Assembly (NCBI GenBank): GCA_000209465.1
Contig: GL890598.1
Location: 9,115-73,114, forward strand
Origin: Lachnospiraceae oral taxon 107 str. F0167
GTDB taxonomy: Bacteria; Bacillota; Clostridia; Lachnospirales; Lachnospiraceae
Direction: 5' to 3'
DNA length: 64,000 nt
Shown here piece after piece: positions 1 to 64,000 of this stretch (positions within the stretch are counted from its first letter, which is position 1; every line of letters starts with the position of its first letter). The translations under genes were made by a program, and so were the position numbers. The notes under the pieces are model-generated. The model did not search any database and was not told the DNA's origin. It saw nothing but the letters and a program-made list of their open reading frames with translations.

Positions 1-339
1 AAAGTACATATAGTGGAAGCAGAAGTATGTCCGGATCACATACACATGCTGGTAGAGATTCCGCCCAAAATGAGTATATCAGATTTTGTAGGATATTTAA
101 AAGGTAAGAGTACACTAATGATATTTGAAAGACATGCAAATCTAAAATACAAGTATGGGAATAGACATTTTTGGTGTAGGGGATATTATGTAGATACGGT
201 AGGAAAAAATGCAAAAAAGATAGAAGAATACATAAGAAACCAGCTAAATGAAGATATGTTATATGACCAAATGAGTATGAAAGAATATATAGACCCGTTT
301 ACGGGTGAGCCGGTAATAAAAAGCAATAAGAAAAAATAA
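1..339 (+). CDS. tnpA: IS200/IS605-family transposase TnpA, 5' truncated by window edge
   Basis: The reading frame is open from base 1, so the N-terminus lies outside the window. The protein is a Y1 transposase that cuts and rejoins single-stranded DNA at hairpin ends. The His-hydrophobic-His metal motif is visible in PDHIHML at the start of the visible part. The Tyr in the helix IEEYIRNQ is the likely nucleophile, as in the family. Visible length is 112 residues against about 130-155 in the family, so only a short piece is missing. It ends in a lysine-rich tail (KSNKKK). No tnpB lies to the right, so this is either an IS200-type single-gene element or tnpB lies to the left. The hairpin-rich sequence just downstream fits the right end of the element. 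Confidence 0.9.
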   Translation, partial: KVHIVEAEVCPDHIHMLVEIPPKMSISDFVGYLKGKSTLMIFERHANLKYKYGNRHFWCRGYYVDTVGKNAKKIEEYIRNQLNEDMLYDQMSMKEYIDPFTGEPVIKSNKKK

Positions 340-465
340 GTCCAAGGGGCTAAGCAAGTAAATGATGTGCGGTTGGCGAACTTTCGATGAGTCTTTAGAC
401 TCAAGCGCAGGTAAAGAGCCCTTATAGGGCGAAACAACAAACCACCGGCTTAGCCGGTGGTACTG
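340..465 (+). mobile_element. Probable right end of the IS200/IS605 element
   Basis: Three perfect hairpins follow tnpA: GAGTC/GACTC at 389-402, GCCC/GGGC at 418-430, and ACCACCGGC/GCCGGTGGT at 441-461 with a TTA loop. IS200/IS605 elements end in subterminal hairpins recognised by TnpA, and the last hairpin is the best candidate. The exact cleavage site cannot be fixed without an empty-site comparison. GC content is higher here than in the flanking sequence. Confidence 0.6.
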
Positions 466-850
466 ATTTTATATTATTATCATATGGATTTTGATGGAAT
501 ACAAGGCATCATGTTATTGTGCGCTTACGAACTATGGATGAAATTTGAAAAAGCTATACATCTATTTTGAGGAAAGGATCAGCACTGCTGACATATGATA
601 GTAATCTAATACATAACATTCCCATGCTGCCTGTCGACAGCCTGGGAATGTTATGTAAAGATTATATAAAGAGAGCTCAATTCCCACATTATATACTAAT
701 CTAATATTTTATCATTAATCTAAGAGGTTTACATAAAGTAGTTTACATTCTTGATTTACAACACTGTGACACTGTTTTTATAGAAAAATTTATTCATAGT
801 ATTTGGGAATCATAGTTCTATATTTCGGTTTATAGTTAACTGTGTTTTTG
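466..850. other. Intergenic sequence with a 15-bp perfect inverted repeat
   Basis: I see no gene here. The one clear structure is an inverted repeat at 610-657: arms TACATAACATTCCCA (610-624) and TGGGAATGTTATGTA (643-657), enclosing 18 bases that contain the palindrome CTGTCGACAG. No T-run follows on either strand, so it is not a standard terminator. It may be a remnant of a small mobile element or an operator. Confidence 0.5.
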
Positions 851-1201
851 TTATAATGTTCTTTCACCAGTAAATTGTAGACTGACTAAAGCACTTGATG
901 TATTTTTGCCATTGTCATACCCTATTGAAATGTAACTTCTAATAGGGTTTTCGCAAATATTTAACATGTGTTTTTTTTTAGTGACTTCACTCAATAATGT
1001 ATCTAAAGCATTATTTATATCTCTTGTTGTTTTAAACCTCTCATCAGATCGTAAGGTATAAGATATTTCATTATTCTTATTGTATGAATAAAACTTAATA
1101 AAAATACAATGTGGATTATGAGGATCGGTAGATATTTTATATGATAATATAGACAACACTTCTATGTCATCATTATCATTTTTAATTTTTAAATTAAACA
1201 T
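851..1201 (-). CDS. Hypothetical protein, 116 aa
   Basis: I do not recognise this protein. It is 116 residues, mixed alpha/beta by composition, soluble, with no signal peptide or membrane segment. It opens MFNLKIKNDNDDIEVL and has a charged middle (SDERFKTTRDINNALD) that could form a helix. A GAAAGG ribosome binding site lies about 10 bases before the start on the minus strand. It stands alone between an IS end and a long AT-rich spacer, so it may be accessory DNA. Coding status is likely but not certain. Confidence 0.5.
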   Translation of the reverse strand: MFNLKIKNDNDDIEVLSILSYKISTDPHNPHCIFIKFYSYNKNNEISYTLRSDERFKTTRDINNALDTLLSEVTKKKHMLNICENPIRSYISIGYDNGKNTSSALVSLQFTGERTL

Positions 1202-1841
1202 TTTATAAAACCTTTCTTTATATTATTTTATAAATTGGATATTGCTAAATATAGTTAGAAAAATCCAGTTTCTATTAGTAGTTTGTTTTTACTAATGTAC
1301 ACACTTGATATCCACTATTTGAAATGTTTATAGATAAAATACTATACCCAGCATTTAACTCACACTATATGCTTTTAACAGATGAAGTGTCAGTATTAGT
1401 TATACCATAAAATCTAACAGTCTATTAATTACCAAGCTATAATTAATAACCAAATGATAAAAGAGTTCTTTATAGGTATGTTAAAATTATTTAATGTTTT
1501 CACTAAGTATTTTGGATTTTGATATTTGATAATTATGTGGTAGGTGATTTGATTTGTTTAAATCTGAATCATCTATTCTTAATCTAATAAAAATTATTTT
1601 TATTCAAATAAATTTTCATTCTAATACTTATGGATACCAAAATGTAGTCATGAATATTATACAAATGTACCCGCAAAAATCAAGCTTGATAAAATATATT
1701 TTTGGCATGTTTTTAAGAGTTTTTTTAAGAATCCGATTTAAATATAATTATAGAGAAAATGATTATTATATATAGAAAATAATAGATGTTTATGTTAGAA
1801 TACAGCAAATATTATAGTATGAATTTTTTAAAGGTGGTAAT
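1202..1841. other. AT-rich intergenic sequence
   Basis: This 640-base stretch is very AT-rich and holds no convincing gene. A TTG-started frame at 1554-1775 encodes 73 residues but has no good ribosome binding site and a biased Ile/Asn/Tyr composition expected from AT-rich noise. A weak promoter (TTAGAA, 17 bases, TATGAA) may lie near 1796-1824, ahead of the malic enzyme gene. Confidence 0.4.
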
Positions 1842-3017
1842 ATGGATTATAGTAAAGAAGCTTTAAAATTGCATGAGGCAAATGGCGGAAAGGTTTCTGT
1901 TGTAAGCAAAATAAAAATAAATTCAAGAGATGATTTGAGTACCGCATATACACCGGGAGTGGCAGCTCCCTGTAAAGAGATAGCAAGTAATCCGGAGAAT
2001 GTGTGGAAGTATACAGCCAAGAAAAATCTGGTGGCGGTAGTATCGGACGGTACAGCGGTGCTGGGACTTGGAGATATCGGAGCCAAGGCTGCAATGCCTG
2101 TAATGGAGGGTAAGGCAATACTTTTTAAGGAATTTGGCGATGTGGATGCATTTCCTGTATGTCTTGATACTAAGGATACGGAGGAAATCATAAGGACTGT
2201 AAAAAATATCGCACCATGTTTTGGAGGAATAAATCTTGAGGATATAGCTTCACCGAAATGCTTTGAAATAGAAGAGAGGCTTGAAAAAGAACTTGAGATA
2301 CCTGTATTTCATGACGATCAACATGGTACTGCAATAGTGGTTACGGCGGCACTTATCAATGCACTTAAACTTGTAGATAAGAAGATGGATGAGATAAAGG
2401 TGGTGCTTAACGGACCGGGCAGTGCAGGTACGGCTATTATAAAGATGCTTTTGGAATCGGGAGTAAAAGATATAACAGCCTGTGATGAATACGGAATTTT
2501 ATACAAGGAGAGGGCTGAGGGGATAAAGGATCATAAAAAATGGCTTTGCAGCGTAACAAACCTTAATGATATGAGAGGAAACCTTGCCGATGCGCTTGTA
2601 GGAGCTGATGTATTTATAGGAGTATCTGTAGCAAATATACTGACAAAGGATATGATAAAGACTATGGCGGATAAGCCGATAGTCTTTGCTATGGCAAATC
2701 CGAATCCTGAAATACCCTATGATGATGCTGTTGAAGCGGGAGTGGCTGTAATGGGTACAGGCAGAAGTGACAGACCTAATCAGATAAATAATGTACTTGC
2801 CTTCCCGGGGATATTCAGGGGAGCATTGGATGCACATGCAAGGGATATAAATTATACTATGAAAAAGGCTGCGGCAAGGGCAATTGCGGAGTATATAAAA
2901 CCGGAGGATTTGAATCATGAAAATATAATACCTTCCGCACTTGATAAAAATATAGCAAAAGCGGTAGCAAGGGCTGTAGAAGAGGCTGCTATAGAGAGCG
3001 GTTGCAATAGAAAGTAG
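1842..3017 (+). CDS. NAD(P)-dependent malic enzyme
   Basis: The enzyme oxidatively decarboxylates malate to pyruvate in the cytosol. At 391 residues it is the short bacterial form. The N-terminal motif TAYTPGVAAPCKEI carries the catalytic Tyr (about residue 36), and VMEGKA carries the catalytic Lys (about 91). Metal ligands are expected at GGINLEDI (about 128-135) and in HDDQHGTA (about 157-163). The nucleotide-binding loop is LNGPGSAGTA (about 189-198), followed by MANPNPEI and the C-terminal signature TGRSDRPNQINN. The start has a good site, AAAGGTGG, six bases upstream. The folate transporter gene follows after 9 bases and may be co-transcribed. Whether NAD or NADP is preferred cannot be read from the sequence. 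Confidence 0.95.
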   Translation: MDYSKEALKLHEANGGKVSVVSKIKINSRDDLSTAYTPGVAAPCKEIASNPENVWKYTAKKNLVAVVSDGTAVLGLGDIGAKAAMPVMEGKAILFKEFGDVDAFPVCLDTKDTEEIIRTVKNIAPCFGGINLEDIASPKCFEIEERLEKELEIPVFHDDQHGTAIVVTAALINALKLVDKKMDEIKVVLNGPGSAGTAIIKMLLESGVKDITACDEYGILYKERAEGIKDHKKWLCSVTNLNDMRGNLADALVGADVFIGVSVANILTKDMIKTMADKPIVFAMANPNPEIPYDDAVEAGVAVMGTGRSDRPNQINNVLAFPGIFRGALDAHARDINYTMKKAAARAIAEYIKPEDLNHENIIPSALDKNIAKAVARAVEEAAIESGCNRK

Positions 3018-3026
3018 GTTATAAAG

Positions 3027-3569
3027 ATGATAAATATTAAGGAGATATTTTTGTTCTCATATAATGAGTTAAAAAAAGTAAAAACGATTACGACGGTGGC
3101 AATGTTTGTTGCACTTTCAATTATACTAGGAGCTTTTACCGTTCCAATAGGTAATTTTTTAAAAATCGGGTTTTCCTCATTGACCACAGTGGGTATAGGT
3201 TTTTTGTTCGGACCTATAGTAGGAAGTATATTCGGAGCAATTACGGATATTGTAAAATATATGCTCAAGCCGACAGGACCTTTCTTTCCGGGATTTACAT
3301 TTAATGCAATTATTGCAGGTATCATGTATGGAAGCATTTTATATAAGAAGCCTGTTTCAATAAAAAGAATTTTGATAGCTGAAATACTGGTAAGTTTTAT
3401 TTGTAATATTTTACTTGGAACACTTTGGCTAAACATATTATATGGAAAAGCTTTTTTTGCAATTCTGCCTATGAGAGCAATCAAAAACATTGTATTACTG
3501 CCGATAAACAGCTTTATGGCATTTGTTATTTTAAAGTTTTTGGAGCAGTGTAAACAGAGCTTGAAATAG
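3027..3569 (+). CDS. folT: ECF transporter S component, folate type (FolT)
   Basis: This is a 180-residue membrane protein with about five to six hydrophobic segments, the size of an ECF substrate-binding subunit. The stretch FGPIVGSIFGAITDIVKYML followed by KPTGPFFPGF is the signature of the folate-family S component. It would bind folate outside and work with a shared EcfA1A2T module encoded elsewhere. The ribosome binding site (AGGTT) is weak. It follows the malic enzyme by 9 bases, so the two are probably transcribed together, although no metabolic reason is obvious. The family call is firm; the exact substrate is inferred from similarity. Confidence 0.85.
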   Translation: MINIKEIFLFSYNELKKVKTITTVAMFVALSIILGAFTVPIGNFLKIGFSSLTTVGIGFLFGPIVGSIFGAITDIVKYMLKPTGPFFPGFTFNAIIAGIMYGSILYKKPVSIKRILIAEILVSFICNILLGTLWLNILYGKAFFAILPMRAIKNIVLLPINSFMAFVILKFLEQCKQSLK

Positions 3570-3592
3570 TTTAAAATTTTTTAAAAAAGTGC

Positions 3593-3621
3593 TTGCATTC
3601 GTTTTTTTAATATGATATCCT
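3593..3621 (+). promoter_or_regulatory. Sigma-A type promoter of the S10 operon
   Basis: TTGCAT (3593-3598) and TATCCT (3616-3621) are separated by 17 bases. It lies about 220 bases before rpsJ, so the transcript has a long leader. Confidence 0.7.
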
Positions 3622-3627
3622 AGTATG

Positions 3628-3841
3628 GCTGTGACATTGATAGCTATGAAGCATAGGTTGCCGTTTATCGGGTTTTATGTGGAGCGAAGGTCATGTTGCA
3701 AAAACTGGCGACAAGTCACTGTACAAACAGCATCTCATATTGAGTAATTTCGTGGGTTTATTTTTATGACACGCACGGAAGAGTGTACAGTCACCGCTTG
3801 TCAATTTCTTTTATAAGATTGAAAAGGAGGCGGCTTTTTTT
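3628..3841 (+). promoter_or_regulatory. Structured leader RNA of the S10 ribosomal operon
   Basis: About 210 bases separate the promoter from rpsJ. A long-range stem is visible: GACAAG (3710-3715) and ACTGTACA (3718-3725) pair with TGTACAGT (3784-3791) and CTTGTC (3797-3802). It encloses smaller hairpins, for example CTCA/TGAG near 3733-3744. A strong AAAAGGAGG ribosome binding site sits near the end. Leaders of ribosomal protein operons often bind one of the operon's own proteins for feedback control, and that role is inferred here. I cannot match it to a named family by eye. Confidence 0.6.
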
Positions 3842-4159
3842 ATGGCAAATCAGGTAATGAGAATCACATTAAAAGCTTATGATCACCAATTGGTTGACAG
3901 CTGTGCTGCAAGAATTGTTGATACTGTAAAGAAGACAGGAGCAGCTGTTTCAGGACCTGTTCCACTACCAACAAAGAAGGAAGTGGTTACTATCCTTAGA
4001 GCTGTACATAAGTACAAAGACTCTCGTGAGCAGTTCGAACAGAGAACTCACAAGAGACTGATTGATGTCATTGCACCATCACAGAAGACTGTTGATGCAC
4101 TTTCCAGATTGGAAATGCCTGCAGGTGTAAATATAGACATCAAAATGAAGAGTAGATAA
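3842..4159 (+). CDS. rpsJ: 30S ribosomal protein S10
   Basis: This is the 105-residue S10 protein of the small-subunit head, also the NusE partner of NusB in antitermination. The sequence runs [20 protein letters not shown], then [10 protein letters not shown], and ends in the typical IDIKMKSR. It opens the S10 operon, has an AAAAGGAGG site upstream and is followed by rplC after 77 bases. Length and termini are normal. Confidence 0.98.
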
Positions 4160-4236
4160 TCCGCTAAATGGCGTTAATCCTGCTCTAGGATGAGCATGAG
4201 AGTGTTCCGCTGTAGATTAAATCAGGAGGTATATTA

Positions 4237-4914
4237 ATGAAGAAGGCAATACTTGCTAGAAAAGTCGGTATGACACAGATTTTCGATGAGAACGGTGTGT
4301 TAATACCTGTAACAGTTCTTCTTGCAGGACCATGTGTTGTTACACAGGTTAAGACAGAGGAGAATGACGGATATAATTCAGTTCAGGTTGCATATGGACA
4401 GATCCGTACAAAATTGGTTAACAAGGCTAAGGCAGGACATCTTGCTAAGGCCGGAATTGAAAAAGTTGTAGTAGAAAACGGCGATAAGAAGAGAGAAATC
4501 TTCACAGCAGGAAGATTCATCAGAGAGTTTAAATTTGAGAATGCATCCGAGTATGCTCCAAAGGCTGAAATCAAAGCTGACATATTTGCTGCAGGTGATA
4601 AGATTGATGCAACAGCTATCTCAAAGGGTAAAGGTTTCCAGGGTGCTATCAAGCGTCATGGACAGTCAAGAGGACCTATGAGTCATGGTTCAAAGTTCCA
4701 TCGTCATCAGGGTTCAAACGGTTCATCTTCAGATCCGAGCCATGTATTTAAGGGCAAAGGAATGCCCGGACATATGGGTGCTAAGAGAGTGACCACACAG
4801 AATCTTGAGATCGTAAGAGTTGATGCTGACAAGAATCTTATCCTTGTAAAGGGTTCAATGCCGGGTTCAAAGAAAGCTTTAATAACATTAAAAGAGACTG
4901 TTAAGAAAAAATAA
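4237..4914 (+). CDS. rplC: 50S ribosomal protein L3
   Basis: L3 is one of the first proteins to bind 23S rRNA. The 225-residue chain begins [19 protein letters not shown], has the central loop [18 protein letters not shown] that reaches the peptidyl transferase region, and ends with the [15 protein letters not shown] segment. The loop Gln in RHGQSRG is the usual site of methylation where the methylase is present. The start follows AGGAGGTATATTA. It sits between rpsJ and rplD. Confidence 0.98.
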
Positions 4915-4936
4915 CTAACAGAAAGGAGGAACACAA

Positions 4937-5557
4937 ATGGCTAATATATCAGTATTCAATATTGAAGGAAAAGAAGTAGGTAGTATAGAATTAAACGATG
5001 CTGTGTTCGGAGTTAATGTTAACGAGCATTTAGTTCATATGGCAGTTGTTGCACAGTTGGCAAACAAGCGTCAGGGAACACAAAAGGCAAAGACCCGTTC
5101 CGAAGTTAGTGGCGGTGGAAGAAAGCCTTGGAAGCAAAAAGGTACAGGACATGCACGTCAGGGTTCAACCAGATCACCACAGTGGAAGGGTGGCGGTGTT
5201 GTATTTGCACCTACTCCAAGAGACTATACAATCAATTTAAATAAAAAAGAGAAGAGAATTGCTCTTAAGAGTGCTCTTACAAGCAGAGTTCTTGAGAACA
5301 AGTTCATCGTTGTTGATGATTTTGCAATGAGCGAGATCAAGACAAAGAAGATGCAGCAGACTTTGAATAACTTAAATGTTAAGAAGGCGCTTGTTGTATG
5401 TGCTGAGAATGAGAAGAACACTGTACTTTCTGTAAGAAATATATATGGTGTTAAGGCTGCTTCACCTAAGACTATCAATGTATATGATATCTTAAAGTAC
5501 AATACGGTAGTAGCTTCAAAGGACGCTGTTAAAACTATAGAGGAGGTATATGCGTAA
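4937..5557 (+). CDS. rplD: 50S ribosomal protein L4
   Basis: The 206-residue L4 protein has the long internal loop that lines the exit tunnel ([18 protein letters not shown], followed by [15 protein letters not shown]). In many bacteria L4 also represses its own operon, so it is a candidate ligand of the rpsJ leader; that link is inference. GAAAGGAGG precedes the start. Its stop overlaps the rplW start by one base (TAATG). Confidence 0.98.
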
Positions 5558-5856
5558 TGGCAAATATTCAATACTATGATGTAATACTTAAGCCGGTTAT
5601 TACAGAAAAAAGCATGCTTGGCATGACTGATAAGAAATATACTTTCCTTGTGCATCCGGATTCAAACAAGACAATGATTAAAGAAGCTGTTGAGAAGATG
5701 TTTGACGGCGTTAAGGTTTCAAAAGTAAATACTATGAACCAGGATGGAAAGACAAAGAGAAGAGGAATGACAATCGGTAAGACTGCAAAAGTTAAGAAGG
5801 CTATTGTATGGCTTACAGAGGATAGCAAAGAAATCGAGTTGTTCCAGGGCTTATAA
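5557..5856 (+). CDS. rplW: 50S ribosomal protein L23
   Basis: L23 sits at the tunnel exit and docks trigger factor and signal recognition particle. The 99 residues include the hallmark [14 protein letters not shown] at the N-terminus and the [12 protein letters not shown] strand. The start overlaps the rplD stop by one base, which implies translational coupling. A hairpin-rich spacer of 89 bases follows before rplB. Confidence 0.98.
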
Positions 5857-5945
5857 GCAACGGATGTTGCTTTCCCGAAGTGAATCGGGATATATTATAC
5901 GGCATCCTGCCGTGATAAAGTGCGTAGCACAAGAAGGAGACAAAA
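5857..5945 (+). other. rplW-rplB spacer with four consecutive hairpins
   Basis: Four short perfect inverted repeats lie one after another: GCAAC/GTTGC, CCCGA/TCGGG, ACGGCA/TGCCGT and GTGC/GCAC. None is followed by a T-run, so read-through is expected. AGAAGGAGA before rplB is the ribosome binding site. The array may be an RNA processing or protein-binding site; this is inference. Confidence 0.5.
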
Positions 5946-6791
5946 ATGGGAATAAAGAAATATAGTCCATATACACCGTCCAGAAGAAATATGACAGGTT
6001 TGGACTTTAGTGTAATCACAAAGAGCACTCCTGAGAAGTCATTATTGGCACCAATAAAGAAGAATTCAGGAAGAAACAATCAAGGTAAGATAACAGTAAG
6101 ACATCGTGGTGGCGGTGCAAAGAGAAAGTACAGAATCATCGACTTTAAGAGAAACTCTAAAGACGGAGTTCCTGCTAAGGTTGTTGCTATAGAGTATGAT
6201 CCGAACAGAACAGCCAATATTGCACTTATATCATATGTTGACGGTGCAAAGGCTTATATACTTGCTCCTGAAGGACTTCAGGTTGGAACAACAATCGTAA
6301 GCGGATCAGGTGCAGAGGCAAGAGTAGGAAACTGCTTACCGCTTGCAGAGATTCCTGTAGGTGCGCAGATTCATAATATAGAGCTTTATCCGGGTAAGGG
6401 CGGACAGCTTGTTCGTTCAGCGGGTAATGTTGCACAGCTTATGGCTAAAGAAGGAAAGTATGCAACTCTTCGTCTTCCGTCAGGTGAGATGAGAATGGTA
6501 CCTATCATTTGCAGAGCTACAATCGGCGTAGTGGGAAATGGTGAGCATTCACTTGTTAAGCTTGGTAAGGCGGGAAGAAAGCGTCACATGGGTATAAGAC
6601 CTACAGTTCGTGGTTCCGTTATGAACCCTAATGACCATCCACACGGTGGTGGTGAAGGTAAGACAGGAATCGGTCGTCCGGGTCCATCTACTCCTTGGGG
6701 CAAGCCGGCTCTTGGTCTTAAGACTAGAAACAAGAAGAAACAGTCTAATAAGTTAATTATAAGAAGAAGAGATGGTAAGGCCACTAACTAA
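5946..6791 (+). CDS. rplB: 50S ribosomal protein L2
   Basis: L2 is the 281-residue core protein needed for subunit joining and peptidyl transfer. It begins [17 protein letters not shown] and carries the conserved C-terminal [20 protein letters not shown] segment, whose His is close to the active centre. The end [13 protein letters not shown] is normal. Ribosome binding site AGAAGGAGA. Next gene rpsS follows after 17 bases. Confidence 0.98.
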
Positions 6792-6808
6792 TAAAGGAGG
6801 AAAGATAA

Positions 6809-7087
6809 ATGTCACGTTCACTTAAAAAAGGACCATTTGCAGATGCAAGTTTATTAAAGAAAGTTGATGCAATGAACAAGGCCGGCGACAAGAGTGTTAT
6901 TAAAACATGGTCACGCCGTTCTACAATCTTCCCACAGATGGTAGGCCATACTATTGCTGTTCATGACGGAAGAAAGCATGTTCCGGTATATATTACCGAG
7001 GATATGGTAGGACATAAGCTTGGTGAGTTCGTTGCTACAAGAACTTATAAAGGACATAAAGCTGACGATAAGAAAGCTTCAAGATAA
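6809..7087 (+). CDS. rpsS: 30S ribosomal protein S19
   Basis: This is the 92-residue S19 of the small-subunit head. [18 protein letters not shown] at the start and [20 protein letters not shown] in the middle are diagnostic. AAAGGAGGA precedes the start. It lies in the usual place between rplB and rplV. Confidence 0.98.
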
Positions 7088-7113
7088 GAGAGGGTTGAAA
7101 GGAGGTTTTTTAA

Positions 7114-7500
7114 ATGGCAAAAGGACATAGATCCCAGATTAAAAGAGAAAGAAATGCAGTTAAGGACACCAGACCATCAGCTAAGCTCTCATATGCCAGA
7201 GTACCTGTTCAAAAAGCATGTTTCGTGCTTGATGCGATCAGAGGAAAGAATGTTGATGAGGCTTTGGGTATTCTTATGTATAGCCCAAGATATGCGTCAA
7301 GTGTTATCAAGAAATTGGTAGAGTCGGCAGTTGCTAATGCTGAGAACAATAATAATTTAGATCCATCTAAATTATATATTGCAGAATGTTATGCAAGTGA
7401 CGGCCCTATAATGAAGAGAATTAAGCCAAGAGCACAGGGTAGAGCTTATCGTATCGAGAAGAGAATGAGCCATATCACAGTGGTCTTAGATGAAAGATAG
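7114..7500 (+). CDS. rplV: 50S ribosomal protein L22
   Basis: L22 is 128 residues here. Its extended hairpin (around [18 protein letters not shown]) reaches into the exit tunnel and is where macrolide-resistance changes occur in other species. The segment looks unaltered. GAAAGGAGG lies upstream of the start. The rpsC gene follows after 14 bases. Confidence 0.98.
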
Positions 7501-7514
7501 GAGGAGACGCGAAG

Positions 7515-8171
7515 ATGGGACAGAAAGTTAATCCACATGGACTTAGAGTCGGTGTTATAAAAGACTGGAGCTCCAGATGGTACGCTGATAAGGATTTCGC
7601 TGATTGCTTAGTAGAAGACTACAATATCAGAAAGTTCTTAAAGAACAAACTTTATTCAGCAAGCGTATCAGATATTGAAATAGAGCGTGCTTCAGACAGA
7701 GTTAGAATAATACTTCATACTGCAAGACCGGGTGTTGTTATCGGAAAGCAGGGTGCTGAAGTTGAGAAATTAAAGAAGGAAGTATCAAAGTTTACAGATA
7801 AGAAAGTATTCATTGATATCAAAGAAATCAAGAGACCGGACAGAGATGCTCAACTTGTAGCTGAAAGTATCGCTACACAGCTTGAGAACCGTATTTCATT
7901 CCGTAGAGCAATGAAGTCAACAATGTCAAGAAGTATGAAGGCAGGAGTACTTGGTATTAAGGCAAGCTGCTCAGGACGTCTTGGCGGTGCCGACATGGCT
8001 CGTACAGAGTTCTATTCAGAGGGTACAATTCCTCTTCAGACATTAAGAGCTGACATTCAGTATGGTTTTGCTGAGGCAAACACAACATACGGTAAAGTTG
8101 GTGTTAAGGTTTGGATATATACCGGTGAGGTGCTTCCTCAAAGAAAAACACAGGAAGGGAGCGTAAAATAA
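7515..8171 (+). CDS. rpsC: 30S ribosomal protein S3
   Basis: S3 has 218 residues with an N-terminal [13 protein letters not shown], a KH RNA-binding domain ([17 protein letters not shown]) and a C-terminal [20 protein letters not shown] segment. It lies at the mRNA entry channel. The start is preceded by ATAGGAGGAG. The rplP start follows after one base. Confidence 0.98.
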
Positions 8172-8172
8172 T

Positions 8173-8610
8173 ATGTTAATGCCTAAGAGAGTAAAGCGTA
8201 GAAAACAGTTTAGAGGTTCTATGGCCGGAAAGGCCTTAAGAGGCAATAAGATCACTTATGGTGAGTATGGTTTAGTATCCCTTGATCCTTGTTGGATAAA
8301 GTCAAACCAGATAGAGGCTGCCAGAGTTGCTATGACTCGTTATATCAAGCGTGGCGGTAAAGTTTGGATAAAGATTTTCCCTGATAAGCCTGTTACAGCA
8401 AAACCTGCTGAGACTCGAATGGGTTCAGGTAAGGGATCTACAGAATATTGGGTAGCTGTTGTAAAGCCCGGTCGTGTATTATTTGAGATCGCAGGCGTAC
8501 CTGAAGAGGTTGCCAGAGAGGCTCTTCGTCTTGCAATGCATAAGCTTCCTTGCAGATGTAAGATAGTTTCAAAGGCTGATTTGGAAGGCGGTGAAGCAAG
8601 TGAAAACTAA
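8173..8610 (+). CDS. rplP: 50S ribosomal protein L16
   Basis: L16 has 145 residues and helps position the A-site t[18 protein letters not shown] is the typical start, and [20 protein letters not shown] is diagnostic. The gene starts one base after the rpsC stop and its 3' end overlaps rpmC by 11 bases, so the three are translationally coupled. Confidence 0.98.
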
Positions 8611-8806
8611 GAATTATGTAAACGAATTAAAGTCAAAAAGCTTAGAACAGTTAAATGAGGAATTGGTTTCCGCAAAGAAGGAACTTTTCAACCTTAGATT
8701 CCAAAATGCAACCAGCCAGTTGGATAACACTTCAAGAATTAAGGAAGTTCGTAGAAACATTGCCAGAATTCAGACAGTTATCACTGAGAATGCAAAATTG
8801 GCATAA
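8600..8806 (+). CDS. rpmC: 50S ribosomal protein L29
   Basis: L29 is a small helical protein next to L23. I place the start at the GTG at 8600, giving 68 residues beginning [14 protein letters not shown], because AAGGCGGT lies seven bases upstream. An upstream GTG at 8591 would add three residues. It contains the usual [20 protein letters not shown] stretch. The start lies inside the end of rplP. Confidence 0.95.
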
Positions 8807-8824
8807 AGATAAAGGAGATAAACC

Positions 8825-9079
8825 GTGGAGAGAAATCTTAGAAAAACCCGTATCGGCAAGGTTGTTAGCGATAAGATGGATAAGACAATCACTGTTGCAA
8901 TCGAAGACCATGTAAAGCATCCACTTTATGGCAAGATTGTAAAGAAGACTGTTAAGTTCAAGGCACATGATGAAAAGAATGAATGTAACATTGGCGATAC
9001 TGTAAAGATTATGGAAACAAGACCTCTTTCAAAAGATAAGAGATGGAGACTTGTACAGATAATTGAGAAGGCAAAATAA
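8825..9079 (+). CDS. rpsQ: 30S ribosomal protein S17
   Basis: The 84-residue S17 is an OB-fold protein that binds 16S rRNA early. It uses a GTG start after AAAGGAGA. The motif [20 protein letters not shown] and the C-terminal [16 protein letters not shown] are typical. It lies between rpmC and rplN as in other Firmicutes. Confidence 0.98.
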
Positions 9080-9103
9080 TTTAGGTAGGAAGGAGTATCC
9101 GGC

Positions 9104-9472
9104 ATGATTCAGCAGGAAACAAGATTGAAGGTAGCCGATAACACCGGAGCAAAGGAATTGCTTACAATTCGTGTTATGGGTGGTTCAACTAGAAGATATG
9201 CTCATATCGGCGATATAATCGTCGCTACCGTTAAAGATGCAACACCAGGCGGTGTTGTAAAGAAAGGTGATGTTGTTAAGGCTGTTGTAGTAAGATCAGT
9301 CAATAGCACACGCCGTAAAGACGGTTCATACATCAGATTCGATGAAAACGCAGCAGTTATAATCAAGGATGACAAGACTCCAAGAGGTACTCGTATCTTT
9401 GGACCGGTTGCAAGAGAACTTCGTGAGAAGCATTTCATGAAGATTGTATCTCTCGCACCTGAAGTATTATAA
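9104..9472 (+). CDS. rplN: 50S ribosomal protein L14
   Basis: L14 is 122 residues and forms an intersubunit bridge. [18 protein letters not shown] at the start and [15 protein letters not shown] near the end are hallmarks. GAAGGAG precedes the start. The rplX gene follows after 11 bases. Confidence 0.98.
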
Positions 9473-9483
9473 GGAGGTCTAGC

Positions 9484-9789
9484 GTGCATAAAATCAAAAG
9501 AGACGATATGGTTAAGATCATATCCGGCAAAGATAAAGGCAAGACAGGTAAAGTATTAAAGGTTGATACTAAGAAGAACAGAGTAGTAGTTGAAGGCTGT
9601 AATATGATTACAAAGCATACAAAACCAAGTATGGCTAACCAAAACGGTGGAATCGTAAATACAGAGGGAACTATTGATATATCAAATGTAATGTTAGTTG
9701 TTGACGGTAAGGCTACAAGAGTCGGTTTTGAAGTAAAAGACGGCAAAAAAGTTCGTGTAGCTAAGAAGACCGGCAAGGCTATCGACTAA
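9484..9789 (+). CDS. rplX: 50S ribosomal protein L24
   Basis: L24 starts large-subunit assembly and lies near the tunnel exit. The 101 residues carry the KOW motif [20 protein letters not shown]. The start is GTG, with AAGGAGG upstream that overlaps the region just after the rplN stop. Gene order and length are normal. Confidence 0.97.
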
Positions 9790-9806
9790 TTGGAAAGGAG
9801 GAAAAC

Positions 9807-10346
9807 ATGACAAGATTAAGGGAAACATATGAGAACGAAATCGTTTCAAAGATGATTGAGAAGTTTGGCTATAAGAATCCTATGCAGGTACCGAAGCTTG
9901 ATAAGATCGTTATCAACATGGCTGTCGGTGAAGCAAAAGATAATGCAAAAGTATTAGATGCTGCAGTTAGAGATCTTGAAATTATCTCCGGACAAAAGGC
10001 GGTAGTTACAAAGGCAAAGAAATCGGTTGCTAACTTTAAACTTAGAGAGGGTATGCCTATAGGTTGTAAGGTAACTCTTCGTGGTTCAAAGATGTATGAG
10101 TTTGCTGACAGACTTATAAATCTTGCTCTTCCAAGAGTGCGTGACTTTAGAGGTGTAAATCCTAATGCATTTGACGGTAGAGGAAATTATGCTCTTGGAG
10201 TTAAGGAACAGCTTATCTTCCCTGAGATAGAGTATGATAAGATTGATAAGGTGCGTGGTATGGATGTTATATTCGTTACTACAGCAAACACAGATGAAGA
10301 AGCTAGAGAACTTTTGACATTATTCAATATGCCATTTTTCAAATAA
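9807..10346 (+). CDS. rplE: 50S ribosomal protein L5
   Basis: L5 binds 5S rRNA in the central protuberance. It has 179 residues, with [16 protein letters not shown] at the start and [20 protein letters not shown] in the middle. GGAAAGGAGG precedes the start. The zinc-type S14 gene follows after 17 bases. Confidence 0.98.
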
Positions 10347-10363
10347 TTTAGGAGGAAGATTTC

Positions 10364-10549
10364 ATGGCAAAGACTTCAATGAAGATTAAGCAGGCCAGAC
10401 CGGCAAAATTCTCTACAAGAGAATATAGCAGATGCAAAATCTGTGGTCGTCCACATGCTTATCTTAAAAAGTATGGTATCTGTAGAATTTGCTTCCGTGA
10501 GTTGGCTTATAAAGGTCAAATTCCAGGAGTTAAGAAAGCAAGCTGGTAG
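10364..10549 (+). CDS. rpsZ: 30S ribosomal protein S14, zinc-binding type Z
   Basis: This is the short, 61-residue zinc form of S14. Four cysteines (about C24, C27, C40, C43) in [20 protein letters not shown] bind zinc. Some authors call the gene rpsN. It ends in GVKKASW. Unusually, 273 bases containing a repeat separate it from rpsH, although these genes are normally almost adjacent. Confidence 0.98.
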
Positions 10550-10552
10550 GCA

Positions 10553-10745
10553 TTGAACACTTAACGAACGCAAGCAAAGCGAAGCGTGAGTTTAGTGTGA
10601 AAGCCCGTCCCGAGACATTGAACACTTAGTGAACACGCAGTGTGAACTTAGTGTGAAAGTCGTTCGCGACACTCAGCGAAAACAAAGTTTGAGCGCTAGT
10701 GGAGTCGAACCAACCTTGCACACATACGTATGCGAGTGGACGTAT
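10553..10745 (+). repeat. Copy A of a 113-bp repeat, between rpsZ and rpsH
   Basis: Bases 10599-10711 match 11274-11386 at 111 of 113 positions; the only differences are the two bases after GCGAAAAC. The repeat contains an imperfect hairpin ACACTTAGT...ACTTAGTGT, and GTCG-TTCG-CGAC with a four-base loop. Sequence just upstream (from 10553) is a diverged version of the same motif. A partial form of the 39-bp unit seen in copy B follows near 10712-10745. No terminator T-run is present. Confidence 0.85.
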
Positions 10746-10822
10746 TTATCAAAAGGCTTAATCGAAGCAAAGAAAAGAAGTTATACAAGATACATTTAAA
10801 ATAAACAGGAGGAAAAAATTCC

Positions 10823-11224
10823 ATGACAATGAGCGATCCAATTGCAGATATGCTTACCAGAATAAGAAATGCAAATACTGCAAAACATGACTCAGTTGAT
10901 ATTCCTTCCTCAAAGATGAAAATAGCAATAGCTAACATACTTGTAGAAGAAGGTTATGTAGAGAAGTACGAACTTGTTGACAATGGTAACTTCAAGGATA
11001 TCAGAATATTCTTAAAGTATACAGCTAACAAGAGCGAGAGAATAATAAGTGGATTGAAGAGAATTTCAAAGCCGGGTCTGCGTATATATGCAAACAGAGA
11101 AGAGCTTCCAAGAGTGCTTGGCGGTCTTGGAACAGCTATTATTTCAACAAATAATGGAGTTATAACAGACAAAGAAGCAAGAAAGCTTAATGTAGGTGGA
11201 GAAGTATTAGCTTTTGTTTGGTAG
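10823..11224 (+). CDS. rpsH: 30S ribosomal protein S8
   Basis: S8 binds the central domain of 16S rRNA and in some bacteria represses the spc operon. The 133-residue chain starts [18 protein letters not shown] and ends with the [19 protein letters not shown] segment. AACAGGAGGAAAAAA lies upstream. It is flanked on both sides by near-identical repeats, a setting I have not seen described for this gene. The product itself looks normal. Confidence 0.98.
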
Positions 11225-11230
11225 GCACCC

Positions 11231-11386
11231 TGTACTTAATGAGCGCAAGCGAAGCGTAGCGCGAATTTAGTACGAAAGCCCGTCCCGAGACATTGAACAC
11301 TTAGTGAACACGCAGTGTGAACTTAGTGTGAAAGTCGTTCGCGACACTCAGCGAAAACGTAGTTTGAGCGCTAGTGGAGTCGAACC
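11231..11386 (+). repeat. Copy B of the 113-bp repeat, between rpsH and rplF
   Basis: The core at 11274-11386 is the partner of the copy before rpsH (111/113 identical). The part before it (11231-11273) resembles the corresponding upstream part of copy A more loosely. Read on the minus strand, the end of the core (GGTTCGACTCCAC) resembles a tRNA T-arm; this may be chance. Confidence 0.85.
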
Positions 11387-11463
11387 CACCCGGCGCATAT
11401 ATGTATGCTAATGTCGAGTGGACGCCACCCGGCACATATACGTATGCTAATGTCGAGTGGATA
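11386..11463 (+). repeat. Two tandem 39-bp units next to the 113-bp repeat
   Basis: Unit 1 is 11386-11424 and unit 2 is 11425-11463; both begin CCACCCGGC and contain the motif GTATGCTAATGTCGAGTGGA. They differ at a few positions. From 11464 to the rplF start the spacer shows nothing clear except the AAGGAGGA ribosome binding site. Confidence 0.8.
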
Positions 11464-11595
11464 CAACAAATATAATTAAGTTTCAACTCTAATAGCAGTA
11501 GTCATAAAGAAATATTTCTTTGATGGCTGCCTATTAGATATAAAACCTGAAAACATGAGCTAAGAGCTCACGATAAATTTAAGGAGGAAGACGGC

Positions 11596-12138
11596 ATGTC
11601 ACGAATTGGAAGAATGCCTATCGCAATTCCGGCAGGAGTAACTGTTACAATTGCAGAAAATAATCATGTGACTGTAAAAGGTCCTAAGGGTACACTTGAG
11701 AGAGCATTACCTGTAGAAATGACTATTAAGCAGGAAGGTGATGACATTGTAGTAACCAGACCAAATGATTTAAAGAAAAATAAAGCATTACATGGTCTCA
11801 CAAGAACTCTTATAAACAACATGGTAGTAGGTGTAACCGCAGGCTATGAGAAGATACTTGAAGTAAACGGTGTTGGTTACAGAGCAGCAAAGCAGGGTAA
11901 TAAACTTGTGCTTTCACTTGGATATTCACATCCGGTAGAGATGGAAGATCCTGAGGGAGTTACATCTGTTCTTGACGGACAGAACATCATAAAGATACAG
12001 GGTATCGACAAGGAAAAAGTCGGACAGTATGCTGCTGAAATAAGAAGCAAGAGAAAGCCTGAGCCATATAAGGGCAAGGGTATCAAATACTCTACTGAAG
12101 TTATCAGACGTAAAGTCGGTAAGACCGGTAAGAAATAA
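11596..12138 (+). CDS. rplF: 50S ribosomal protein L6
   Basis: L6 is 180 residues, two tandem similar domains, located near the sarcin-ricin loop. [15 protein letters not shown] and the C-terminal [12 protein letters not shown] are diagnostic. AAGGAGGAAG precedes the start. A 371-base repeat-bearing spacer lies upstream, which is long for this place in the operon. Confidence 0.98.
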
Positions 12139-12153
12139 TAGGAGGGTAAGTAA

Positions 12154-12522
12154 ATGGTTAGCAAAAAATCAAAAAGCGATCTTAGACTTAAGAAGCATTA
12201 TAGATTACGTAATCGTCTCAGCGGAACAACTGAGAGACCACGCCTTGCTGTATTTAGAAGCAACAACCATATGTACGCTCAGATTATTGACGACACAGTG
12301 GGAAATACAGTAGTAAGTGCATCAACACTTGAAAAGGGTGCAAGAGCAGAGCTTTCAAAGACAAATGATGTAGATGCTGCAGCATATGTTGGAACTCTTA
12401 TTGCAAAGAGAGCACTTGAGAAGGGTATAGACAAGGTTGTATTTGATAGAGGCGGATTTATCTATCAAGGTAAGATTGCTGCATTGGCAGAGGCTGCCCG
12501 TGAAGCAGGATTACAATTCTAA
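12154..12522 (+). CDS. rplR: 50S ribosomal protein L18
   Basis: The 122-residue L18 binds 5S rRNA with L5. The stretch [20 protein letters not shown] and the C-terminal [20 protein letters not shown] are typical. TAGGAGGGT precedes the start. It lies between rplF and rpsE. Confidence 0.98.
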
Positions 12523-12539
12523 TAGGAGGAGAAACATAC

Positions 12540-13049
12540 ATGAAGAGACAAATCATCGATCCAAGCAAATTGGAGTTAAATGACAGAGTCGTAAATATCA
12601 AGCGTGTATCCAAAACCGTAAAGGGTGGACGTACAATGAAGTTTTCTGCTCTTGTTGTTGTAGGTGACGGAAATGGTCATGTCGGTATCGGTCTTGGAAA
12701 GGCAGGAGAGGTACCTGAGGCTATCCGTAAGGGAAAAGAAGCTGCAACTAAGGCATTAGTTGAGGTTAGAATAGATGAGAATTTCAGTGTACCACATGAC
12801 TACACCGGAAAATTCGGAAGCGCGAGTGTGCTTTTAAAGAGAGCACCTGAAGGTACAGGTATCATCGCAGGTGGTCCGGCTCGTGCGGTATTAGAGCTTG
12901 CAGGATATAAGAATATTCGTTCAAAATCTTTAGGTTCTAATAATAAGACAAATGTATGTCTTGCTACACTTGCAGGTTTAGCAGCACTTAAGACTCCTGA
13001 GGAGATTGCAAAACTCCGTGGAAAGTCAGTAGAAGAAATATTAGCATAA
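12540..13049 (+). CDS. rpsE: 30S ribosomal protein S5
   Basis: S5 has 169 residues and affects decoding accuracy. It carries the double-stranded-RNA-type fold region [20 protein letters not shown] and the [18 protein letters not shown] segment. TAGGAGGAG precedes the start. The positions linked to spectinomycin resistance (around [13 protein letters not shown]) look ordinary. Confidence 0.98.
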
Positions 13050-13061
13050 TAGGAGGGAAAT

Positions 13062-13241
13062 ATGGCAAAGTTAAAAATTACATTGGTTAAATCCCCTATC
13101 GGTGCTATTCCAAAGCAGAAAGCAACTGTAGAGGCGCTTGGTTTGAGAAAATTAAACAAGACAGTGGAGATGCCGGACAATGCAGCTATAAGAGGCATGA
13201 TTTGGCATGTAAGACATCTTGTAAAAGTTGAAGAAGTCTAA
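13062..13241 (+). CDS. rpmD: 50S ribosomal protein L30
   Basis: This 59-residue gene reads [20 protein letters not shown], continues with [14 protein letters not shown], and ends [10 protein letters not shown], which is the complete bacterial L30. TAGGAGGG lies just before the ATG. It is in its normal place between rpsE and rplO. Confidence 0.97.
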
Positions 13242-13257
13242 AGAAGGAGGTGTAGTT

Positions 13258-13698
13258 ATGGATTTATCTAATTTACAGCCTGCATTAGGCTCAAAGCATA
13301 GTGATAATTTCAGACGCGGCCGTGGACATGGTTCAGGAAACGGAAAGACTGCCGGTAAAGGTCATAAAGGTCAGAAGGCTCGTTCAGGTGCAACAAGACC
13401 GGGATTTGAAGGTGGTCAGATGCCGTTATACAGACGTATCCCTAAGAGAGGATTTACAAATCGTAATTCTAAGGATATCGTAGCTGTAAATATATCTGTT
13501 CTTGATCGTCTTGAGGACGGTAGTGATGTTACTCCTGATACATTGGTAGCAGCAGGAATTATCAAAAATACAAGAGATGGAGTTAAACTCTTAGGAAACG
13601 GCACACTTACAAAGAAGTTCAACATCAAGTATATTGCTGTAAGTGAGAGTGCAAAAGCTAAGATTGAAGCCGCAGGCGGAACTTGTGAGGTGATCTGA
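13258..13698 (+). CDS. rplO: 50S ribosomal protein L15
   Basis: L15 is 146 residues. I start it at the ATG at 13258 because AAGGAGGTG lies eight bases upstream and [14 protein letters not shown] is the usual N-terminus; an in-frame upstream start at 13228 would overlap rpmD. The glycine-rich [20 protein letters not shown] is diagnostic. Its stop overlaps the secY start by one base (TGATG). Confidence 0.97.
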
Positions 13699-15014
13699 TG
13701 CTCACAACACTCCGAAATGCATTTAAAGTAAAAGATGTACGAAAGAAACTTCTGTACACATTTATAATGCTGGTAATTATTCGCTTCGGCAGTAACTTAC
13801 CTATACCGGGTGTAAATACAACTTTTTTTAAAGATTTTTTTGCAAAGCAATCAGGTGATGCATTTGGATTTTTCAATGCCATCACCGGTGGCTCATTTGA
13901 AAGTTTGAGTGTGCTTGCACTGAGCATCACTCCATATATTACAAGTTCTATTATAATTCAGCTTTTAACAATAGCGATTCCGGCACTTGAGGAATTGCAG
14001 CAGGATGGTGAAGACGGTAGAAAAAAGATAGTTGAATATACAAGATATTTGACTATCGCACTGGCCCTACTACAGTCTTCAGCAATGGCAATAGGATTTG
14101 GAAAGCAAAATCTTTTAATTCATTATAGTTTAAAGAGTGTAATTGTAACTGTAGTTACGATGACAGCAGGTAGTGCATTTTTAATGTGGATTGGAGAAAG
14201 AATTACAGAGAAGGGTATCGGAAACGGTATTTCAATTGTCCTTCTTTTAAATATTCTTTCGTCATTACCAAGTGACTTTAGCAATCTTTATGAAAGATTC
14301 TTAAAGAATCAGACAGTAGCCAGAATGGTAGTGGCTGCAGCTATTATAATAGCTTTTATAATAGTGATGGTTATATTTACCATAATATTACAGGATGCCG
14401 AAAGAAGGATACCTGTACAGTATTCGTCAAAAATGCAGGGTAGAAGAAGTGTAGGCGGAACATCATCTCATATTCCGCTTAAAGTAAATACCGCAGGTGT
14501 TATTCCTGTGATTTTCGCTTCTTCATTATTCTCAACACCTATAGTTATTGGTCAGTTCTTGCAAATAAACAACGGCTCAATAATAGGTGAAATATTGACA
14601 TATATGAATTCATCAATGTGGTTTAGACCGGAAGCACCGAAGTATTCTATCGGACTTATAGTTTATATCATTTTGATTATCTTATTTGCTTATTTTTATA
14701 CATCAATTACTTTTAACCCGCTTGAGGTAGCTAATAATATGAAAAAATCAGGTGGATTTATTCCGGGAATCAGACCGGGTAAACCGACCAGCGATTATTT
14801 CTCAAAGATTTTAAGCTATATTATAATTATAGGTGCAACAGGACTTATAATCGTTTGTATCATACCTATAATAATTTCAGGATTGTTCAATATCAGTAGA
14901 CTTTCATTTACCGGAACATCCCTGATAATCATTGTCGGTGTAGTCTTAGAGACAATAAAAGCAATTGAATCACAAATGCTTGTAAGAAATTACAGAGGAT
15001 TCTTATTAGACTAA
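13698..15014 (+). CDS. secY: Protein translocase subunit SecY
   Basis: SecY is the channel of the Sec translocon in the cytoplasmic membrane. The 438-residue protein has the expected ten membrane segments, the first near LYTFIMLVIIRFGSNLPIPG, which continues into the plug region. The cytosolic loop QDAERRIPVQYSSKMQGRR contacts SecA and ribosomes. The start overlaps rplO by one base, so expression is coupled to ribosomal protein synthesis. A strong hairpin follows the stop. Confidence 0.97.
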   Translation: MLTTLRNAFKVKDVRKKLLYTFIMLVIIRFGSNLPIPGVNTTFFKDFFAKQSGDAFGFFNAITGGSFESLSVLALSITPYITSSIIIQLLTIAIPALEELQQDGEDGRKKIVEYTRYLTIALALLQSSAMAIGFGKQNLLIHYSLKSVIVTVVTMTAGSAFLMWIGERITEKGIGNGISIVLLLNILSSLPSDFSNLYERFLKNQTVARMVVAAAIIIAFIIVMVIFTIILQDAERRIPVQYSSKMQGRRSVGGTSSHIPLKVNTAGVIPVIFASSLFSTPIVIGQFLQINNGSIIGEILTYMNSSMWFRPEAPKYSIGLIVYIILIILFAYFYTSITFNPLEVANNMKKSGGFIPGIRPGKPTSDYFSKILSYIIIIGATGLIIVCIIPIIISGLFNISRLSFTGTSLIIIVGVVLETIKAIESQMLVRNYRGFLLD

Positions 15015-15021
15015 GTATCTT

Positions 15022-15061
15022 ACGAAAAACCACTGGGGGATATTCTTCAGGGGTTTTTCGT
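15022..15061 (+). terminator. Hairpin between secY and adk, attenuator-like
   Basis: ACGAAAAACC (15022-15031) pairs perfectly with GGTTTTTCGT (15052-15061), with CTG/CAG closing an inner loop. The T-run lies inside the 3' arm rather than after it. It may partly stop transcription and so lower adk, map and infA relative to the ribosomal genes; that is inference. Confidence 0.5.
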
Positions 15062-15091
15062 GGTTACTAGTGAAAATTGGGGAGATACGCC

Positions 15092-15733
15092 ATGAAGATT
15101 ATTATGTTAGGTGCGCCGGGTGCCGGCAAAGGTACACAGGCAAAGAGAATTGCAAAAAAATATGATATACCGCATATATCCACAGGTGATATATTCAGAG
15201 CAAATATAAAAGAAAAAACAGAACTTGGGAATAAGGCAAAAGAGTATATGGACAGAGGAGAGCTCGTTCCTGATGACATTACAATAGGAATGCTCCTTGA
15301 CAGAATACATAAGGATGACTGTAAGAACGGATTTGTACTTGACGGTTTCCCAAGAACCATCCCGCAGGCACAGTCTTTAACAAAGGCATTGTCAGAACTC
15401 GGTGAAAAGATAGATTATGCTGTAAATATAGATGTTCCGGATGAGTCAATCATTACAAGAATGAGCGGAAGAAGAGCATGCTTAAGTTGCGGAGCTACAT
15501 ATCATATAGTATATTCGGCACCGAAAGCAAAGGATGTATGTGATACCTGCGGAAATGAGCTTGTTATCAGAGATGATGATAAGCCGGAAACAGTAAAGAA
15601 AAGACTTGAGATATATCATGATCAGACACAGCCTTTGATTGATTATTATAAAAATGAGAAAATACTGGCAAGTGTAGACGGAACAAAGGATATGGAAGAG
15701 GTATTCATAGATATCATTTCAGTTTTGAAATAG
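15092..15733 (+). CDS. adk: Adenylate kinase
   Basis: The enzyme interconverts ATP, AMP and ADP. I start it at the ATG at 15092, with GGGGAG upstream and [18 protein letters not shown] as the P-loop N-terminus; a TTG 15 bases earlier is less likely. The 213-residue protein has the LID zinc site with C130, C133, C150 and C153 (CLSCG and CDTCG), common in Gram-positives. DGFPRT marks the AMP-binding region. It is followed by map within 15 bases. Confidence 0.97.
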
Positions 15734-15748
15734 ATTGTGAGGATGAAA

Positions 15749-16507
15749 ATGGCAGTAACAATAAAGTCTGACAGAGAAATACAATTGATGAGAGAAGCCG
15801 GTATAATACTGGCAAAGACTCATGAAGAGTTGGAAAAGGCATTACATGCAGGTATGACCACATATGAGGTGAACAAACTCGGAGATGAAATAATCAGATC
15901 CTTCGGATGTGTTCCTTCATTTTTAAACTATAACGGCTATCCTGCTTCAATATGTGTGTCTGTAAATGAAGAGGTTGTGCATGGTATTCCGTCAAAGAAA
16001 AGAATTTTAAAAGACGGTGACGTTGTGAGTCTAGACGCGGGTGTTATCTGGAAAGGATATCATTCGGATGCTGCCAGAACCCATATAATAGGCGAAGGAA
16101 GCGAAAAGGCAAAGGAACTCGTAAAAGTAACAAGAGAATGCTTTTTTGAGGGAATAAAGTATGCAATTGCAGGTAATCATTTAAATGATATTTGCAAAGC
16201 AATAGGAAATTATGCAAAACAAAGGGGCTATGGTGTAGTAAGAGATCTGGTAGGACATGGTATCGGTACACATCTTCATGAGGATCCGGAAGTTCCAAAC
16301 TTTGATATTAAAAGAAAAGGAATAAAATTGCAGCCGGGAATGACTCTTGCTATAGAGCCTATGATTACAGCCGGAAGGGATGAAGTGGTATGGCTTGATG
16401 ATGACTGGACAGTGGTTACTGATGATAATTCGCTGGCGGCACATTATGAAAATACTATTTTAATAACGGAAGGTGAGCCTGAGATTCTTTCTTTAAGAAA
16501 ATTATGA
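15749..16507 (+). CDS. map: Methionine aminopeptidase, type I
   Basis: The enzyme removes the initiator methionine from new proteins. The start at 15749 is preferred because GAGG lies six bases before it; ATG at 15743 and GTG at 15737 have no proper spacing. The 252 residues hold the metal-binding motifs SLDAGVIWKGYHSDAART, GHGIGTHLHEDP and LAIEPMI. The 3' end overlaps the next gene by four bases (ATGA). Confidence 0.95.
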   Translation: MAVTIKSDREIQLMREAGIILAKTHEELEKALHAGMTTYEVNKLGDEIIRSFGCVPSFLNYNGYPASICVSVNEEVVHGIPSKKRILKDGDVVSLDAGVIWKGYHSDAARTHIIGEGSEKAKELVKVTRECFFEGIKYAIAGNHLNDICKAIGNYAKQRGYGVVRDLVGHGIGTHLHEDPEVPNFDIKRKGIKLQPGMTLAIEPMITAGRDEVVWLDDDWTVVTDDNSLAAHYENTILITEGEPEILSLRKL

Positions 16508-16779
16508 TAAATATAGGCGATATTGTAATATCAATAATGGGACATGACAGAGGAGAATACTATTTGGTTTTGGACTGCGATAATGATTTTGTTTATCTGG
16601 CAGACGGAAGACTAAAGACTGTCAACAAGCCAAAAAAGAAAAATAAAAAGCATATCAGCAGGCTTGGTAAATGTGATGAATTTATTGATATAAAAAATAG
16701 TGGTGATAACTTTAACGATGCTAAGTTAAAATATCTCTTAAAAAATTGGAGGAATAGATGTCTAAATCAGACGTTATAG
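16504..16779 (+). CDS. KOW-domain RNA-binding protein (L14e-like)
   Basis: This 91-residue basic protein begins with a KOW-type segment, [20 protein letters not shown], followed by [18 protein letters not shown]. Proteins of this kind are found between map and infA in many Clostridia and are predicted to bind ribosomal RNA; no function is established as far as I know. It overlaps map by four bases and infA by 22 bases, so it is translationally coupled to both. The C-terminal part after about residue 60 is poorly conserved in appearance. Confidence 0.85.
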
Positions 16780-16976
16780 AGATTGAAGGAACAGTTGTTG
16801 AGAAGTTACCTAATGCAATGTTTCAGGTAGAACTTGAAAACGGACATCAGGTATTGGCACATATCAGCGGCAAGCTCAGAATGAATTATATAAGAATCTT
16901 GCCGGGTGATAAAGTTACTATCGAATTATCTCCATATGATTTGACAAAAGGACGAATCATTTGGCGTGATAAATAA
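16758..16976 (+). CDS. infA: Translation initiation factor IF-1
   Basis: IF-1 is a 72-residue OB-fold protein that occupies the A site during initiation. [20 protein letters not shown] and [20 protein letters not shown] are diagnostic. The start lies inside the previous gene, with TTGGAGG upstream. A new promoter starts 10 bases after its stop. Confidence 0.98.
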
Positions 16977-16985
16977 AATAAGACC

Positions 16986-17014
16986 TTGCATATTATAGTG
17001 GTTAATGCTATAAT
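16986..17014 (+). promoter_or_regulatory. Sigma-A promoter of the rpmJ-rplQ operon
   Basis: TTGCAT (16986-16991) and TATAAT (17009-17014) lie 17 bases apart, close to consensus. It lies between infA and rpmJ, so the alpha operon has its own start in addition to read-through from upstream. Confidence 0.8.
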
Positions 17015-17055
17015 ACTATGGCGTCTTTATTAGTAGCGATGAAAGGAGAGTTACA

Positions 17056-17169
17056 ATGAAGGTCAGATCTTCAGTGAAACCGATTTGCGAAAAATGCAAA
17101 ATTATTAAAAGAAAAGGTTCCATCAGAGTAATTTGTGAGAACCCAAAGCACAAGCAGAGACAAGGTTGA
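17056..17169 (+). CDS. rpmJ: 50S ribosomal protein L36, zinc form
   Basis: The 37-residue protein is [20 protein letters not shown] followed by [18 protein letters not shown]11, C14, C27 and H32 form the zinc site of the C+ type. GAAAGGAGAG lies seven bases before the ATG. It is the first gene after the internal promoter. Confidence 0.97.
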
Positions 17170-17199
17170 TCTGCATAGGAATAAGGAGGAAGTAGGTAA

Positions 17200-17568
17200 A
17201 TGGCTCGTATAGCAGGCGTTGATTTACCAAGAGAAAAGCGTGTTGAAATTGGTTTGACATATATCTATGGTATAGGTCTTACAAGTTCAAAGCGTATCTT
17301 GAAAGAAGCTGGTGTAAATCCTGATACAAGAGTAAAGGATCTTACAGACGATGAAGTAAAAGAGTTGGCACAGGTTATTTCTGACAGTCAAATGGTAGAG
17401 GGTGATCTTAGAAGAGAGATCGCTATGAATATCAAGAGATTACAGGAAATAGGTTGTTATCGTGGCATTCGTCATAGAAAAAATCTTCCGGTTCGTGGAC
17501 AGAAAACTAAGACAAATGCAAGAACTCGTAAGGGTCCGAGAAAGACAGTAGCAAACAAGAAGAAATAA
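17200..17568 (+). CDS. rpsM: 30S ribosomal protein S13
   Basis: S13 has 122 residues and contacts the P-site tRNA and the large subunit. [20 protein letters not shown] at the start and [18 protein letters not shown] near the end are diagnostic. AAGGAGGAAG lies upstream. The 96-base spacer to rpsK contains a small hairpin CGAAAA/TTTTCG. Confidence 0.98.
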
Positions 17569-17664
17569 TAGATAACATAATCTGTTTATTTTTTCGAAAA
17601 GTAATTTTCGCTGTATGTTTTAAAAACAGGAGCGTAGTAAAGTTTAAAAAGGTAGGTTAGTTTA

Positions 17665-18063
17665 ATGGCAAAGAATGCGTCCACCAAGAAGGTGACAAAA
17701 AAGCGCGTAAAGAAAAACGTTGAACGCGGACAGGCACATATTCAGTCATCATTTAACAATACAATTGTTACATTAACTGATACCCAGGGTAATGCAATAT
17801 CATGGGCAAGTGCCGGTGGTCTAGGATTTAGAGGTTCAAAGAAATCTACTCCATATGCGGCATCTATGGCTGCAGAAACTGCTGCAAAGGCAGCTTTAGT
17901 ACATGGACTTAAGTATGTAGATGTTATGGTAAAAGGACCCGGTTCAGGAAGAGAGGCAGCTATTCGTGCGTTGGCTGCATGTGGAATAGAAGTAACAAGT
18001 ATCAAGGATGTAACTCCGGTACCACATAATGGATGTCGTCCACCAAAACGCAGAAGAGTCTAA
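17665..18063 (+). CDS. rpsK: 30S ribosomal protein S11
   Basis: S11 is 132 residues and lies on the platform near the Shine-Dalgarno helix. [20 protein letters not shown] and the C-terminal [17 protein letters not shown] are typical. The ribosome binding site (AAAAGGTAGG) is less regular than its neighbours. The rpsD gene follows after 15 bases. Confidence 0.98.
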
Positions 18064-18078
18064 TAGGAGGTACTAAAA

Positions 18079-18672
18079 GTGGCAATTAATAGAGTTCCCG
18101 TTCTTAAAAGATGCAGATCTCTTGGTCTTGAGCCAGGTTTTCTGGGAATAGATAAAAAGTCTAATAGAGATACAAAAAGAGCAAACCGTAAGCTCAGTGA
18201 GTATGGTTTGCAGCTTAGAGAAAAGCAAAAAGCAAAGTTCATTTACGGTGTATTGGAGAAACCGTTTAGAAACTATTATGCTAAGGCTGAGAGAATGAAA
18301 GGTCAGGTTGGTGAAAACCTTATGGTTCTCTTAGAGAGAAGACTTGACAATGTGGTTTTCCGTATGGGACTTGGCAGAACAAGAAAAGAAACAAGACAGA
18401 TTGTTGATCACAAGCATGTTTTGGTAAATGGTAAGTGTGTAAATATTCCATCTTATCTTGTAAAAGCAGGAGATGTTATAGAGATTAAAGAAAAGGCAAG
18501 ATCATCTGCAAGATATAAGGAAGTTGTAGAGTCAACAGCCGGAAGAATCGTGCCGGCATGGATTGATGCAGATCTTGAAAACTTAAAAGGTACTGTAAAG
18601 AGCCTCCCTACAAGAGAAGAAATTGATGTTCCTGTAGATGAACTTCTTATCGTTGAGTTGTACTCTAAGTAA
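18079..18672 (+). CDS. rpsD: 30S ribosomal protein S4
   Basis: S4 nucleates assembly of the 16S rRNA 5' domain. It is 197 residues with a GTG start after AATAGGAGG. The N-terminal region lacks the four-cysteine zinc site, so it is the C- type. The S4 RNA-binding domain is at [20 protein letters not shown]. In many Firmicutes S4 represses its own mRNA; the hairpins after this gene could serve regulation, but that is inference. Confidence 0.98.
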
Positions 18673-18684
18673 TAGGAATCTTAA

Positions 18685-18775
18685 CAGCTGATACATATAA
18701 TCGTATCAGCTGATTTGCTAATAATAGAAATATTTATAGCATGGAAGTATTAACCGGGACTCACTGTATGTGAGT
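18685..18775 (+). promoter_or_regulatory. Two hairpins in the rpsD-rpoA spacer
   Basis: CAGCTGATAC (18685-18694) and GTATCAGCTG (18703-18712) form a perfect 10-bp stem. ACTCAC (18759-18764) and GTGAGT (18770-18775) form a second. Neither has a proper T-run, so they are more likely processing or control elements than full terminators. AAAAGGAGGG follows before rpoA. Confidence 0.5.
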
Positions 18776-18809
18776 TTCAGATATAGTTTATCTAAAAGGA
18801 GGGACATTC

Positions 18810-19763
18810 GTGTTTGATTTTGAAAAACCCAATATTGAGATTGCAGAGATTTCCGAGGATAAGAAGTTCGGTAGATTCATATGTGAACCACTGGAGAGAG
18901 GTTATGGAACAACTTTAGGTAATTCCCTAAGAAGAATCATGCTCTCATCCCTCCCAGGATCGGCTGTCAGTCAGGTTAAGATTGACGGTGTGTTACATGA
19001 ATTTTCTTCTATACCGGGAGTAAAAGAAGATGTGACCGAGATCATAATGAATGTAAAAAGCCTGGCAATCAGAAACACATCAAATGATGATGAGCCTAAG
19101 GTTGCTTATATCGATTTTGATGGTGAGGGAGTTATCACTGCAGAAGATATTCAATGTGATCCAAGTATAGAAATCATTAATAAAGACCAGGTTATTGCGA
19201 CTGTTTCAGAAGGAAAGTTCTATATGGAGCTTACAATAACAAATGGTAGAGGTTATGTAAGTTCTGATAAGAATAAGGGAGAGGATACTCCTATAGGTGT
19301 GATAGCTATTGATTCTATCTATACTCCTGTAGAGAGAGTAAATCTTCTTGTAGAGAATACCCGTGTAGGTCAGATGACAGATTTTGATAAGCTGACACTG
19401 GATGTTACTACAAACGGTACATTGGAACCTGATGAAGCGGTAAGTTTAGCTGCTAAAGTTTTGAGCGAGCATTTGAATCTTTTTATAGATTTATCTGATA
19501 ACGCTAAAACTATTGATGTAATGATAGAAAAAGAAGAGGATGACAAGGAAAAAGTTCTGGAGATGAATATAGATGAACTTGAGTTGTCGGTTAGATCCTA
19601 TAACTGCTTAAAGAGAGCAGGAATCAATACAGTTGAAGAATTGTGTTCACGCACCTCGGATGATATGATGAAGGTCAGAAATCTGGGTAGAAAATCATTA
19701 GAAGAAGTTCTTCAAAAGCTCGAGGAGCTTGGACTTCGACTTCGCGAAAGCGAAGAAGCATAA
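18810..19763 (+). CDS. rpoA: DNA-directed RNA polymerase subunit alpha
   Basis: The 317-residue alpha subunit starts with GTG after AAAAGGAGGG. The N-terminal dimerisation domain contains [20 protein letters not shown]. The C-terminal domain, from about residue 245, contains [20 protein letters not shown] and [16 protein letters not shown], which bind UP elements and activators. Length is normal. The gene is between rpsD and rplQ as in most bacteria. Confidence 0.98.
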
Positions 19764-19832
19764 AAAAGAATAATAGACATATATAGTAAGTCCAATGTTT
19801 GCATATATATGTTCCCAATGGAGGAGTAAAAA

Positions 19833-20369
19833 ATGGCAAAGTATAGAAAACTTTCAAAGACATCAAGTCAAAGAAAAGCATTATTGAGAAATCAGGTTAC
19901 AGCACTTTTACAGCATGGAAAGATTGTAACAACAGAGGCTAGAGCAAAAGAGATCAGAAAGATTGTTGAGCCGCTTATAGCATTGGCTGTTAAGGAGAAG
20001 GATAATTTCGACCTTGTAAAGGTAAATGCAAAGGTTGCAAGAAAAGATGCTAACGGTAAGAGAGTAAAAGAGGTTGTAGACGGTAAGAAAGTTACTGTTT
20101 ATGATGAGGTAGAGAAGGAGATCAAAAAGGACAGACCTTCAAGACTTCATGCCAGAAGTAAAATCAATGCTGTAGTATATGTTCCTACAGAGTTACCTGC
20201 AAAGGCAGCCGGAAAGAAGAAGAATACAAAGTCAGTTGACCTTGCAAAGAAGCTTTTTGATGAGTACGGTCCAAAGTATGCTGATCGTAACGGTGGTTAT
20301 ACAAGAATAGTTAAAATCGGTCTTCGTAAGGGCGATGCGGCTATGGAAGTTTTACTTGAATTAGTATAA
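19833..20369 (+). CDS. rplQ: 50S ribosomal protein L17, with long internal insertion
   Basis: The ends match L17: MAKYRKLSKTSSQRKALLRN at the start and the C-terminal GYTRIVKIGLRKGDAAMEVL. Total length is 178 residues against about 115-130 in most bacteria. The extra part lies roughly between residues 68 and 132 and is rich in Lys, Val and Asp (for example VKEVVDGKKVTVYDEVEKE, then LPAKAAGKKKNTK). The frame is intact, so this is a real insertion and not a frameshift. I believe related Lachnospiraceae have similar extensions, but cannot check. It is the last gene of the cluster, followed by a terminator. Confidence 0.96.
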   Translation: MAKYRKLSKTSSQRKALLRNQVTALLQHGKIVTTEARAKEIRKIVEPLIALAVKEKDNFDLVKVNAKVARKDANGKRVKEVVDGKKVTVYDEVEKEIKKDRPSRLHARSKINAVVYVPTELPAKAAGKKKNTKSVDLAKKLFDEYGPKYADRNGGYTRIVKIGLRKGDAAMEVLLELV

Positions 20370-20387
20370 AAAACATTGATATATTAA

Positions 20388-20413
20388 AATAGCAGTCTAT
20401 GACTGCTATTTTT
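20388..20413 (+). terminator. Intrinsic terminator of the alpha operon
   Basis: AATAGCAGTC (20388-20397) pairs with GACTGCTATT (20401-20410) around a TAT loop, followed by T residues. Confidence 0.85.
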
Positions 20414-20437
20414 GCGTAAAAATAAGTTTGGCTTTGA

Positions 20438-20466
20438 TTGAGCTTACAGATTATTTATGATATAAT
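20438..20466 (+). promoter_or_regulatory. Sigma-A promoter of the first MATE gene
   Basis: TTGAGC (20438-20443) and TATAAT (20461-20466) lie 17 bases apart, 27 bases before the start codon. Confidence 0.65.
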
Positions 20467-20493
20467 TCGATAATTAAGACAGGAGAGTCTTTT

Positions 20494-21791
20494 ATGATTG
20501 AAAAAAAACTTAGAGGATATATTCTGCCTAATATCTTGGCAACTACAGGTACATCATGCTATGTATTGGCGGATACCGTTTTTATATCAATGGCGGAAGG
20601 AGCAAACGGTATAACCGGATTAAATCTGGTATTACCTATATTTGCTATAACATTTGCCATAGGAGCAATGATAGGCATAGGTTCCGCAACAAAATATACA
20701 TTGCTTAAGGCACTGGGAGATAAAAAAATATCAGATAAATATTTTTCAAATTCATTTATATGGAGTTTGTTTTTAAGCTTACCCTTTTTATTTCTTGGGA
20801 TTTTTGTGCCGGATGTTGTCCTTAGGACTTTGGGTGCGGATGAAGTTATAGAGGCGGTTACACATACTTATGCAAGGATTATTCTTTGTTTTTCGCCATT
20901 CTTTATGCTTAATTTTACATTTACCGCTTTTGTAAGAAATGATAATTCACCTAGGATTGCCATGGCGGCAACACTTATCAGTGGTATTTTTAATATAATA
21001 CTTGACTATATACTTATGTTTCCGGTGGGAATGGGCATGGCAGGTGCTGCACTTGCAACAGGTATTTCTCCGATTGTAAGTATGTGTATCTGTATGGTAC
21101 ATTATTTGTCAAAAAATAATAATATACGCTTCTGTTTCACACCGCCTTCTTTTAAAAGATTGCTTTTATCATGCAGCCTTGGGCTTGTAGCTTTTGTAGG
21201 TGAGATATCAAACGGAATAATAACCATAGTATTTAATTTTATTCTGCTATCACTTGTCGGTAATATAGCGGTTGCCGCATACGGAGTTATAGCAAATTCC
21301 GCCTTGGTAGGAGTGGCAATGCTAAACGGAGTTTCACAAGGTTTACAGCCGGTGGCAAGTGAAACTTACGGAAAAGGTGAGAAAAAAGATTTGAAGAAAA
21401 TTTACCTGTATTCACTCTCGGTGGGTATGATTATCGCAGGAGTTTTAGTGACTCTCGTAATGGCTTTTGCCCCGAATATCATAGCTGCTTTTAATAATGA
21501 AAATTCGGAGATATTGGCAGATTATGCTGTTCCGGGAATCAGAATTTTCTTTATAGGATTTATACCTGCCGCATTTAATATTATTACGGCAGGATTTTAT
21601 TCAGCTACAGGCGGTGGAAGAGAGTCGTCGCTTATAGCGATATCAAGAGGTATAGTCGCAATTATTATATTTGCACTTATCTTACCGAAATTTTTGGAAT
21701 AAAGGGCGTTTGGAGCTCATTTTTTGCAGCGGAAATTTTTACTGCAATACTGTGTATAATACTGATGAGAAAAACTTTTTGGAAAAAATAA
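20494..21791 (+). pseudogene. MATE-family efflux transporter with a C-terminal frameshift
   Basis: The first 402 codons give a multidrug-and-toxin-extrusion antiporter that starts MIEKKLRGYILPNILATTGT and includes TSCYVLADTVFIS. It stops at 21702, inside what should be the last membrane segments. One base after the run AAATTTTT (T5 at 21691-21695) the correct continuation is in another frame: FGIKGVWSSFFAAEIFTAIL, then CIILMRKTFWKK, ending at 21791. Adding one T to the run restores a typical MATE C-terminus of about 432 residues. This may be a real inactivation, a slippage site or a sequencing error. AGGAGAG lies before the start. Confidence 0.85.
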
Positions 21792-21806
21792 AAATTGCAA
21801 AAAGCA

Positions 21807-21847
21807 TGCAATAAAATGATATTCTCGTGCATTAATATAGTGAAAGG
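21807..21847 (+). promoter_or_regulatory. Putative ECF-type promoter of the sigma/anti-sigma operon
   Basis: This 41-base element matches 30043-30083 at 38 positions. It begins TGCAATAAAATG and contains CTCGTGCATTAATATA. A CGT triplet is typical of ECF-sigma -10 elements, so I infer that the sigma factor encoded just downstream recognises it. The spacing from the possible -35 (TGCAAT) to CGT is 13 bases, shorter than the usual 16-17, so the assignment is tentative. Confidence 0.55.
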
Positions 21848-21858
21848 ATGATTTTAAG

Positions 21859-22431
21859 ATGCTTAATTTTGTGGCGGTCTTGGAAGAGAGTCAAAAAGCG
21901 TCGTCAACAATAGACGATAAACTTATAAAAGATATCGCAAAGGGAAGTATGGAGGCTTTACATACTTTATATGAAAAAACTCATAAAGGTGTATATGCTT
22001 TTGCACTTTCCATAACTAAAAACACTCATGATGCAGAGGATGTTTTGCAGGATACTTTTTTGAAAATATATCAAAAGGCGGCAGATTACACCTCGTATGA
22101 TAAGCCTATGGCTTGGATTTTTACAATAGCAAGAAATTTTGCACTGATGAAATTCCGTGACAGAAAAAAAGAAGACAGTATGGAAGAGGTAAATGATATG
22201 CCTGAAGTCATTTTCTCTTTTGTGGAAGATGTCAGTGAGCGTATTGTTCTTGAAACAGCTGTAAATAAGCTGGATGAAAATGAAAGAACAATACTTTTGC
22301 TCCATGCCGTAGCAGGTCTTAAAAATCGAGAAATAGCAGATCTTCTTGATATGCCTATAAATACGGTACTTTCAAAGTACAATAGAACTATAAGGAAGAT
22401 GCAAAAATACTTGGAAGAGGAGGGCTTTTAA
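21859..22431 (+). CDS. RNA polymerase sigma factor, ECF (sigma-70 family)
   Basis: The 190-residue protein has sigma region 2 (about 35-100, LYEKTHKGVYAFALSITKNT, then HDAEDVLQDTFLKIYQ) and region 4 (about 130-185, LDENERTILLLHAVAGLKNR, then EIADLLDMPINTVLSKYNR). Region 3 is absent, as in ECF factors. An AAAGGATG site precedes the ATG. The gene overlaps the RsgI-like gene by one base (TAATG), so the two are produced together and the partner is the likely anti-sigma factor. The upstream element is repeated before the second RsgI-like gene, which suggests that both are under this sigma factor. Confidence 0.93.
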   Translation: MLNFVAVLEESQKASSTIDDKLIKDIAKGSMEALHTLYEKTHKGVYAFALSITKNTHDAEDVLQDTFLKIYQKAADYTSYDKPMAWIFTIARNFALMKFRDRKKEDSMEEVNDMPEVIFSFVEDVSERIVLETAVNKLDENERTILLLHAVAGLKNREIADLLDMPINTVLSKYNRTIRKMQKYLEEEGF

Positions 22432-24146
22432 TGAAAAGGGAAGATATTGAAAGGAAGCTCGACACTGCTGTATCTGGAATGATTCCAAAAGACATGTTTG
22501 ACAGAATCTCTGAAAATATTGTTTCCGCCAATCCGAAAGCAATAGAAAGAGTGATAAAAAAGGAAAAGAAAAAGAACTTTAATATTTTTGGCAGAAGCTT
22601 TATGGGAGTGGCAACCGCGGCTTGTATATTGCTTGTAGCAGGAATTATAGGAGTTCCGTATTATGGTAATAATTTTGTTCCCGACACACATGTGGATATA
22701 GATGTAAATCCCGGAGTTGAGATTGTAACAAATAAAAAGAATAAAGTTTTGAATGTACAATCTACAAATAAGGATGGAGACAGTGTTATAGACGGAATGA
22801 ACCTGAAAAATACTGAACTGAAAGTAGCGGTAAATGCTCTTATAGGTTCAATGGTTCAAAAGGGATATATTGCAAATAACAATACAGGTATATTGGTCAC
22901 TGTAAGAAATGACAATCCTGAGAAGGCAAATAAAGTGAAGGAAGAGGTTCTCTATGATATAAACTTTGCGCTATATACAAATGATGTACAGGCAAATGTT
23001 ATGAATCAGACCTTTAAAAATACTGCGGATGCCAATAAATTTGCAAGAGAGAACAATATATCTATAGGAAAGGCTGTATTTGTACTTAATCTTGCAGCAA
23101 AAGACAGTTCTCTGGATGCAAAAGAGCTGGCTAAAATGAAGGTTACGGATATTGCAAATCTGGTTGCCAAAAAGGGCATAGATATAAGAGATATAGTTGA
23201 TTATGATGATGATGACAGTATCTGGGAGAATATTGCAGATGCCATAGAAGATATAGATGAAGATGCCGGTATTTCTATGAATAAAGAGACCAGGCCGGGT
23301 GATAAAAAGCAGATAGGTGTTGAGGCGGCAAAGCAGATTGCATTTGCACATGCCAAGGTGGCTTTAAAGGATGTTACCTTTATCAAGGCAGAACTTGATA
23401 CTGAGGATGGCAGAGCCGTTTATGAGGTAGAATTTTACAGCGGAAATGTCGAATATGATTATGATATAGATGCACTAAGCGGAGAAATAATATCAAATGA
23501 CTTTGATATTGAAGACTACAGTATACCTGCACAAAGTGCAGCCGCCCCACAGCAAACTGAGGTTTCACAGCAAACTGCGGCGGCACCTGCACCTACAGCA
23601 CCTGCTGCCAATACTCCTTCCAGAGATATAGGCATAGAAAGGGCAAAACAGATAGCACTTTCTCATGCAGGTCTTTCACAGGGAAGTGTATCCTTTGTAA
23701 AGGCGGAGCTTGACCATGAAGACGGAGTGAAGGTATATGATATAGAGTTTTACAGCGGAAATGTGGAGTATGATTATGAAATCAATGCTGCAACAGGAGC
23801 TATAATATCTGTTGACAGAGATATTGAAAACTATTCAATACCGACGGCGGCACCTGCACCTGCGCCAACACCTGCCCCCACAGCAGCTCCGACGCCCACA
23901 CCTACAGCAGCGCCTGCACCTACACAGCCTGCCGCTCCTTCCACCATTTCAGCAGATAGGGCGAAGCAGATAGCGCTTTCTCATGCCGGAGTCGGAGGAG
24001 CAAGCTTTACCAAGGTGGAGCTTGATACGGATGACGGAGTAGCTGTATATGAGATAGAGTTTAAGGTCGATAATGTAGAATATGATTACGAGATTAATGC
24101 CGTAAGCGGTGCAATAATTTCAAGTAAATCTGAAGTTGATGATTGA
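22431..24146 (+). CDS. RsgI-like anti-sigma factor with three PepSY domains
   Basis: The 571-residue protein has a cytoplasmic N-terminus of about 55 residues, one membrane segment (about 57-75, MGVATAACILLVAGIIGV) and a long outside part. The segment HVDIDVNPGVEIVTNKKNKV (about 88-107) matches the RsgI-type domain in which the Asn-Pro bond is known in clostridial RsgI to be cut autocatalytically; N93-P94 are present. Three PepSY repeats follow (about 285-360, 398-470, 506-571), joined by Pro/Ala/Thr-rich linkers, which fit a cell-wall-spanning region. RsgI proteins usually hold SigI factors; here the partner is ECF-like. The signal that the PepSY domains sense is unknown. Confidence 0.85.
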   Translation: MKREDIERKLDTAVSGMIPKDMFDRISENIVSANPKAIERVIKKEKKKNFNIFGRSFMGVATAACILLVAGIIGVPYYGNNFVPDTHVDIDVNPGVEIVTNKKNKVLNVQSTNKDGDSVIDGMNLKNTELKVAVNALIGSMVQKGYIANNNTGILVTVRNDNPEKANKVKEEVLYDINFALYTNDVQANVMNQTFKNTADANKFARENNISIGKAVFVLNLAAKDSSLDAKELAKMKVTDIANLVAKKGIDIRDIVDYDDDDSIWENIADAIEDIDEDAGISMNKETRPGDKKQIGVEAAKQIAFAHAKVALKDVTFIKAELDTEDGRAVYEVEFYSGNVEYDYDIDALSGEIISNDFDIEDYSIPAQSAAAPQQTEVSQQTAAAPAPTAPAANTPSRDIGIERAKQIALSHAGLSQGSVSFVKAELDHEDGVKVYDIEFYSGNVEYDYEINAATGAIISVDRDIENYSIPTAAPAPAPTPAPTAAPTPTPTAAPAPTQPAAPSTISADRAKQIALSHAGVGGASFTKVELDTDDGVAVYEIEFKVDNVEYDYEINAVSGAIISSKSEVDD

Positions 24147-24247
24147 TAAATTATAGTGTATTGAAGATTTATTTTAATAATTAATTGAATTGATTACAGT
24201 TTGGGTAAGGTATAAAAATACTACCTGAACTGTAACCGGAATTTAAA

Positions 24248-24287
24248 AGTCAGTGAATATTTTATGGAATATTCATTGACTTTTTTT
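24248..24287 (+). terminator. Intrinsic terminator after the anti-sigma gene
   Basis: AGTCAGTGAATATT (24248-24261) pairs with AATATTCATTGACT (24268-24281) with one wobble pair, followed by seven T. A second, weaker hairpin (ACAGTT/AACTGT) precedes it. Confidence 0.85.
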
Positions 24288-24306
24288 GATTAAAGAATTA
24301 TTCTAT

Positions 24307-24334
24307 CTATGAATAAAATATAAAATATTCATAG
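24307..24334 (+). promoter_or_regulatory. Palindrome ahead of tetR, candidate operator
   Basis: CTATGAATA (24307-24315) and TATTCATAG (24326-24334) form a perfect inverted repeat with a 10-base spacer, nine bases before the tetR start and adjoining its ribosome binding site. TetR dimers bind such palindromes, so autorepression is likely. The operon continues to the Rph-like and MATE genes. Confidence 0.6.
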
Positions 24335-24342
24335 AGGTAATT

Positions 24343-24939
24343 ATGTCAAAGGCATTCAGTGAGGATGAGAAGCTTAATATAAAGCAAAAAATGATGGAAG
24401 TCGCAATTGAGATTTTTCATGAAAGCGGTACAAAGGGGCTCAGTATAAAGGAACTTACAAAGAGGGCAGGTATTGCACAGGGAAGTTTTTATAATTTTTG
24501 GAAGGATAAAGATGCCCTTATTATGGATGTAATGCAGTATAGACTGTCTCAGAAGTTGGAAATTGCAAAGCAAAGTTTTGATGAGTCATTAGAAAATCCG
24601 GTAAAATTTCTTGTGGACATTATTTATGAACATTCAATTGATCTAAAAGAAAAGTATAAGAAAAAGCCTATATATGCACAGGCTTTAAATATGCTTTCTA
24701 AAAAAACCGAGAATAGGGTATATGAGGCGAACAGTTTATATACAGACTTTATAAATAAATTGGCAGAATATTGGAAGGAACAGAATGCAGTAAAGGATGT
24801 GGATGAGAAAGGGCTTATAAATGCATTTACAGGAAGCTTTTTATTGTTTTCAAATTATTATAAATTTGAAGAGGAGTACTTTAATGATATTTTGAAAGTA
24901 TTTATATCAGCTGTGGTAAAAAGATATATAGAACTCTGA
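24343..24939 (+). CDS. TetR/AcrR-family transcriptional regulator
   Basis: The 198-residue protein has the N-terminal TetR helix-turn-helix (about 10-60): MMEVAIEIFHESGTKGLSIK, then ELTKRAGIAQGSFYNFWKDK. The C-terminal ligand domain is not recognisable by eye. The start follows AGAGG. The next gene, an Rph-like phosphotransferase, starts 59 bases later, and a MATE pump follows that. The layout suggests a drug-responsive repressor of its own operon. The inducer is unknown. Confidence 0.92.
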   Translation: MSKAFSEDEKLNIKQKMMEVAIEIFHESGTKGLSIKELTKRAGIAQGSFYNFWKDKDALIMDVMQYRLSQKLEIAKQSFDESLENPVKFLVDIIYEHSIDLKEKYKKKPIYAQALNMLSKKTENRVYEANSLYTDFINKLAEYWKEQNAVKDVDEKGLINAFTGSFLLFSNYYKFEEEYFNDILKVFISAVVKRYIEL

Positions 24940-24998
24940 TATAAAGAATTGTAGTTAATATATGGATTTAAAGGTTTAAAAATATCAAAGGGGGTTAT

Positions 24999-27470
24999 AT
25001 GATACTTGGATTTAATGAAATATGTAAAGAAGATGTAATAAAAGTCGGGGGCAAGGGAGCAAATCTTGGAGAAATGCTTTCGGCAGGGATAAATGTGCCA
25101 AAGGGCTTTGTTATAACAGCAGATGCCTATAAAGAATTTCTGCGTATTAATTCTTTAAATGAGCTGCTTAAAGATGAACTTACAAAGGCAGGTAGAGATC
25201 ATGCAAAGCTTTTAAAAGCCGCAGAGAAATTCAGAAAATCAATAAAAATGGGAAGGCTTCCTGAAAATACTGTAAATGAAGTGAAGTCTGCTTATCAAAA
25301 TCTTGGAGAGAATATCTTGGTGGCAGTGCGTTCATCTGCTACGGCAGAGGATTTATCAGATGCAAGTTTTGCAGGTCAGCAGGAAAGCTATTTAAATATA
25401 AGAGGAATTGATGATGTACTTGATAAAATCAGAGATTGTTATGCTTCACTTTGGGGAAACAGAGCTGTAATCTATAGAGCCAATCAAAACTATAATCAGC
25501 TTTTTGTTGAAATAGCTGTAGTTATTCAGGAAATGGTTGAAAGTGAAAAGGCAGGGGTGTTGTTTACTTTAAATCCTATAAACAATAATACTGATGAAAT
25601 GCAGATAAATTCAAGCTATGGACTTGGGGAAAGTGTGGTAAGCGGCAGAGTTAATGCGGACAGCTATATTGTGGACAAATTCGGGAAGATAAAATATATA
25701 AATATAGGTTCAAAGCAGACAAAGATAATTTATGATAAAAATGCCAATAGGGAAGTGGAAGTAAGTAAGGAATTAAGGGAGAAGGCTTCACTTAATGAGA
25801 ATGAGGTACTTAAACTTGTAAAGGTGGCTAAGGCTTTAAAAGAGCATTATAGACAGGATATGGATATCGAGTGGGCTATAAAAGAAAGTGAAGTGTATAT
25901 ATTACAGGCAAGGGCTGTTACAACAATAAAGAAAAATAATGACAGCGAGTTAGTAAAGCCTTACATAAAAGACATCGTTATGTCAAAGATGTTAAGAAAA
26001 CAAATGGTATTTCAACTTGAAAAGATGCCATTTGCTTATAGAGTACTGGATTATGATTATATGATGGGCATAAATAATCAAAAGGCGATAATATTTAATG
26101 AGGCCGGCATAAATTTGAATTCAAATCCTCAAATAGATGATGACGGAATACAGACCATGCCAAAGGATTCTAAGGGAATTAACAGAAATATTTTTAAGCT
26201 TTTTAAAACCATAAAAATGCTTAAAGACTATAAATACTGTGCAAAAAAATGCGAAGCATTTATGATTGACTATGAGAATAAAATAAGTGAATTAAAAGAA
26301 ATTGATTTTGAAAACATGGGAATGGATGAATGCCGAAAATTTTTAATCTACAGCCTTGAACTGTTAAAAAGTCTTAGCTATGATCGCTTTAAATATGCAT
26401 TATTCCCTTCGGCATTAAATAAGGATTTGGAAAAAGTTTTAAAAAGAATAAATAAAAATTATACGATATTTGATCTTTATAAAAACCTTGACAATAAGAC
26501 TGCCATGGTATCAAGAGATATAGAAAAGCTGGCAGAAAAAATAAAAAGTAATGATAAAATAAAAGCCGCTATAGTTTCGGGAGAAAACTTTGAGAATATT
26601 TGCAGGGAGTTTCCCGAGTTTAAGCAGTTATCCAAAGATTTTCTTTATAAAAACGGTTTTAAGTCGGATTATAATTGTTATTGTATTGATGCAAAGACCC
26701 TTATCGAAGATCCTGACAGAATTATAAATTTGATCAAGCCCTTACTTTTACAAAAAGACATTAAAAAAGATGAGAATAATGATTTTAATAATTTAATGGA
26801 TGAGATAAGGGAAGTTGGCGGAAAAAAATACAATGAAATCAAAAAAAGAATAGAGTATTTCAGATATTTTCATATTGTGCGTGAGGAGAGTCAATATCTT
26901 TGGGAGAGTTTATTTTACTATGTAAGGCAATGTCTTAAAAGAACAAACTTTTTACTGACCGGTAAAGAAAATTATAAAGAAGAGGTGGCAAATCTTTTTC
27001 ATAAAGAACTTACAGAGGCTATGGAGAGGGGATATTTAAGTGAAAGTGATTTTGAAAAAATCAAAAGAAGAAATCAAAAATATCCTCTGGCTTTAAAGGT
27101 ATGGGAAGCTTCAAAAAGTCTTGTATTTGATAAGGCGGGAGAGGTATTAAAAGGAGTCAGCGGAAGCGGAGGAGTGGCAATAGGTAAGGCATGTCTAATA
27201 AAAAGTCCAAAAGAATTTTATAAGATGAAAAGAGGGGATATACTTGTTTGTCATCTTACAGATCCTGAATGGACTCCGCTTTTTAAACTTGCAGGGGGAG
27301 TAGTGGCAGATACAGGTTCTTCACTAAGTCATGCAGCAATAGTGGCAAGGGAGTATCAAATACCTTCAGTGCTTGGAGTAGGCTTTGCAACTTCAAAATT
27401 TAAAGACGGAGATATAATAAAAGTTGACGGAAACAGCGGAACGGCAAATAAAGTAAAATCGGAGTTATAG
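24999..27470 (+). CDS. Rifampicin-phosphotransferase-like PEP-utilising enzyme
   Basis: The 823-residue protein has an N-terminal ATP-grasp (PEP/pyruvate-binding) domain of about 310 residues with VGGKGANLGEMLSAGINVPK, AVRSSATAEDLSDASFAGQQ and YILQARAV. A long helical middle follows. The C-terminal swivelling domain carries the phospho-accepting His in TGSSLSHAAIVARE (about H778). The PEP-binding barrel of true PEP synthase is absent. This three-part order is that of rifampicin phosphotransferases, which transfer the beta-phosphate of ATP to the drug. The middle domain is not clearly conserved, so the substrate may differ. Its place between tetR and a MATE pump supports a resistance role. It abuts the MATE gene. 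Confidence 0.75.
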   Translation: MILGFNEICKEDVIKVGGKGANLGEMLSAGINVPKGFVITADAYKEFLRINSLNELLKDELTKAGRDHAKLLKAAEKFRKSIKMGRLPENTVNEVKSAYQNLGENILVAVRSSATAEDLSDASFAGQQESYLNIRGIDDVLDKIRDCYASLWGNRAVIYRANQNYNQLFVEIAVVIQEMVESEKAGVLFTLNPINNNTDEMQINSSYGLGESVVSGRVNADSYIVDKFGKIKYINIGSKQTKIIYDKNANREVEVSKELREKASLNENEVLKLVKVAKALKEHYRQDMDIEWAIKESEVYILQARAVTTIKKNNDSELVKPYIKDIVMSKMLRKQMVFQLEKMPFAYRVLDYDYMMGINNQKAIIFNEAGINLNSNPQIDDDGIQTMPKDSKGINRNIFKLFKTIKMLKDYKYCAKKCEAFMIDYENKISELKEIDFENMGMDECRKFLIYSLELLKSLSYDRFKYALFPSALNKDLEKVLKRINKNYTIFDLYKNLDNKTAMVSRDIEKLAEKIKSNDKIKAAIVSGENFENICREFPEFKQLSKDFLYKNGFKSDYNCYCIDAKTLIEDPDRIINLIKPLLLQKDIKKDENNDFNNLMDEIREVGGKKYNEIKKRIEYFRYFHIVREESQYLWESLFYYVRQCLKRTNFLLTGKENYKEEVANLFHKELTEAMERGYLSESDFEKIKRRNQKYPLALKVWEASKSLVFDKAGEVLKGVSGSGGVAIGKACLIKSPKEFYKMKRGDILVCHLTDPEWTPLFKLAGGVVADTGSSLSHAAIVAREYQIPSVLGVGFATSKFKDGDIIKVDGNSGTANKVKSEL

Positions 27471-28835
27471 ATGGATAATGATGTAAAAGATAAAAAAGAA
27501 CAAAGAAGGCAATATATACTGACTGCTCCTTTAATGCCTCTGCTTGTAAAAATGGCTGTACCTACGGTAATAGGTATGCTTGTGATGATCTTATATAATC
27601 TTACAGATACATTTTTTATAGCAATGCTTGGCAATAAGTCAATGACTGCAGCTATAGGGATAGCCTTCAGCTTTATAAGTGTAATTCAGGCCATAGGCTT
27701 TTGGCTTGGATATGGAAGCGGTAATGCCATGTCAAGAAGTCTTGGAGAGGGAAAGTATAATGAGGCGGAGAGTTTTGCTTCTATGGCGGCTGTAACGGCT
27801 GTTTTTATCGGAGTGATTTTAGCTGTAATATCAAGTATATTTTTAAGTCCGCTCAGTTTATTTATAGGTGGGGCGGCATCTGATAATCTCTATATATTTA
27901 CAAAGGAATATCTGAAAGTAATAGTAATAAGCATACCCTTTATGCTGTTTTCACTTGTTATATATAATCAGCTGAGGCTTTGCGGCAATGTAGGTGACGG
28001 CATGAAAGGCCTTTTATCGGGCATGATTGTAAATATAGTTTTAGATCCTGTATTTATGTTCGGTCTTAAAATGGGCTTTATAGGAGCGGCTTATGCCACC
28101 TTAACAGGGCAGATAATAGGAAGTCTTGTTTTGTTTCGGCTTATAAGAAAGAACGGAAATATTCCTATAAGTTTTAAAAAAGTGAAATTTACAAAAGACA
28201 ATATTTACCATATTTTAATAGGCGGACTTCCAAATTTTGCAAGGCAGGGAATTACAAGCCTCTCAATGGTTTTATTAAATATAGCTGCCTCAGGATTTGG
28301 TGAGGATGTGGTGGCGGCAATTACGGTAAGTTCCAAGATATCTGCAATCGCCTATATGATTGTAATAGGCTGGGGGCAGGGGTTTCAGCCTGTTTGTGCA
28401 ATGAACTATGGAGCAAAGCAGTATGACAGAGTAAAAAAAGCTTTTAAATATACTGTGAAAGCAGGTACGATTTTTTTGATTATTTCTTCGATATGCCTAT
28501 ATATATTTGCAAAATTTCCTACTATGGCTTTATCAAGAAACAATGAGATTATAGAAATAAGTGTAATAATACTTAGACTTCAATGCCTGAGTCTTCCATT
28601 GATGGGGTATTTTGCGACAAGCAGCATGCTTATGCAAAATACCGGAAGGTATTATTTGTCACTTATTATTTCGATTTCAAGACAGGGTATATTTTATATT
28701 CCATTATTATTTTTACTTCCTTTGGTTTTCGGACAGTGGGGGATTTATCTGATACAGCCGTTATCAGATATAGCTGCTTTTATACTTGCGATGTTGATGG
28801 TTGAAAATAGCAACATATGGAAAGTCTTTGCCTAA
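27471..28835 (+). CDS. MATE-family multidrug efflux transporter
   Basis: This is an intact 454-residue MATE antiporter with about 12 membrane segments. It begins LTAPLMPLLVKMAVPTVIGM, and has MILYNLTDTFFIAMLG and GWGQGFQPVCAMNYGA, the two related halves typical of the family. It starts directly after the stop of the Rph-like gene (TAGATG), so the two are co-translated. It would export cationic drugs or metabolites with Na+ or H+. It differs from the frameshifted MATE gene at 20494 in sequence and length. Confidence 0.93.
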   Translation: MDNDVKDKKEQRRQYILTAPLMPLLVKMAVPTVIGMLVMILYNLTDTFFIAMLGNKSMTAAIGIAFSFISVIQAIGFWLGYGSGNAMSRSLGEGKYNEAESFASMAAVTAVFIGVILAVISSIFLSPLSLFIGGAASDNLYIFTKEYLKVIVISIPFMLFSLVIYNQLRLCGNVGDGMKGLLSGMIVNIVLDPVFMFGLKMGFIGAAYATLTGQIIGSLVLFRLIRKNGNIPISFKKVKFTKDNIYHILIGGLPNFARQGITSLSMVLLNIAASGFGEDVVAAITVSSKISAIAYMIVIGWGQGFQPVCAMNYGAKQYDRVKKAFKYTVKAGTIFLIISSICLYIFAKFPTMALSRNNEIIEISVIILRLQCLSLPLMGYFATSSMLMQNTGRYYLSLIISISRQGIFYIPLLFLLPLVFGQWGIYLIQPLSDIAAFILAMLMVENSNIWKVFA

Positions 28836-28903
28836 AATGATTTCCATACAAAAGTTTTTATAAATAAAGAGCTTACATTTTTAAAAAGAAAATCATAAGG
28901 ATG

Positions 28904-28931
28904 TTGATTTGTAACCCACATATGCTATGCT
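28904..28931 (+). promoter_or_regulatory. Possible promoter ahead of the lipoprotein gene
   Basis: TTGATT (28904-28909) and TATGCT (28926-28931) lie 16 bases apart in the 262-base spacer after the MATE gene. I see nothing else in that spacer except AAGGAGG before the lipoprotein. Confidence 0.35.
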
Positions 28932-29097
28932 GTTTATATATTAAGCCCATACTGTAGATATATACATATTTATATTATATCAAAGGTAGCATTATATCCA
29001 ACCGGGCAGAGTTTTCGAATCATATAATATAAATTTAGGGTTTTGTAATGCTTGAAAAGTACAAGAAACAAGAATGGGAAGGAGGTCTTAAATATTA

Positions 29098-29865
29098 ATG
29101 AAGAAAAATATATGGATAGTAGTAATAGCGGCTATACTTGCCGGTTGCAATGTAAATTCAAAAGCGGACATAGGCAGTGAGAATGCAGTTGCAGATGTTA
29201 AGGTTGCAGAGGGAAATGAAAGTACCGAGGAGACATCTGCAAATACATCAACTGTTAATGCAGATAATAGTATATCTCAAGGAGAAATTAAGGATGGAGT
29301 CTGTCTTGAACTTGTTTCAGATATAGATATGACACCGATACATTACCTAACCTTGAGAAAAAGGGATACTGTAAATGATAAAATAATTAAGCTTGAGAAT
29401 GATAATTTTCAGTTTGATATTTCAGCTCAAAATGTAGTTTCATATAGCATTGATGATGTAGGAAATCTTGTAATTGAGTTAAATACTTTGGGAGAAAGTT
29501 CACCTATAAATATGACTCTTGACGGCTGCAAATATTCATACTCACCACCTGAGGTTTCCCCCAAAACTCTGATTTTAAATCAAGATATCAGCTATGGTAA
29601 TTATACTGCTACAATTGATAAAGGTGAGATTTACCCAAATTCTATAGTTTTATATTTATCAAATCCAAATGATAAAAAGGCTTTTCATGAAGCTTTTCTT
29701 CTTGTAGATAATGATATGGAAAATGAAATGGCACCTAATGTAGTGCTTACCGATGAGGGTATGATTCTTATTTATCCGGGGAAAGAATTTGGAAAGAAGG
29801 ATAATATAACTATTAAAATCGGAGGTAAGGGAAATTATACCTTTCAGGATATTATATTGAAATAA
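29098..29865 (+). CDS. Putative lipoprotein, 255 aa
   Basis: The N-terminus MKKNIWIVVIAAILAGCNVN is a lipoprotein signal with the lipobox LAGC, so the mature protein would be anchored outside the membrane. A Ser/Thr/Glu-rich linker follows to about residue 65. The rest looks beta-rich with no motif I recognise. GGAAGGAGG precedes the start. It stands between the MATE gene and the second RsgI-like gene with its own promoter and terminator, so a functional link to either is not shown. Confidence 0.8.
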   Translation: MKKNIWIVVIAAILAGCNVNSKADIGSENAVADVKVAEGNESTEETSANTSTVNADNSISQGEIKDGVCLELVSDIDMTPIHYLTLRKRDTVNDKIIKLENDNFQFDISAQNVVSYSIDDVGNLVIELNTLGESSPINMTLDGCKYSYSPPEVSPKTLILNQDISYGNYTATIDKGEIYPNSIVLYLSNPNDKKAFHEAFLLVDNDMENEMAPNVVLTDEGMILIYPGKEFGKKDNITIKIGGKGNYTFQDIILK

Positions 29866-29939
29866 GTATTAAAGTTTTTTGTAAATACAATTAAAGTACA
29901 AATAAAAAATAACTGAATTTAATATCTACAGTATAAATA

Positions 29940-29985
29940 AGTATCCCGATAAGTACAGATTTGTGGCTTGTTTGGGGTACTTTTT
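29940..29985 (+). terminator. Probable terminator of the lipoprotein gene
   Basis: AGTATCCC (29940-29947) pairs with GGGGTACT (29974-29981) with one wobble, around a 26-base loop, followed by five T. The rest of the 328-base spacer up to 30193 holds the ECF-type element described next and an unremarkable 5' leader. Confidence 0.55.
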
Positions 29986-30042
29986 ATCTTCTTAAAAAGT
30001 CTTTCCATATAAAAAAATAAAAATAAAAAATTTAAAATAGTT

Positions 30043-30083
30043 TGCAATAAAATGCTATCCTCGTGCATTAATATAATGAAAGG
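30043..30083 (+). promoter_or_regulatory. Second copy of the putative ECF-type promoter
   Basis: This element is identical to 21807-21847 except at three positions. It lies about 110 bases before the second RsgI-like gene. The conservation stops outside the element, which argues for functional constraint on it and not only for recent duplication. Confidence 0.6.
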
Positions 30084-30193
30084 GTAAATAAGAGGTTTTA
30101 AAATAAAGCAATCTTATATAAATATACCAAAATGATCGTCGATGATGGATGGTGTACATAGAGAATTGTGAATATGGAAAGGATGGAAGCACA

Positions 30194-31705
30194 ATGAAGA
30201 AGAATATATTTAGTAAAGGATTTATAGGAGCGGCAACAGTAGCTTGTGTATTATTGGGAGCAGGAATTTTCGGAATACCGTATTATGGAAATAACTTTGT
30301 TCCGGACTCACATGTGGATATAGATATAAACCCGGGAGTAGAGATAGTAACAAATAAAAATAACAAGGTTATAGAGATATTATCAACAAATAATGACGGA
30401 AAGACAGTTATTGACGGAATGAATCTGAAAAATTCCGAGCTTAAGGTGGCGGTAAATGCACTTATCGGCTCAATGGTTCAAAAGGGATATATAGAAAATG
30501 ACAATACCGGAATACTGGTTACTGTAAGAAATAATAATCAGGACAGGGCGGATAAGGTAAAAGCAGAGGTATTGGATGATATAAACTTTGCACTGTATAA
30601 GAATGATGTGCAGGCGGCTGTTATAAATCAGACCTTAAAAAACACTAAGAATGCGGATAAATTTGCAAGAGAAAACAATGTATCTATAGGTAAGTCCGTA
30701 TTCGTACTGAATCTGGCAGCTAAGGACAGTACTCTGGATGCAAGAGAGCTGGCTAAGATGAGAGTTAGCGATATTGCCGATTTGGTTGTTAAGAAGGGTA
30801 TAGATATAAGGGATATAGTGGATTATGACTATGATGACAGCATCTGGGAGAATACTGCGGACGCTATCGAAGATATAGATGAGAATGCAAATAAAGCGGC
30901 AGGTATAAATACCGTTGCTATATCAAGTACAAAGAAGCAAATCGGTGTTGAGGGGGCAAAGCAGATAGCACTTGCACATGCAAAGGTGGCTCAGAAGGAT
31001 GTTACATTTATTAAGGCTGAACTTGAGACAGAAAATGGCAGATTGGTTTATGATATAGAATTTTACAGCGGAAATGTGGAATATGATTATGATATAGATG
31101 CTGTAAGCGGTGATATAGTATCATATGATTATGATATTGAAAACTACAATATTCCGGTACAGCCTACAGAGGTACAGCAGACAAATGCGGATACGGTGGA
31201 TATAGGCGTAGAAAAGGCAAAAGAGATTGCACTCTCACATGCAGGACATTCTATTGACAAGGTGTCATTTGTAAAGGCTGAAATCGACTATGAGGATGGA
31301 ATAAAGGTTTATGATATAGATTTTCACAGCGGAAATGTAGAATATGACTATGAAATCAATGCGGCAACCGGCAGTATATTATCTGTTGACTGGGATATTG
31401 AAGACTACTCAATACCTGCTCCGGAACCGGCTCCTACAGAGGCACCTGTACCCGCACCCACAGCAGCACCTGCCCCTGCACCGACAAAGGCTGCAAGTTC
31501 AGGTATATCAGCGGAAAGAGCAAAGCAGATTGCACTTTCACATGCAGGAGTAGGAAGCGCGCATTTTACAAAGGTGGAGCTTGATACAGAGGACGGTATC
31601 AGAGTATATGAGATAGAATTTAAGGTCGGAAATGTAGAATATGATTATGATATCAATGTGGCGACAGGTGCAATAGTTTCAAGCAGTTCAGAGATTGATG
31701 ATTGA
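30194..31705 (+). CDS. RsgI-like PepSY protein lacking the sigma-binding N-terminus
   Basis: I start this at the ATG at 30194, giving 503 residues beginning MKKNIFSKGFIGAATVACVL; an upstream in-frame start at 30149 would add 15 residues of no evident homology. From the membrane segment onward it parallels the protein at 22431: DIDINPGVEIVTNKNNKVI with the Asn-Pro site (about N46-P47), then three PepSY repeats and a Pro/Ala-rich linker. The roughly 50-residue cytoplasmic part of its paralogue is absent, so it should not hold the sigma factor. It may act as a decoy, co-sensor or wall-spanning effector made under the same sigma factor. The ribosome binding site AAAGGATGG is moderate. Confidence 0.8.
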   Translation: MKKNIFSKGFIGAATVACVLLGAGIFGIPYYGNNFVPDSHVDIDINPGVEIVTNKNNKVIEILSTNNDGKTVIDGMNLKNSELKVAVNALIGSMVQKGYIENDNTGILVTVRNNNQDRADKVKAEVLDDINFALYKNDVQAAVINQTLKNTKNADKFARENNVSIGKSVFVLNLAAKDSTLDARELAKMRVSDIADLVVKKGIDIRDIVDYDYDDSIWENTADAIEDIDENANKAAGINTVAISSTKKQIGVEGAKQIALAHAKVAQKDVTFIKAELETENGRLVYDIEFYSGNVEYDYDIDAVSGDIVSYDYDIENYNIPVQPTEVQQTNADTVDIGVEKAKEIALSHAGHSIDKVSFVKAEIDYEDGIKVYDIDFHSGNVEYDYEINAATGSILSVDWDIEDYSIPAPEPAPTEAPVPAPTAAPAPAPTKAASSGISAERAKQIALSHAGVGSAHFTKVELDTEDGIRVYEIEFKVGNVEYDYDINVATGAIVSSSSEIDD

Positions 31706-31779
31706 TAGATAATTGTTTAACAATACATATAATATCTAAAAATATTAAATAAATATATAGAAATTACTGATTATAAATA

Positions 31780-31808
31780 TTGACAAAAAGCAAAAAAGGA
31801 TTTAATCT
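31780..31808 (+). promoter_or_regulatory. Sigma-A promoter of the hyd maturation operon
   Basis: TTGACA (31780-31785) is a perfect -35 box; TATAAT-like TAATCT (31803-31808) follows after 17 bases. Transcription should start near 31815, giving a leader of about 145 bases. Confidence 0.75.
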
Positions 31809-31814
31809 GTATAC

Positions 31815-31905
31815 AGATACTCCTAACAGGGAAGACAGTGCTTAATCTGACTTGAAAGGTGGTTTGTGAACGGATAGATATGTGCCCTTGCACATTTGTT
31901 TTAGT
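31815..31905 (+). promoter_or_regulatory. Attenuator-type leader of unknown class before the hyd operon
   Basis: Between promoter and terminator lie about 90 bases of leader. GGTGGTTTG (31858-31866) can pair with CAAAGCCACC inside the terminator, forming an antiterminator with one bulge. ATGTGC/GCACAT (31882-31897) forms a separate hairpin. I do not see the conserved bases of T-box, SAM-I, THF, cobalamin, TPP, FMN or fluoride riboswitches. A metabolite, an RNA-binding protein or a short peptide could be the effector. Confidence 0.55.
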
Positions 31906-31934
31906 ACCCAAAGCCACCGGCTTTGGGTTTTTTT
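31906..31934 (+). terminator. Intrinsic terminator inside the hyd leader
   Basis: ACCCAAAGCC (31906-31915) pairs perfectly with GGCTTTGGGT (31919-31928) around ACC, followed by seven T. It lies between the promoter and the first gene of the operon, so it must be regulated or leaky. Confidence 0.9.
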
Positions 31935-31958
31935 ATTATAAAATTTAAGGGGAAAAAT

Positions 31959-32219
31959 ATGGATAACAGAGTGGCATTGATGGCAATAATAGTGGAAGAA
32001 AGGGGTTCTGTAAAGGAATTAAACGATTTATTGCATGAGTACGGGGATTATGTTGTAGGACGAATGGGTATACCCTATCATAAGAGAGGTATAAGTATAT
32101 TGTCGGTGGCTCTTGATGCACCGAATAATGTGATTTCAAGTCTGTCCGGTAAGATAGGAAAATTAAGCGGAGTAAGTATAAAAATCGCTTATTCAAATGT
32201 AGGTAGTAATAATGGTTAA
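31959..32219 (+). CDS. TM1266-family putative [FeFe]-hydrogenase system regulator
   Basis: The start at 31959 follows AAGGGGA and gives 86 residues beginning MDNRVALMAIIVEERGSVKE. The short ferredoxin-like/ACT-like protein with PYHKRGISILSVALDAPNN and the C-terminal KIGKLSGVSIKIAYS matches the TM1266 family that is often encoded with hydE, hydF and hydG. The function is only predicted. It overlaps hydE by eight bases. Confidence 0.85.
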   Translation: MDNRVALMAIIVEERGSVKELNDLLHEYGDYVVGRMGIPYHKRGISILSVALDAPNNVISSLSGKIGKLSGVSIKIAYSNVGSNNG

Positions 32220-33330
32220 AGACAAATACAGGATAAGCTTTGAAAACACGGTGTATGACAGAAATTTAGAAATTGATAAAAGTATCTCTCTGATAGATAA
32301 ACTCGAGAAAGAAAGAAGTTTAAGCCTTGAAGAATACAAGTATCTTGTGGAAAATCTGAACAAAGAGGTATTTGATTATATCAGCAAAAAGGCAAGAATT
32401 ATAGGCGATGAAAACTATGGAAAGGATGTATATCTGAGAGGTCTGATTGAGATAAGCAATATTTGTAAAAATGATTGTTATTACTGTGGAATAAGACATT
32501 CAAACAGAAACTGTGAGCGATACAGGCTTTCTGAGGAAGAGATACTTGAATGTGCAGATGAAGGATATGCTCTGGGATACAGAACATTTGTAATGCAGGG
32601 GGGTGAAGACGGAAAATTCGAGCCGGAATATATATGCGGCATTGTAAGGAAAATAAAAGCTAAATACAAGGACGTTGCAGTGACCTTATCACTTGGAGAA
32701 TATGATAAGGAATCTTATCAAAAGATGTATGATGCAGGTGCTGACAGATATCTTTTAAGACATGAGACAGCGGATAAAGAGCATTATGAAAAGCTGCATC
32801 CAAAGACAATGTCATTTGAAAACAGAATGAATTGTTTGAAAGACTTAAAAGATATAGGTTTTCAGGTGGGCTGCGGCTTTATGGTAGGTTCACCATATCA
32901 AAGCTCTGCCACATTGGCTAAGGATTTAAAATTTATAGAGGAATTTGCGCCGGAAATGTGTGGTATAGGGCCTTTTATACCGCATCATGACACTGTTTTT
33001 AAGGATGAAAAAAGCGGAAGTATTCAGATGACTCTTTTTCTGATAGCGATACTTAGAATAATGAGACCTAATATGCTTATTCCCGCCACCACATCTCTGA
33101 GTACTCTTGATAATCTCGGGAGAGAAAAGGGGATACTTGCAGGTGCAAATGTTGTGATGCCGAATCTTTCACCTGTAAAGAACAGAAAAAAATATGAGCT
33201 ATATGACGGAAAAGTATGTACGGGAGATGAAGCTGCTCATTGCATCGGATGTATTACTAACAGAATCAATAATATAGGTTATGGAGTTGCAAAAGTAAGA
33301 GGAGATTATAAATGTTTAAATATGATGTAA
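32212..33330 (+). CDS. hydE: [FeFe]-hydrogenase maturation radical SAM protein HydE
   Basis: HydE acts in building the dithiolate-bridged di-iron part of the H-cluster. The 372-residue radical SAM enzyme has the cluster motif CKNDCYYC (C85, C89, C92). FVMQGGEDGKF and the later GCGFMVGSPYQSSATLAKDL are typical of the HydE/BioB-like barrel. Gene overlap is 8 bases with the preceding gene and 19 with hydG, indicating tight coupling. No hydrogenase structural gene is in the window. Confidence 0.95.
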   Translation: MVKDKYRISFENTVYDRNLEIDKSISLIDKLEKERSLSLEEYKYLVENLNKEVFDYISKKARIIGDENYGKDVYLRGLIEISNICKNDCYYCGIRHSNRNCERYRLSEEEILECADEGYALGYRTFVMQGGEDGKFEPEYICGIVRKIKAKYKDVAVTLSLGEYDKESYQKMYDAGADRYLLRHETADKEHYEKLHPKTMSFENRMNCLKDLKDIGFQVGCGFMVGSPYQSSATLAKDLKFIEEFAPEMCGIGPFIPHHDTVFKDEKSGSIQMTLFLIAILRIMRPNMLIPATTSLSTLDNLGREKGILAGANVVMPNLSPVKNRKKYELYDGKVCTGDEAAHCIGCITNRINNIGYGVAKVRGDYKCLNMM

Positions 33331-34760
33331 ATTCAAAAAACGCACAGGAATTTATAAACCATGAAGAAATATTGGCTACATTAAAGTTTGCGGATGAAAA
33401 TAAAAATAATATTCCATTGATAGAAGAGTATTTGGAAAAAGCAAGACCGAAAAAAACTGATAAAGGAATTTTTGCAGAGGGATTGAATCACAGAGAGGCG
33501 GCAGTGCTTTTGGCATGTGAGGATAAGGAAGTAATTAAAAAAATATATGATTTGGCAGCTGAGATAAAGCAGACATTCTACGGTAACAGAATAGTAATGT
33601 TCGCACCGCTATATCTTTCAAATTATTGTGTAAACGGCTGTGTTTACTGTCCATACCATGCAAAAAACAAGCGTATTGCAAGAAAAAAACTTACTCAGGA
33701 AGAAATAAAAAATGAGGTTATTGCACTTCAGGATATGGGACATAAAAGACTTGCCATTGAGTCGGGAGAGGATCCTATAAACAGTCCTATAGAATATATA
33801 CTTGAATCATTAAAGACTATCTACAGTATAAAGCATAAAAACGGTGCTATAAGAAGAGCCAATGTAAATATTGCGGCTACTACGGTGGAAAACTATAAAA
33901 AGCTTCATGATGCAGGAATTGGAACTTATATACTTTTCCAGGAAACTTATAATAAGGAATCCTATGAGAGTCTGCATCCTACAGGTCCAAAGCATAATTA
34001 TATATATCATACGGAGGCTATGGACAGAGCAATGGAGGGTGGAATTGATGATGTCGGACTTGGAGTATTATTCGGTCTTGAGTCCTATAGATATGAGTTT
34101 GCAGGACTTTTGATGCATGCGGAGCATTTAGAAAGTGCCTTCGGTGTAGGACCTCATACTATAAGTGTGCCAAGAATAAAGAAGGCGGATGATATAGATC
34201 CGGATGCCTTTGATAACGGACTGGATGATGATACCTTTGAAAAGATAATTGCATGTATCAGGATATCGGTGCCATATACAGGTATGATTATTTCTACAAG
34301 AGAGAGTCAGGAAGTAAGAGAGAGGGCTCTAAAGGTTGGTATATCACAGATAAGCGGAGCTTCAAGAACTTCTGTGGGCGGATATACGGAGGAGATAAGA
34401 CCTACCGACTCGGAACAGTTTGATGTATCGGATCAAAGAAGTCTTGACGAGGTGGTGGACTGGCTTATGCATATGGGACATATACCTTCATTTTGTACCG
34501 CCTGCTACAGAGAGGGCAGAACAGGTGACAGATTTATGAGCCTTTGCAAGAGCGGACAGATTATAAACTGCTGTCATCCGAATGCACTTATGACACTTAG
34601 CGAATATATGACCGACTATGCATCCGAGCAGACCAAAAGTGACGGTATGGAGATGATAAAACATGAGCTTGAAAAGATAAGCAATCCGAAGGTAAAGGAG
34701 AGAGCTACTGATTATATCAATCAAATAGAGACTACAAATGCAAGGGATTTCAGGTTCTGA
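33312..34760 (+). CDS. hydG: [FeFe]-hydrogenase maturation radical SAM protein HydG
   Basis: HydG cleaves tyrosine to yield the CO and CN ligands of the H-cluster. The 482-residue protein has the radical SAM motif CVNGCVYC (C106, C110, C113). The C-terminal accessory cluster motif begins CTACYREGRTGDRFMSLCKS and reaches a third Cys in the following INCCHPNAL. Together they distinguish HydG from ThiH. The start lies inside hydE. The hydF gene follows after one base. Confidence 0.96.
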   Translation: MFKYDVNSKNAQEFINHEEILATLKFADENKNNIPLIEEYLEKARPKKTDKGIFAEGLNHREAAVLLACEDKEVIKKIYDLAAEIKQTFYGNRIVMFAPLYLSNYCVNGCVYCPYHAKNKRIARKKLTQEEIKNEVIALQDMGHKRLAIESGEDPINSPIEYILESLKTIYSIKHKNGAIRRANVNIAATTVENYKKLHDAGIGTYILFQETYNKESYESLHPTGPKHNYIYHTEAMDRAMEGGIDDVGLGVLFGLESYRYEFAGLLMHAEHLESAFGVGPHTISVPRIKKADDIDPDAFDNGLDDDTFEKIIACIRISVPYTGMIISTRESQEVRERALKVGISQISGASRTSVGGYTEEIRPTDSEQFDVSDQRSLDEVVDWLMHMGHIPSFCTACYREGRTGDRFMSLCKSGQIINCCHPNALMTLSEYMTDYASEQTKSDGMEMIKHELEKISNPKVKERATDYINQIETTNARDFRF

Positions 34761-34761
34761 T

Positions 34762-35949
34762 ATGAATAGTACACCGATGGGAGAGAGAGCGACCATTTGC
34801 CTGTTCGGTCGCTGTAATGTAGGGAAATCAAGCTTAATAAATGCCATAACTTCACAGAATATTGCAATTGTATCGGAAATTAGAGGTACTACCACGGATC
34901 CTGTCAAAAAAAGTATGGAACTTCTGCCGTTCGGACCTGTAGTACTTGTGGATACTCCGGGAATTGATGATGAGAGCAGTCTTGGAGAATTAAGAGTACA
35001 AAAGAGTATGGAATACATAGATCAGGCTGATTTGATACTCTTTGTGGTGGATGGCGGCAGTGAAATATCAAAAGAAGAGCTCGAGTTTATAGAAAAGATA
35101 AAAGAAAAAAAGCATATTATTGTAGGGAATAAATGTGACAGCATTGAAGATAATAAAAAAGAGTGCAAAGCTGATATATATGTCTCCGCCACTCAAAATA
35201 TCAATATAGATAAATTAAAAGCTTTGATGGCTGAGATATTAAATAAGGGGAAAAAAGAAAAGACTATACTTGGGGATATGATGAGTGAGGGAGATACGGT
35301 GATTTTGGTAACTCCTATAGATGATTCGGCGCCTAAGGGCAGGCTTATACTTCCACAGCAGCAGGTTATAAGGGAAATAATCGACAGACATGGTATAGCT
35401 GTTGTGGTACAGGTTGGGCAACTTAAAGCCACTCTTGAAAAAATCAAGGATGTAGCGCTGGTAGTATGTGATTCTCAAGTTTTTAAGGAAGCGGATGAGC
35501 TGGTTCCCAAGGATATACCTCTTACCTCCTTTTCAATAATATTTGCAAATTATAAGGGGGCTTTAAACAGCCTTTATAATGCGGCAAGGGTAATTGACAG
35601 CCTGGAGGCGGGAGATAAAATCCTTATAAGTGAGGGCTGTACTCATCATCGCCAATGTGAGGATATAGGAAGTGTGAAGATTCCGAGGCTTGTCAGAAAA
35701 TTTACCGGACTTCAGGGTGAAAATGATTTAAAGTTTGAACTTTCAAGCGGGGGAGAATTCCCCAAAGATTTGTCGGTATATAAACTGATAATTCACTGCG
35801 GAGCCTGTATGTTAAATGAAAATCAGATGAAGTCAAGGATGAAATATGCAAATGATGCGACCATACCTATGACAAATTACGGCATTTCAATAGCCTATAT
35901 GAATGGAATTTTGACAAGGGCAATGAAAGCATTGGAGGGTAAATTCTAA
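34762..35949 (+). CDS. hydF: [FeFe]-hydrogenase maturation GTPase HydF
   Basis: HydF is the scaffold that carries the di-iron precursor and delivers it to the hydrogenase. The ATG at 34762 is preferred over one at 34738, which lies inside hydG. The 396-residue protein has a GTPase domain (GRCNVGKSS, RGTTTDP, DTPG, GNKCD), a dimerisation domain, and a C-terminal cluster-binding domain with CTHHRQCED and HCGACM. This completes the HydEGF set in one operon, ended by a terminator. Confidence 0.95.
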   Translation: MNSTPMGERATICLFGRCNVGKSSLINAITSQNIAIVSEIRGTTTDPVKKSMELLPFGPVVLVDTPGIDDESSLGELRVQKSMEYIDQADLILFVVDGGSEISKEELEFIEKIKEKKHIIVGNKCDSIEDNKKECKADIYVSATQNINIDKLKALMAEILNKGKKEKTILGDMMSEGDTVILVTPIDDSAPKGRLILPQQQVIREIIDRHGIAVVVQVGQLKATLEKIKDVALVVCDSQVFKEADELVPKDIPLTSFSIIFANYKGALNSLYNAARVIDSLEAGDKILISEGCTHHRQCEDIGSVKIPRLVRKFTGLQGENDLKFELSSGGEFPKDLSVYKLIIHCGACMLNENQMKSRMKYANDATIPMTNYGISIAYMNGILTRAMKALEGKF

Positions 35950-35955
35950 ATAGTA

Positions 35956-35995
35956 AAGCAGCAAATCCAAAAGGTACAGGGTTTGCTGCTTTTTT
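35956..35995 (+). terminator. Intrinsic terminator of the hyd operon
   Basis: AAGCAGCAAA (35956-35965) pairs with TTTGCTGCTT (35982-35991) and runs into five T. Confidence 0.85.
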
Positions 35996-36018
35996 GTAGG
36001 ATTCTTATACAATTAGTT

Positions 36019-36564
36019 TTATCTTAGGCTAAGTAATGAAATGGAATCTTCATCTCTGAATTGTAGAGAAATGGCAGTCATTTCATCAGGTGTTTCCTTC
36101 ATATCTCTGCTCATCCAAAATATAAGATTATTATAAATTCCGCCGATAATATATGAAAGTTCATATTGCTTTATTAAAGATGCATTGGCTGCATATTCAT
36201 TAAAATGAAATCTTTTTGAAATCACATCTAAAAGCAAAGATGAGAGTTTTGCGGAGTGAATAAGCAATATCTCTTTTTTATAATTAAAAAAAGCCATATA
36301 TATCGAATGTATATATATTGTAAAATCAATGCTTGACATATTGGTAAAACCGTCAAGGGATTCCTTTAAAACCATATCAAAAAAGAAAGATATAATATCT
36401 TCCTTGGATTTAAAATGTCTATAGTAGGATGAACGGTCAACACCGGCATTTTTTGCAATTTCACCTATTGAAATTTTGGAATAATCTTTTTCAAGCATCA
36501 ATTCTAAGAGAGATGAAGCCATATAGCCCATCATCATTTCATGTGTAGTATTTTTTCGTCTCAT
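36019..36564 (-). CDS. TetR-family transcriptional regulator
   Basis: I start this at 36564, giving 181 residues beginning MRRKNTTHEMMMGYMASSLL, because GGAG lies six bases before that ATG on the minus strand; longer forms would start inside the operator region. The helix-turn-helix reads YSKISIGEIAKNAGVDRSSY, then YRHFKSKEDI. The C-terminal part has the AcrR-like length of dihydroxyacetone-kinase-regulator types (TetR_C). A palindrome lies just upstream. The gene is downstream of a small exported protein on the same strand. Confidence 0.88.
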   Translation of the reverse strand: MRRKNTTHEMMMGYMASSLLELMLEKDYSKISIGEIAKNAGVDRSSYYRHFKSKEDIISFFFDMVLKESLDGFTNMSSIDFTIYIHSIYMAFFNYKKEILLIHSAKLSSLLLDVISKRFHFNEYAANASLIKQYELSYIIGGIYNNLIFWMSRDMKETPDEMTAISLQFRDEDSISLLSLR

Positions 36565-36617
36565 ATATATCTCCATCGTAAAACACAAATGAATTATAAT
36601 ATCAGAAAAAATAAAAG

Positions 36618-36651
36618 GCAATATATATCTTATATTTTAGATATATATTGC
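36618..36651 (-). promoter_or_regulatory. AT-rich 12-bp-arm palindrome upstream of tetR
   Basis: GCAATATATATC (36618-36629) and GATATATATTGC (36640-36651) are perfectly complementary arms around 10 bases. It lies 54 bases before the TetR start, between it and the upstream gene. It may be the operator of this regulator; a weak terminator of the upstream gene is the alternative. Confidence 0.55.
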
Positions 36652-36673
36652 TGTATAGGATTTAAAAGGATTT

Positions 36674-37003
36674 TTAGTTTTCTTTCGGTTTTGCCGCCTC
36701 TGCTATTACTCCCATAGCGATAAGCAAAGCAAAAAGCATCATCACACTTCCGGTTGTATCAGGATCATCATTTGTCTGTGTAACGGAAAATCTTCCATTT
36801 GTCTGTCTTGTAAATTTTAAAGAGGAAGCAGACTCTTTAGAATCTGTAAAAAGATTTTCACTGTATTGCATTGATGTATAATTTGTGGAAGAAACTCCTG
36901 CATAAACATTTAATATATGGAAGTTGTATGAAGGTATAAAAGGAACGGCTAAAACTAATGTAAGAATCAGCGCAAAAGCTTTTTGTTTTAATTTTGATTT
37001 CAT
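36674..37003 (-). CDS. Small exported or membrane protein, unknown
   Basis: I start this at 37003, where ACAGGAGGAAATT precedes the ATG on the minus strand; this gives 109 residues. The N-terminus MKSKLKQKAFALILTLVLAV is a signal peptide or anchor, with possible cleavage after VYA. A Ser/Thr-rich middle follows, and the C-terminus has a hydrophobic segment (SVMMLFALLIAMGVIAEAA). I do not recognise a family. It may be co-transcribed with the TetR gene downstream. Confidence 0.7.
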   Translation of the reverse strand: MKSKLKQKAFALILTLVLAVPFIPSYNFHILNVYAGVSSTNYTSMQYSENLFTDSKESASSLKFTRQTNGRFSVTQTNDDPDTTGSVMMLFALLIAMGVIAEAAKPKEN

Positions 37004-37209
37004 AATTTCCTCCTGTTTATTTGAACTCTTTAATATGTCTGTATTATACAATATAATTATTAGAAAAATCTTAAAAGGTATAAATTGCATTATTTTAGGT
37101 ATAAACTGCGTAAAATTCATTTATTATTATCTTATCTTTTTTTTATAAGAGTATTGGGCTATAATAGCCTATATGATATATATTTAATATTCTGATAACA
37201 GGGGGGAAT

Positions 37210-38114
37210 ATGTCAAAAAATAAAAATGCATTGGGAGTCGTAATGCTGTTTCTTGCCGCCTTGATTTGGGGTTTGGCTTTTTCGGCGCAGAGTATAGGGG
37301 CAAGATATGTAAACGCCTATACATTCTTAGCAATAAGAAGCTGGATATCATTTATTGCAATGATTCCTGTTGTGTATTTTTTTAAGAAAAAAAATACCGG
37401 AAACTCAAACAAGCATACAGACAAAAGAGCGTATAAAAAGACCTTATTTATTGCAAGTTTATGTTCGGGATTTTTTTATTTTTTGCAAGTGCGATGCAAC
37501 AAATCGGAATACAAGAATCAAACGCGTCAAAGGCGGGATTTATTACCGCATTATATGTTATTTTTGTGCCCATTATTTCAATGATATTTTTTAAAATAAA
37601 AGAGGGAATCAGGCTTTGGATAAGTGTGGTATTAAGTGTTGTGGGGCTTTTTTTACTCTGCATACATACCGGATTTAATTTAGAATATGGTGATGTAATA
37701 TTATTATTTAGTGCATTATTATTTGCATTACAGATAATTACGGTAGGGCATTTTGTAAAAAAGGTTGAAGTGCTTGATCTTTCAATTTTTCAATTCTTGG
37801 TAGTGGCGGTTTTTTCAAGCATTGTAATGATTTTATTTGAAAAGCCGACTGTAGAAATGATAATAAAAGCAATGCCTTCTTTACTGTTTGTAGGAATTTT
37901 CAGCGGTGCATGCGGTTATACATTGCAAAATATAGGGCAGCAATATGTAAGAGCTAGCGTTGCCGGCCTTTTGATGAGCCTTGAGAGTGTATTCAGTGCA
38001 ATATTTGCATGGATAATACTTGGAGAAGTTTTAAGAAATCGTGAGTTGGCAGGGGCTGTGCTTATGTTTGTTGCTATAATGATTGCACAGCTGCCTGTAA
38101 AAAGGAAAGAATAA
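37210..38114 (+). pseudogene. DMT-family (EamA) transporter with an internal frameshift
   Basis: The first part, from MSKNKNALGVVMLFLAALIW to about LFIASLCSGFF, and the second part, LFFASAMQQIGIQESNASKA to the end at 38114, are two halves of one EamA transporter of about 300 residues in different frames. The break is at the T-runs 37471-37477 (T7) and 37479-37484 (T6); one extra T in either restores the frame. Its stop overlaps the kamB start by one base (TAATG), so it heads the kamB-kamC-pucR operon and might move lysine or a related amine. GGGGGGAA precedes the start. It may be broken, slippage-corrected or mis-sequenced. Confidence 0.85.
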
Positions 38115-39127
38115 TGGATATCTATGATTTGATAAAGGATGAAGAAAGAATTTCTTTTATCGGAATGTGTAAAAATGCCGGAAAGACTACAGTATTAAAT
38201 GAAGTAATAAAAAAATTACATAAGAAACAAAAAAATATACTGCTAACATCAATAGGAAGAGACGGGGAAGAGCTTGATCTCGTTACAAATACAAAAAAGC
38301 CTGAGGTATATATCTATAAGGATGATTATATTGCCACTGCGGCTGATTTGATAAAGTATTGTGATATTACAAAGGAGATAGTGGAGAGCACCGGTATATA
38401 TACACCTCTGGGAGAAATAATAATAATAAGGGCATTGAGTGACGGCTTTGTGCAGATAGCAGGTCCTTCAATATCAACTCAGATGTCAAGAGTTTGTGAG
38501 AGTTTTAAAAAGCACAGTAAAGGAAAGATATTAATAGACGGTGCATTGGAGAGAAAGAGTATTGCCACGGGAAAGGTGAGCAATGTAGCCATACTTTCAA
38601 GTGGAGCTTCCTACAGTCTTGATATGGAAAAAACTATAAGAGATACGATATATACATCAAAGCTTTTTTCACTTCCAAAGTTTGAAATTGGATTACCGGA
38701 GGATTTTAACAGGGAAAACTATGCAAAAAAATATTATATAATAGAAGACGGCAGTTTAAAAAAATCAGAGGAAAATATAGATTTAAAAGAAATCTGGGCA
38801 AAGGAAAGTGATATAGATAATATTTTTGTAAACGGAGGCTTGACTGATGCCATGATAAATCCACTGCTTTTATCCAATGCAAAGCTTGAGGGAAAGCGAC
38901 TGGTGTTTTTTGACGGTTCAAGAATACTGATAAAATACGAAAACTTTGAAAAATTGAAACAAAGAGGTTTGGTATTTTCATGTATTGATACAATAAATAT
39001 TTTGGCAATAACGATAAATCCTTTCTCAGCCTATGGTAATCATTATGACAGTGGTATCTTTTTAGAAAAAATGCAAAAAAGGACAGATTTGCCTGTTATA
39101 GATATTGCAAATAAGTATAGGAGCTAG
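38114..39127 (+). CDS. kamB: Lysine 5,6-aminomutase reactivase subunit KamB
   Basis: The 337-residue protein starts MDIYDLIKDEERISFIGMCK and has the loop GMCKNAGKTTVLNEVIKKL, a P-loop-like nucleotide site. Later segments (GKILIDGALERKS, VNGGLTDAMI) are not familiar from other families. The gene is fused in order with a MutS-like ATPase gene and the lysine fermentation genes, the place where the aminomutase reactivase subunit KamB is annotated. The name therefore rests mainly on context. In this role it would help to remove damaged cobalamin from KamDE. Confidence 0.75.
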   Translation: MDIYDLIKDEERISFIGMCKNAGKTTVLNEVIKKLHKKQKNILLTSIGRDGEELDLVTNTKKPEVYIYKDDYIATAADLIKYCDITKEIVESTGIYTPLGEIIIIRALSDGFVQIAGPSISTQMSRVCESFKKHSKGKILIDGALERKSIATGKVSNVAILSSGASYSLDMEKTIRDTIYTSKLFSLPKFEIGLPEDFNRENYAKKYYIIEDGSLKKSEENIDLKEIWAKESDIDNIFVNGGLTDAMINPLLLSNAKLEGKRLVFFDGSRILIKYENFEKLKQRGLVFSCIDTINILAITINPFSAYGNHYDSGIFLEKMQKRTDLPVIDIANKYRS

Positions 39128-39128
39128 T

Positions 39129-40577
39129 ATGGACTTTCGGCAAAGAGAAAATATAGGTTTTGAATTTATAAAAAGTAAGATGCTTCCCGCCACACCTTTC
39201 GGTATGGAACTTATAAAAAACATAAGTCCCTTTAAAAAAGAGGAAGAAGATATACTTAAGGAAGAACTTAACAATCTGAATAAATTATCAAAAAAATATG
39301 ATATCGTAAAGGCGGATATCAATGCTGTAAGAAGAATATTTATGCAGATGAAGGATGTAAGAGGTTCTATAAAATTCGGTACAGAAAATATACTGTCCGA
39401 TATAGAGCTTTTTGAGATAAAAATAATTTTGATGCATATGGAAAAGCTAAAGCCTCTTATCGAAAAGCTGACACAAAATCTTACCCTTACAGGTTTTAAA
39501 ATAGAAGCTCTAAAGGATGCGGTGGATATACTTGATCCTGACGGCAGAAGAATACCTGCATTTGCGATATATGACGATTATTCGGATACTTTAAAAGCCC
39601 TCAGAAAGAAAAAGCGTGAAATAGAAATAAAGATGCAAGAGAGCGAAGAGGCATTTGAAGGGCTGAAGGATAAAAGACTTTTGATAGCTGTGGAAGAGGA
39701 AAAGGAAGAGAGAAAGATAAGGGAAGAGTTGTCTGTTAAAATCAGACCTTATTTTGGTATCTTGCTAAGTAATATAGAGGCTGTGGCAAGATTTGATCTG
39801 TTGCTTGAAAAATATCGTGTATCAAAGCTTTACCCATCCTGTATGCCGCAAATCACAGAGGATGTGCTTATACTTAAAGATACAAGAAACCCCTATATCT
39901 GTGATATATTAAAGGAAAAGGGGCTTGAGTTTACAGCAATAAGTATTGATATGTCTATCGGTACCACAGTGCTTACAGGAGCCAATATGGGGGGGAAAAG
40001 TGTTACATTAAAGACCGTAGCCCTAAATACATATCTGGCATTATGCGGATTTTTTGTATATGCAAATGTTGCAAGCATACCTCTCTTTGATGATATAATA
40101 ATGATTTTTGAAGAAGCACAGTCTGTAAACAGAGGTCTTTCAAGTTTCGGTGCACAGATAGTGGAGCTGAAAAATCTGTTGAATATTATAGAAAATAAAT
40201 TTGTGTTTGCTATATTTGATGAGTTTGCAAGAGGCACAAATCCAAAAGAGGGAGAGGGCATTGTAAGAGCTCTTGTAGCCCTTTTAAATAAAAAAAGGGC
40301 TCTAAGTCTGCTTGTGACACATTTTGATCATATAGCGGAACTCTCAGGCTGCCATTATCAGGTAAAAGGCTTGCAGGGAGTTTTGGAGGAGAGAATATCA
40401 AAGGCATTACTTACAAAATCAAATGATGATGCAAAGATTGGCGCAATATCGGAATTTATGAACTATGGTATTTTTAAGGTGGAAAAAGAAAAGAAACCTC
40501 CAAAGGAAGCATTGATGATTTGCAGACTTTTAGGCTTGCAGGAAGAACTTTTGGATATATTAAATGAAATAAATTAG
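39129..40577 (+). CDS. kamC: MutS-like ATPase, aminomutase reactivase KamC
   Basis: The start at 39129, with ATAGGAG upstream, gives 482 residues. The C-terminal half is a MutS-type ATPase: Walker A in TGANMGGKSVTLKTVALNTY, Walker B in FAIFDEFARGTNPKEGEG, and the switch THFDHIAEL. The N-terminal mismatch-recognition domains of true MutS are missing and the linker is a coiled coil (about 150-210). This short MutS relative next to kamB is the reactivase ATPase of B12 amino acid mutases, so it should act on KamDE and not on DNA. One base separates it from kamB. Confidence 0.82.
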   Translation: MDFRQRENIGFEFIKSKMLPATPFGMELIKNISPFKKEEEDILKEELNNLNKLSKKYDIVKADINAVRRIFMQMKDVRGSIKFGTENILSDIELFEIKIILMHMEKLKPLIEKLTQNLTLTGFKIEALKDAVDILDPDGRRIPAFAIYDDYSDTLKALRKKKREIEIKMQESEEAFEGLKDKRLLIAVEEEKEERKIREELSVKIRPYFGILLSNIEAVARFDLLLEKYRVSKLYPSCMPQITEDVLILKDTRNPYICDILKEKGLEFTAISIDMSIGTTVLTGANMGGKSVTLKTVALNTYLALCGFFVYANVASIPLFDDIIMIFEEAQSVNRGLSSFGAQIVELKNLLNIIENKFVFAIFDEFARGTNPKEGEGIVRALVALLNKKRALSLLVTHFDHIAELSGCHYQVKGLQGVLEERISKALLTKSNDDAKIGAISEFMNYGIFKVEKEKKPPKEALMICRLLGLQEELLDILNEIN

Positions 40578-40589
40578 AAAGGCAGGGAT

Positions 40590-41750
40590 ATGCCGCTTAC
40601 TATTAGGGACATCATAGAAAATAATTTTTTTCCCGGTACGGAGCTTATAACAGGAAGAGAAAGTGCCGGAAATATAATAAGCTGGGTAAATGTACAGGAG
40701 ATACTGGATGCCGTTGATATGGTCGGAAGCGGAGAGCTCCTTATAACTACGGGTTTTGATCTGGCAGATCATAACAGATATTTTAATTTGATAAAAAGAT
40801 TAAAGGCAAAGGGTGTGGTAGGACTTATGGTGCAGACAGGATATTATGTGGAGAGCATACCTGTTTACATACTGGAATCAGCCAGAAAATATAAATTTCC
40901 GGTACTTGAACTGCCGGCAAGTTTTTCTTTCTCAGAGGTTTTAAAGACCTTGATAAGTGAGATAAACAGGGAATCGATACTGGGTAATCAAAGCTATCTG
41001 GATTTTAATTATTTTTATCCTAAATTAAAAAAGAAGTTAACGGAGAGCCTTTCAAGAGGCATAGGAAATGAAAGGGAAATTGCATTTTTGGCGGTTTCGT
41101 CTGTAAATATATATAATGAGGCAGGCTCCGATATAAATGAAGCATTTGAAACTATAAATTCACTGGTTGTATTCAGCTGTGATACTTATATATGCCATTT
41201 TGAAAAGGGGCTTCAAATGACCTTTTGTATAGGTGTTGAAAACGCTGCAAAGCTTAAGGATTTGATGGATGAAATACAGGTGGTGCTTATAAAACTGTCA
41301 AAAAAGATAGGATTAAATCTTTTTGCCGCTGCGGATATGCTTGTAGAAAATAACAACTTGGAGCAGGCAATAAAGCATTGTATGGAGGCTTTCCAAACTC
41401 TACACAGTATCAGGGCGATAAGAGGTACTTGTATATATGAACATATGCCTTTTTTAAAAAAATTATATTCAATATACAGGACTAATACACTCTATTCAAA
41501 GGAAAATAAGGTATTAAGGCTTTTACTGGATAAAGATAGGGAATCCGACAGCGATTATATAAAGACAATGAAGTTTTATTTGGAGGAAAACGGAAATATT
41601 ACCAGAGCCGCCAAAAGACTCTTTATTCACAGACATACTTTATTAAACAGAATGGAGAGCATAAAAGATTTGACAGGTTTTAAATTTGATGATTTTTATG
41701 AAAGACTGGATTTGTCATTGGCTTTAATATTAAATGATTTTTTTGATTAA
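40590..41750 (+). CDS. PucR-family transcriptional regulator
   Basis: The 386-residue protein begins MPLTIRDIIENNFFPGTELI, a PucR sensor domain (about 1-125), then a middle domain, and ends with the PucR-type helix-turn-helix (about 330-375: EENGNITRAAKRLFIHRHTL, then LNRMESIKDLTGF). PucR regulators control purine, amine or amino acid catabolism. Its place between kamC and kal suggests control of lysine fermentation. It follows kamC by 12 bases with AAAGGCAGGG upstream. Confidence 0.9.
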   Translation: MPLTIRDIIENNFFPGTELITGRESAGNIISWVNVQEILDAVDMVGSGELLITTGFDLADHNRYFNLIKRLKAKGVVGLMVQTGYYVESIPVYILESARKYKFPVLELPASFSFSEVLKTLISEINRESILGNQSYLDFNYFYPKLKKKLTESLSRGIGNEREIAFLAVSSVNIYNEAGSDINEAFETINSLVVFSCDTYICHFEKGLQMTFCIGVENAAKLKDLMDEIQVVLIKLSKKIGLNLFAAADMLVENNNLEQAIKHCMEAFQTLHSIRAIRGTCIYEHMPFLKKLYSIYRTNTLYSKENKVLRLLLDKDRESDSDYIKTMKFYLEENGNITRAAKRLFIHRHTLLNRMESIKDLTGFKFDDFYERLDLSLALILNDFFD

Positions 41751-42058
41751 ATTTTTAAAATCAATTTTATAGGAGGATATGGATTAAAAAGTATTTTTGA
41801 TCCGTATCTTTTTTTGTAAGTAAAATTTACCAAGGTAACTCCTCTTGATATATCATCTTTAAAATAAAATTAGATAGTTATTTATATGAATATATGTAGC
41901 ATAGTGATATTATTAACAATGCTAAAAAGAGGCTATATACACTTTGTCCATCAAATTGTATTTTTTTATATACATTTAGTCAGTAATAAAAACATTAAGT
42001 TTATTGTAATATGTAAATAAAAAGGGATAAAGAAATTTATCAGCGTGAGGAGGAAAAG
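41751..42058 (+). promoter_or_regulatory. Spacer before kal with a likely promoter
   Basis: A promoter-like pair TTGTCC (41944-41949) and TATATA (41967-41972) with 17 bases between lies about 87 bases before kal. Also present are the inverted repeat TTACC-AA-GGTAA (41827-41838), a possible regulator site, and a strong AGGAGG at 41771-41776 followed by the two-codon frame ATG GAT TAA (41779-41787). A weak hairpin TTGATT/AATCAA ends the pucR gene. GAGGAGGAA precedes kal. Confidence 0.5.
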
Positions 42059-42448
42059 ATGGTTAAATCAACAATAAGACTGCGTATGAGTGCTCATGAT
42101 GCACATTATGGAGGTGAACTTGTAGACGGAGCAAGAATGCTTGGTTTATTCGGTGATGTGGCAACCGAGCTTTTGATTATCAATGACGGTGACGAGGGAC
42201 TGTTTAAAGCTTATGACAGTGTGGAGTTTTTGGCACCTGTTCATGCCGGAGATTTTATAGAGGCTACAGGCGAGATAGTTTCTGTAGGAAATACTTCAAG
42301 AAAGATGGTATTTGAGGCAAGAAAGGTAATTACTCCAAGAACCGATATCAATGATTCGGCATGTGATGTTTTAAAGGAGCCTATAGTGGTATGCAGAGCC
42401 AGCGGAACCTGTGTAGTATTAAAAGACAGACAGAGAAATAATAAATAA
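42059..42448 (+). CDS. kal: 3-aminobutyryl-CoA ammonia-lyase
   Basis: This 129-residue hotdog-fold protein removes ammonia from 3-aminobutyryl-CoA to give crotonyl-CoA, the last dedicated step of lysine fermentation. [20 protein letters not shown] and the following region with [19 protein letters not shown] match the Kal family. It is the first gene of the kal-kce-kdd-kamA-kamD-kamE run and has a GAGGAGGAA site. The kce gene follows after 11 bases. Confidence 0.92.
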
Positions 42449-42459
42449 AGAAGATAAAT

Positions 42460-43278
42460 ATGGATAAACTTATTATTACAGCATGTATATGCGGTGCAGA
42501 GGTCACAAAGGAGCAAAATCCCAATATTCCGTATACAGTGGAGGAGATTGTAAGAGAAGCAAAGTCTGCATATGATGCGGGAGCCGCCATCATACATCTG
42601 CATGTAAGAGAAGATGACGGCACACCGACACAGAGTGAGAAAAGATTTAAAGAATGTATTGATGCCATAAAAAAAGAAATACCTGATGTAATCATACAAC
42701 CTTCTACAGGCGGTGCGGTAGGTATGAGTAATGAGGAAAGACTTGCGCCTACCGTGCTTAAGCCTGAGATGGCAACACTTGATTGCGGTACCTGCAATTT
42801 TGGCGGTGATGATATCTTTGTCAATACCGAAAACACTATTATAGAATTTGCAAACAGAATGAATGAGCTGGGTATTAAGCCGGAAGTGGAAGTGTTTGAC
42901 AAGGGCATGATAGATATGGCTATTCGCCTTAACAAAAAGGGCATTATAAAATCACCTATGCATTTTGATTTTGTGATGGGAGTAAATGGCGGTATTTCGG
43001 GAACGGCAAGAGATCTTAACTTTATGGTAGAGAGTATACCGGCAGGTTCAACTTGGACAGCTTCGGGAGTGGGAAGAGCGGAATTTCCTATGGTGACCAT
43101 GGCAATCCTTATGGGAGGACATGCAAGAGTAGGATTTGAGGATAATATATATCTCAGTAAGGGCGTTATGGCAAAGTCAAACGGAGAGCTGGTGGAAAAG
43201 GTCGTGAGACTGGCAAAAGAGCTTGGCAGAGAGATAGCATCACCTGATGAGGCGAGAGAGATATTGGGCTTAAAATAG
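42460..43278 (+). CDS. kce: 3-keto-5-aminohexanoate cleavage enzyme
   Basis: Kce exchanges the 5-amino-3-oxohexanoate with acetyl-CoA to give 3-aminobutyryl-CoA and acetoacetate. The 272-residue TIM-barrel (BKACE, formerly DUF849) has the zinc histidines in IIHLHVREDDGTPTQ, a GGAVGMSNEERL loop, and MHFDFVMGVNGGISGT. Context between kal and kdd fixes this member among the many BKACE substrates. Confidence 0.93.
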   Translation: MDKLIITACICGAEVTKEQNPNIPYTVEEIVREAKSAYDAGAAIIHLHVREDDGTPTQSEKRFKECIDAIKKEIPDVIIQPSTGGAVGMSNEERLAPTVLKPEMATLDCGTCNFGGDDIFVNTENTIIEFANRMNELGIKPEVEVFDKGMIDMAIRLNKKGIIKSPMHFDFVMGVNGGISGTARDLNFMVESIPAGSTWTASGVGRAEFPMVTMAILMGGHARVGFEDNIYLSKGVMAKSNGELVEKVVRLAKELGREIASPDEAREILGLK

Positions 43279-43290
43279 ATTGGAGGAATT

Positions 43291-44325
43291 ATGCTAAAGG
43301 GAAATAAGTATGGTATTCACAGAGTTATTGAGCCTCAAGGAGTATTAACACAGGCTGCAAAAAAGATAGATAATGATATGACAAAAAGATATTCAAATGA
43401 GATTATCTGTGATGTTATTTCATTAAATATCGACTCGGCTTCATTTACACAGATAGAAGAGGCATGTAATAAGGATGTTGAAAAAATCGGACAGATGATT
43501 CTTGATATCGTAAATGAAAGAGGAAAGATGCAAAATCCTGTGACAGGTTCTGGCGGAATGTTTATAGGAACGGTCAGCTATATAGGAGAAGAACTGGATA
43601 CGGATATCAAGGTCGGAGATAAGATAGCATCTTTGGTTTCTCTTTCAATGACACCTTTAAAAATAGATAAGATAAAGGCTATTCATCCTGAAATAGACAG
43701 AGTGGATATAGAAGGTCAGGCTGTTTTATTTGAAAGCGCATTATATGCAAAGCTTCCTGAGGATTTACCGGAGGCACTTGCATTGGCGGCACTTGATGTG
43801 GCAGGTGCACCTGCACAGACGGCAAAACTTGTTCAATCAGGACAGAGTGTACTGGTACTTGGAGGTGCGGGAAAGAGCGGAATGCTTGTTTGCTATGAGG
43901 CTATGAAGAGAGTAGGACCTAAAGGAAAAGTAGTTGCCATGGATTACAGCAAGGAAGGCATTGAGGAACTTAAAAGAATGGGACTTTGCCATGAAGCATT
44001 TCAGGCAAGTGCGGCACTTCCTGTAGAAGTACTTGAAAAAGCCATCGAGCTTAATGACGGAAAAGAATATGATGTTTCCATATGCTGTGTAAATGTAAAT
44101 AATTGTGAGATGAGTGCTATTTTGCCTGTACATGACGGAGGCTGTGTATATTTCTTCTCAATGGCTACAAGCTTTACAAAAGCGGCACTCGGAGCTGAGG
44201 GTGTAGGAAAAGATATAGATATGATCATAGGAAATGGCTATACCAAGGGACATGACAAAATAACATTACAGGAAATTCGTGAAAATCCTGCTATCAGAGA
44301 AGTGTTTGAGAAAAAGTATGTGTAA
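43291..44325 (+). CDS. kdd: L-erythro-3,5-diaminohexanoate dehydrogenase
   Basis: Kdd oxidises 3,5-diaminohexanoate with NAD to 5-amino-3-oxohexanoate. The 344-residue protein begins MLKGNKYGIHRVIEPQGVLT. It has a medium-chain-dehydrogenase-like Rossmann region (VLVLGGAGKSGMLVCYEAMK) with D in VAMDYS for NAD. It lacks the usual zinc-binding cysteines of alcohol dehydrogenases, as expected in this family. It follows kce by 12 bases with TTGGAGG; kamA follows after 79 bases. Confidence 0.92.
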   Translation: MLKGNKYGIHRVIEPQGVLTQAAKKIDNDMTKRYSNEIICDVISLNIDSASFTQIEEACNKDVEKIGQMILDIVNERGKMQNPVTGSGGMFIGTVSYIGEELDTDIKVGDKIASLVSLSMTPLKIDKIKAIHPEIDRVDIEGQAVLFESALYAKLPEDLPEALALAALDVAGAPAQTAKLVQSGQSVLVLGGAGKSGMLVCYEAMKRVGPKGKVVAMDYSKEGIEELKRMGLCHEAFQASAALPVEVLEKAIELNDGKEYDVSICCVNVNNCEMSAILPVHDGGCVYFFSMATSFTKAALGAEGVGKDIDMIIGNGYTKGHDKITLQEIRENPAIREVFEKKYV

Positions 44326-44404
44326 TGTCGGGCAGACAGTATAAAAGCTTGATATGAAAAAGGTGTGCTATTGACTTATACTTTAGAAATGTAAGGGGAA
44401 AAAG

Positions 44405-45661
44405 ATGAGAAACAGTAGAGAAAACGGTTTATTTGCTGATGTTCCTGATCATGAATGGAATGACTGGAAATGGCAGCTTAGAAATAGAATAACAAATGTA
44501 GAGAGTCTGAAAAAATATATAAAACTTACAGAAAAAGAGGAAGAGGGCGTAAAAAGATGTCTGGAAAATCTCAGAATGGCTATTACACCGTATTATCTTT
44601 CGCTTATTGATTTGGAAGATGAAGACGATCCTGTAAGAAAACAGGCAATACCTACAGTTTCGGAGCTTCATATAGCGGATGCGGATCTTGCGGATCCACT
44701 GCATGAAGATACCGATTCACCGGTACATGGTCTTACACATAGATATCCGGACAGAGTTTTATTTTTGGTAACAGATCAATGCTCAATGTATTGCAGACAT
44801 TGTACAAGAAGAAGATTTGCCGGACAAAATGATACAAGTGTGCCTACATCACAGGTGGATGCTTGTATTGACTATATAAGAAGACATCCTGAGGTAAGAG
44901 ATGTATTGCTCTCAGGCGGAGATGCACTTCTTATAAGCAATGAAAAGCTTGAGTATATTATATCCGAGCTTAGAAAAATAGAGCATGTGGAGATAGTAAG
45001 AATAGGCTCAAGAACACCTGTTGTTATGCCGCAAAGAATCACACCGGAACTTGTAAATATGCTTAAAAAATACCATCCGGTATGGCTTAATACACATTTT
45101 AATCATCCAAGTGAGATTACAAAGGAATCGGCAGAAGCCTGTGCAAGACTTGCGGATGCAGGCATTCCTCTTGGAAATCAGACTGTGCTTTTGGCAGGTG
45201 TAAATGATTGTGTACATATAATGACGGATCTTGTACATGAGCTTGTTAAGATAAGAGTAAGACCTTATTATATATATCAATGCGATCTTTCTCAGGGGCT
45301 TGAGCATTTCAGAACTCCGGTTTCAAAGGGAATAGAAATAATAGAGGGACTTAGAGGACATACCTCAGGATACTGTGTTCCTACATTTGTAGTGGATGCA
45401 CCGGGAGGTGGAGGAAAGACTCCGGTTATGCCGAATTATGTTATTTCACAAAGTCCGGGCAAGGTGATACTTAGAAATTATGAGGGTGTTATCACAACAT
45501 ATACAGAGCCTGAGCATTATGAAAATAAATGTAATTGTGATATTTGTAAGGGCAAGAAGGAAAGACATCTTGGAGGTGTAGCCGCTTTGGAGCAGGGATT
45601 TGATATGACAATTGAGCCGGCTGATTTGGCGAGATACAGAAGATCACATGATAAGAAATAG
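44405..45661 (+). CDS. kamA: L-lysine 2,3-aminomutase
   Basis: KamA is a radical SAM, PLP-dependent enzyme that turns L-lysine into beta-lysine. The 418-residue protein has the cluster motif CSMYCRHC (C126, C130, C133), the RRRFAG segment after it, and the PLP-lysine loop [15 protein letters not shown]. The C-terminal [18 protein letters not shown] holds further cysteines as in the clostridial enzyme, which uses them for zinc. It opens the pathway; kamD follows after 11 bases. Confidence 0.96.
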
Positions 45662-45672
45662 GAGAGAGATAC

Positions 45673-47232
45673 ATGAGTAAACTTGGACTTGATAAAAATT
45701 TAATATCTAAAGCCAGAAACAGTGCAAGGAATGTCGCTCTGGATGTCCAAGCCTTTATTGATGATCATACTACAGTTGCTGTAGAAAGAACGGTATGCAG
45801 ACTTTTGGGTATTGACGGTGTAAACAGTGTAGAGGTACCGCTGCCGAATGTGGTGGTGGACCATCTGGTGGAAAATAAACTTCTACCGATGGGAGCGGCA
45901 TTTATGCTGGGAAATGCAATGCTTGAATTATCACTTTCACCGCTTGAAATAGCAAAAGGCATTGATAATGGTGAAATAGATTTATCCAAGCTGAAGATTC
46001 ATTCTTCAAAGGAAATAGAGGAGATAATAGCTCCTGTAGCAAAGTCCATGGCGGAGAGAATACAGCTGAATGTGGATAAGAGAAATGAATATCTGGATAA
46101 ATACGGAGATACAAAGGGACCATATATATATTTGATTGTTGCAACCGGAAATATATATGAGGATATAACACAGGCTGTAGCCGCAGCAAAGCAGGGAGCC
46201 GATATAATTGCCGTTATAAGGACTACCGGACAGAGCCTTCTTGACTATGTTCCATACGGTGCCACCACGGAAGGATTTGGCGGAACATATGCCACACAGG
46301 AAAACTTTAAGCTGATGAGAAAGGCTTTGGATGAGGTAGGTGAGAAGGAAAACAGATATATAAGACTTTGTAACTACTGTTCCGGACTTTGTATGCCCGA
46401 GATAGCAGCCATGGGAGCCATGGAAAGACTGGATGTAATGTTAAATGATGCACTCTATGGCATACTGTTTAGAGATATAAATATGCAAAGAACTTTGGTG
46501 GATCAGTATTTTTCAAGAGTTATAAACGGCTTTGCCGGAGTTATTATAAATACCGGTGAGGACAATTATCTGACTACGGCAGATGCTATAGAAGAGGCAC
46601 ATACCGTACTTGCATCACAGTTTTTAAATGAACAGTTTGCTATAGAGGCAGGGCTTCCACCAAAGCAGCAGGGACTTGGACATGCATTTGAAATATCGCC
46701 TGATGCGGAAAACGGATTTTTATTTGAGCTTGCACAGGCTCAGATGGCAAGGGAAATTTTCCCTGAGGCACCGCTAAAATATATGCCACCTACAAAGTTT
46801 ATGACAGGAAATATTTTCCGTGGGCATGTACAGGATGCACTTTTTAATATGGTTACCATTCTTACAAGTCAGAAGATACATCTTCTCGGAATGATGACTG
46901 AGGCTATACATACTCCGTTTATGTCCGACAGAGCACTGGCGATAGAAAATGCACAGTATATATTCAGAACAATGAAGGATCTTGGGGATGAAATAGAATT
47001 TAAAGAGGACGGTATCATAAGAAACAGGGCAAATGAGGTTTTAAACAAAGCGGCTTCGCTTCTTTCGGATATAGAGACACAGGGACTTTTTGCCACACTT
47101 GAAAAGGGAACTTTTGCGGATATAAAGAGACCTTTTGACGGTGGAAAGGGACTTGACGGAGTTGTAATCAAGGATAGTGTGTATTTTAATCCGTTTATTC
47201 CTCTTATGAAAAAGGAGGTGAAGGATGAGTAG
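45673..47232 (+). CDS. kamD: Lysine 5,6-aminomutase alpha subunit
   Basis: KamD is the large, 519-residue TIM-barrel subunit of the B12- and PLP-dependent mutase that moves the terminal amino group of beta-lysine. It begins MSKLGLDKNLISKARNSARN and has DVQAFIDDHTTVAVERTVCR and YLIVATGNIYEDITQAVAAA. The stop overlaps the kamE start by eight bases, so the two subunits are made together. AGGAGAG precedes the start. Length is normal for the family. Confidence 0.95.
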   Translation: MSKLGLDKNLISKARNSARNVALDVQAFIDDHTTVAVERTVCRLLGIDGVNSVEVPLPNVVVDHLVENKLLPMGAAFMLGNAMLELSLSPLEIAKGIDNGEIDLSKLKIHSSKEIEEIIAPVAKSMAERIQLNVDKRNEYLDKYGDTKGPYIYLIVATGNIYEDITQAVAAAKQGADIIAVIRTTGQSLLDYVPYGATTEGFGGTYATQENFKLMRKALDEVGEKENRYIRLCNYCSGLCMPEIAAMGAMERLDVMLNDALYGILFRDINMQRTLVDQYFSRVINGFAGVIINTGEDNYLTTADAIEEAHTVLASQFLNEQFAIEAGLPPKQQGLGHAFEISPDAENGFLFELAQAQMAREIFPEAPLKYMPPTKFMTGNIFRGHVQDALFNMVTILTSQKIHLLGMMTEAIHTPFMSDRALAIENAQYIFRTMKDLGDEIEFKEDGIIRNRANEVLNKAASLLSDIETQGLFATLEKGTFADIKRPFDGGKGLDGVVIKDSVYFNPFIPLMKKEVKDE

Positions 47233-48016
47233 CGGTTTATATAATCTGAATAAAGTCGAATTTGATAAAACACTTGATCTTACAAAGCTTAAAGCCTATG
47301 GCGATACCATGAATGACGGCAAGGTTCAGGTCAGTTTTACACTTCCTGTAAAAAATGATGAAAGAGGTGAGGAAGCTGCCAGAATTCTTGCAAAAAAAAT
47401 GGGACTTTCAGATGTAAATATTGCACATAGAATGTCATTGGATTCGGAGTTTACATTTTATGTGGTTTATGGTAGCTTAGTACATAGTGTTGATTATACC
47501 AATATTCACATACAGACAGTTGAAGAAGAAACCATGAGTATGGAAGATGTAAATGAGTTTATCAGGGAAAACTTCCATAGAAATATAGTTGTGGTAGGAG
47601 CTTCTACAGGAACGGATGCACATACTGTAGGTATAGACGCTATAATGAACAGAAAAGGTTTTGCCGGACATTACGGGCTTGAGAGATATGAGATGATAGA
47701 TGCTTATAATCTGGGCTCACAGGTTTCAAATGAGGAATTCATTGAAAAGGCAAGAGAATTAAATGCAGATGTGCTCCTGGTTTCACAGACGGTTACACAA
47801 AAGGATATACATATAAAAAATCTGACAAATCTTGTGGAACTTTTGGAAGCGGAGGAACTCAGAGATAAATATGTGCTTATCTGCGGTGGAGCAAGAATCA
47901 CACATGAGCTGGCTAAGGAGCTGGGTTATGATGCAGGATTCGGTACCGGAAAATTTGCGGATGATGTAGCTACATTTGCAGTAACCGAAATGTTAAGAAG
48001 AGGCTTAGGCAAGTAA
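47225..48016 (+). CDS. kamE: Lysine 5,6-aminomutase beta subunit
   Basis: KamE binds adenosylcobalamin and PLP. The 263-residue protein has the base-off B12 motif D-x-H-x-x-G at D131-A-H133-T-V-G136 in STGTDAHTVGIDAI. K144 in NRKGFAGHYGLE is at the number reported for the PLP-binding lysine of the clostridial enzyme, so the active site appears complete. AAAAAGGAGGTG lies inside the kamD end. The adenosyltransferase gene follows after 10 bases. Confidence 0.95.
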   Translation: MSSGLYNLNKVEFDKTLDLTKLKAYGDTMNDGKVQVSFTLPVKNDERGEEAARILAKKMGLSDVNIAHRMSLDSEFTFYVVYGSLVHSVDYTNIHIQTVEEETMSMEDVNEFIRENFHRNIVVVGASTGTDAHTVGIDAIMNRKGFAGHYGLERYEMIDAYNLGSQVSNEEFIEKARELNADVLLVSQTVTQKDIHIKNLTNLVELLEAEELRDKYVLICGGARITHELAKELGYDAGFGTGKFADDVATFAVTEMLRRGLGK

Positions 48017-48026
48017 AGGAGATAAT

Positions 48027-48550
48027 ATGACAGGACTTATTCATGTGTACGAAGGTGACGGTAAGGGAAAGACCACGGCTGCAGTCGGCTTGGCTGTAAG
48101 ATGTGCAGGTAGTGGAAGAAAAGTCCTGTTTTCACAATTTTTAAAAAGCGATACTTCAAATGAACTGAAGGTATTAAGAAATATAGCAAATATAGAGGTA
48201 TATACAAAAAAAATAAATTTGGATTTACATTTAATATGACTGATGAGGAAAAAGTCCTTGCAAAGGAGTTTTTCACAAATCATCTAAAAGAAATTATTCA
48301 TCTTGCCATTGAGAAAGATATAGACTTATTGGTAATGGATGAGATAATAGATGCTTATAATCTTAACATGGTGGAGCATGATGTATTGACAGATTTTTTA
48401 GAATCCCGCCCAAAAAATCTGGAAGTGGTTATGACCGGAAGAAATCCTAAGGATGAAATAGCAGAGCTTGCTGATTATCTGACACATTTTGAAAAGGTTA
48501 AGCATCCGTTTGACAAAGGCATAAGAGCCCGTGTCGGTATAGAAATGTAA
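48027..48550 (+). pseudogene. cobO: Cob(I)alamin adenosyltransferase (CobO type) with a frameshift
   Basis: The first part starts MTGLIHVYEGDGKGKTTAAV and holds the P-loop of CobO/BtuR-type adenosyltransferases; it stops at 48239. The rest, MTDEEKVLAKEFFTNHLKEI to RARVGIEM, continues in another frame to 48550. One extra A in the run at 48206-48213 (A8) would join them through VYTKKNKFGFTFNMTDEE into a normal 174-residue protein. The enzyme makes adenosylcobalamin, the cofactor of KamDE, so the gene fits the operon. AAAGGAGAT precedes the start. Slippage or a sequencing error should be considered before calling it dead. Confidence 0.85.
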
Positions 48551-48565
48551 AAGAGAGGAAAAGGT

Positions 48566-50218
48566 ATGAATAGTGGTAATGGCACTTATAATTCCGGGTT
48601 TTTTAGAAATAAAAAATCATACTTGCTATGTATAGCAATCTTAATCGTAGTTTTGTGTCCAATGATAGTTTACGGTGCGGAAGCAGAGGCACCCAAGCCT
48701 GCCCTGTACGCAACATTCTGGTCACTTGTACCTCCGCTTGTAGCTATTGTACTTGCACTTATAAGTAAGGAAGTATATAGCTCACTTGCAATCGGACTTA
48801 TTTTCGGCGGTATGTTGGCTTCAGGATTTAATTTTGAAGGCACAATGAAGGCCATATTTGAAAAAGGTTTTGTATCAGTATTATCAAGTGCCTATAATGT
48901 AGGTATTTTGATTTTCCTTGTTATCCTTGGAATGGTCGTTGCACTTATGAATAAGACGGGCGGTTCCGATGCCTTCGGTAAATGGGCATCAAAAAGAATC
49001 AAGACAAGAGTAGGGGCACAGCTTATGTCTGTACTTCTTGGCTGTCTTATATTTATTGACGATTATTTCAACTGCCTCACAGTAGGTAGTGTTATGAGAC
49101 CTGTTACGGATAAACATCAGGTTTCAAGAGCAAAGCTGGCATATTTAATAGATGCAACGGCGGCTCCGGTATGTATTATTTCACCAATTTCGTCCTGGGC
49201 TGCGGCTGTTACGGGATTTGTTGACGGTGAAGACGGATTCGCTCTTTTTATAAAGGCTATTCCTTTTAACTATTATGCACTCCTTACAATAGTGATGATG
49301 ATTGTTATCACTGTATGGAAGTTTGACTTCGGACCTATGAAGCTTCATGAGGAGAATGCAAAAAAGGGAGATCTTTTCACAACCGGAGAAGAAAAGTTTG
49401 ACGAGCTTGACAGAGGCTCACATAAAGACGGTAAGCTCATTGATATGCTCTTTCCTATAGTTTCATTGATTATTTGCTGTGTTATCGGAATGCTCTACAC
49501 CGGTGGAATATTCAGCGGTGCAGGTATAATAGAAGCTTTTTCAAACTGTGACGCTTCAGTCGGTCTTTCAATGGGAAGCTTTGTATCACTTATAATCACA
49601 TTGATATTCTATATTGTAAGAGGATCTCTTAAGTTTACGGAATGTATGGATTGTCTGCCGGCAGGATTTAAGGCAATGGTACCGGCAATACTTATCCTTA
49701 CATTTGCATGGTCACTTAAGTCCATCACAGATGTGCTTGGAGCAAAGGAATTTGTTGCTACAATGATGGAACATTCAGCAAGCGGAATGCAGCTTTTGCT
49801 TCCGGCAATCATATTCGTAGTAGCGGTTTGTCTGGCTTTCTCAACAGGAACATCATGGGGAACATTCGGTATCCTTATTCCTATAGTTGTTGCCGTATTT
49901 GCGGGAAAAGATTCACAGATGATGATAATTTCAATCTCAGCATGTATGGCAGGTGCTGTTTGCGGTGACCACTGCTCACCTATATCGGATACTACCATAA
50001 TGGCAAGTGCCGGTGCACAGTCAAACCATATCAACCATGTAAATACACAGTTGCCATATGCAATGCTCGTTGCTGCAGTGTCATTTGTAAGTTATATAAT
50101 AGCGGCATTTATAAAAAATGCTGTTTTATCACTTATAATAGCGGTAGTTTTAATGATTGCCGTACTCTTTATAATTAAAACAGTCACATCAAAAGAAGGC
50201 AGTGCAGAAGCGGCTTAA
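48566..50218 (+). CDS. NhaC-family Na+/H+ antiporter
   Basis: This 550-residue membrane protein has about 11-12 segments after an unusual N-terminal signal-like region (MNSGNGTYNSGFFRNKKSYL, then a hydrophobic stretch ending VYGAEAEAPKP). SGTSWGTFGILIPI-like AFSTGTSWGTFGILIPIVVA and GDHCSPISDTTIMASAGAQS are NhaC signatures. It follows the adenosyltransferase by 15 bases and closes the lysine operon. It may exchange Na+/H+ or an organic substrate linked to lysine fermentation; the substrate is not shown by sequence. Confidence 0.9.
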   Translation: MNSGNGTYNSGFFRNKKSYLLCIAILIVVLCPMIVYGAEAEAPKPALYATFWSLVPPLVAIVLALISKEVYSSLAIGLIFGGMLASGFNFEGTMKAIFEKGFVSVLSSAYNVGILIFLVILGMVVALMNKTGGSDAFGKWASKRIKTRVGAQLMSVLLGCLIFIDDYFNCLTVGSVMRPVTDKHQVSRAKLAYLIDATAAPVCIISPISSWAAAVTGFVDGEDGFALFIKAIPFNYYALLTIVMMIVITVWKFDFGPMKLHEENAKKGDLFTTGEEKFDELDRGSHKDGKLIDMLFPIVSLIICCVIGMLYTGGIFSGAGIIEAFSNCDASVGLSMGSFVSLIITLIFYIVRGSLKFTECMDCLPAGFKAMVPAILILTFAWSLKSITDVLGAKEFVATMMEHSASGMQLLLPAIIFVVAVCLAFSTGTSWGTFGILIPIVVAVFAGKDSQMMIISISACMAGAVCGDHCSPISDTTIMASAGAQSNHINHVNTQLPYAMLVAAVSFVSYIIAAFIKNAVLSLIIAVVLMIAVLFIIKTVTSKEGSAEAA

Positions 50219-50227
50219 TAAAAAGAC

Positions 50228-50260
50228 TCCCTCAATCGTATAAAGGTTGAGGGATTTTTT
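50228..50260 (+). terminator. Intrinsic terminator of the lysine operon
   Basis: TCCCTCAA (50228-50235) pairs with TTGAGGGA (50247-50254), followed by six T. Confidence 0.9.
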
Positions 50261-50347
50261 ACTCTGTGATACTATTGTATTAAGGTCCGTATTCATAAGG
50301 ATGTGTGAGAAATGACCTTATAAAAAGTATCAGATAGGAGTAGGTTA

Positions 50348-50542
50348 ATGGAAAAATTAAATGAAAAAATAGATTATTTTATGATCTTTGCAGCTTTTAT
50401 TGTGGCACTGCTTTTTACGGCAAAGGTGATTTCACTTGTACTTCGCCAACATATAAATTTCAGAATGAGAATGGCTTTAGACTTTAAGACTGTAGGACAA
50501 AATAATAATATAAAAGAAATAAAAGATAAAAATAATAAATAG
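50348..50542 (+). CDS. Small single-span membrane protein, 64 aa
   Basis: The 64-residue protein has one hydrophobic segment (about 11-32, YFMIFAAFIVALLFTAKVIS), then a basic, soluble C-terminus (RQHINFRMRMALDFK and a Lys/Asn-rich tail). AGGAGTAGG lies before the ATG. I recognise no family. It stands alone between two operons; the ribosome binding site is the main reason to accept it. Confidence 0.55.
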   Translation: MEKLNEKIDYFMIFAAFIVALLFTAKVISLVLRQHINFRMRMALDFKTVGQNNNIKEIKDKNNK

Positions 50543-50661
50543 TAAATGGGCTGTTACTTTAAGGTGACAACTTTTTGTAGGTGTTTTATATGCTCTAAAA
50601 AATGTTAAAGCAAATGTAAATACCTGTAAACTGTTAGGCATGATAAAATGGAAGGAAATGA

Positions 50662-51681
50662 ATGAGTGTTAAAGTAAATTTTGAGATATTAGAGAATACA
50701 ATAAAACAAGCATTTTTAAATGCCGGATTAAATGATGAGAAGGCAAGTATTTGTGCCAGGATTCATACTGAGTCAAGTGCCGATGGAGTAGAAAGTCATG
50801 GTGCAAACAGAGTACCACGGTTTGTTAAATATGTTAAAAGGGGCTGGGTCAATCCAAATGGAGAGCCGGAGTTAGTCAGCAAAAAGGGACTGGCAGAAAA
50901 TTATGATGGAAATCTGGGACCGGGAATAACTAATGCGATTTTTTGTACAGACAGAGCAATTAAACTTGCTAATGAACATGGTATAGGCTTGGTTACACTT
51001 AAAAATACGACACACTGGATGCGTGGTGGCACTTATGCTTGGAAAATGGCTGAAAGTGGTAAAATAGGAATAAGTTGGATTGCAACGGAAAGCTGTATGC
51101 CTATGTGGGGTAGTGATGAGCCGAGTGTAGGAAATAATCCTTTCTGCATGGCGGTACCGAGAGAAAATGGAGAAATAGTTCTTGATATGGCAATGAGCCA
51201 GTATGCTTATGGAAAGCTTGGAGTCTATAGACTGGCGGGAAAGCAGTTACCATATCCGGGAGGTTTTGATGAAAATGGAAATCTGACTTCTGATCCCGGT
51301 GAAATAGAGAAATCAAGAAGAATTTTACCGACGGGATATTGGAAAGGTTCCTCATTTGCATTAGTACTGGATTTGGTTGCATCTGCATTGGCAAATGGGA
51401 AAACAGGTTCAGAACTTGATGATGAAAAAAGAGGAAGTTGCACAGGCTGTTGTCAAGTGTTTATAGCAATTGATCCATATTTATTTGGTAATAAAGATAT
51501 TGTTCAAAGGAAATGGGATGATAGAGTAAAAAGAGCAGATTTGTCACATCCGATTGATTCAAGTCATCCGGTAAAATGTCCCGGTGAAAGTACATTGCAA
51601 AGAAGGAAGATTAGTATGCAAGAAGGGATAAATGTAGATGAGAAAATATGGGAACAAATACAGACATTGGCAAGAATATAA
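50662..51681 (+). CDS. Ldh-family oxidoreductase, 2,3-diketo-L-gulonate reductase-like
   Basis: The 339-residue protein belongs to the malate/L-lactate/ureidoglycolate dehydrogenase family. The His in ESHGANRVPRFVKYVKRG and the stretch LKNTTHWMRGGTYAWKMAES are closest to DlgD (YiaK), which reduces 2,3-diketo-L-gulonate with NADH. VGNNPFCMAVPRENGEIVLD is the family's nucleotide and substrate loop. GGAAGG precedes the start. No other ascorbate or pentose genes are nearby, so the substrate is uncertain. Confidence 0.8.
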   Translation: MSVKVNFEILENTIKQAFLNAGLNDEKASICARIHTESSADGVESHGANRVPRFVKYVKRGWVNPNGEPELVSKKGLAENYDGNLGPGITNAIFCTDRAIKLANEHGIGLVTLKNTTHWMRGGTYAWKMAESGKIGISWIATESCMPMWGSDEPSVGNNPFCMAVPRENGEIVLDMAMSQYAYGKLGVYRLAGKQLPYPGGFDENGNLTSDPGEIEKSRRILPTGYWKGSSFALVLDLVASALANGKTGSELDDEKRGSCTGCCQVFIAIDPYLFGNKDIVQRKWDDRVKRADLSHPIDSSHPVKCPGESTLQRRKISMQEGINVDEKIWEQIQTLARI

Positions 51682-51797
51682 GGTAGAAATATTATATTAA
51701 GTACATTTTATTACAGAATGAAATATTTCACTTATTAAATAGACTGTAATACATTTGTTAGTGATACAGCCTATTTTATATATAATTTAAAAGAATA

Positions 51798-52664
51798 TCA
51801 CTTTTTTGATATTTTCGGTAATAACTCGGATAATATAAATGAAAATATTATAATAACACCACCTATAAACAGATTTAATGTAAATGCCTCATGCAATACT
51901 ATTATTCCCATAACGGCAGCCAAAACACTTTCAAAAGAAAGCAATATACCGCTTGTAGTAGCGGATACATATTTCATACCATAGAGTATTAAAAAGAATG
52001 GTAATGTTGTACAAAACACAATTAAATATATAAGCTGTAAACTGTCAGATATTGTAAAAATAAATCTGTTATCCTTAAATAAAAATAATACTAAAATGGA
52101 GAGAATGGCAGTAGTGGATACCTGTAATACATTTAAAATACCGGAATCATATCGTTTTGAATATTTTGAGGATATAACAATATAAAAAGCATATATTACA
52201 GCACAGAGAACACAATATATATCGCCCAAATGAAAGCTTCCAAGATCATTACCGAGGATAATAAATACTCCGATCATACAAAGTATTGAAACAATGATAT
52301 CAGATACGGAAGGGATCTTCTTTTTTATTATCAGATAGGCAAATGGCAATAATATAATATATGAAGCAATAAGCAGTGATGATCTGGAAGTGGTGGTGTA
52401 TTGCAAGCCCACAGTAAAGGTAAAAAACTCACCAAATAAAAATATACCCATTATAATGCCGGCTTTTAATGTTTTAAGATTGATTTTTAGAAGCCTTTTA
52501 TTATAAATAATTATAAGTATGATTGCGGCAAAACAAAATCGCAAAGCAAGTATCATATATGGAGATACATTATTAAGGAGCTGCTTAACAAAAATATATG
52601 CCGAGCCCCAAAAGAATGTTGCAATAAATAATGCAAAAAATGCTTTAAACTTTTCTTTATTCAT
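51798..52664 (-). CDS. DMT-family (EamA) transporter
   Basis: This is an intact 288-residue membrane protein with ten hydrophobic segments in two EamA repeats. It begins MNKEKFKAFFALFIATFFWG and has the conserved FTVGLQYTTTSRSSLLIASY in the first repeat and ATTSGILLSFESVLAAVMGI in the second. The substrate is unknown; amino acids or drugs are common in the family. It is read on the minus strand, apart from its neighbours. Confidence 0.9.
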   Translation of the reverse strand: MNKEKFKAFFALFIATFFWGSAYIFVKQLLNNVSPYMILALRFCFAAIILIIIYNKRLLKINLKTLKAGIIMGIFLFGEFFTFTVGLQYTTTSRSSLLIASYIILLPFAYLIIKKKIPSVSDIIVSILCMIGVFIILGNDLGSFHLGDIYCVLCAVIYAFYIVISSKYSKRYDSGILNVLQVSTTAILSILVLFLFKDNRFIFTISDSLQLIYLIVFCTTLPFFLILYGMKYVSATTSGILLSFESVLAAVMGIIVLHEAFTLNLFIGGVIIIFSFILSELLPKISKK

Positions 52665-52905
52665 TCTATTCCCCCATTAAAAAATATATAAAAATATTAT
52701 AGCCTATATTTTGATGCAAATATATATTAAAAAGAAATTTTGATAAACAGCTTTTGAAAAACTGTATACCTAAAACAAAAGAAATACAGGTTACTTTTAA
52801 CTATTGTTACAGCTTTTTATTTATATACAAACTAGAATAAAGAAAAATTATATTAGAAGCCTGAACTGTATGCCGGGCTCTATGTTTATAATAAAAGGAG
52901 TTTAT

Positions 52906-54126
52906 ATGAATAAATATTTTGATATAAAAGATAAGGTATATGATATCACAGAGAAGTATCCGGAGCTTATAGAGGTATTGGCAAATGCCGGATTTGAAAA
53001 TCTGAGAAATGATATGATGAGAAAATCAATGGGCAAGCTTTTAAGTCTTGAAATGGCTTTAAAGAGTAAGAATATAAATGTGGAAGTTTTTGAGAAGCAG
53101 TTAGTAGAGGCTATCGAAAGAAAGACAATAATGACTGATAATAACGGCATTATAAGAAATATGGATGAAAATGCCAAAACCTCCATAAAGGGAATCTTAC
53201 CCTGCCCTGTAAGAATGCAGTTTATTGAAAAGTTTGAACAGTTTGTAGAGAGTCAGGACTATGAGATCAACTATAATCTGAATGCTGCAAGTATGGGAAT
53301 GGAAGCTATTGAGGAAGAGATAAGGAACGCTAAGACAGGGGATGATTTATCGGATATCTATATGTCTGCAGGATTTAATCTGTTTTTTGATAAGAATATG
53401 ATGGGGAGATTTAGAGAAAGCGGAGTCTTTGTAGACTATAGACAGGGAAAATTAAATAAATCTCTAGATAACGAGAGGATTTCCTTAAAGGATCCGAAAG
53501 GAGAATATTCTATAATAGGTATTGTACCTGCTATATTTATTGTAAATACTGATGTATTGGGTGAGAGAGAAATGCCGACTTCCTGGAAGGATTTATTTAA
53601 GCCGGAGTTTGAAAACTCAATTGCATTGCCGACAGCAGATCTGGATATGTTTAATGCTATCATGCTCGGTATATATTCAAATTACGGTAAAGAGGCGGTT
53701 GAGGCACTTGGAAGAGGACTTTTAAAGTCCATGCATCCTGCACAGATGGTAAAAACAGGGGCAAGAAAAGATATGGCTACACCTGTTATAAGTATCATGC
53801 CTTATTTCTTTTCAAAAACAATTAAGGAAAATTCAAATCTGACAGTGGTTTGGCCAAAGGATGGAGCTATTATAAGCCCTGTATTCCTTTTGACCAAAAA
53901 GCAAAACTATGAAAACAGTAAGAAACTTATTGATTTCTTATTTTCAAAAGAGGTGGCGGATGTTTTGGGAGCCGAAGGAATGTTCCCACAGACAAATCCG
54001 GAATATGACAATAAATTAGACGATAATAAAACATTCCTATGGGCAGGATGGGATTTTATACATTCAAATGATATCGGTGAAATATTAAGAAACACTGAAA
54101 AATGGTTTTATAATCAGGCTGAATAA
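52906..54126 (+). CDS. DUF1858-like plus solute-binding-fold protein, cytosolic
   Basis: The ATG at 52906 follows AAAAGGAG and gives 406 residues. Residues 1-70 (YDITEKYPELIEVLANAGFE) resemble the DUF1858 domain, but without its Cys pair. From about residue 95 the chain resembles an iron-type extracellular solute-binding protein (type II periplasmic fold): SDIYMSAGFNLFFDKNMMGR, then GIVPAIFIVNTDVL and SWKDLFKPEFENSIALPTAD. There is no signal peptide or lipobox, so it should stay in the cytosol, unlike normal ABC binding proteins. It heads the run to a HypB-like GTPase, an ABC ATPase, a Crp/Fnr regulator and hcp. It may carry a metal, cluster or ligand inside the cell; this is inference. Confidence 0.75.
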   Translation: MNKYFDIKDKVYDITEKYPELIEVLANAGFENLRNDMMRKSMGKLLSLEMALKSKNINVEVFEKQLVEAIERKTIMTDNNGIIRNMDENAKTSIKGILPCPVRMQFIEKFEQFVESQDYEINYNLNAASMGMEAIEEEIRNAKTGDDLSDIYMSAGFNLFFDKNMMGRFRESGVFVDYRQGKLNKSLDNERISLKDPKGEYSIIGIVPAIFIVNTDVLGEREMPTSWKDLFKPEFENSIALPTADLDMFNAIMLGIYSNYGKEAVEALGRGLLKSMHPAQMVKTGARKDMATPVISIMPYFFSKTIKENSNLTVVWPKDGAIISPVFLLTKKQNYENSKKLIDFLFSKEVADVLGAEGMFPQTNPEYDNKLDDNKTFLWAGWDFIHSNDIGEILRNTEKWFYNQAE

Positions 54127-54140
54127 GGAGAGATCAATAT

Positions 54141-54839
54141 ATGAATTTAGTTATATTTTCAGGTCCTCCTTCGTCAGGGAAGACATCTGTTATTTTAAAG
54201 ACCATTGAAGCTATGAAGGACAGAGGAATAAAAGCGGGAGTTGTAAAGTTTGACTGTTTGTATACAGATGATGATGCAATATATGAGAAGGCAAATATTC
54301 CTGTAAAAAAAGGGCTTTCGGGAGGTCTTTGCCCGGATCACTTTTTTGCTTCAAATATTGAGGATGTGGTCAAATGGGGAAGGGCACAAGAACTTGATTT
54401 ACTTATAACAGAGTCGGCAGGACTTTGTAACCGTTGTTCACCCTATATTACCGATATCAAAGGTGTATGTGTGATTGATAATCTTTCAGGTATAAACACC
54501 CCTAAAAAAATCGGACCTATGCTTAAGGCGGCAGATATCGTGGTTATCACAAAGGGCGATATAGTGAGTCAAGCTGAAAGAGAGGTCTTTAGCGGCAGAG
54601 TAAGTGCGGTGAACCCGAGAGCTATGGTAATGAATGTAAACGGACTTAGCGGACAGGGAGCATTTGAACTTTCCACATTAATATATGACAGTGAAGTAAA
54701 TATTGAAACGGTGCAGGGAATGAAGCTTAGATTTGCAATGCCTTCCGCTATGTGCTCCTATTGTCTGGGAGAGACCAGAATAGGTGAGGATTATCAACTT
54801 GGAAATACAAAGAAGATGCAATGGGAGGCAAACAAATGA
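54141..54839 (+). CDS. HypB/UreG/CobW-like P-loop GTPase
   Basis: The 232-residue protein has a P-loop GPPSSGKT (8-15), a switch region with D38-C39, and TKGD (137-140) as the base-specifying motif. Cysteines lie in GGLCPDHF (C64), ESAGLCNRCSPY (C96, C99) and a C-terminal CSYC (C205, C208). In HypB and UreG the matching ESAG/ENVG-type region binds nickel, so metal or cluster handling is likely here. It lies 14 bases after the solute-binding-fold gene and overlaps the ABC ATPase gene by four bases (ATGA). It is not clearly HypB, as no other hyp genes are present. Confidence 0.8.
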   Translation: MNLVIFSGPPSSGKTSVILKTIEAMKDRGIKAGVVKFDCLYTDDDAIYEKANIPVKKGLSGGLCPDHFFASNIEDVVKWGRAQELDLLITESAGLCNRCSPYITDIKGVCVIDNLSGINTPKKIGPMLKAADIVVITKGDIVSQAEREVFSGRVSAVNPRAMVMNVNGLSGQGAFELSTLIYDSEVNIETVQGMKLRFAMPSAMCSYCLGETRIGEDYQLGNTKKMQWEANK

Positions 54840-55870
54840 GTGAGATGAAGTTAAAAGAGCTGCTTGATCAGTATCCTTTTGTTGTTGACTTCTTTGAAAG
54901 CACAGGATTTGATATCAGTGAAAACTTAGATTCTACATTTGTGGAAATTTTAGACGGTTTTTCTGAGGAAGAATTGGAAGAAAAGGCAATAGACAAGGAA
55001 GAAATCAAAATCCAGCTTGACACGTTCATCAAGCAAATGCTACAATTCCTTGGTGATAGCAAGGAAAATATAGAGAGTTTAACTATTTTTCCAGGTCACA
55101 ATAAAAGTGGAGAAAAAGAAAAATTTGATAAATTTGACATATTTTCTTCACAAATTGTGTCTATAGTGGGACCAACGGGATCCGGAAAGAGTAGATTATT
55201 GGCTGATATAGAATGGGCAGCACAAAATGATACCCCTACCGGTCGAACCATATATATTAATGGAAGAAAACCGGATCCGAAATGGCGATATTCAACAAAT
55301 AATAAATTAGTTGCACAGCTTTCACAGAATATGAACTTCGTTATGGATCTTACGGCTCGTGAATTTATAACCATGCATGCGGAAAGCAGAATGGTTGAGA
55401 ATATAGAGTCAGTAGTTGAAAAAATATTATATGAAGCGAATAAGCTTGCAGGAGAGAATTTTTCACCCGAAACTGCGGTTACGGCTCTAAGTGGCGGACA
55501 GTCCAGAGCACTTATGATTGCAGATACGGCGGTGCTAAGTTCGTCCCCCATAGTTTTGATAGATGAAATAGAAAATGCCGGAATAGACAGAAAAAAAGCT
55601 CTCGATCTTCTGATCTCACAGGACAAGATAGTACTTATGGCTACTCATGATCCTCTGTTGGCATTGATGGCGGATAAAAGGATAGTTATCAAAAATGGCG
55701 GAATAGACAAGATAATAGAAACAACATCAGAAGAAAAAGAAGTTTTGGTGCGGCTGAATTATATTGACGGAATTATGCAAGAATCAAGAAAAAGACTGCG
55801 TGCGGGTATGACGCTTGAAGGAGATATATGCCAGGAAGTTATACAGAATCCCCACTCTTTAGGGGAATGA
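54836..55870 (+). CDS. Cytosolic ABC ATPase with N-terminal DUF1858-like domain
   Basis: The start at 54836 overlaps the GTPase stop (ATGA) and follows GGGAGG; an in-frame upstream start at 54821 is less likely. The 344-residue protein has an N-terminal helical DUF1858-like region (about 4-70, MKLKELLDQYPFVVDFFEST), Walker A GPTGSGKS (112-119), signature LSGGQ (218-222), Walker B VLIDE (240-244) and switch H271. There is no membrane domain or permease gene nearby, so it is not a normal transporter. A cytosolic ABC ATPase with a GTPase and binding protein suggests energy-driven maturation or repair of a cofactor. It overlaps the regulator gene by 43 bases. Confidence 0.8.
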   Translation: MSEMKLKELLDQYPFVVDFFESTGFDISENLDSTFVEILDGFSEEELEEKAIDKEEIKIQLDTFIKQMLQFLGDSKENIESLTIFPGHNKSGEKEKFDKFDIFSSQIVSIVGPTGSGKSRLLADIEWAAQNDTPTGRTIYINGRKPDPKWRYSTNNKLVAQLSQNMNFVMDLTAREFITMHAESRMVENIESVVEKILYEANKLAGENFSPETAVTALSGGQSRALMIADTAVLSSSPIVLIDEIENAGIDRKKALDLLISQDKIVLMATHDPLLALMADKRIVIKNGGIDKIIETTSEEKEVLVRLNYIDGIMQESRKRLRAGMTLEGDICQEVIQNPHSLGE

Positions 55871-56499
55871 CCGAAGAAGAGATAGAGCTTTGCCTAAAAG
55901 AAGCAAAGGCTGATATTTTAGGCTTTAGAAAAGGTGAGATGATTTTTAATCAAGGAGACAGACCGAGATATATTACAATGCTGGTTGAGGGTAGTATTGC
56001 GGTAGGCAATGATTCGGTAAACGGAAAAAGAAGCATACTTGGAATGTTTTCAACTCCGGGAGAATTATTCGGCGAGGTTTTCTTATTTTTAAATTATGAG
56101 GAATATGCAAATTATGCATGTGCGAGTGAACCGAGTAAGATATTGGAGATACCTAAGGAATATCTTACAAGACTTGGAGATAAGCCTTCACCTCTGCAAA
56201 ATAAAATGCTTTCCAATTTGCTCACTATTTTTGCGGAAAGAACATATTATTTGAATAACAGATTACAGGTGCTCTCATGTTCAACATTAAAGCAAAAAAT
56301 CGCAAGATTTATTTTGCAGAATATGAATGACAGAGACAGAGTTACTTTGAAAATGAGCAGAGAAGAGTTTGCCGATTTTTTGAATGCAGCCAGACCTTCG
56401 CTCTCAAGGGAGCTTATGAAAATGCAGGAAGACGGCTTTATAAAGGTAGTAAGAAAGGACTTGATTGTAAAAAATCTTGAAGGACTTAAAAGTCTTTAA
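55828..56499 (+). CDS. Crp/Fnr-family regulator (HcpR-like by context)
   Basis: The 223-residue protein has an N-terminal cyclic-nucleotide-binding-type barrel (about 10-120, FRKGEMIFNQGDRPRYITML) and a C-terminal winged helix (about 150-220) with recognition region SREEFADFLNAARPSLSREL. GAAGGAGAT precedes the ATG at 55828, which lies inside the ABC gene. It has no N-terminal Cys cluster like FNR. Its position directly before hcp and the palindrome at 56516 support control of hcp, as for HcpR, which responds to nitrosative stress in other anaerobes. That name is inference. Confidence 0.88.
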   Translation: MPGSYTESPLFRGMTEEEIELCLKEAKADILGFRKGEMIFNQGDRPRYITMLVEGSIAVGNDSVNGKRSILGMFSTPGELFGEVFLFLNYEEYANYACASEPSKILEIPKEYLTRLGDKPSPLQNKMLSNLLTIFAERTYYLNNRLQVLSCSTLKQKIARFILQNMNDRDRVTLKMSREEFADFLNAARPSLSRELMKMQEDGFIKVVRKDLIVKNLEGLKSL

Positions 56500-56515
56500 A
56501 AAAAAACATTGCTCA

Positions 56516-56557
56516 GTAACCAAAGTTACAGTTTTTGGATTTCCTTTCTGTTATTAT
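56516..56557 (+). promoter_or_regulatory. Candidate Crp/Fnr-type operator and promoter of hcp
   Basis: GTAAC (56516-56520) and GTTAC (56525-56529) form an inverted repeat with spacer CAAA. A -10 box TATTAT lies at 56552-56557. A start near 56564 would place the palindrome centre at about -41.5, the position of a class II activator. The leader that follows has two small hairpins (ATCTGT/ACAGAT at 56594-56609 and GACTGT/ACAGTC at 56618-56632) and the site AGAGGAGG. Confidence 0.6.
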
Positions 56558-56652
56558 ACACTCATGCACAGGATGCAAGGAACAAGAAATTAAATCTGTA
56601 GATACAGATTGCTCATAGACTGTAAAACAGTCATAGTAAGAGGAGGTATAAA

Positions 56653-58503
56653 ATGGAAAACAAGATGTTTTGTTATCAATGTCAGGAGACAGCCGGCAAT
56701 ACAGGCTGTACACAGGTAGGTGTTTGCGGAAAGAAGCCTGAAGTTGCAAATATGCAGGACTTGCTTATTTATGTAAGTAAGGGTATATCAGCAGTTACAA
56801 CCAGACTTCGTGAAGAGGGTAAGGAAGTAAGTAAGGAAGTAAATCATCTTATTACTTTAAACTTATTCATCACAATCACAAATGCAAACTTTGACAATGA
56901 TGCTATTATCGCAAAAATCAAGTCTACATTGGATGTTAAGAAGAGACTTTTAGCTGAAGTTTCACAGCCTGAGTTTTTACCTGAGGCGGCTCGTTGGGAA
57001 TCATATGATGAGAGCGAGTATCCTGCAAAGGCTGCAACAGTAGGTGTTCTTGCAACAGTTGATGAGGATGTCAGAAGCCTTAGAGAGCTTATTATATACG
57101 GTCTTAAGGGATTGTCAGCATATTCAAAGCATGCAAATGCACTTTTACAGGATGACGGTGAAGTGGATGCATTCTTACAAAGAGCATTGGCTGCAACACT
57201 TGATGACAGCTTAAGTGTGGATGATTTGGTAGCACTTACACTTGAGACAGGTAAGTATGGTGTAAACGGAATGGCTTTACTTGATAAGGCTAATACAACA
57301 GCTTACGGAAATCCTGAGATTACAACAGTTGATATCGGTGTAGGTACAAATCCGGGAATCCTTATTTCAGGACATGATTTAAGAGACCTTGAGATGCTCT
57401 TAAAGCAGACACAGGGAACAGGAGTGGATGTTTATACTCACTCAGAGATGCTTGCAGGACAATATTATCCTGAGCTTAAGAAGTATTCAAACCTTAAGGG
57501 TAATTACGGTAATGCATGGTGGAAGCAGAAAGAAGAGTTTGAGAGCTTTAACGGACCGATCCTTATGACTACAAACTGTATCGTACCACCTAAGGCAAGC
57601 TATATCGACAGACTTTATACAACAGGTTCTGCAGGTTATCCGGGATGTAAGCATATAGCAGGAGATATCGGTCAGGAGAAGGATTTCTCAGAGATCATCG
57701 AGCAGGCTAAGAAATGTGCTCCTCCTACAGAAATTGAGAGCGGAAATATCGTGGGCGGTTTTGCACATGCTCAGGTACTTGCACTTGCAGATAAGGTTGT
57801 AGATGCTGTTAAGTCAGGTGCTATCTCAAAGTTTGTTGTAATGGCAGGTTGTGACGGACGTTCAAAAGCAAGAAATTACTATACAGATTTTGCCAAGGCA
57901 CTTCCAAAGGATGCTGTTATCCTTACAGCAGGATGTGCTAAATATAAGTACAATAAGCTTGACCTTGGAGATATCGGCGGTATTCCAAGAGTTCTTGATG
58001 CAGGTCAGTGTAATGACTCATATTCATTAGCTGTTATCGCACTTAAGCTTAAGGAGGTATTCGGTCTTGATGATATCAACGATCTTCCTCTTGAGTTTAA
58101 TATTGCATGGTATGAGCAAAAGGCTGTTATCGTTTTACTTGCATTATTATACTTAGGTGTAAAGAATATTCACCTCGGACCTACACTTCCGGGATTCCTT
58201 TCACCAAATGTAGCTAAGGTATTGGTAGATAACTTCGGTATCGCAGGTATCGGAACAGTTGAAGATGATATCGAGCTTTTCTTCGGAAAGGTTGAGAAGG
58301 AGGCTACAGATGGCAAGTACAGCCCTGATATGCTTATCGGAGAAGTGCTTTCAGAGAATCCTGCAGCTGCAAATGTGCTTATGGATATCGGTATGCACTG
58401 CCTCGGATGCCCATCATCACAGATGGAGTCACTTGCAGAGGCAGCTATGGTTCACGGACTTGATGTAAACGAGCTTATCGGCAGATTAAATCAGTTGGGA
58501 TAA
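56653..58503 (+). CDS. hcp: Hydroxylamine reductase (hybrid cluster protein) with C-terminal DUF1858
   Basis: Hcp reduces NO or hydroxylamine with an unusual Fe-S-O hybrid cluster. The 616-residue protein has the N-terminal cluster cysteines C7, C10, C19 and C25 in [20 protein letters not shown], and hybrid-cluster cysteines in [28 protein letters not shown] and [10 protein letters not shown]. The last 65 or so residues add a DUF1858 domain with [10 protein letters not shown], which most Hcp proteins lack. That domain type links it to two upstream proteins in the same run. RBS AGAGGAGG; strong terminator after it. Base composition is a little richer in GC than its neighbours, as in highly expressed genes. 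Confidence 0.95.
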
Positions 58504-58520
58504 ATTAATATATAAAAAGG

Positions 58521-58552
58521 CTCCCGGATCACAAAAGATCCGGGAGTTTTTT
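58521..58552 (+). terminator. Strong intrinsic terminator after hcp
   Basis: CTCCCGGATC (58521-58530) pairs perfectly with GATCCGGGAG (58537-58546), followed by six T. Confidence 0.95.
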
Positions 58553-58573
58553 ACATGAGAGATAGAATTCATA

Positions 58574-59227
58574 CTATATGCATAACCGCTCTATCAACCA
58601 TTTGGACAATTCTTCATATCTTGTTTTTAGATGCTCGTGGTGTGCATAATCATCAAATATAGATGTTACATCATTCAGTTTTTTACTTAGTATAGAATGA
58701 ACCTTTTCACAGAGCACAGGAGAATCTGACAAAATATTATTATGTTTACTCCCTTCAGTTTTTCCGTTTTTCAAATATACTGATGCATCCATGTTTTTAA
58801 AACTTGTATCAAGGCAAAACTGTACAAAGCCGGGATACCAGAAAGAACCGCAGATAGAAAAAATTATATTCGGAACCAAGGTGGTAGACATACTGTAGAT
58901 AGCTGCCAGGCCGCCAAGAGAATATCCTCCATATGCTATTTTATCAGTATCAATATTATACTTTGATAAAAGTTCAGGTAGAGTGGAATTAAATAATATT
59001 TTATGATATTCATCTGCCATTCCACCAAAATCAGGCATACCGGGTTTTATATTTTCGGCTTTCCAAGGGGTAAAATCATCGATTCTCTTATCGGGGATTA
59101 ATCCGATAATTATTGCTTTTTCTTTTAATAAATCCAAATAATAAATTTCTCCGTCATTTAAAAGTATAAGAGGATATTTTTTATTTGGTTTATATTCTTT
59201 TGGTAGAGATACTTTGGTTATAAACAT
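58574..59227 (-). CDS. Alpha/beta-hydrolase, siderophore esterase type
   Basis: The 217-residue protein has the nucleophile motif GGYSLGG (S103) and a late Asp/His region (DDYAHHEHLKTRY). Esterases of this family (IroE, BesA, Fes C-terminal part) open the ester backbone of siderophores to release iron. It lacks a signal peptide, so it acts in the cytosol after uptake. It lies one base after the binding-protein gene of an iron-siderophore ABC operon, which supports the role. Confidence 0.8.
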   Translation of the reverse strand: MFITKVSLPKEYKPNKKYPLILLNDGEIYYLDLLKEKAIIIGLIPDKRIDDFTPWKAENIKPGMPDFGGMADEYHKILFNSTLPELLSKYNIDTDKIAYGGYSLGGLAAIYSMSTTLVPNIIFSICGSFWYPGFVQFCLDTSFKNMDASVYLKNGKTEGSKHNNILSDSPVLCEKVHSILSKKLNDVTSIFDDYAHHEHLKTRYEELSKWLIERLCI

Positions 59228-59228
59228 T

Positions 59229-60281
59229 TTATTTATTCAAAAATGTATTGATATCCGCCAATGCATTGATTGTTGAGGTGCCGTAGTCCATAAATTCATC
59301 ATATGAAATAGTCATGATTTTATTATTGGATATTGCAGGAACATCAGCCGGTACGGTATTATTTTTCATTAACTCGACAGCATTTGTATCAAGATCCTTA
59401 TTACGGTCGCTGGTAACATAAATGATTAACTCAGGTTCCATTGTGACAAGATTTTCAAGTGTTAAATCGGAAGTACCTGTAGCAATATTTGTATAACCTA
59501 AGGTATTAAGTATGCTTTCCTGTAGTGCGGATTTGTAGGCACCGAAAGTTTCATCATTATATTCACACATAATAAGTGCATTTTTTAAATCATTGCCGTT
59601 ATTTGAATTGCTTGAAATAATACTGTCAACTTTGCCTTTTAATTCATCGGCATATTTATTTGCTTTATCCTGAATATTAAAAATTATTCCGATATTTCTT
59701 ACATCCTCTATAACATTTTCAAGACTTTGTTTCATAGTGGATACAGAAGCTTTTTGAGTATATACAGGTATGGAATTTTGATTCCAGGAATCAATACTGC
59801 CAAGGGATTTGTCTGAAAACATCATATTTCTTCCTATAATGATATCAGGATTATTTGAAAGAACCACTTCCTTGGATACACTTTTCTTATCTCCGATATG
59901 CGGTATTTTTGATATTGCCAAGGCATATTCACCGGTAACTTCATTATCAGGATCCAGCATGCCTACTATCTTATCCTGTAAACCTAAGTCAATAAGAAGC
60001 TCTGTGGATGAAAGATTATTTGTTATTATGTGTTCAGGAGCTTTCTCAAATACCTGAGTAATTTCATTTCCGTCTGCATCATAGGTCTGAATACTTACCG
60101 GATAAACAGTTTCTGCGGCATTGGCAGTATTTTTGCTGTCATTTGCAACAGTAGCGGTAGTTTCTGCTACTGCCACTGTTGTTTCTATTGCAGTGCTGCT
60201 TGTAGAGTTATTTCCTGCGGCACATCCTGCCAGTGTAAGTGAAATACATGCGGTTATAGTATAATTTAAAATCTTATTCAT
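59229..60281 (-). CDS. Iron-siderophore ABC transporter substrate-binding lipoprotein
   Basis: The N-terminus MNKILNYTITACISLTLAGC carries a lipobox with C20, so the mature protein is anchored outside. A Ser/Thr/Ala-rich linker runs to about residue 60. The two-lobed FepB/FhuD-type domain follows (ITNNLSSTELLIDLGLQDKI, then SNNPDIIIGRN and MEPELIIYVTSDRN). The exact siderophore is unknown. The gene is third in the operon, after permease and ATPase. Confidence 0.9.
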   Translation of the reverse strand: MNKILNYTITACISLTLAGCAAGNNSTSSTAIETTVAVAETTATVANDSKNTANAAETVYPVSIQTYDADGNEITQVFEKAPEHIITNNLSSTELLIDLGLQDKIVGMLDPDNEVTGEYALAISKIPHIGDKKSVSKEVVLSNNPDIIIGRNMMFSDKSLGSIDSWNQNSIPVYTQKASVSTMKQSLENVIEDVRNIGIIFNIQDKANKYADELKGKVDSIISSNSNNGNDLKNALIMCEYNDETFGAYKSALQESILNTLGYTNIATGTSDLTLENLVTMEPELIIYVTSDRNKDLDTNAVELMKNNTVPADVPAISNNKIMTISYDEFMDYGTSTINALADINTFLNK

Positions 60282-60296
60282 ATTTTTCCTTTCATA

Positions 60297-61052
60297 TTAA
60301 ATATATTCTATCATAGCTTGATTATCATTCGACCATGATATTTTGCAATTAATGTCGTATATATCTTTCATAGATTTTTCTGTAATTGTTGTTCTTGGTT
60401 CACCCTCGTATTTGACCTCACCTCCTTTCATAAGATATATATAGTCTGAAAATTTACCTGCTAATTGAATATCATGCAGTACTGCAAGTACATTTATATT
60501 TAAATTTTTTATAATTTGAAGAATTTCAATTTTATACCTGATATCCAGGTGGTTGGTAGGCTCATCAAGAAGAAGTAAAGAAGGTTTTTGTGCAATAGCA
60601 CGGGCAAGTGCAACACGCTGTTTTTCGCCTCCTGATAATGAAAGATAGGAACGCTCCGCTTTATTAATCATTCCAACCTTTTGTAATGCATCTTCCACAA
60701 TATCATAATCGGATTGTTTTTCAGAGCGCATAAAGCTAAGGTGCGGTGTCCTGCCAAGCATAACCATATCTTTTACATTACAATCAAAATTTATTTCATT
60801 AAACTGTGCAACTACCGCCAATTCTTTGGCAGATGCCTTAAGACTGATATGTTCTATATTATTTCCGTTTAATAAAATTGTACCGGATGAAGGTTTTAAA
60901 ACTCTGTATATTGTTTTTAATAAAGTAGTTTTCCCACATCCGTTCGGTCCGAGTATTGTAAAAAATTTATTTCCTCTGATATTTACAGAGGCGTTACTGA
61001 GTATCAGCTTATTCTTGATTGAATAGCATATATTGTTGCAAGTTAAATCCAT
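60297..61052 (-). CDS. Iron-siderophore ABC transporter ATP-binding protein
   Basis: The 251-residue ATPase of the FecE/FhuC type has Walker A GPNGCGKTT, signature LSGGEKQRVALARAIAQKPS and Walker B LLLLDEPTNHLD. It starts directly after the permease stop. It would power import through the FecCD-type channel. Confidence 0.93.
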   Translation of the reverse strand: MDLTCNNICYSIKNKLILSNASVNIRGNKFFTILGPNGCGKTTLLKTIYRVLKPSSGTILLNGNNIEHISLKASAKELAVVAQFNEINFDCNVKDMVMLGRTPHLSFMRSEKQSDYDIVEDALQKVGMINKAERSYLSLSGGEKQRVALARAIAQKPSLLLLDEPTNHLDIRYKIEILQIIKNLNINVLAVLHDIQLAGKFSDYIYLMKGGEVKYEGEPRTTITEKSMKDIYDINCKISWSNDNQAMIEYI

Positions 61053-62087
61053 TTATTTCTGACCGCCTTTCTGATTTTTTATTACTATATAAATAAAGAA
61101 AGGTCCACCTACCAGTGATGTAAAGATTCCTATAGGAAGCTCTGCCTTATCTATTAAGCATCTTGCAAGGATATCCGACCATAGTATAAATAAGCTTCCG
61201 AGAATTGAAGAGATTGTAATTATTTTTTTATGCTCTGTGCCTACAAGAATACGTGAAATATGCGGTGTAATTAATCCTACAAAGCCTATTATTCCACATT
61301 TTGCTACCAGTATTCCTGTTATCATAGATATAAATATCATATAGATAAATCTGTAGATATATAAATTTATCCCCAGAGTAATGGCAACATCATCTCCCAT
61401 AAGCATTGTATTGAGTATGCGATGTTGGGATAAGAAAAATATAAATGAACCGAATATAATAAACATAGGCAAGGCTATATCTGACCATGAAGCACTTGCA
61501 AGGGAGCCCATAGTCCAGAATTTAATAGTCATCATACTGTCAGAATTGGCACCTATTGAAATAATAAAATTGGAAAATGCACTGAACAGGGCATTGACAA
61601 CGGCACCTGATAATATCAAACTTGTAGTTGTGAACTTTTTTCCGATAGAGGCAATAAAAAGAACTACAACAGTTGAAATAACAGAACCGAAAAAAGCACC
61701 TATACCTGTCAAAGACTTTAAGCCAAGTATAATAAAAAAAGTTGCACCGAAAGTTGCACCTGCAGAAATACCGAGTATATACGGCTCTGAAATAGGATTG
61801 TTTACAGTAGTTTGCATTACAGAGCCGCAAATTGCCAATCCGGCGCCTACTATAATGCCCATAATCACCCTTGGGACTCTCATATTCCAAACAATTGCAA
61901 TAATTGAGCCGGATAAATTGCTTATATTTACATTGCCTGATATATTTGAAATTAATATATTAAAGGTATCCTTTAAGCTTATTTGTACAGCCCCGAGGGA
62001 TACAGATATAAACGCTGAGAATATAAGGGATACACTCAGTGCCGTAAGTAATACGGCAAATTTAAAATTGTTTTTAGTTTTTAACAT
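61053..62087 (-). CDS. Iron-siderophore ABC transporter permease (FecCD family)
   Basis: The 344-residue membrane protein has about ten segments and FecCD signatures such as WNMRVPRVIMGIIVGAGLAI and GFVGLITPHISRILVG. It is the first gene of the minus-strand operon. A single permease gene implies a homodimer. A possible iron-box palindrome lies 50 bases upstream. Start ATG follows GAAAGG on the minus strand, at slightly long spacing. Confidence 0.93.
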   Translation of the reverse strand: MLKTKNNFKFAVLLTALSVSLIFSAFISVSLGAVQISLKDTFNILISNISGNVNISNLSGSIIAIVWNMRVPRVIMGIIVGAGLAICGSVMQTTVNNPISEPYILGISAGATFGATFFIILGLKSLTGIGAFFGSVISTVVVLFIASIGKKFTTTSLILSGAVVNALFSAFSNFIISIGANSDSMMTIKFWTMGSLASASWSDIALPMFIIFGSFIFFLSQHRILNTMLMGDDVAITLGINLYIYRFIYMIFISMITGILVAKCGIIGFVGLITPHISRILVGTEHKKIITISSILGSLFILWSDILARCLIDKAELPIGIFTSLVGGPFFIYIVIKNQKGGQK

Positions 62088-62136
62088 AAATACATTTGTT
62101 TAGACCTTTCATATAATATAATTGCCAACACAGCTA

Positions 62137-62155
62137 TCAGGTTAGCAAGACCTAA
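62137..62155. promoter_or_regulatory. Candidate DtxR/IdeR-type iron box
   Basis: TCAGGTTAGCAAGACCTAA matches the DtxR/IdeR-type consensus TTAGGTTAGCCTAACCTAA at 15 of 19 positions and keeps the AGGT/ACCT arms. It lies between the permease and araC starts, where an iron-dependent repressor would act. The AraC protein could instead be the ligand of this site. Confidence 0.4.
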
Positions 62156-62253
62156 TACATAGATTATAATTAAATTTTGTGAGATTTGAATATAGAATAA
62201 TATAAAGATATGGACTATTATTAAAAATATAATCCATAAGAAAGGAGACTGTT

Positions 62254-63081
62254 GTGAAGGATAAAGATTTTTTAGTGGATTGCCAAAGGGAGTATAGCAG
62301 CAGGAAATATCTTATTACAGGAATTTCAATGCAAGAAAAACAAAAGGGGAAGCATATTTCATATGACACCACCCATAGTGCTTTTATATACACAATCGGA
62401 GGAGAAGCACTGATACATTTCAATGACCAAATATTTCATGCTACAGCGGATGTGGTGATTCATGGGGCAAAAAATCAGAAAGTTTCCTTTGATGTAATTT
62501 CCAAAGAATCCTTTATACATTTAAATGTATACTATGATCCCGAAGTTCCCTGGTATGGATACAGTGATATTATGAATTCGGTATATAAAATTTCAAATTT
62601 CGGGCAGGATATTTCGGAACAACTGTTGTCTAAGCTGAAAGCAAGTGTGGAAAGATCAAGTTTTGATGATCAATTGCATAATAATATAATAGCTAAACAA
62701 CTTATACTCAGCTCTTTTGGGTATTCTATGATAAACAGAGAGATTTTACAGATTGAAAATGCTGTAGAACTTATGGAAAAAAACTATAATCACAGCTTAA
62801 AGCTTGAAGATTTGGAAGGTGTAGCAAAGATGAATAAATCACATTTTTCATATACTTTTAACAAGATATATAATATAAGGCCTATTGACTATTTGATCGG
62901 GTTGCGTCTTAGAAAGGCTGTAAATCTTTTGCTGACAGGAATGTCGGTTACGGATACCGCTATCAGTGTAGGGTATCAGGATCCATTATATTTCAGCAGA
63001 TTATATAAAAAATATTTTGGTATTCCACCAAGTCAAACCTTAAAAAATAGTAAAGAAAATACTCTATTATCGAATACATAA
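62254..63081 (+). CDS. AraC-family transcriptional regulator
   Basis: The start is GTG with AAAGGAGA upstream. The 275-residue protein has an N-terminal cupin-like sensor (SAFIYTIGGEALIHFNDQIF) and a C-terminal AraC DNA-binding domain with two helix-turn-helix units (EDLEGVAKMNKSHFSYTFNK and VTDTAISVGYQDPLYFSRLY). It is divergent from the siderophore operon, so it probably activates that operon in response to a siderophore, as Btr does in Bacillus. The ligand is inferred. Confidence 0.9.
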   Translation: MKDKDFLVDCQREYSSRKYLITGISMQEKQKGKHISYDTTHSAFIYTIGGEALIHFNDQIFHATADVVIHGAKNQKVSFDVISKESFIHLNVYYDPEVPWYGYSDIMNSVYKISNFGQDISEQLLSKLKASVERSSFDDQLHNNIIAKQLILSSFGYSMINREILQIENAVELMEKNYNHSLKLEDLEGVAKMNKSHFSYTFNKIYNIRPIDYLIGLRLRKAVNLLLTGMSVTDTAISVGYQDPLYFSRLYKKYFGIPPSQTLKNSKENTLLSNT

Positions 63082-63116
63082 ATAATAAAGACATTTATTT
63101 ATTTTAGGTTTTATGA

Positions 63117-63359
63117 TATAATCTCTACAATACATTGTTGAAAATGTGAATAAAATCAAGGGATTTGTTCTTAAGAAAAAGTATATAACTAAAAATTTTT
63201 TTAGTTAAAACGGTATTCACAAAAATTTTAAAACAAGTTAATACGGTAAGTTTTATTAAGCCTAAATAAGACTTACTAATTATTATGTATGCCTTGATTC
63301 TGCTAATAGAGAATCAGAACGTATTTATCGGCATATAAAAATATCATGGAGGAATTTTG
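63117..63359 (+). promoter_or_regulatory. Promoter -10 and structured leader of the xanthine dehydrogenase-like gene
   Basis: TATAAT (63117-63122) is a good -10 box with only a weak -35 (TTTATT). The leader of about 230 bases has several stems: ACTAAAAA near 63187; GTAAGTTTTATT/AATAAGACTTAC near 63246-63277; and TGATTCT/GAATCA near 63296-63317, enclosed by ATGCC/GGCAT. I cannot match it to a named riboswitch. TGGAGGAA precedes the start. Confidence 0.5.
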
Positions 63360-64000
63360 ATGTACAGTTTTACAGTAAACGGGAAAGTGGTTGAAACTGA
63401 AAAAGAAGTGTCACTGTTAAGATTTTTGCGTGACGATTTAAAGCTCAAATCTATAAAGGACGGATGTAGTCAGGGTGCATGCGGTACTTGTACGATTATA
63501 ATCGACGGCAAGGCAACAAGAGCATGTGTTATGACCACCAAAAGAGCTGAAGGTATGAATATAGTTTCAGTTGAAGGATTAAGTGATTTTGAAAAAGAGG
63601 CATTTGTATATGCATTCGGTTCAAAGGGTGCTGTACAGTGTGGATTCTGTATTCCGGGTATGGTAATGTCAGGTAAAGCTCTTATTGACAGAAACCCGAA
63701 TCCTACAGAGGATGATATCAAAGAAGCTATAAAGGGAAATATCTGTAGATGTACAGGATACAAAAAGATCATTGAGGCGATTGAACTTGTGGCTCAGATA
63801 ATGAGGGGCGATAAGAAGATCGATGAAGAACTTGAAAAAGGTGATGACTTCGGTGTAGGTTCAAATGCTTTCAGAATTGATGTAAGAGACAAGGTTCTTG
63901 GTATAGGTGAGTATGTTGATGATATGGAACTTGAGAATATGCTCCATGTTTCAGCAGTAAGAACAAAATATCCAAGAGCAAGAGTACTTGATATTGATGC
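63360..64000 (+). CDS. Molybdenum hydroxylase (xanthine dehydrogenase-type), 3' end outside window
   Basis: The frame is open to the window end; 213 residues are visible. Residues 1-150 form the two [2Fe-2S] domain: C36, C41, C44 and C56 bind the first cluster and C94, C97, C129 and C131 the second (QCGFCIPGM and GNICRCTGY). From about residue 165 the molybdopterin-binding domain begins (FGVGSNAFRIDVRDKVLGIG, then EYVDDM). The fusion of both in one chain is typical of selenium-dependent xanthine dehydrogenases and related enzymes of Clostridia; selenium and substrate cannot be judged from this part. Confidence 0.88.
   Translation, partial: MYSFTVNGKVVETEKEVSLLRFLRDDLKLKSIKDGCSQGACGTCTIIIDGKATRACVMTTKRAEGMNIVSVEGLSDFEKEAFVYAFGSKGAVQCGFCIPGMVMSGKALIDRNPNPTEDDIKEAIKGNICRCTGYKKIIEAIELVAQIMRGDKKIDEELEKGDDFGVGSNAFRIDVRDKVLGIGEYVDDMELENMLHVSAVRTKYPRARVLDID

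Follow-up and report, generated by a model that had tools for sequence, protein, structure and literature searches.

Near-identical repeats flanking rpsH are probably compound copies of a REP-like palindromic family of Lachnospiraceae

Why should two almost identical sequences lie on either side of rpsH? We examined this question in a 64,000-nt stretch of Lachnospiraceae oral taxon 107 str. F0167 (the window). Pfam matches gave the gene order rplE, rpsN, rpsH, rplF, rplR. The rpsN-rpsH and rpsH-rplF spacers are 273 and 371 nt long, compared to 17 nt between rplE and rpsN. The repeats, at 10599-10711 and 11274-11386, differ at 2 of 113 positions, both adjacent (10684-10685), and a repeat family scan of the window grouped the two into a single family of 195 nt (10544-10738 and 11219-11413, 88%). 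The gene ahead of each copy is given here.

10364..10549, + strand: rpsN (S14), end TGG TAG; Pfam PF00253, sequence
10823..11224, + strand: rpsH (S8), end TGG TAG; Pfam PF00410, sequence

A 31-nt piece of the core, with up to three mismatches allowed, matched twice in the window and not once in 100 shuffles. Folded as RNA, both copies beat 200 of 200 shuffles (z -4.0 and -4.0); longer stretches around copies 1 and 2 gave z -3.65 and -4.31 as RNA, and the opposite strand of copy 2 folded as DNA gave z -2.14. A preliminary description had noted the near-identity of the repeats, their unusually long spacers and their stable hairpins, all of which were borne out, the hairpins also by strong covariation in relatives. 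An assembly artefact, also mentioned there, is unlikely: the two copies have unlike flanks, and the assemblies of congeners G088, G301 and G302 contain nested copies as well. The window also contains long diverged direct repeats (22556-24160 and 30178-31719; blocks of 215-300 nt, 60-81% identical, ~7.6 kb apart), which are perhaps paralogous genes.

Each copy is compound, consisting of a two-hairpin unit with a complete second unit inside its hairpin 2. The 113 bp correspond to the nested unit and its edges.

10549..10604, + strand: copy 1, outer unit, hairpin 1, beginning on the G of the rpsN stop TAG (sequence, folds, family alignment, pair counts)
10605..10614, + strand: copy 1, outer hairpin 2, 5' arm (CCGTCCCGAG) (coordinates; un-nested version in congeners G088 and G299)
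10615..10660, + strand: copy 1, nested unit, hairpin 1, core CTTAGTGA...GAACTTAG (fold, core search)
10661..10711, + strand: copy 1, nested unit, hairpin 2, CGTTCGCGACACTCAGCGA...GAGCGCTAGTGGAGTCGAACC (fold, covariance model)
10733..10751, + strand: copy 1, outer hairpin 2, 3' arm (CGAGTGGACG), plus TATTTATCA (fold of 10536-10755)
11224..11279, + strand: copy 2, outer unit, hairpin 1, beginning on the G of the rpsH stop TAG (sequence, folds)
11280..11289, + strand: copy 2, outer hairpin 2, 5' arm (coordinates)
11290..11335, + strand: copy 2, nested unit, hairpin 1 (fold, core search)
11336..11386, + strand: copy 2, nested unit, hairpin 2 (fold; model match 11287-11386, 65.3 bits)
11387..11459, + strand: copy 2, 3' part, two tandem versions of CCACCCGGC...CATATA-GTATGC-TAATGTCGAGTGGA (sequence, fold)

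The covariance model match in copy 1 (10612-10711) scored 66.5 bits, copy 1 itself being among the 23 model sequences. In the minimum-energy fold of 10536-10755, TATTTATCA pairs with the end of rpsN (GGTA). The 3' part of copy 2 holds the 3' arm of outer hairpin 2 (11415-11424). Between copies 1 and 2, outer hairpin 1 carries compensating changes (CTTAACGA...GAGTTTAG versus CTTAATGA...GAATTTAG), and nested units are present also in loci L114 and L080 of relatives.

The structure of the unit was derived from 110 rpsH loci, comprising the best 80 of 582 candidates (mostly Lachnospiraceae) and 30 from the family genome set; rpsH was present in 273 of 299 family genomes, the window is one of the 30 loci, and some genomes are in both sets. 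In these loci the spacers flanking rpsH measure between 12 and 618 nt, and the unit is present in many of the longer spacers. The core CTTANNGA...GANNTTAG was matched 59 times, compared to 1-3 times in five shuffles. This core reads CTTA-XX-GA...GA-YY-TTAG, in which XX and YY covary: both positions were Watson-Crick in 51 of the 59 matches and standard pairs in 57. The unit spans ~110 nt and comprises two imperfect hairpins side by side, both of which contain the core CTTA-XX-GA / GA-YY-TTAG. An alignment of 23 two-hairpin units, hand-chosen and with the structure drawn on the same alignment, had 85.3% of its cells paired and both sides changed in 26 of 38 pairs. Its covariation score was 0.388, compared to 0.163 when shuffled and at most 0.073 when slid, and none of 500 shuffles reached the observed values; the innermost helix of hairpin 2 as drawn (helix 7) was unsupported, with 30% paired. 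The G-A and T-T mismatches were nearly invariant (20 to 23 of 23 rows per column), in part because the core motif was used to select the rows. In a pyrimidine-GA-purine context, tandem G-A pairs tend to be of the sheared type. Covariation together with nearly invariant internal mismatches implies constraint on the fold, which counts against a mobile element.

In relatives, the left end of the unit lies within a stop codon. Genes for rpsN and rpsH that lack a unit mostly end in TGG TAA. When a unit lay flush with either gene the stop was TAG or TGA in 26 of 26 cases, compared to 42 of 191 other sites; counting distinct sites only, the values were 26 of 26 and 39 of 178 (p about 2e-15, with sites taken as independent of kinship). 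The rule for a flush unit was strict, and L010 and L034 were left out of this count. A looser look added 12 possible unit starts, 10 with TAG or TGA and two with TAA, and the rpsH side of L056 is a clear exception in which the unit stands directly behind an intact TAA. The foot of hairpin 1 pairs through the stop letters (for example, GGCC with GGCC or GACC with GGTC). Six loci contain antisense units before rplF, with the left end abutting the rplF leader motif described below. Since the left end adjoins stop codons in the sense orientation and the rplF leader in the antisense orientation, it is the anchored end in both. The rpsN, rpsH and rplF spacers held 52 core matches in sense and 7 in antisense (matches rather than units), a bias that counts against a mobile element.

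Empty sites such as GTTTGG-TAGTT-CCAAAC had suggested insertion into pre-existing hairpins spanning the stop codon, an idea that complement counts did not support. Where the rpsH-rplF site is empty, a complement to the 4 nt preceding the stop codon occurred within the first 25 nt in 7 of 84 cases (7.2 expected), and one to the preceding 5 nt in 3 of 84 (2.9 expected); at empty rpsN-rpsH sites the corresponding values were 1 of 86 (3.0 expected) and 0 of 86 (0.5 expected). A closing GGTA/TACC stem behind the unit was found at 4 of 19 filled sites, and ACC at 6 of 19, by the crude rule of taking the first GAAC after the core.

Both sites were compared across six genomes of the genus, one per species (the window's own, G088, G299, G300, G301 and G302). 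The rpsN-rpsH site holds a nested unit in the window and G302, a simple one in G088 and G299 and a short remnant in G300, and is empty in G301. At the rpsH-rplF site, the window, G088 and G301 carry a nested unit, and the other three genomes (G299, G300 and G302) carry none. Such presence and absence at precise sites among close relatives is the behavior of a mobile element, although with one genome per species loss, conversion and transfer look alike. A 111-nt core was identical in the upstream copy of G302, the downstream copy of G088 and the downstream copy of the window; G301 differed from this set at one position and the upstream copy of the window at two. By comparison, rpsH of G302 and G088 diverges from that of the window by 4.5% and 4.0%, respectively. 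Given that occupancy of both sites varies and that an identical nested core is shared between sites and species, copying appears to have been recent, in keeping with the earlier suggestion of recent spread or gene conversion. Copying between sites, perhaps also between species, is the simplest reading of these sequences; strong constraint on the core is the alternative.

The preliminary description also raised the possibility of a general dispersed repeat. This does not apply to the 113-bp sequence itself, which occurs at only two places in its own genome (3.29 Mb in 70 contigs, 95.8% complete), a longer query adding three weak matches with E 0.1 to 2.5; it does apply to the hairpin type, which is dispersed in relatives. 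We ran a covariance model of the unit over 11 genomes and obtained matches in nine. The own genome gave 10 matches at E ≤ 0.1, two of which are the nested units described here. Scoring covered 150 of 336 first-look candidates, so further weak copies are possible. The other eight lie on contigs C35, C2, C17, C6, C10 and C22, in stretches that all hold 16S rRNA; six precede 16S and two lie directly behind a tRNA-Ala gene, ahead of 23S. Units start directly behind 16S and 5S in congener G299, and across the genus family hairpins precede 16S and follow 16S, 5S, tRNA-Ala and 23S. So few copies, confined to rRNA operon contexts and two spacers, are odd for a selfish repeat. The rRNA operons L234 (own contig C35) and L240 and L241 (G299) are unusual in their gene order, 16S-5S-tRNA-Ala-23S, which places 5S between 16S and 23S. 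In L234 tRNA-Ala occurs twice with a run of N between the two, and because of this run the doubling may be a scaffold artefact.

The core was abundant in the family as a whole. The 299 genomes yielded 1,595 core matches compared to 232 for the reversed pattern, with at least one match in 185 genomes; a single genome contributed 353, leaving 1,242 without it. Of 196 genomes sampled from the class, the 190 that are not Lachnospiraceae gave 68 core matches (in 46 genomes) against 101 reversed, which is not above the control, with G432 as a clear exception (13 versus 0). At sampled loci of other family genomes the hairpins lie behind tRNA genes and ORFs, or between them. Thus, an imperfect palindrome occurs at many dispersed intergenic places above chance, and is REP-like in the broad sense. 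In G016, 538 kb yielded 63 matches, of which 56 have a common flank type and are carried on long stems whose arms are variable but paired. Relative to the neighboring genes, 61 G016 matches showed no orientation preference (19 same/same, 16 opposite/opposite, 9 and 8 mixed); four of them were inside ORFs and five at edges. The long paired stems had suggested placement at terminator tips in this genome, but gene distances and orientation do not fit terminators.

These distributions bear on the proposal that the repeats mediate S8-dependent control of the spc genes. Their position on both sides of rpsH and their stable folds would suit an spc operon regulatory element of this kind. However, hairpins of the same type occur in the leaders and spacers of rRNA operons, after tRNA genes and between other ORFs, and the sites are empty or nearly so in several congeners. 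No Rfam family matched the repeats at gathering score (the best E value in 10540-11610 was 2.4), and the element neither matches a described family of r-protein autoregulatory leaders nor is restricted to r-protein operons. We rejected S8-specific control on the basis of the genomic contexts and the empty congener sites, and regard it as highly improbable. A different conserved motif before rplF, apart from the repeats, is the better leader candidate.

11547..11587, + strand: conserved motif upstream of rplF (CTGAAAACA, stem, AATTTAAGGAGG) (relatives' loci, covarying stem)

This motif, directly before the rplF ribosome-binding site, consists of CTGAAAACA, a covarying stem, AATYTAAG and GGAGG, and was found in 48 of 109 loci as well as in L010 and L034. 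In 24 chosen rows its stem was 89.6% paired, with a covariation score of 0.678 compared to 0.244 when shuffled. The motif had no significant Rfam match. Its ends resemble a 23S stretch of the own genome (CGCTGAAGGCATCTAAGCG), which we take to be helix 97, near L6. The motif is a candidate L6 autoregulatory leader. A pattern search for it in the class returned 0 of 148 genomes and was uninformative, because it also missed the window's own copy, in which AAG and GGAGG overlap. In the open-licence literature we did not find an L6 leader in Lachnospiraceae; papers on other r-protein leaders exist. Within the window, an S10-Clostridia ribosomal protein leader (RF03136, 69.4 bits) lies at 3638-3714, ahead of the S10 operon. 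The rpsH-rplF spacers of L061, L073, L091 and L143 contain a different recurrent hairpin, a AACAAGCACGAGC...GTATTTG-like stem; as this second type occupies the spacer elsewhere, the spacer seems to collect several kinds of hairpin.

A further reading is that the unit is a lineage-specific RNA boundary module, in which a nuclease or RNA-binding protein recognizes a hairpin with tandem G-A mismatches that serves to mark or protect RNA ends. The sites would be stop codons, the 3' ends of tRNA, 5S and 16S, and rRNA leaders, and the unit would have spread because it is useful there. Several results fit this reading: units abut the 3' ends of tRNA-Ala, 5S and 16S and start inside stop codons, sense matches predominate in the spc spacers, the own-genome matches found are confined to ribosome operons, and the nearly invariant mismatches are flanked by covarying pairs. 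Nevertheless, four of five congeners lack the unit at at least one rpsH-flanking site (G300 at both, bar the remnant; G299, G301 and G302 at one), antisense copies in six spc loci abut the rplF leader instead, and the G016 copies are indifferent to orientation. We consider such a module possible but doubtful. Similarly tentative is the idea of a portable boundary mark, whereby a CUUA-XX-GA / GA-YY-UUAG hairpin acted on by one protein or nuclease would sit at the ends of stable RNAs and r-protein cistrons, spread in a mobile-like manner and grow by nesting. The family hairpins resemble rRNA operon processing stems in their positions around 16S, 5S, tRNA-Ala and 23S. Processing stems of rRNA operons are long and are formed by distant flanks. 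In contrast, the family hairpins are local, and the motif is also found in mRNA spacers and at dispersed positions.

REPs are among the closest known systems. GTAG- and CGTC-tagged REPs are short imperfect palindromes, dispersed between genes, often near coding regions and in many cases plausibly transcribed, and GTAG REPs often provide a TAG stop codon to flanking ORFs (PMC3733652, available text). The family described here likewise consists of short imperfect palindromes between genes, and at rpsN and rpsH its left end supplies stop codon letters. It differs in having a ~110-nt unit of two unlike hairpins rather than a single 20-40 bp palindrome, in the rarity of GTAG outside the spc sites, in having no link to Y1 transposases, and in that units nest in one another. 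CGTC lies between hairpins 1 and 2 in the genus (CCCGTCC) and CGTT in many relatives, as seen in the alignment. The strings Firmicutes, Clostridi and Lachno do not occur in the available text of PMC3733652. Another survey lists stem-loop clusters in two Clostridium species (PMC2267715, available text).

More specifically, the repeats might be GTAG-type REPs moved by a RAYT or other IS200-like Y1 transposase. The TAG stop supplied to the neighboring gene, as such REPs often do (PMC3733652, available text), is consistent with this reading, as is the presence of Y1 transposases in the own genome (22 PF01797 matches including fragments). However, GTAG preceded the core by no more than 22 nt in 10 of 40 cases in named spc loci, in 1 of 56 in other contexts (a chosen set, a few inside ORFs), in 0 of 61 in G016 and in 0 of 8 in rRNA operons of the genus. 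We compared 35 copy-rich and 36 copy-free genomes, hand-picked from the core counts in the 299 genomes. IS200-type transposases (PF01797, the sole mover family searched) did not track the copies, being found in 22 of the 35 copy-rich and 23 of the 36 copy-free genomes; PF01797 was therefore absent from 13 copy-rich genomes. Given the rarity of GTAG outside spc sites and these PF01797 counts, we rejected both membership among GTAG REPs and a Y1 transposase as mover, and consider this origin quite unlikely. A partial IS200-like Y1 transposase gene (PF01797) lies at 13-339 of the window, and several of the 22 own-genome matches are broken or fragmentary. Like MITEs, the elements appear non-autonomous and are present or absent at defined sites between close relatives. 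Unlike MITEs, they have by eye neither terminal inverted repeats nor a target duplication at empty/filled junctions, and the search for PF01797 identified no parent transposon.

Taken together, we think it reasonably probable that the repeats are two compound copies of a REP-like palindromic family of Lachnospiraceae, mobile or converted, rather than an S8/rpsH switch. According to this model, the element would behave as non-autonomous DNA whose movement or conversion takes place at the DNA level and whose presence is tolerated at gene boundaries. Sequence comparison shows that rpsH-flanking sites are filled or empty depending on the congener and that units can nest inside the second hairpin of another unit. 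The left end supplies the last one or two letters of the stop codon, as shown at rpsN and rpsH in relatives; because it completes the stop codon, the neighboring gene stays intact. The near-identity of the 113-bp cores would then mean that the nested unit was recently copied from one spacer to the other, through gene conversion or its own movement. When transcribed, copies are predicted to fold into hairpins immediately after stop codons and stable RNAs, with possible secondary effects on processing or stability.

On our best reading the REP-like palindromic family is new, REP-like repeats as a kind being already known; in the open-licence literature we found no REP-like family described in Lachnospiraceae and nothing on these repeats. 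If correct, this interpretation would add a REP-like family that is centred on Lachnospiraceae, has a structure defined by covariation and overlaps the stop codons of essential genes. It would also open the question of what moves palindromic repeats where Y1 transposases are absent, and of whether RNA processing in common gut bacteria is shaped by hairpins located where rRNAs, tRNAs and r-protein cistrons end.
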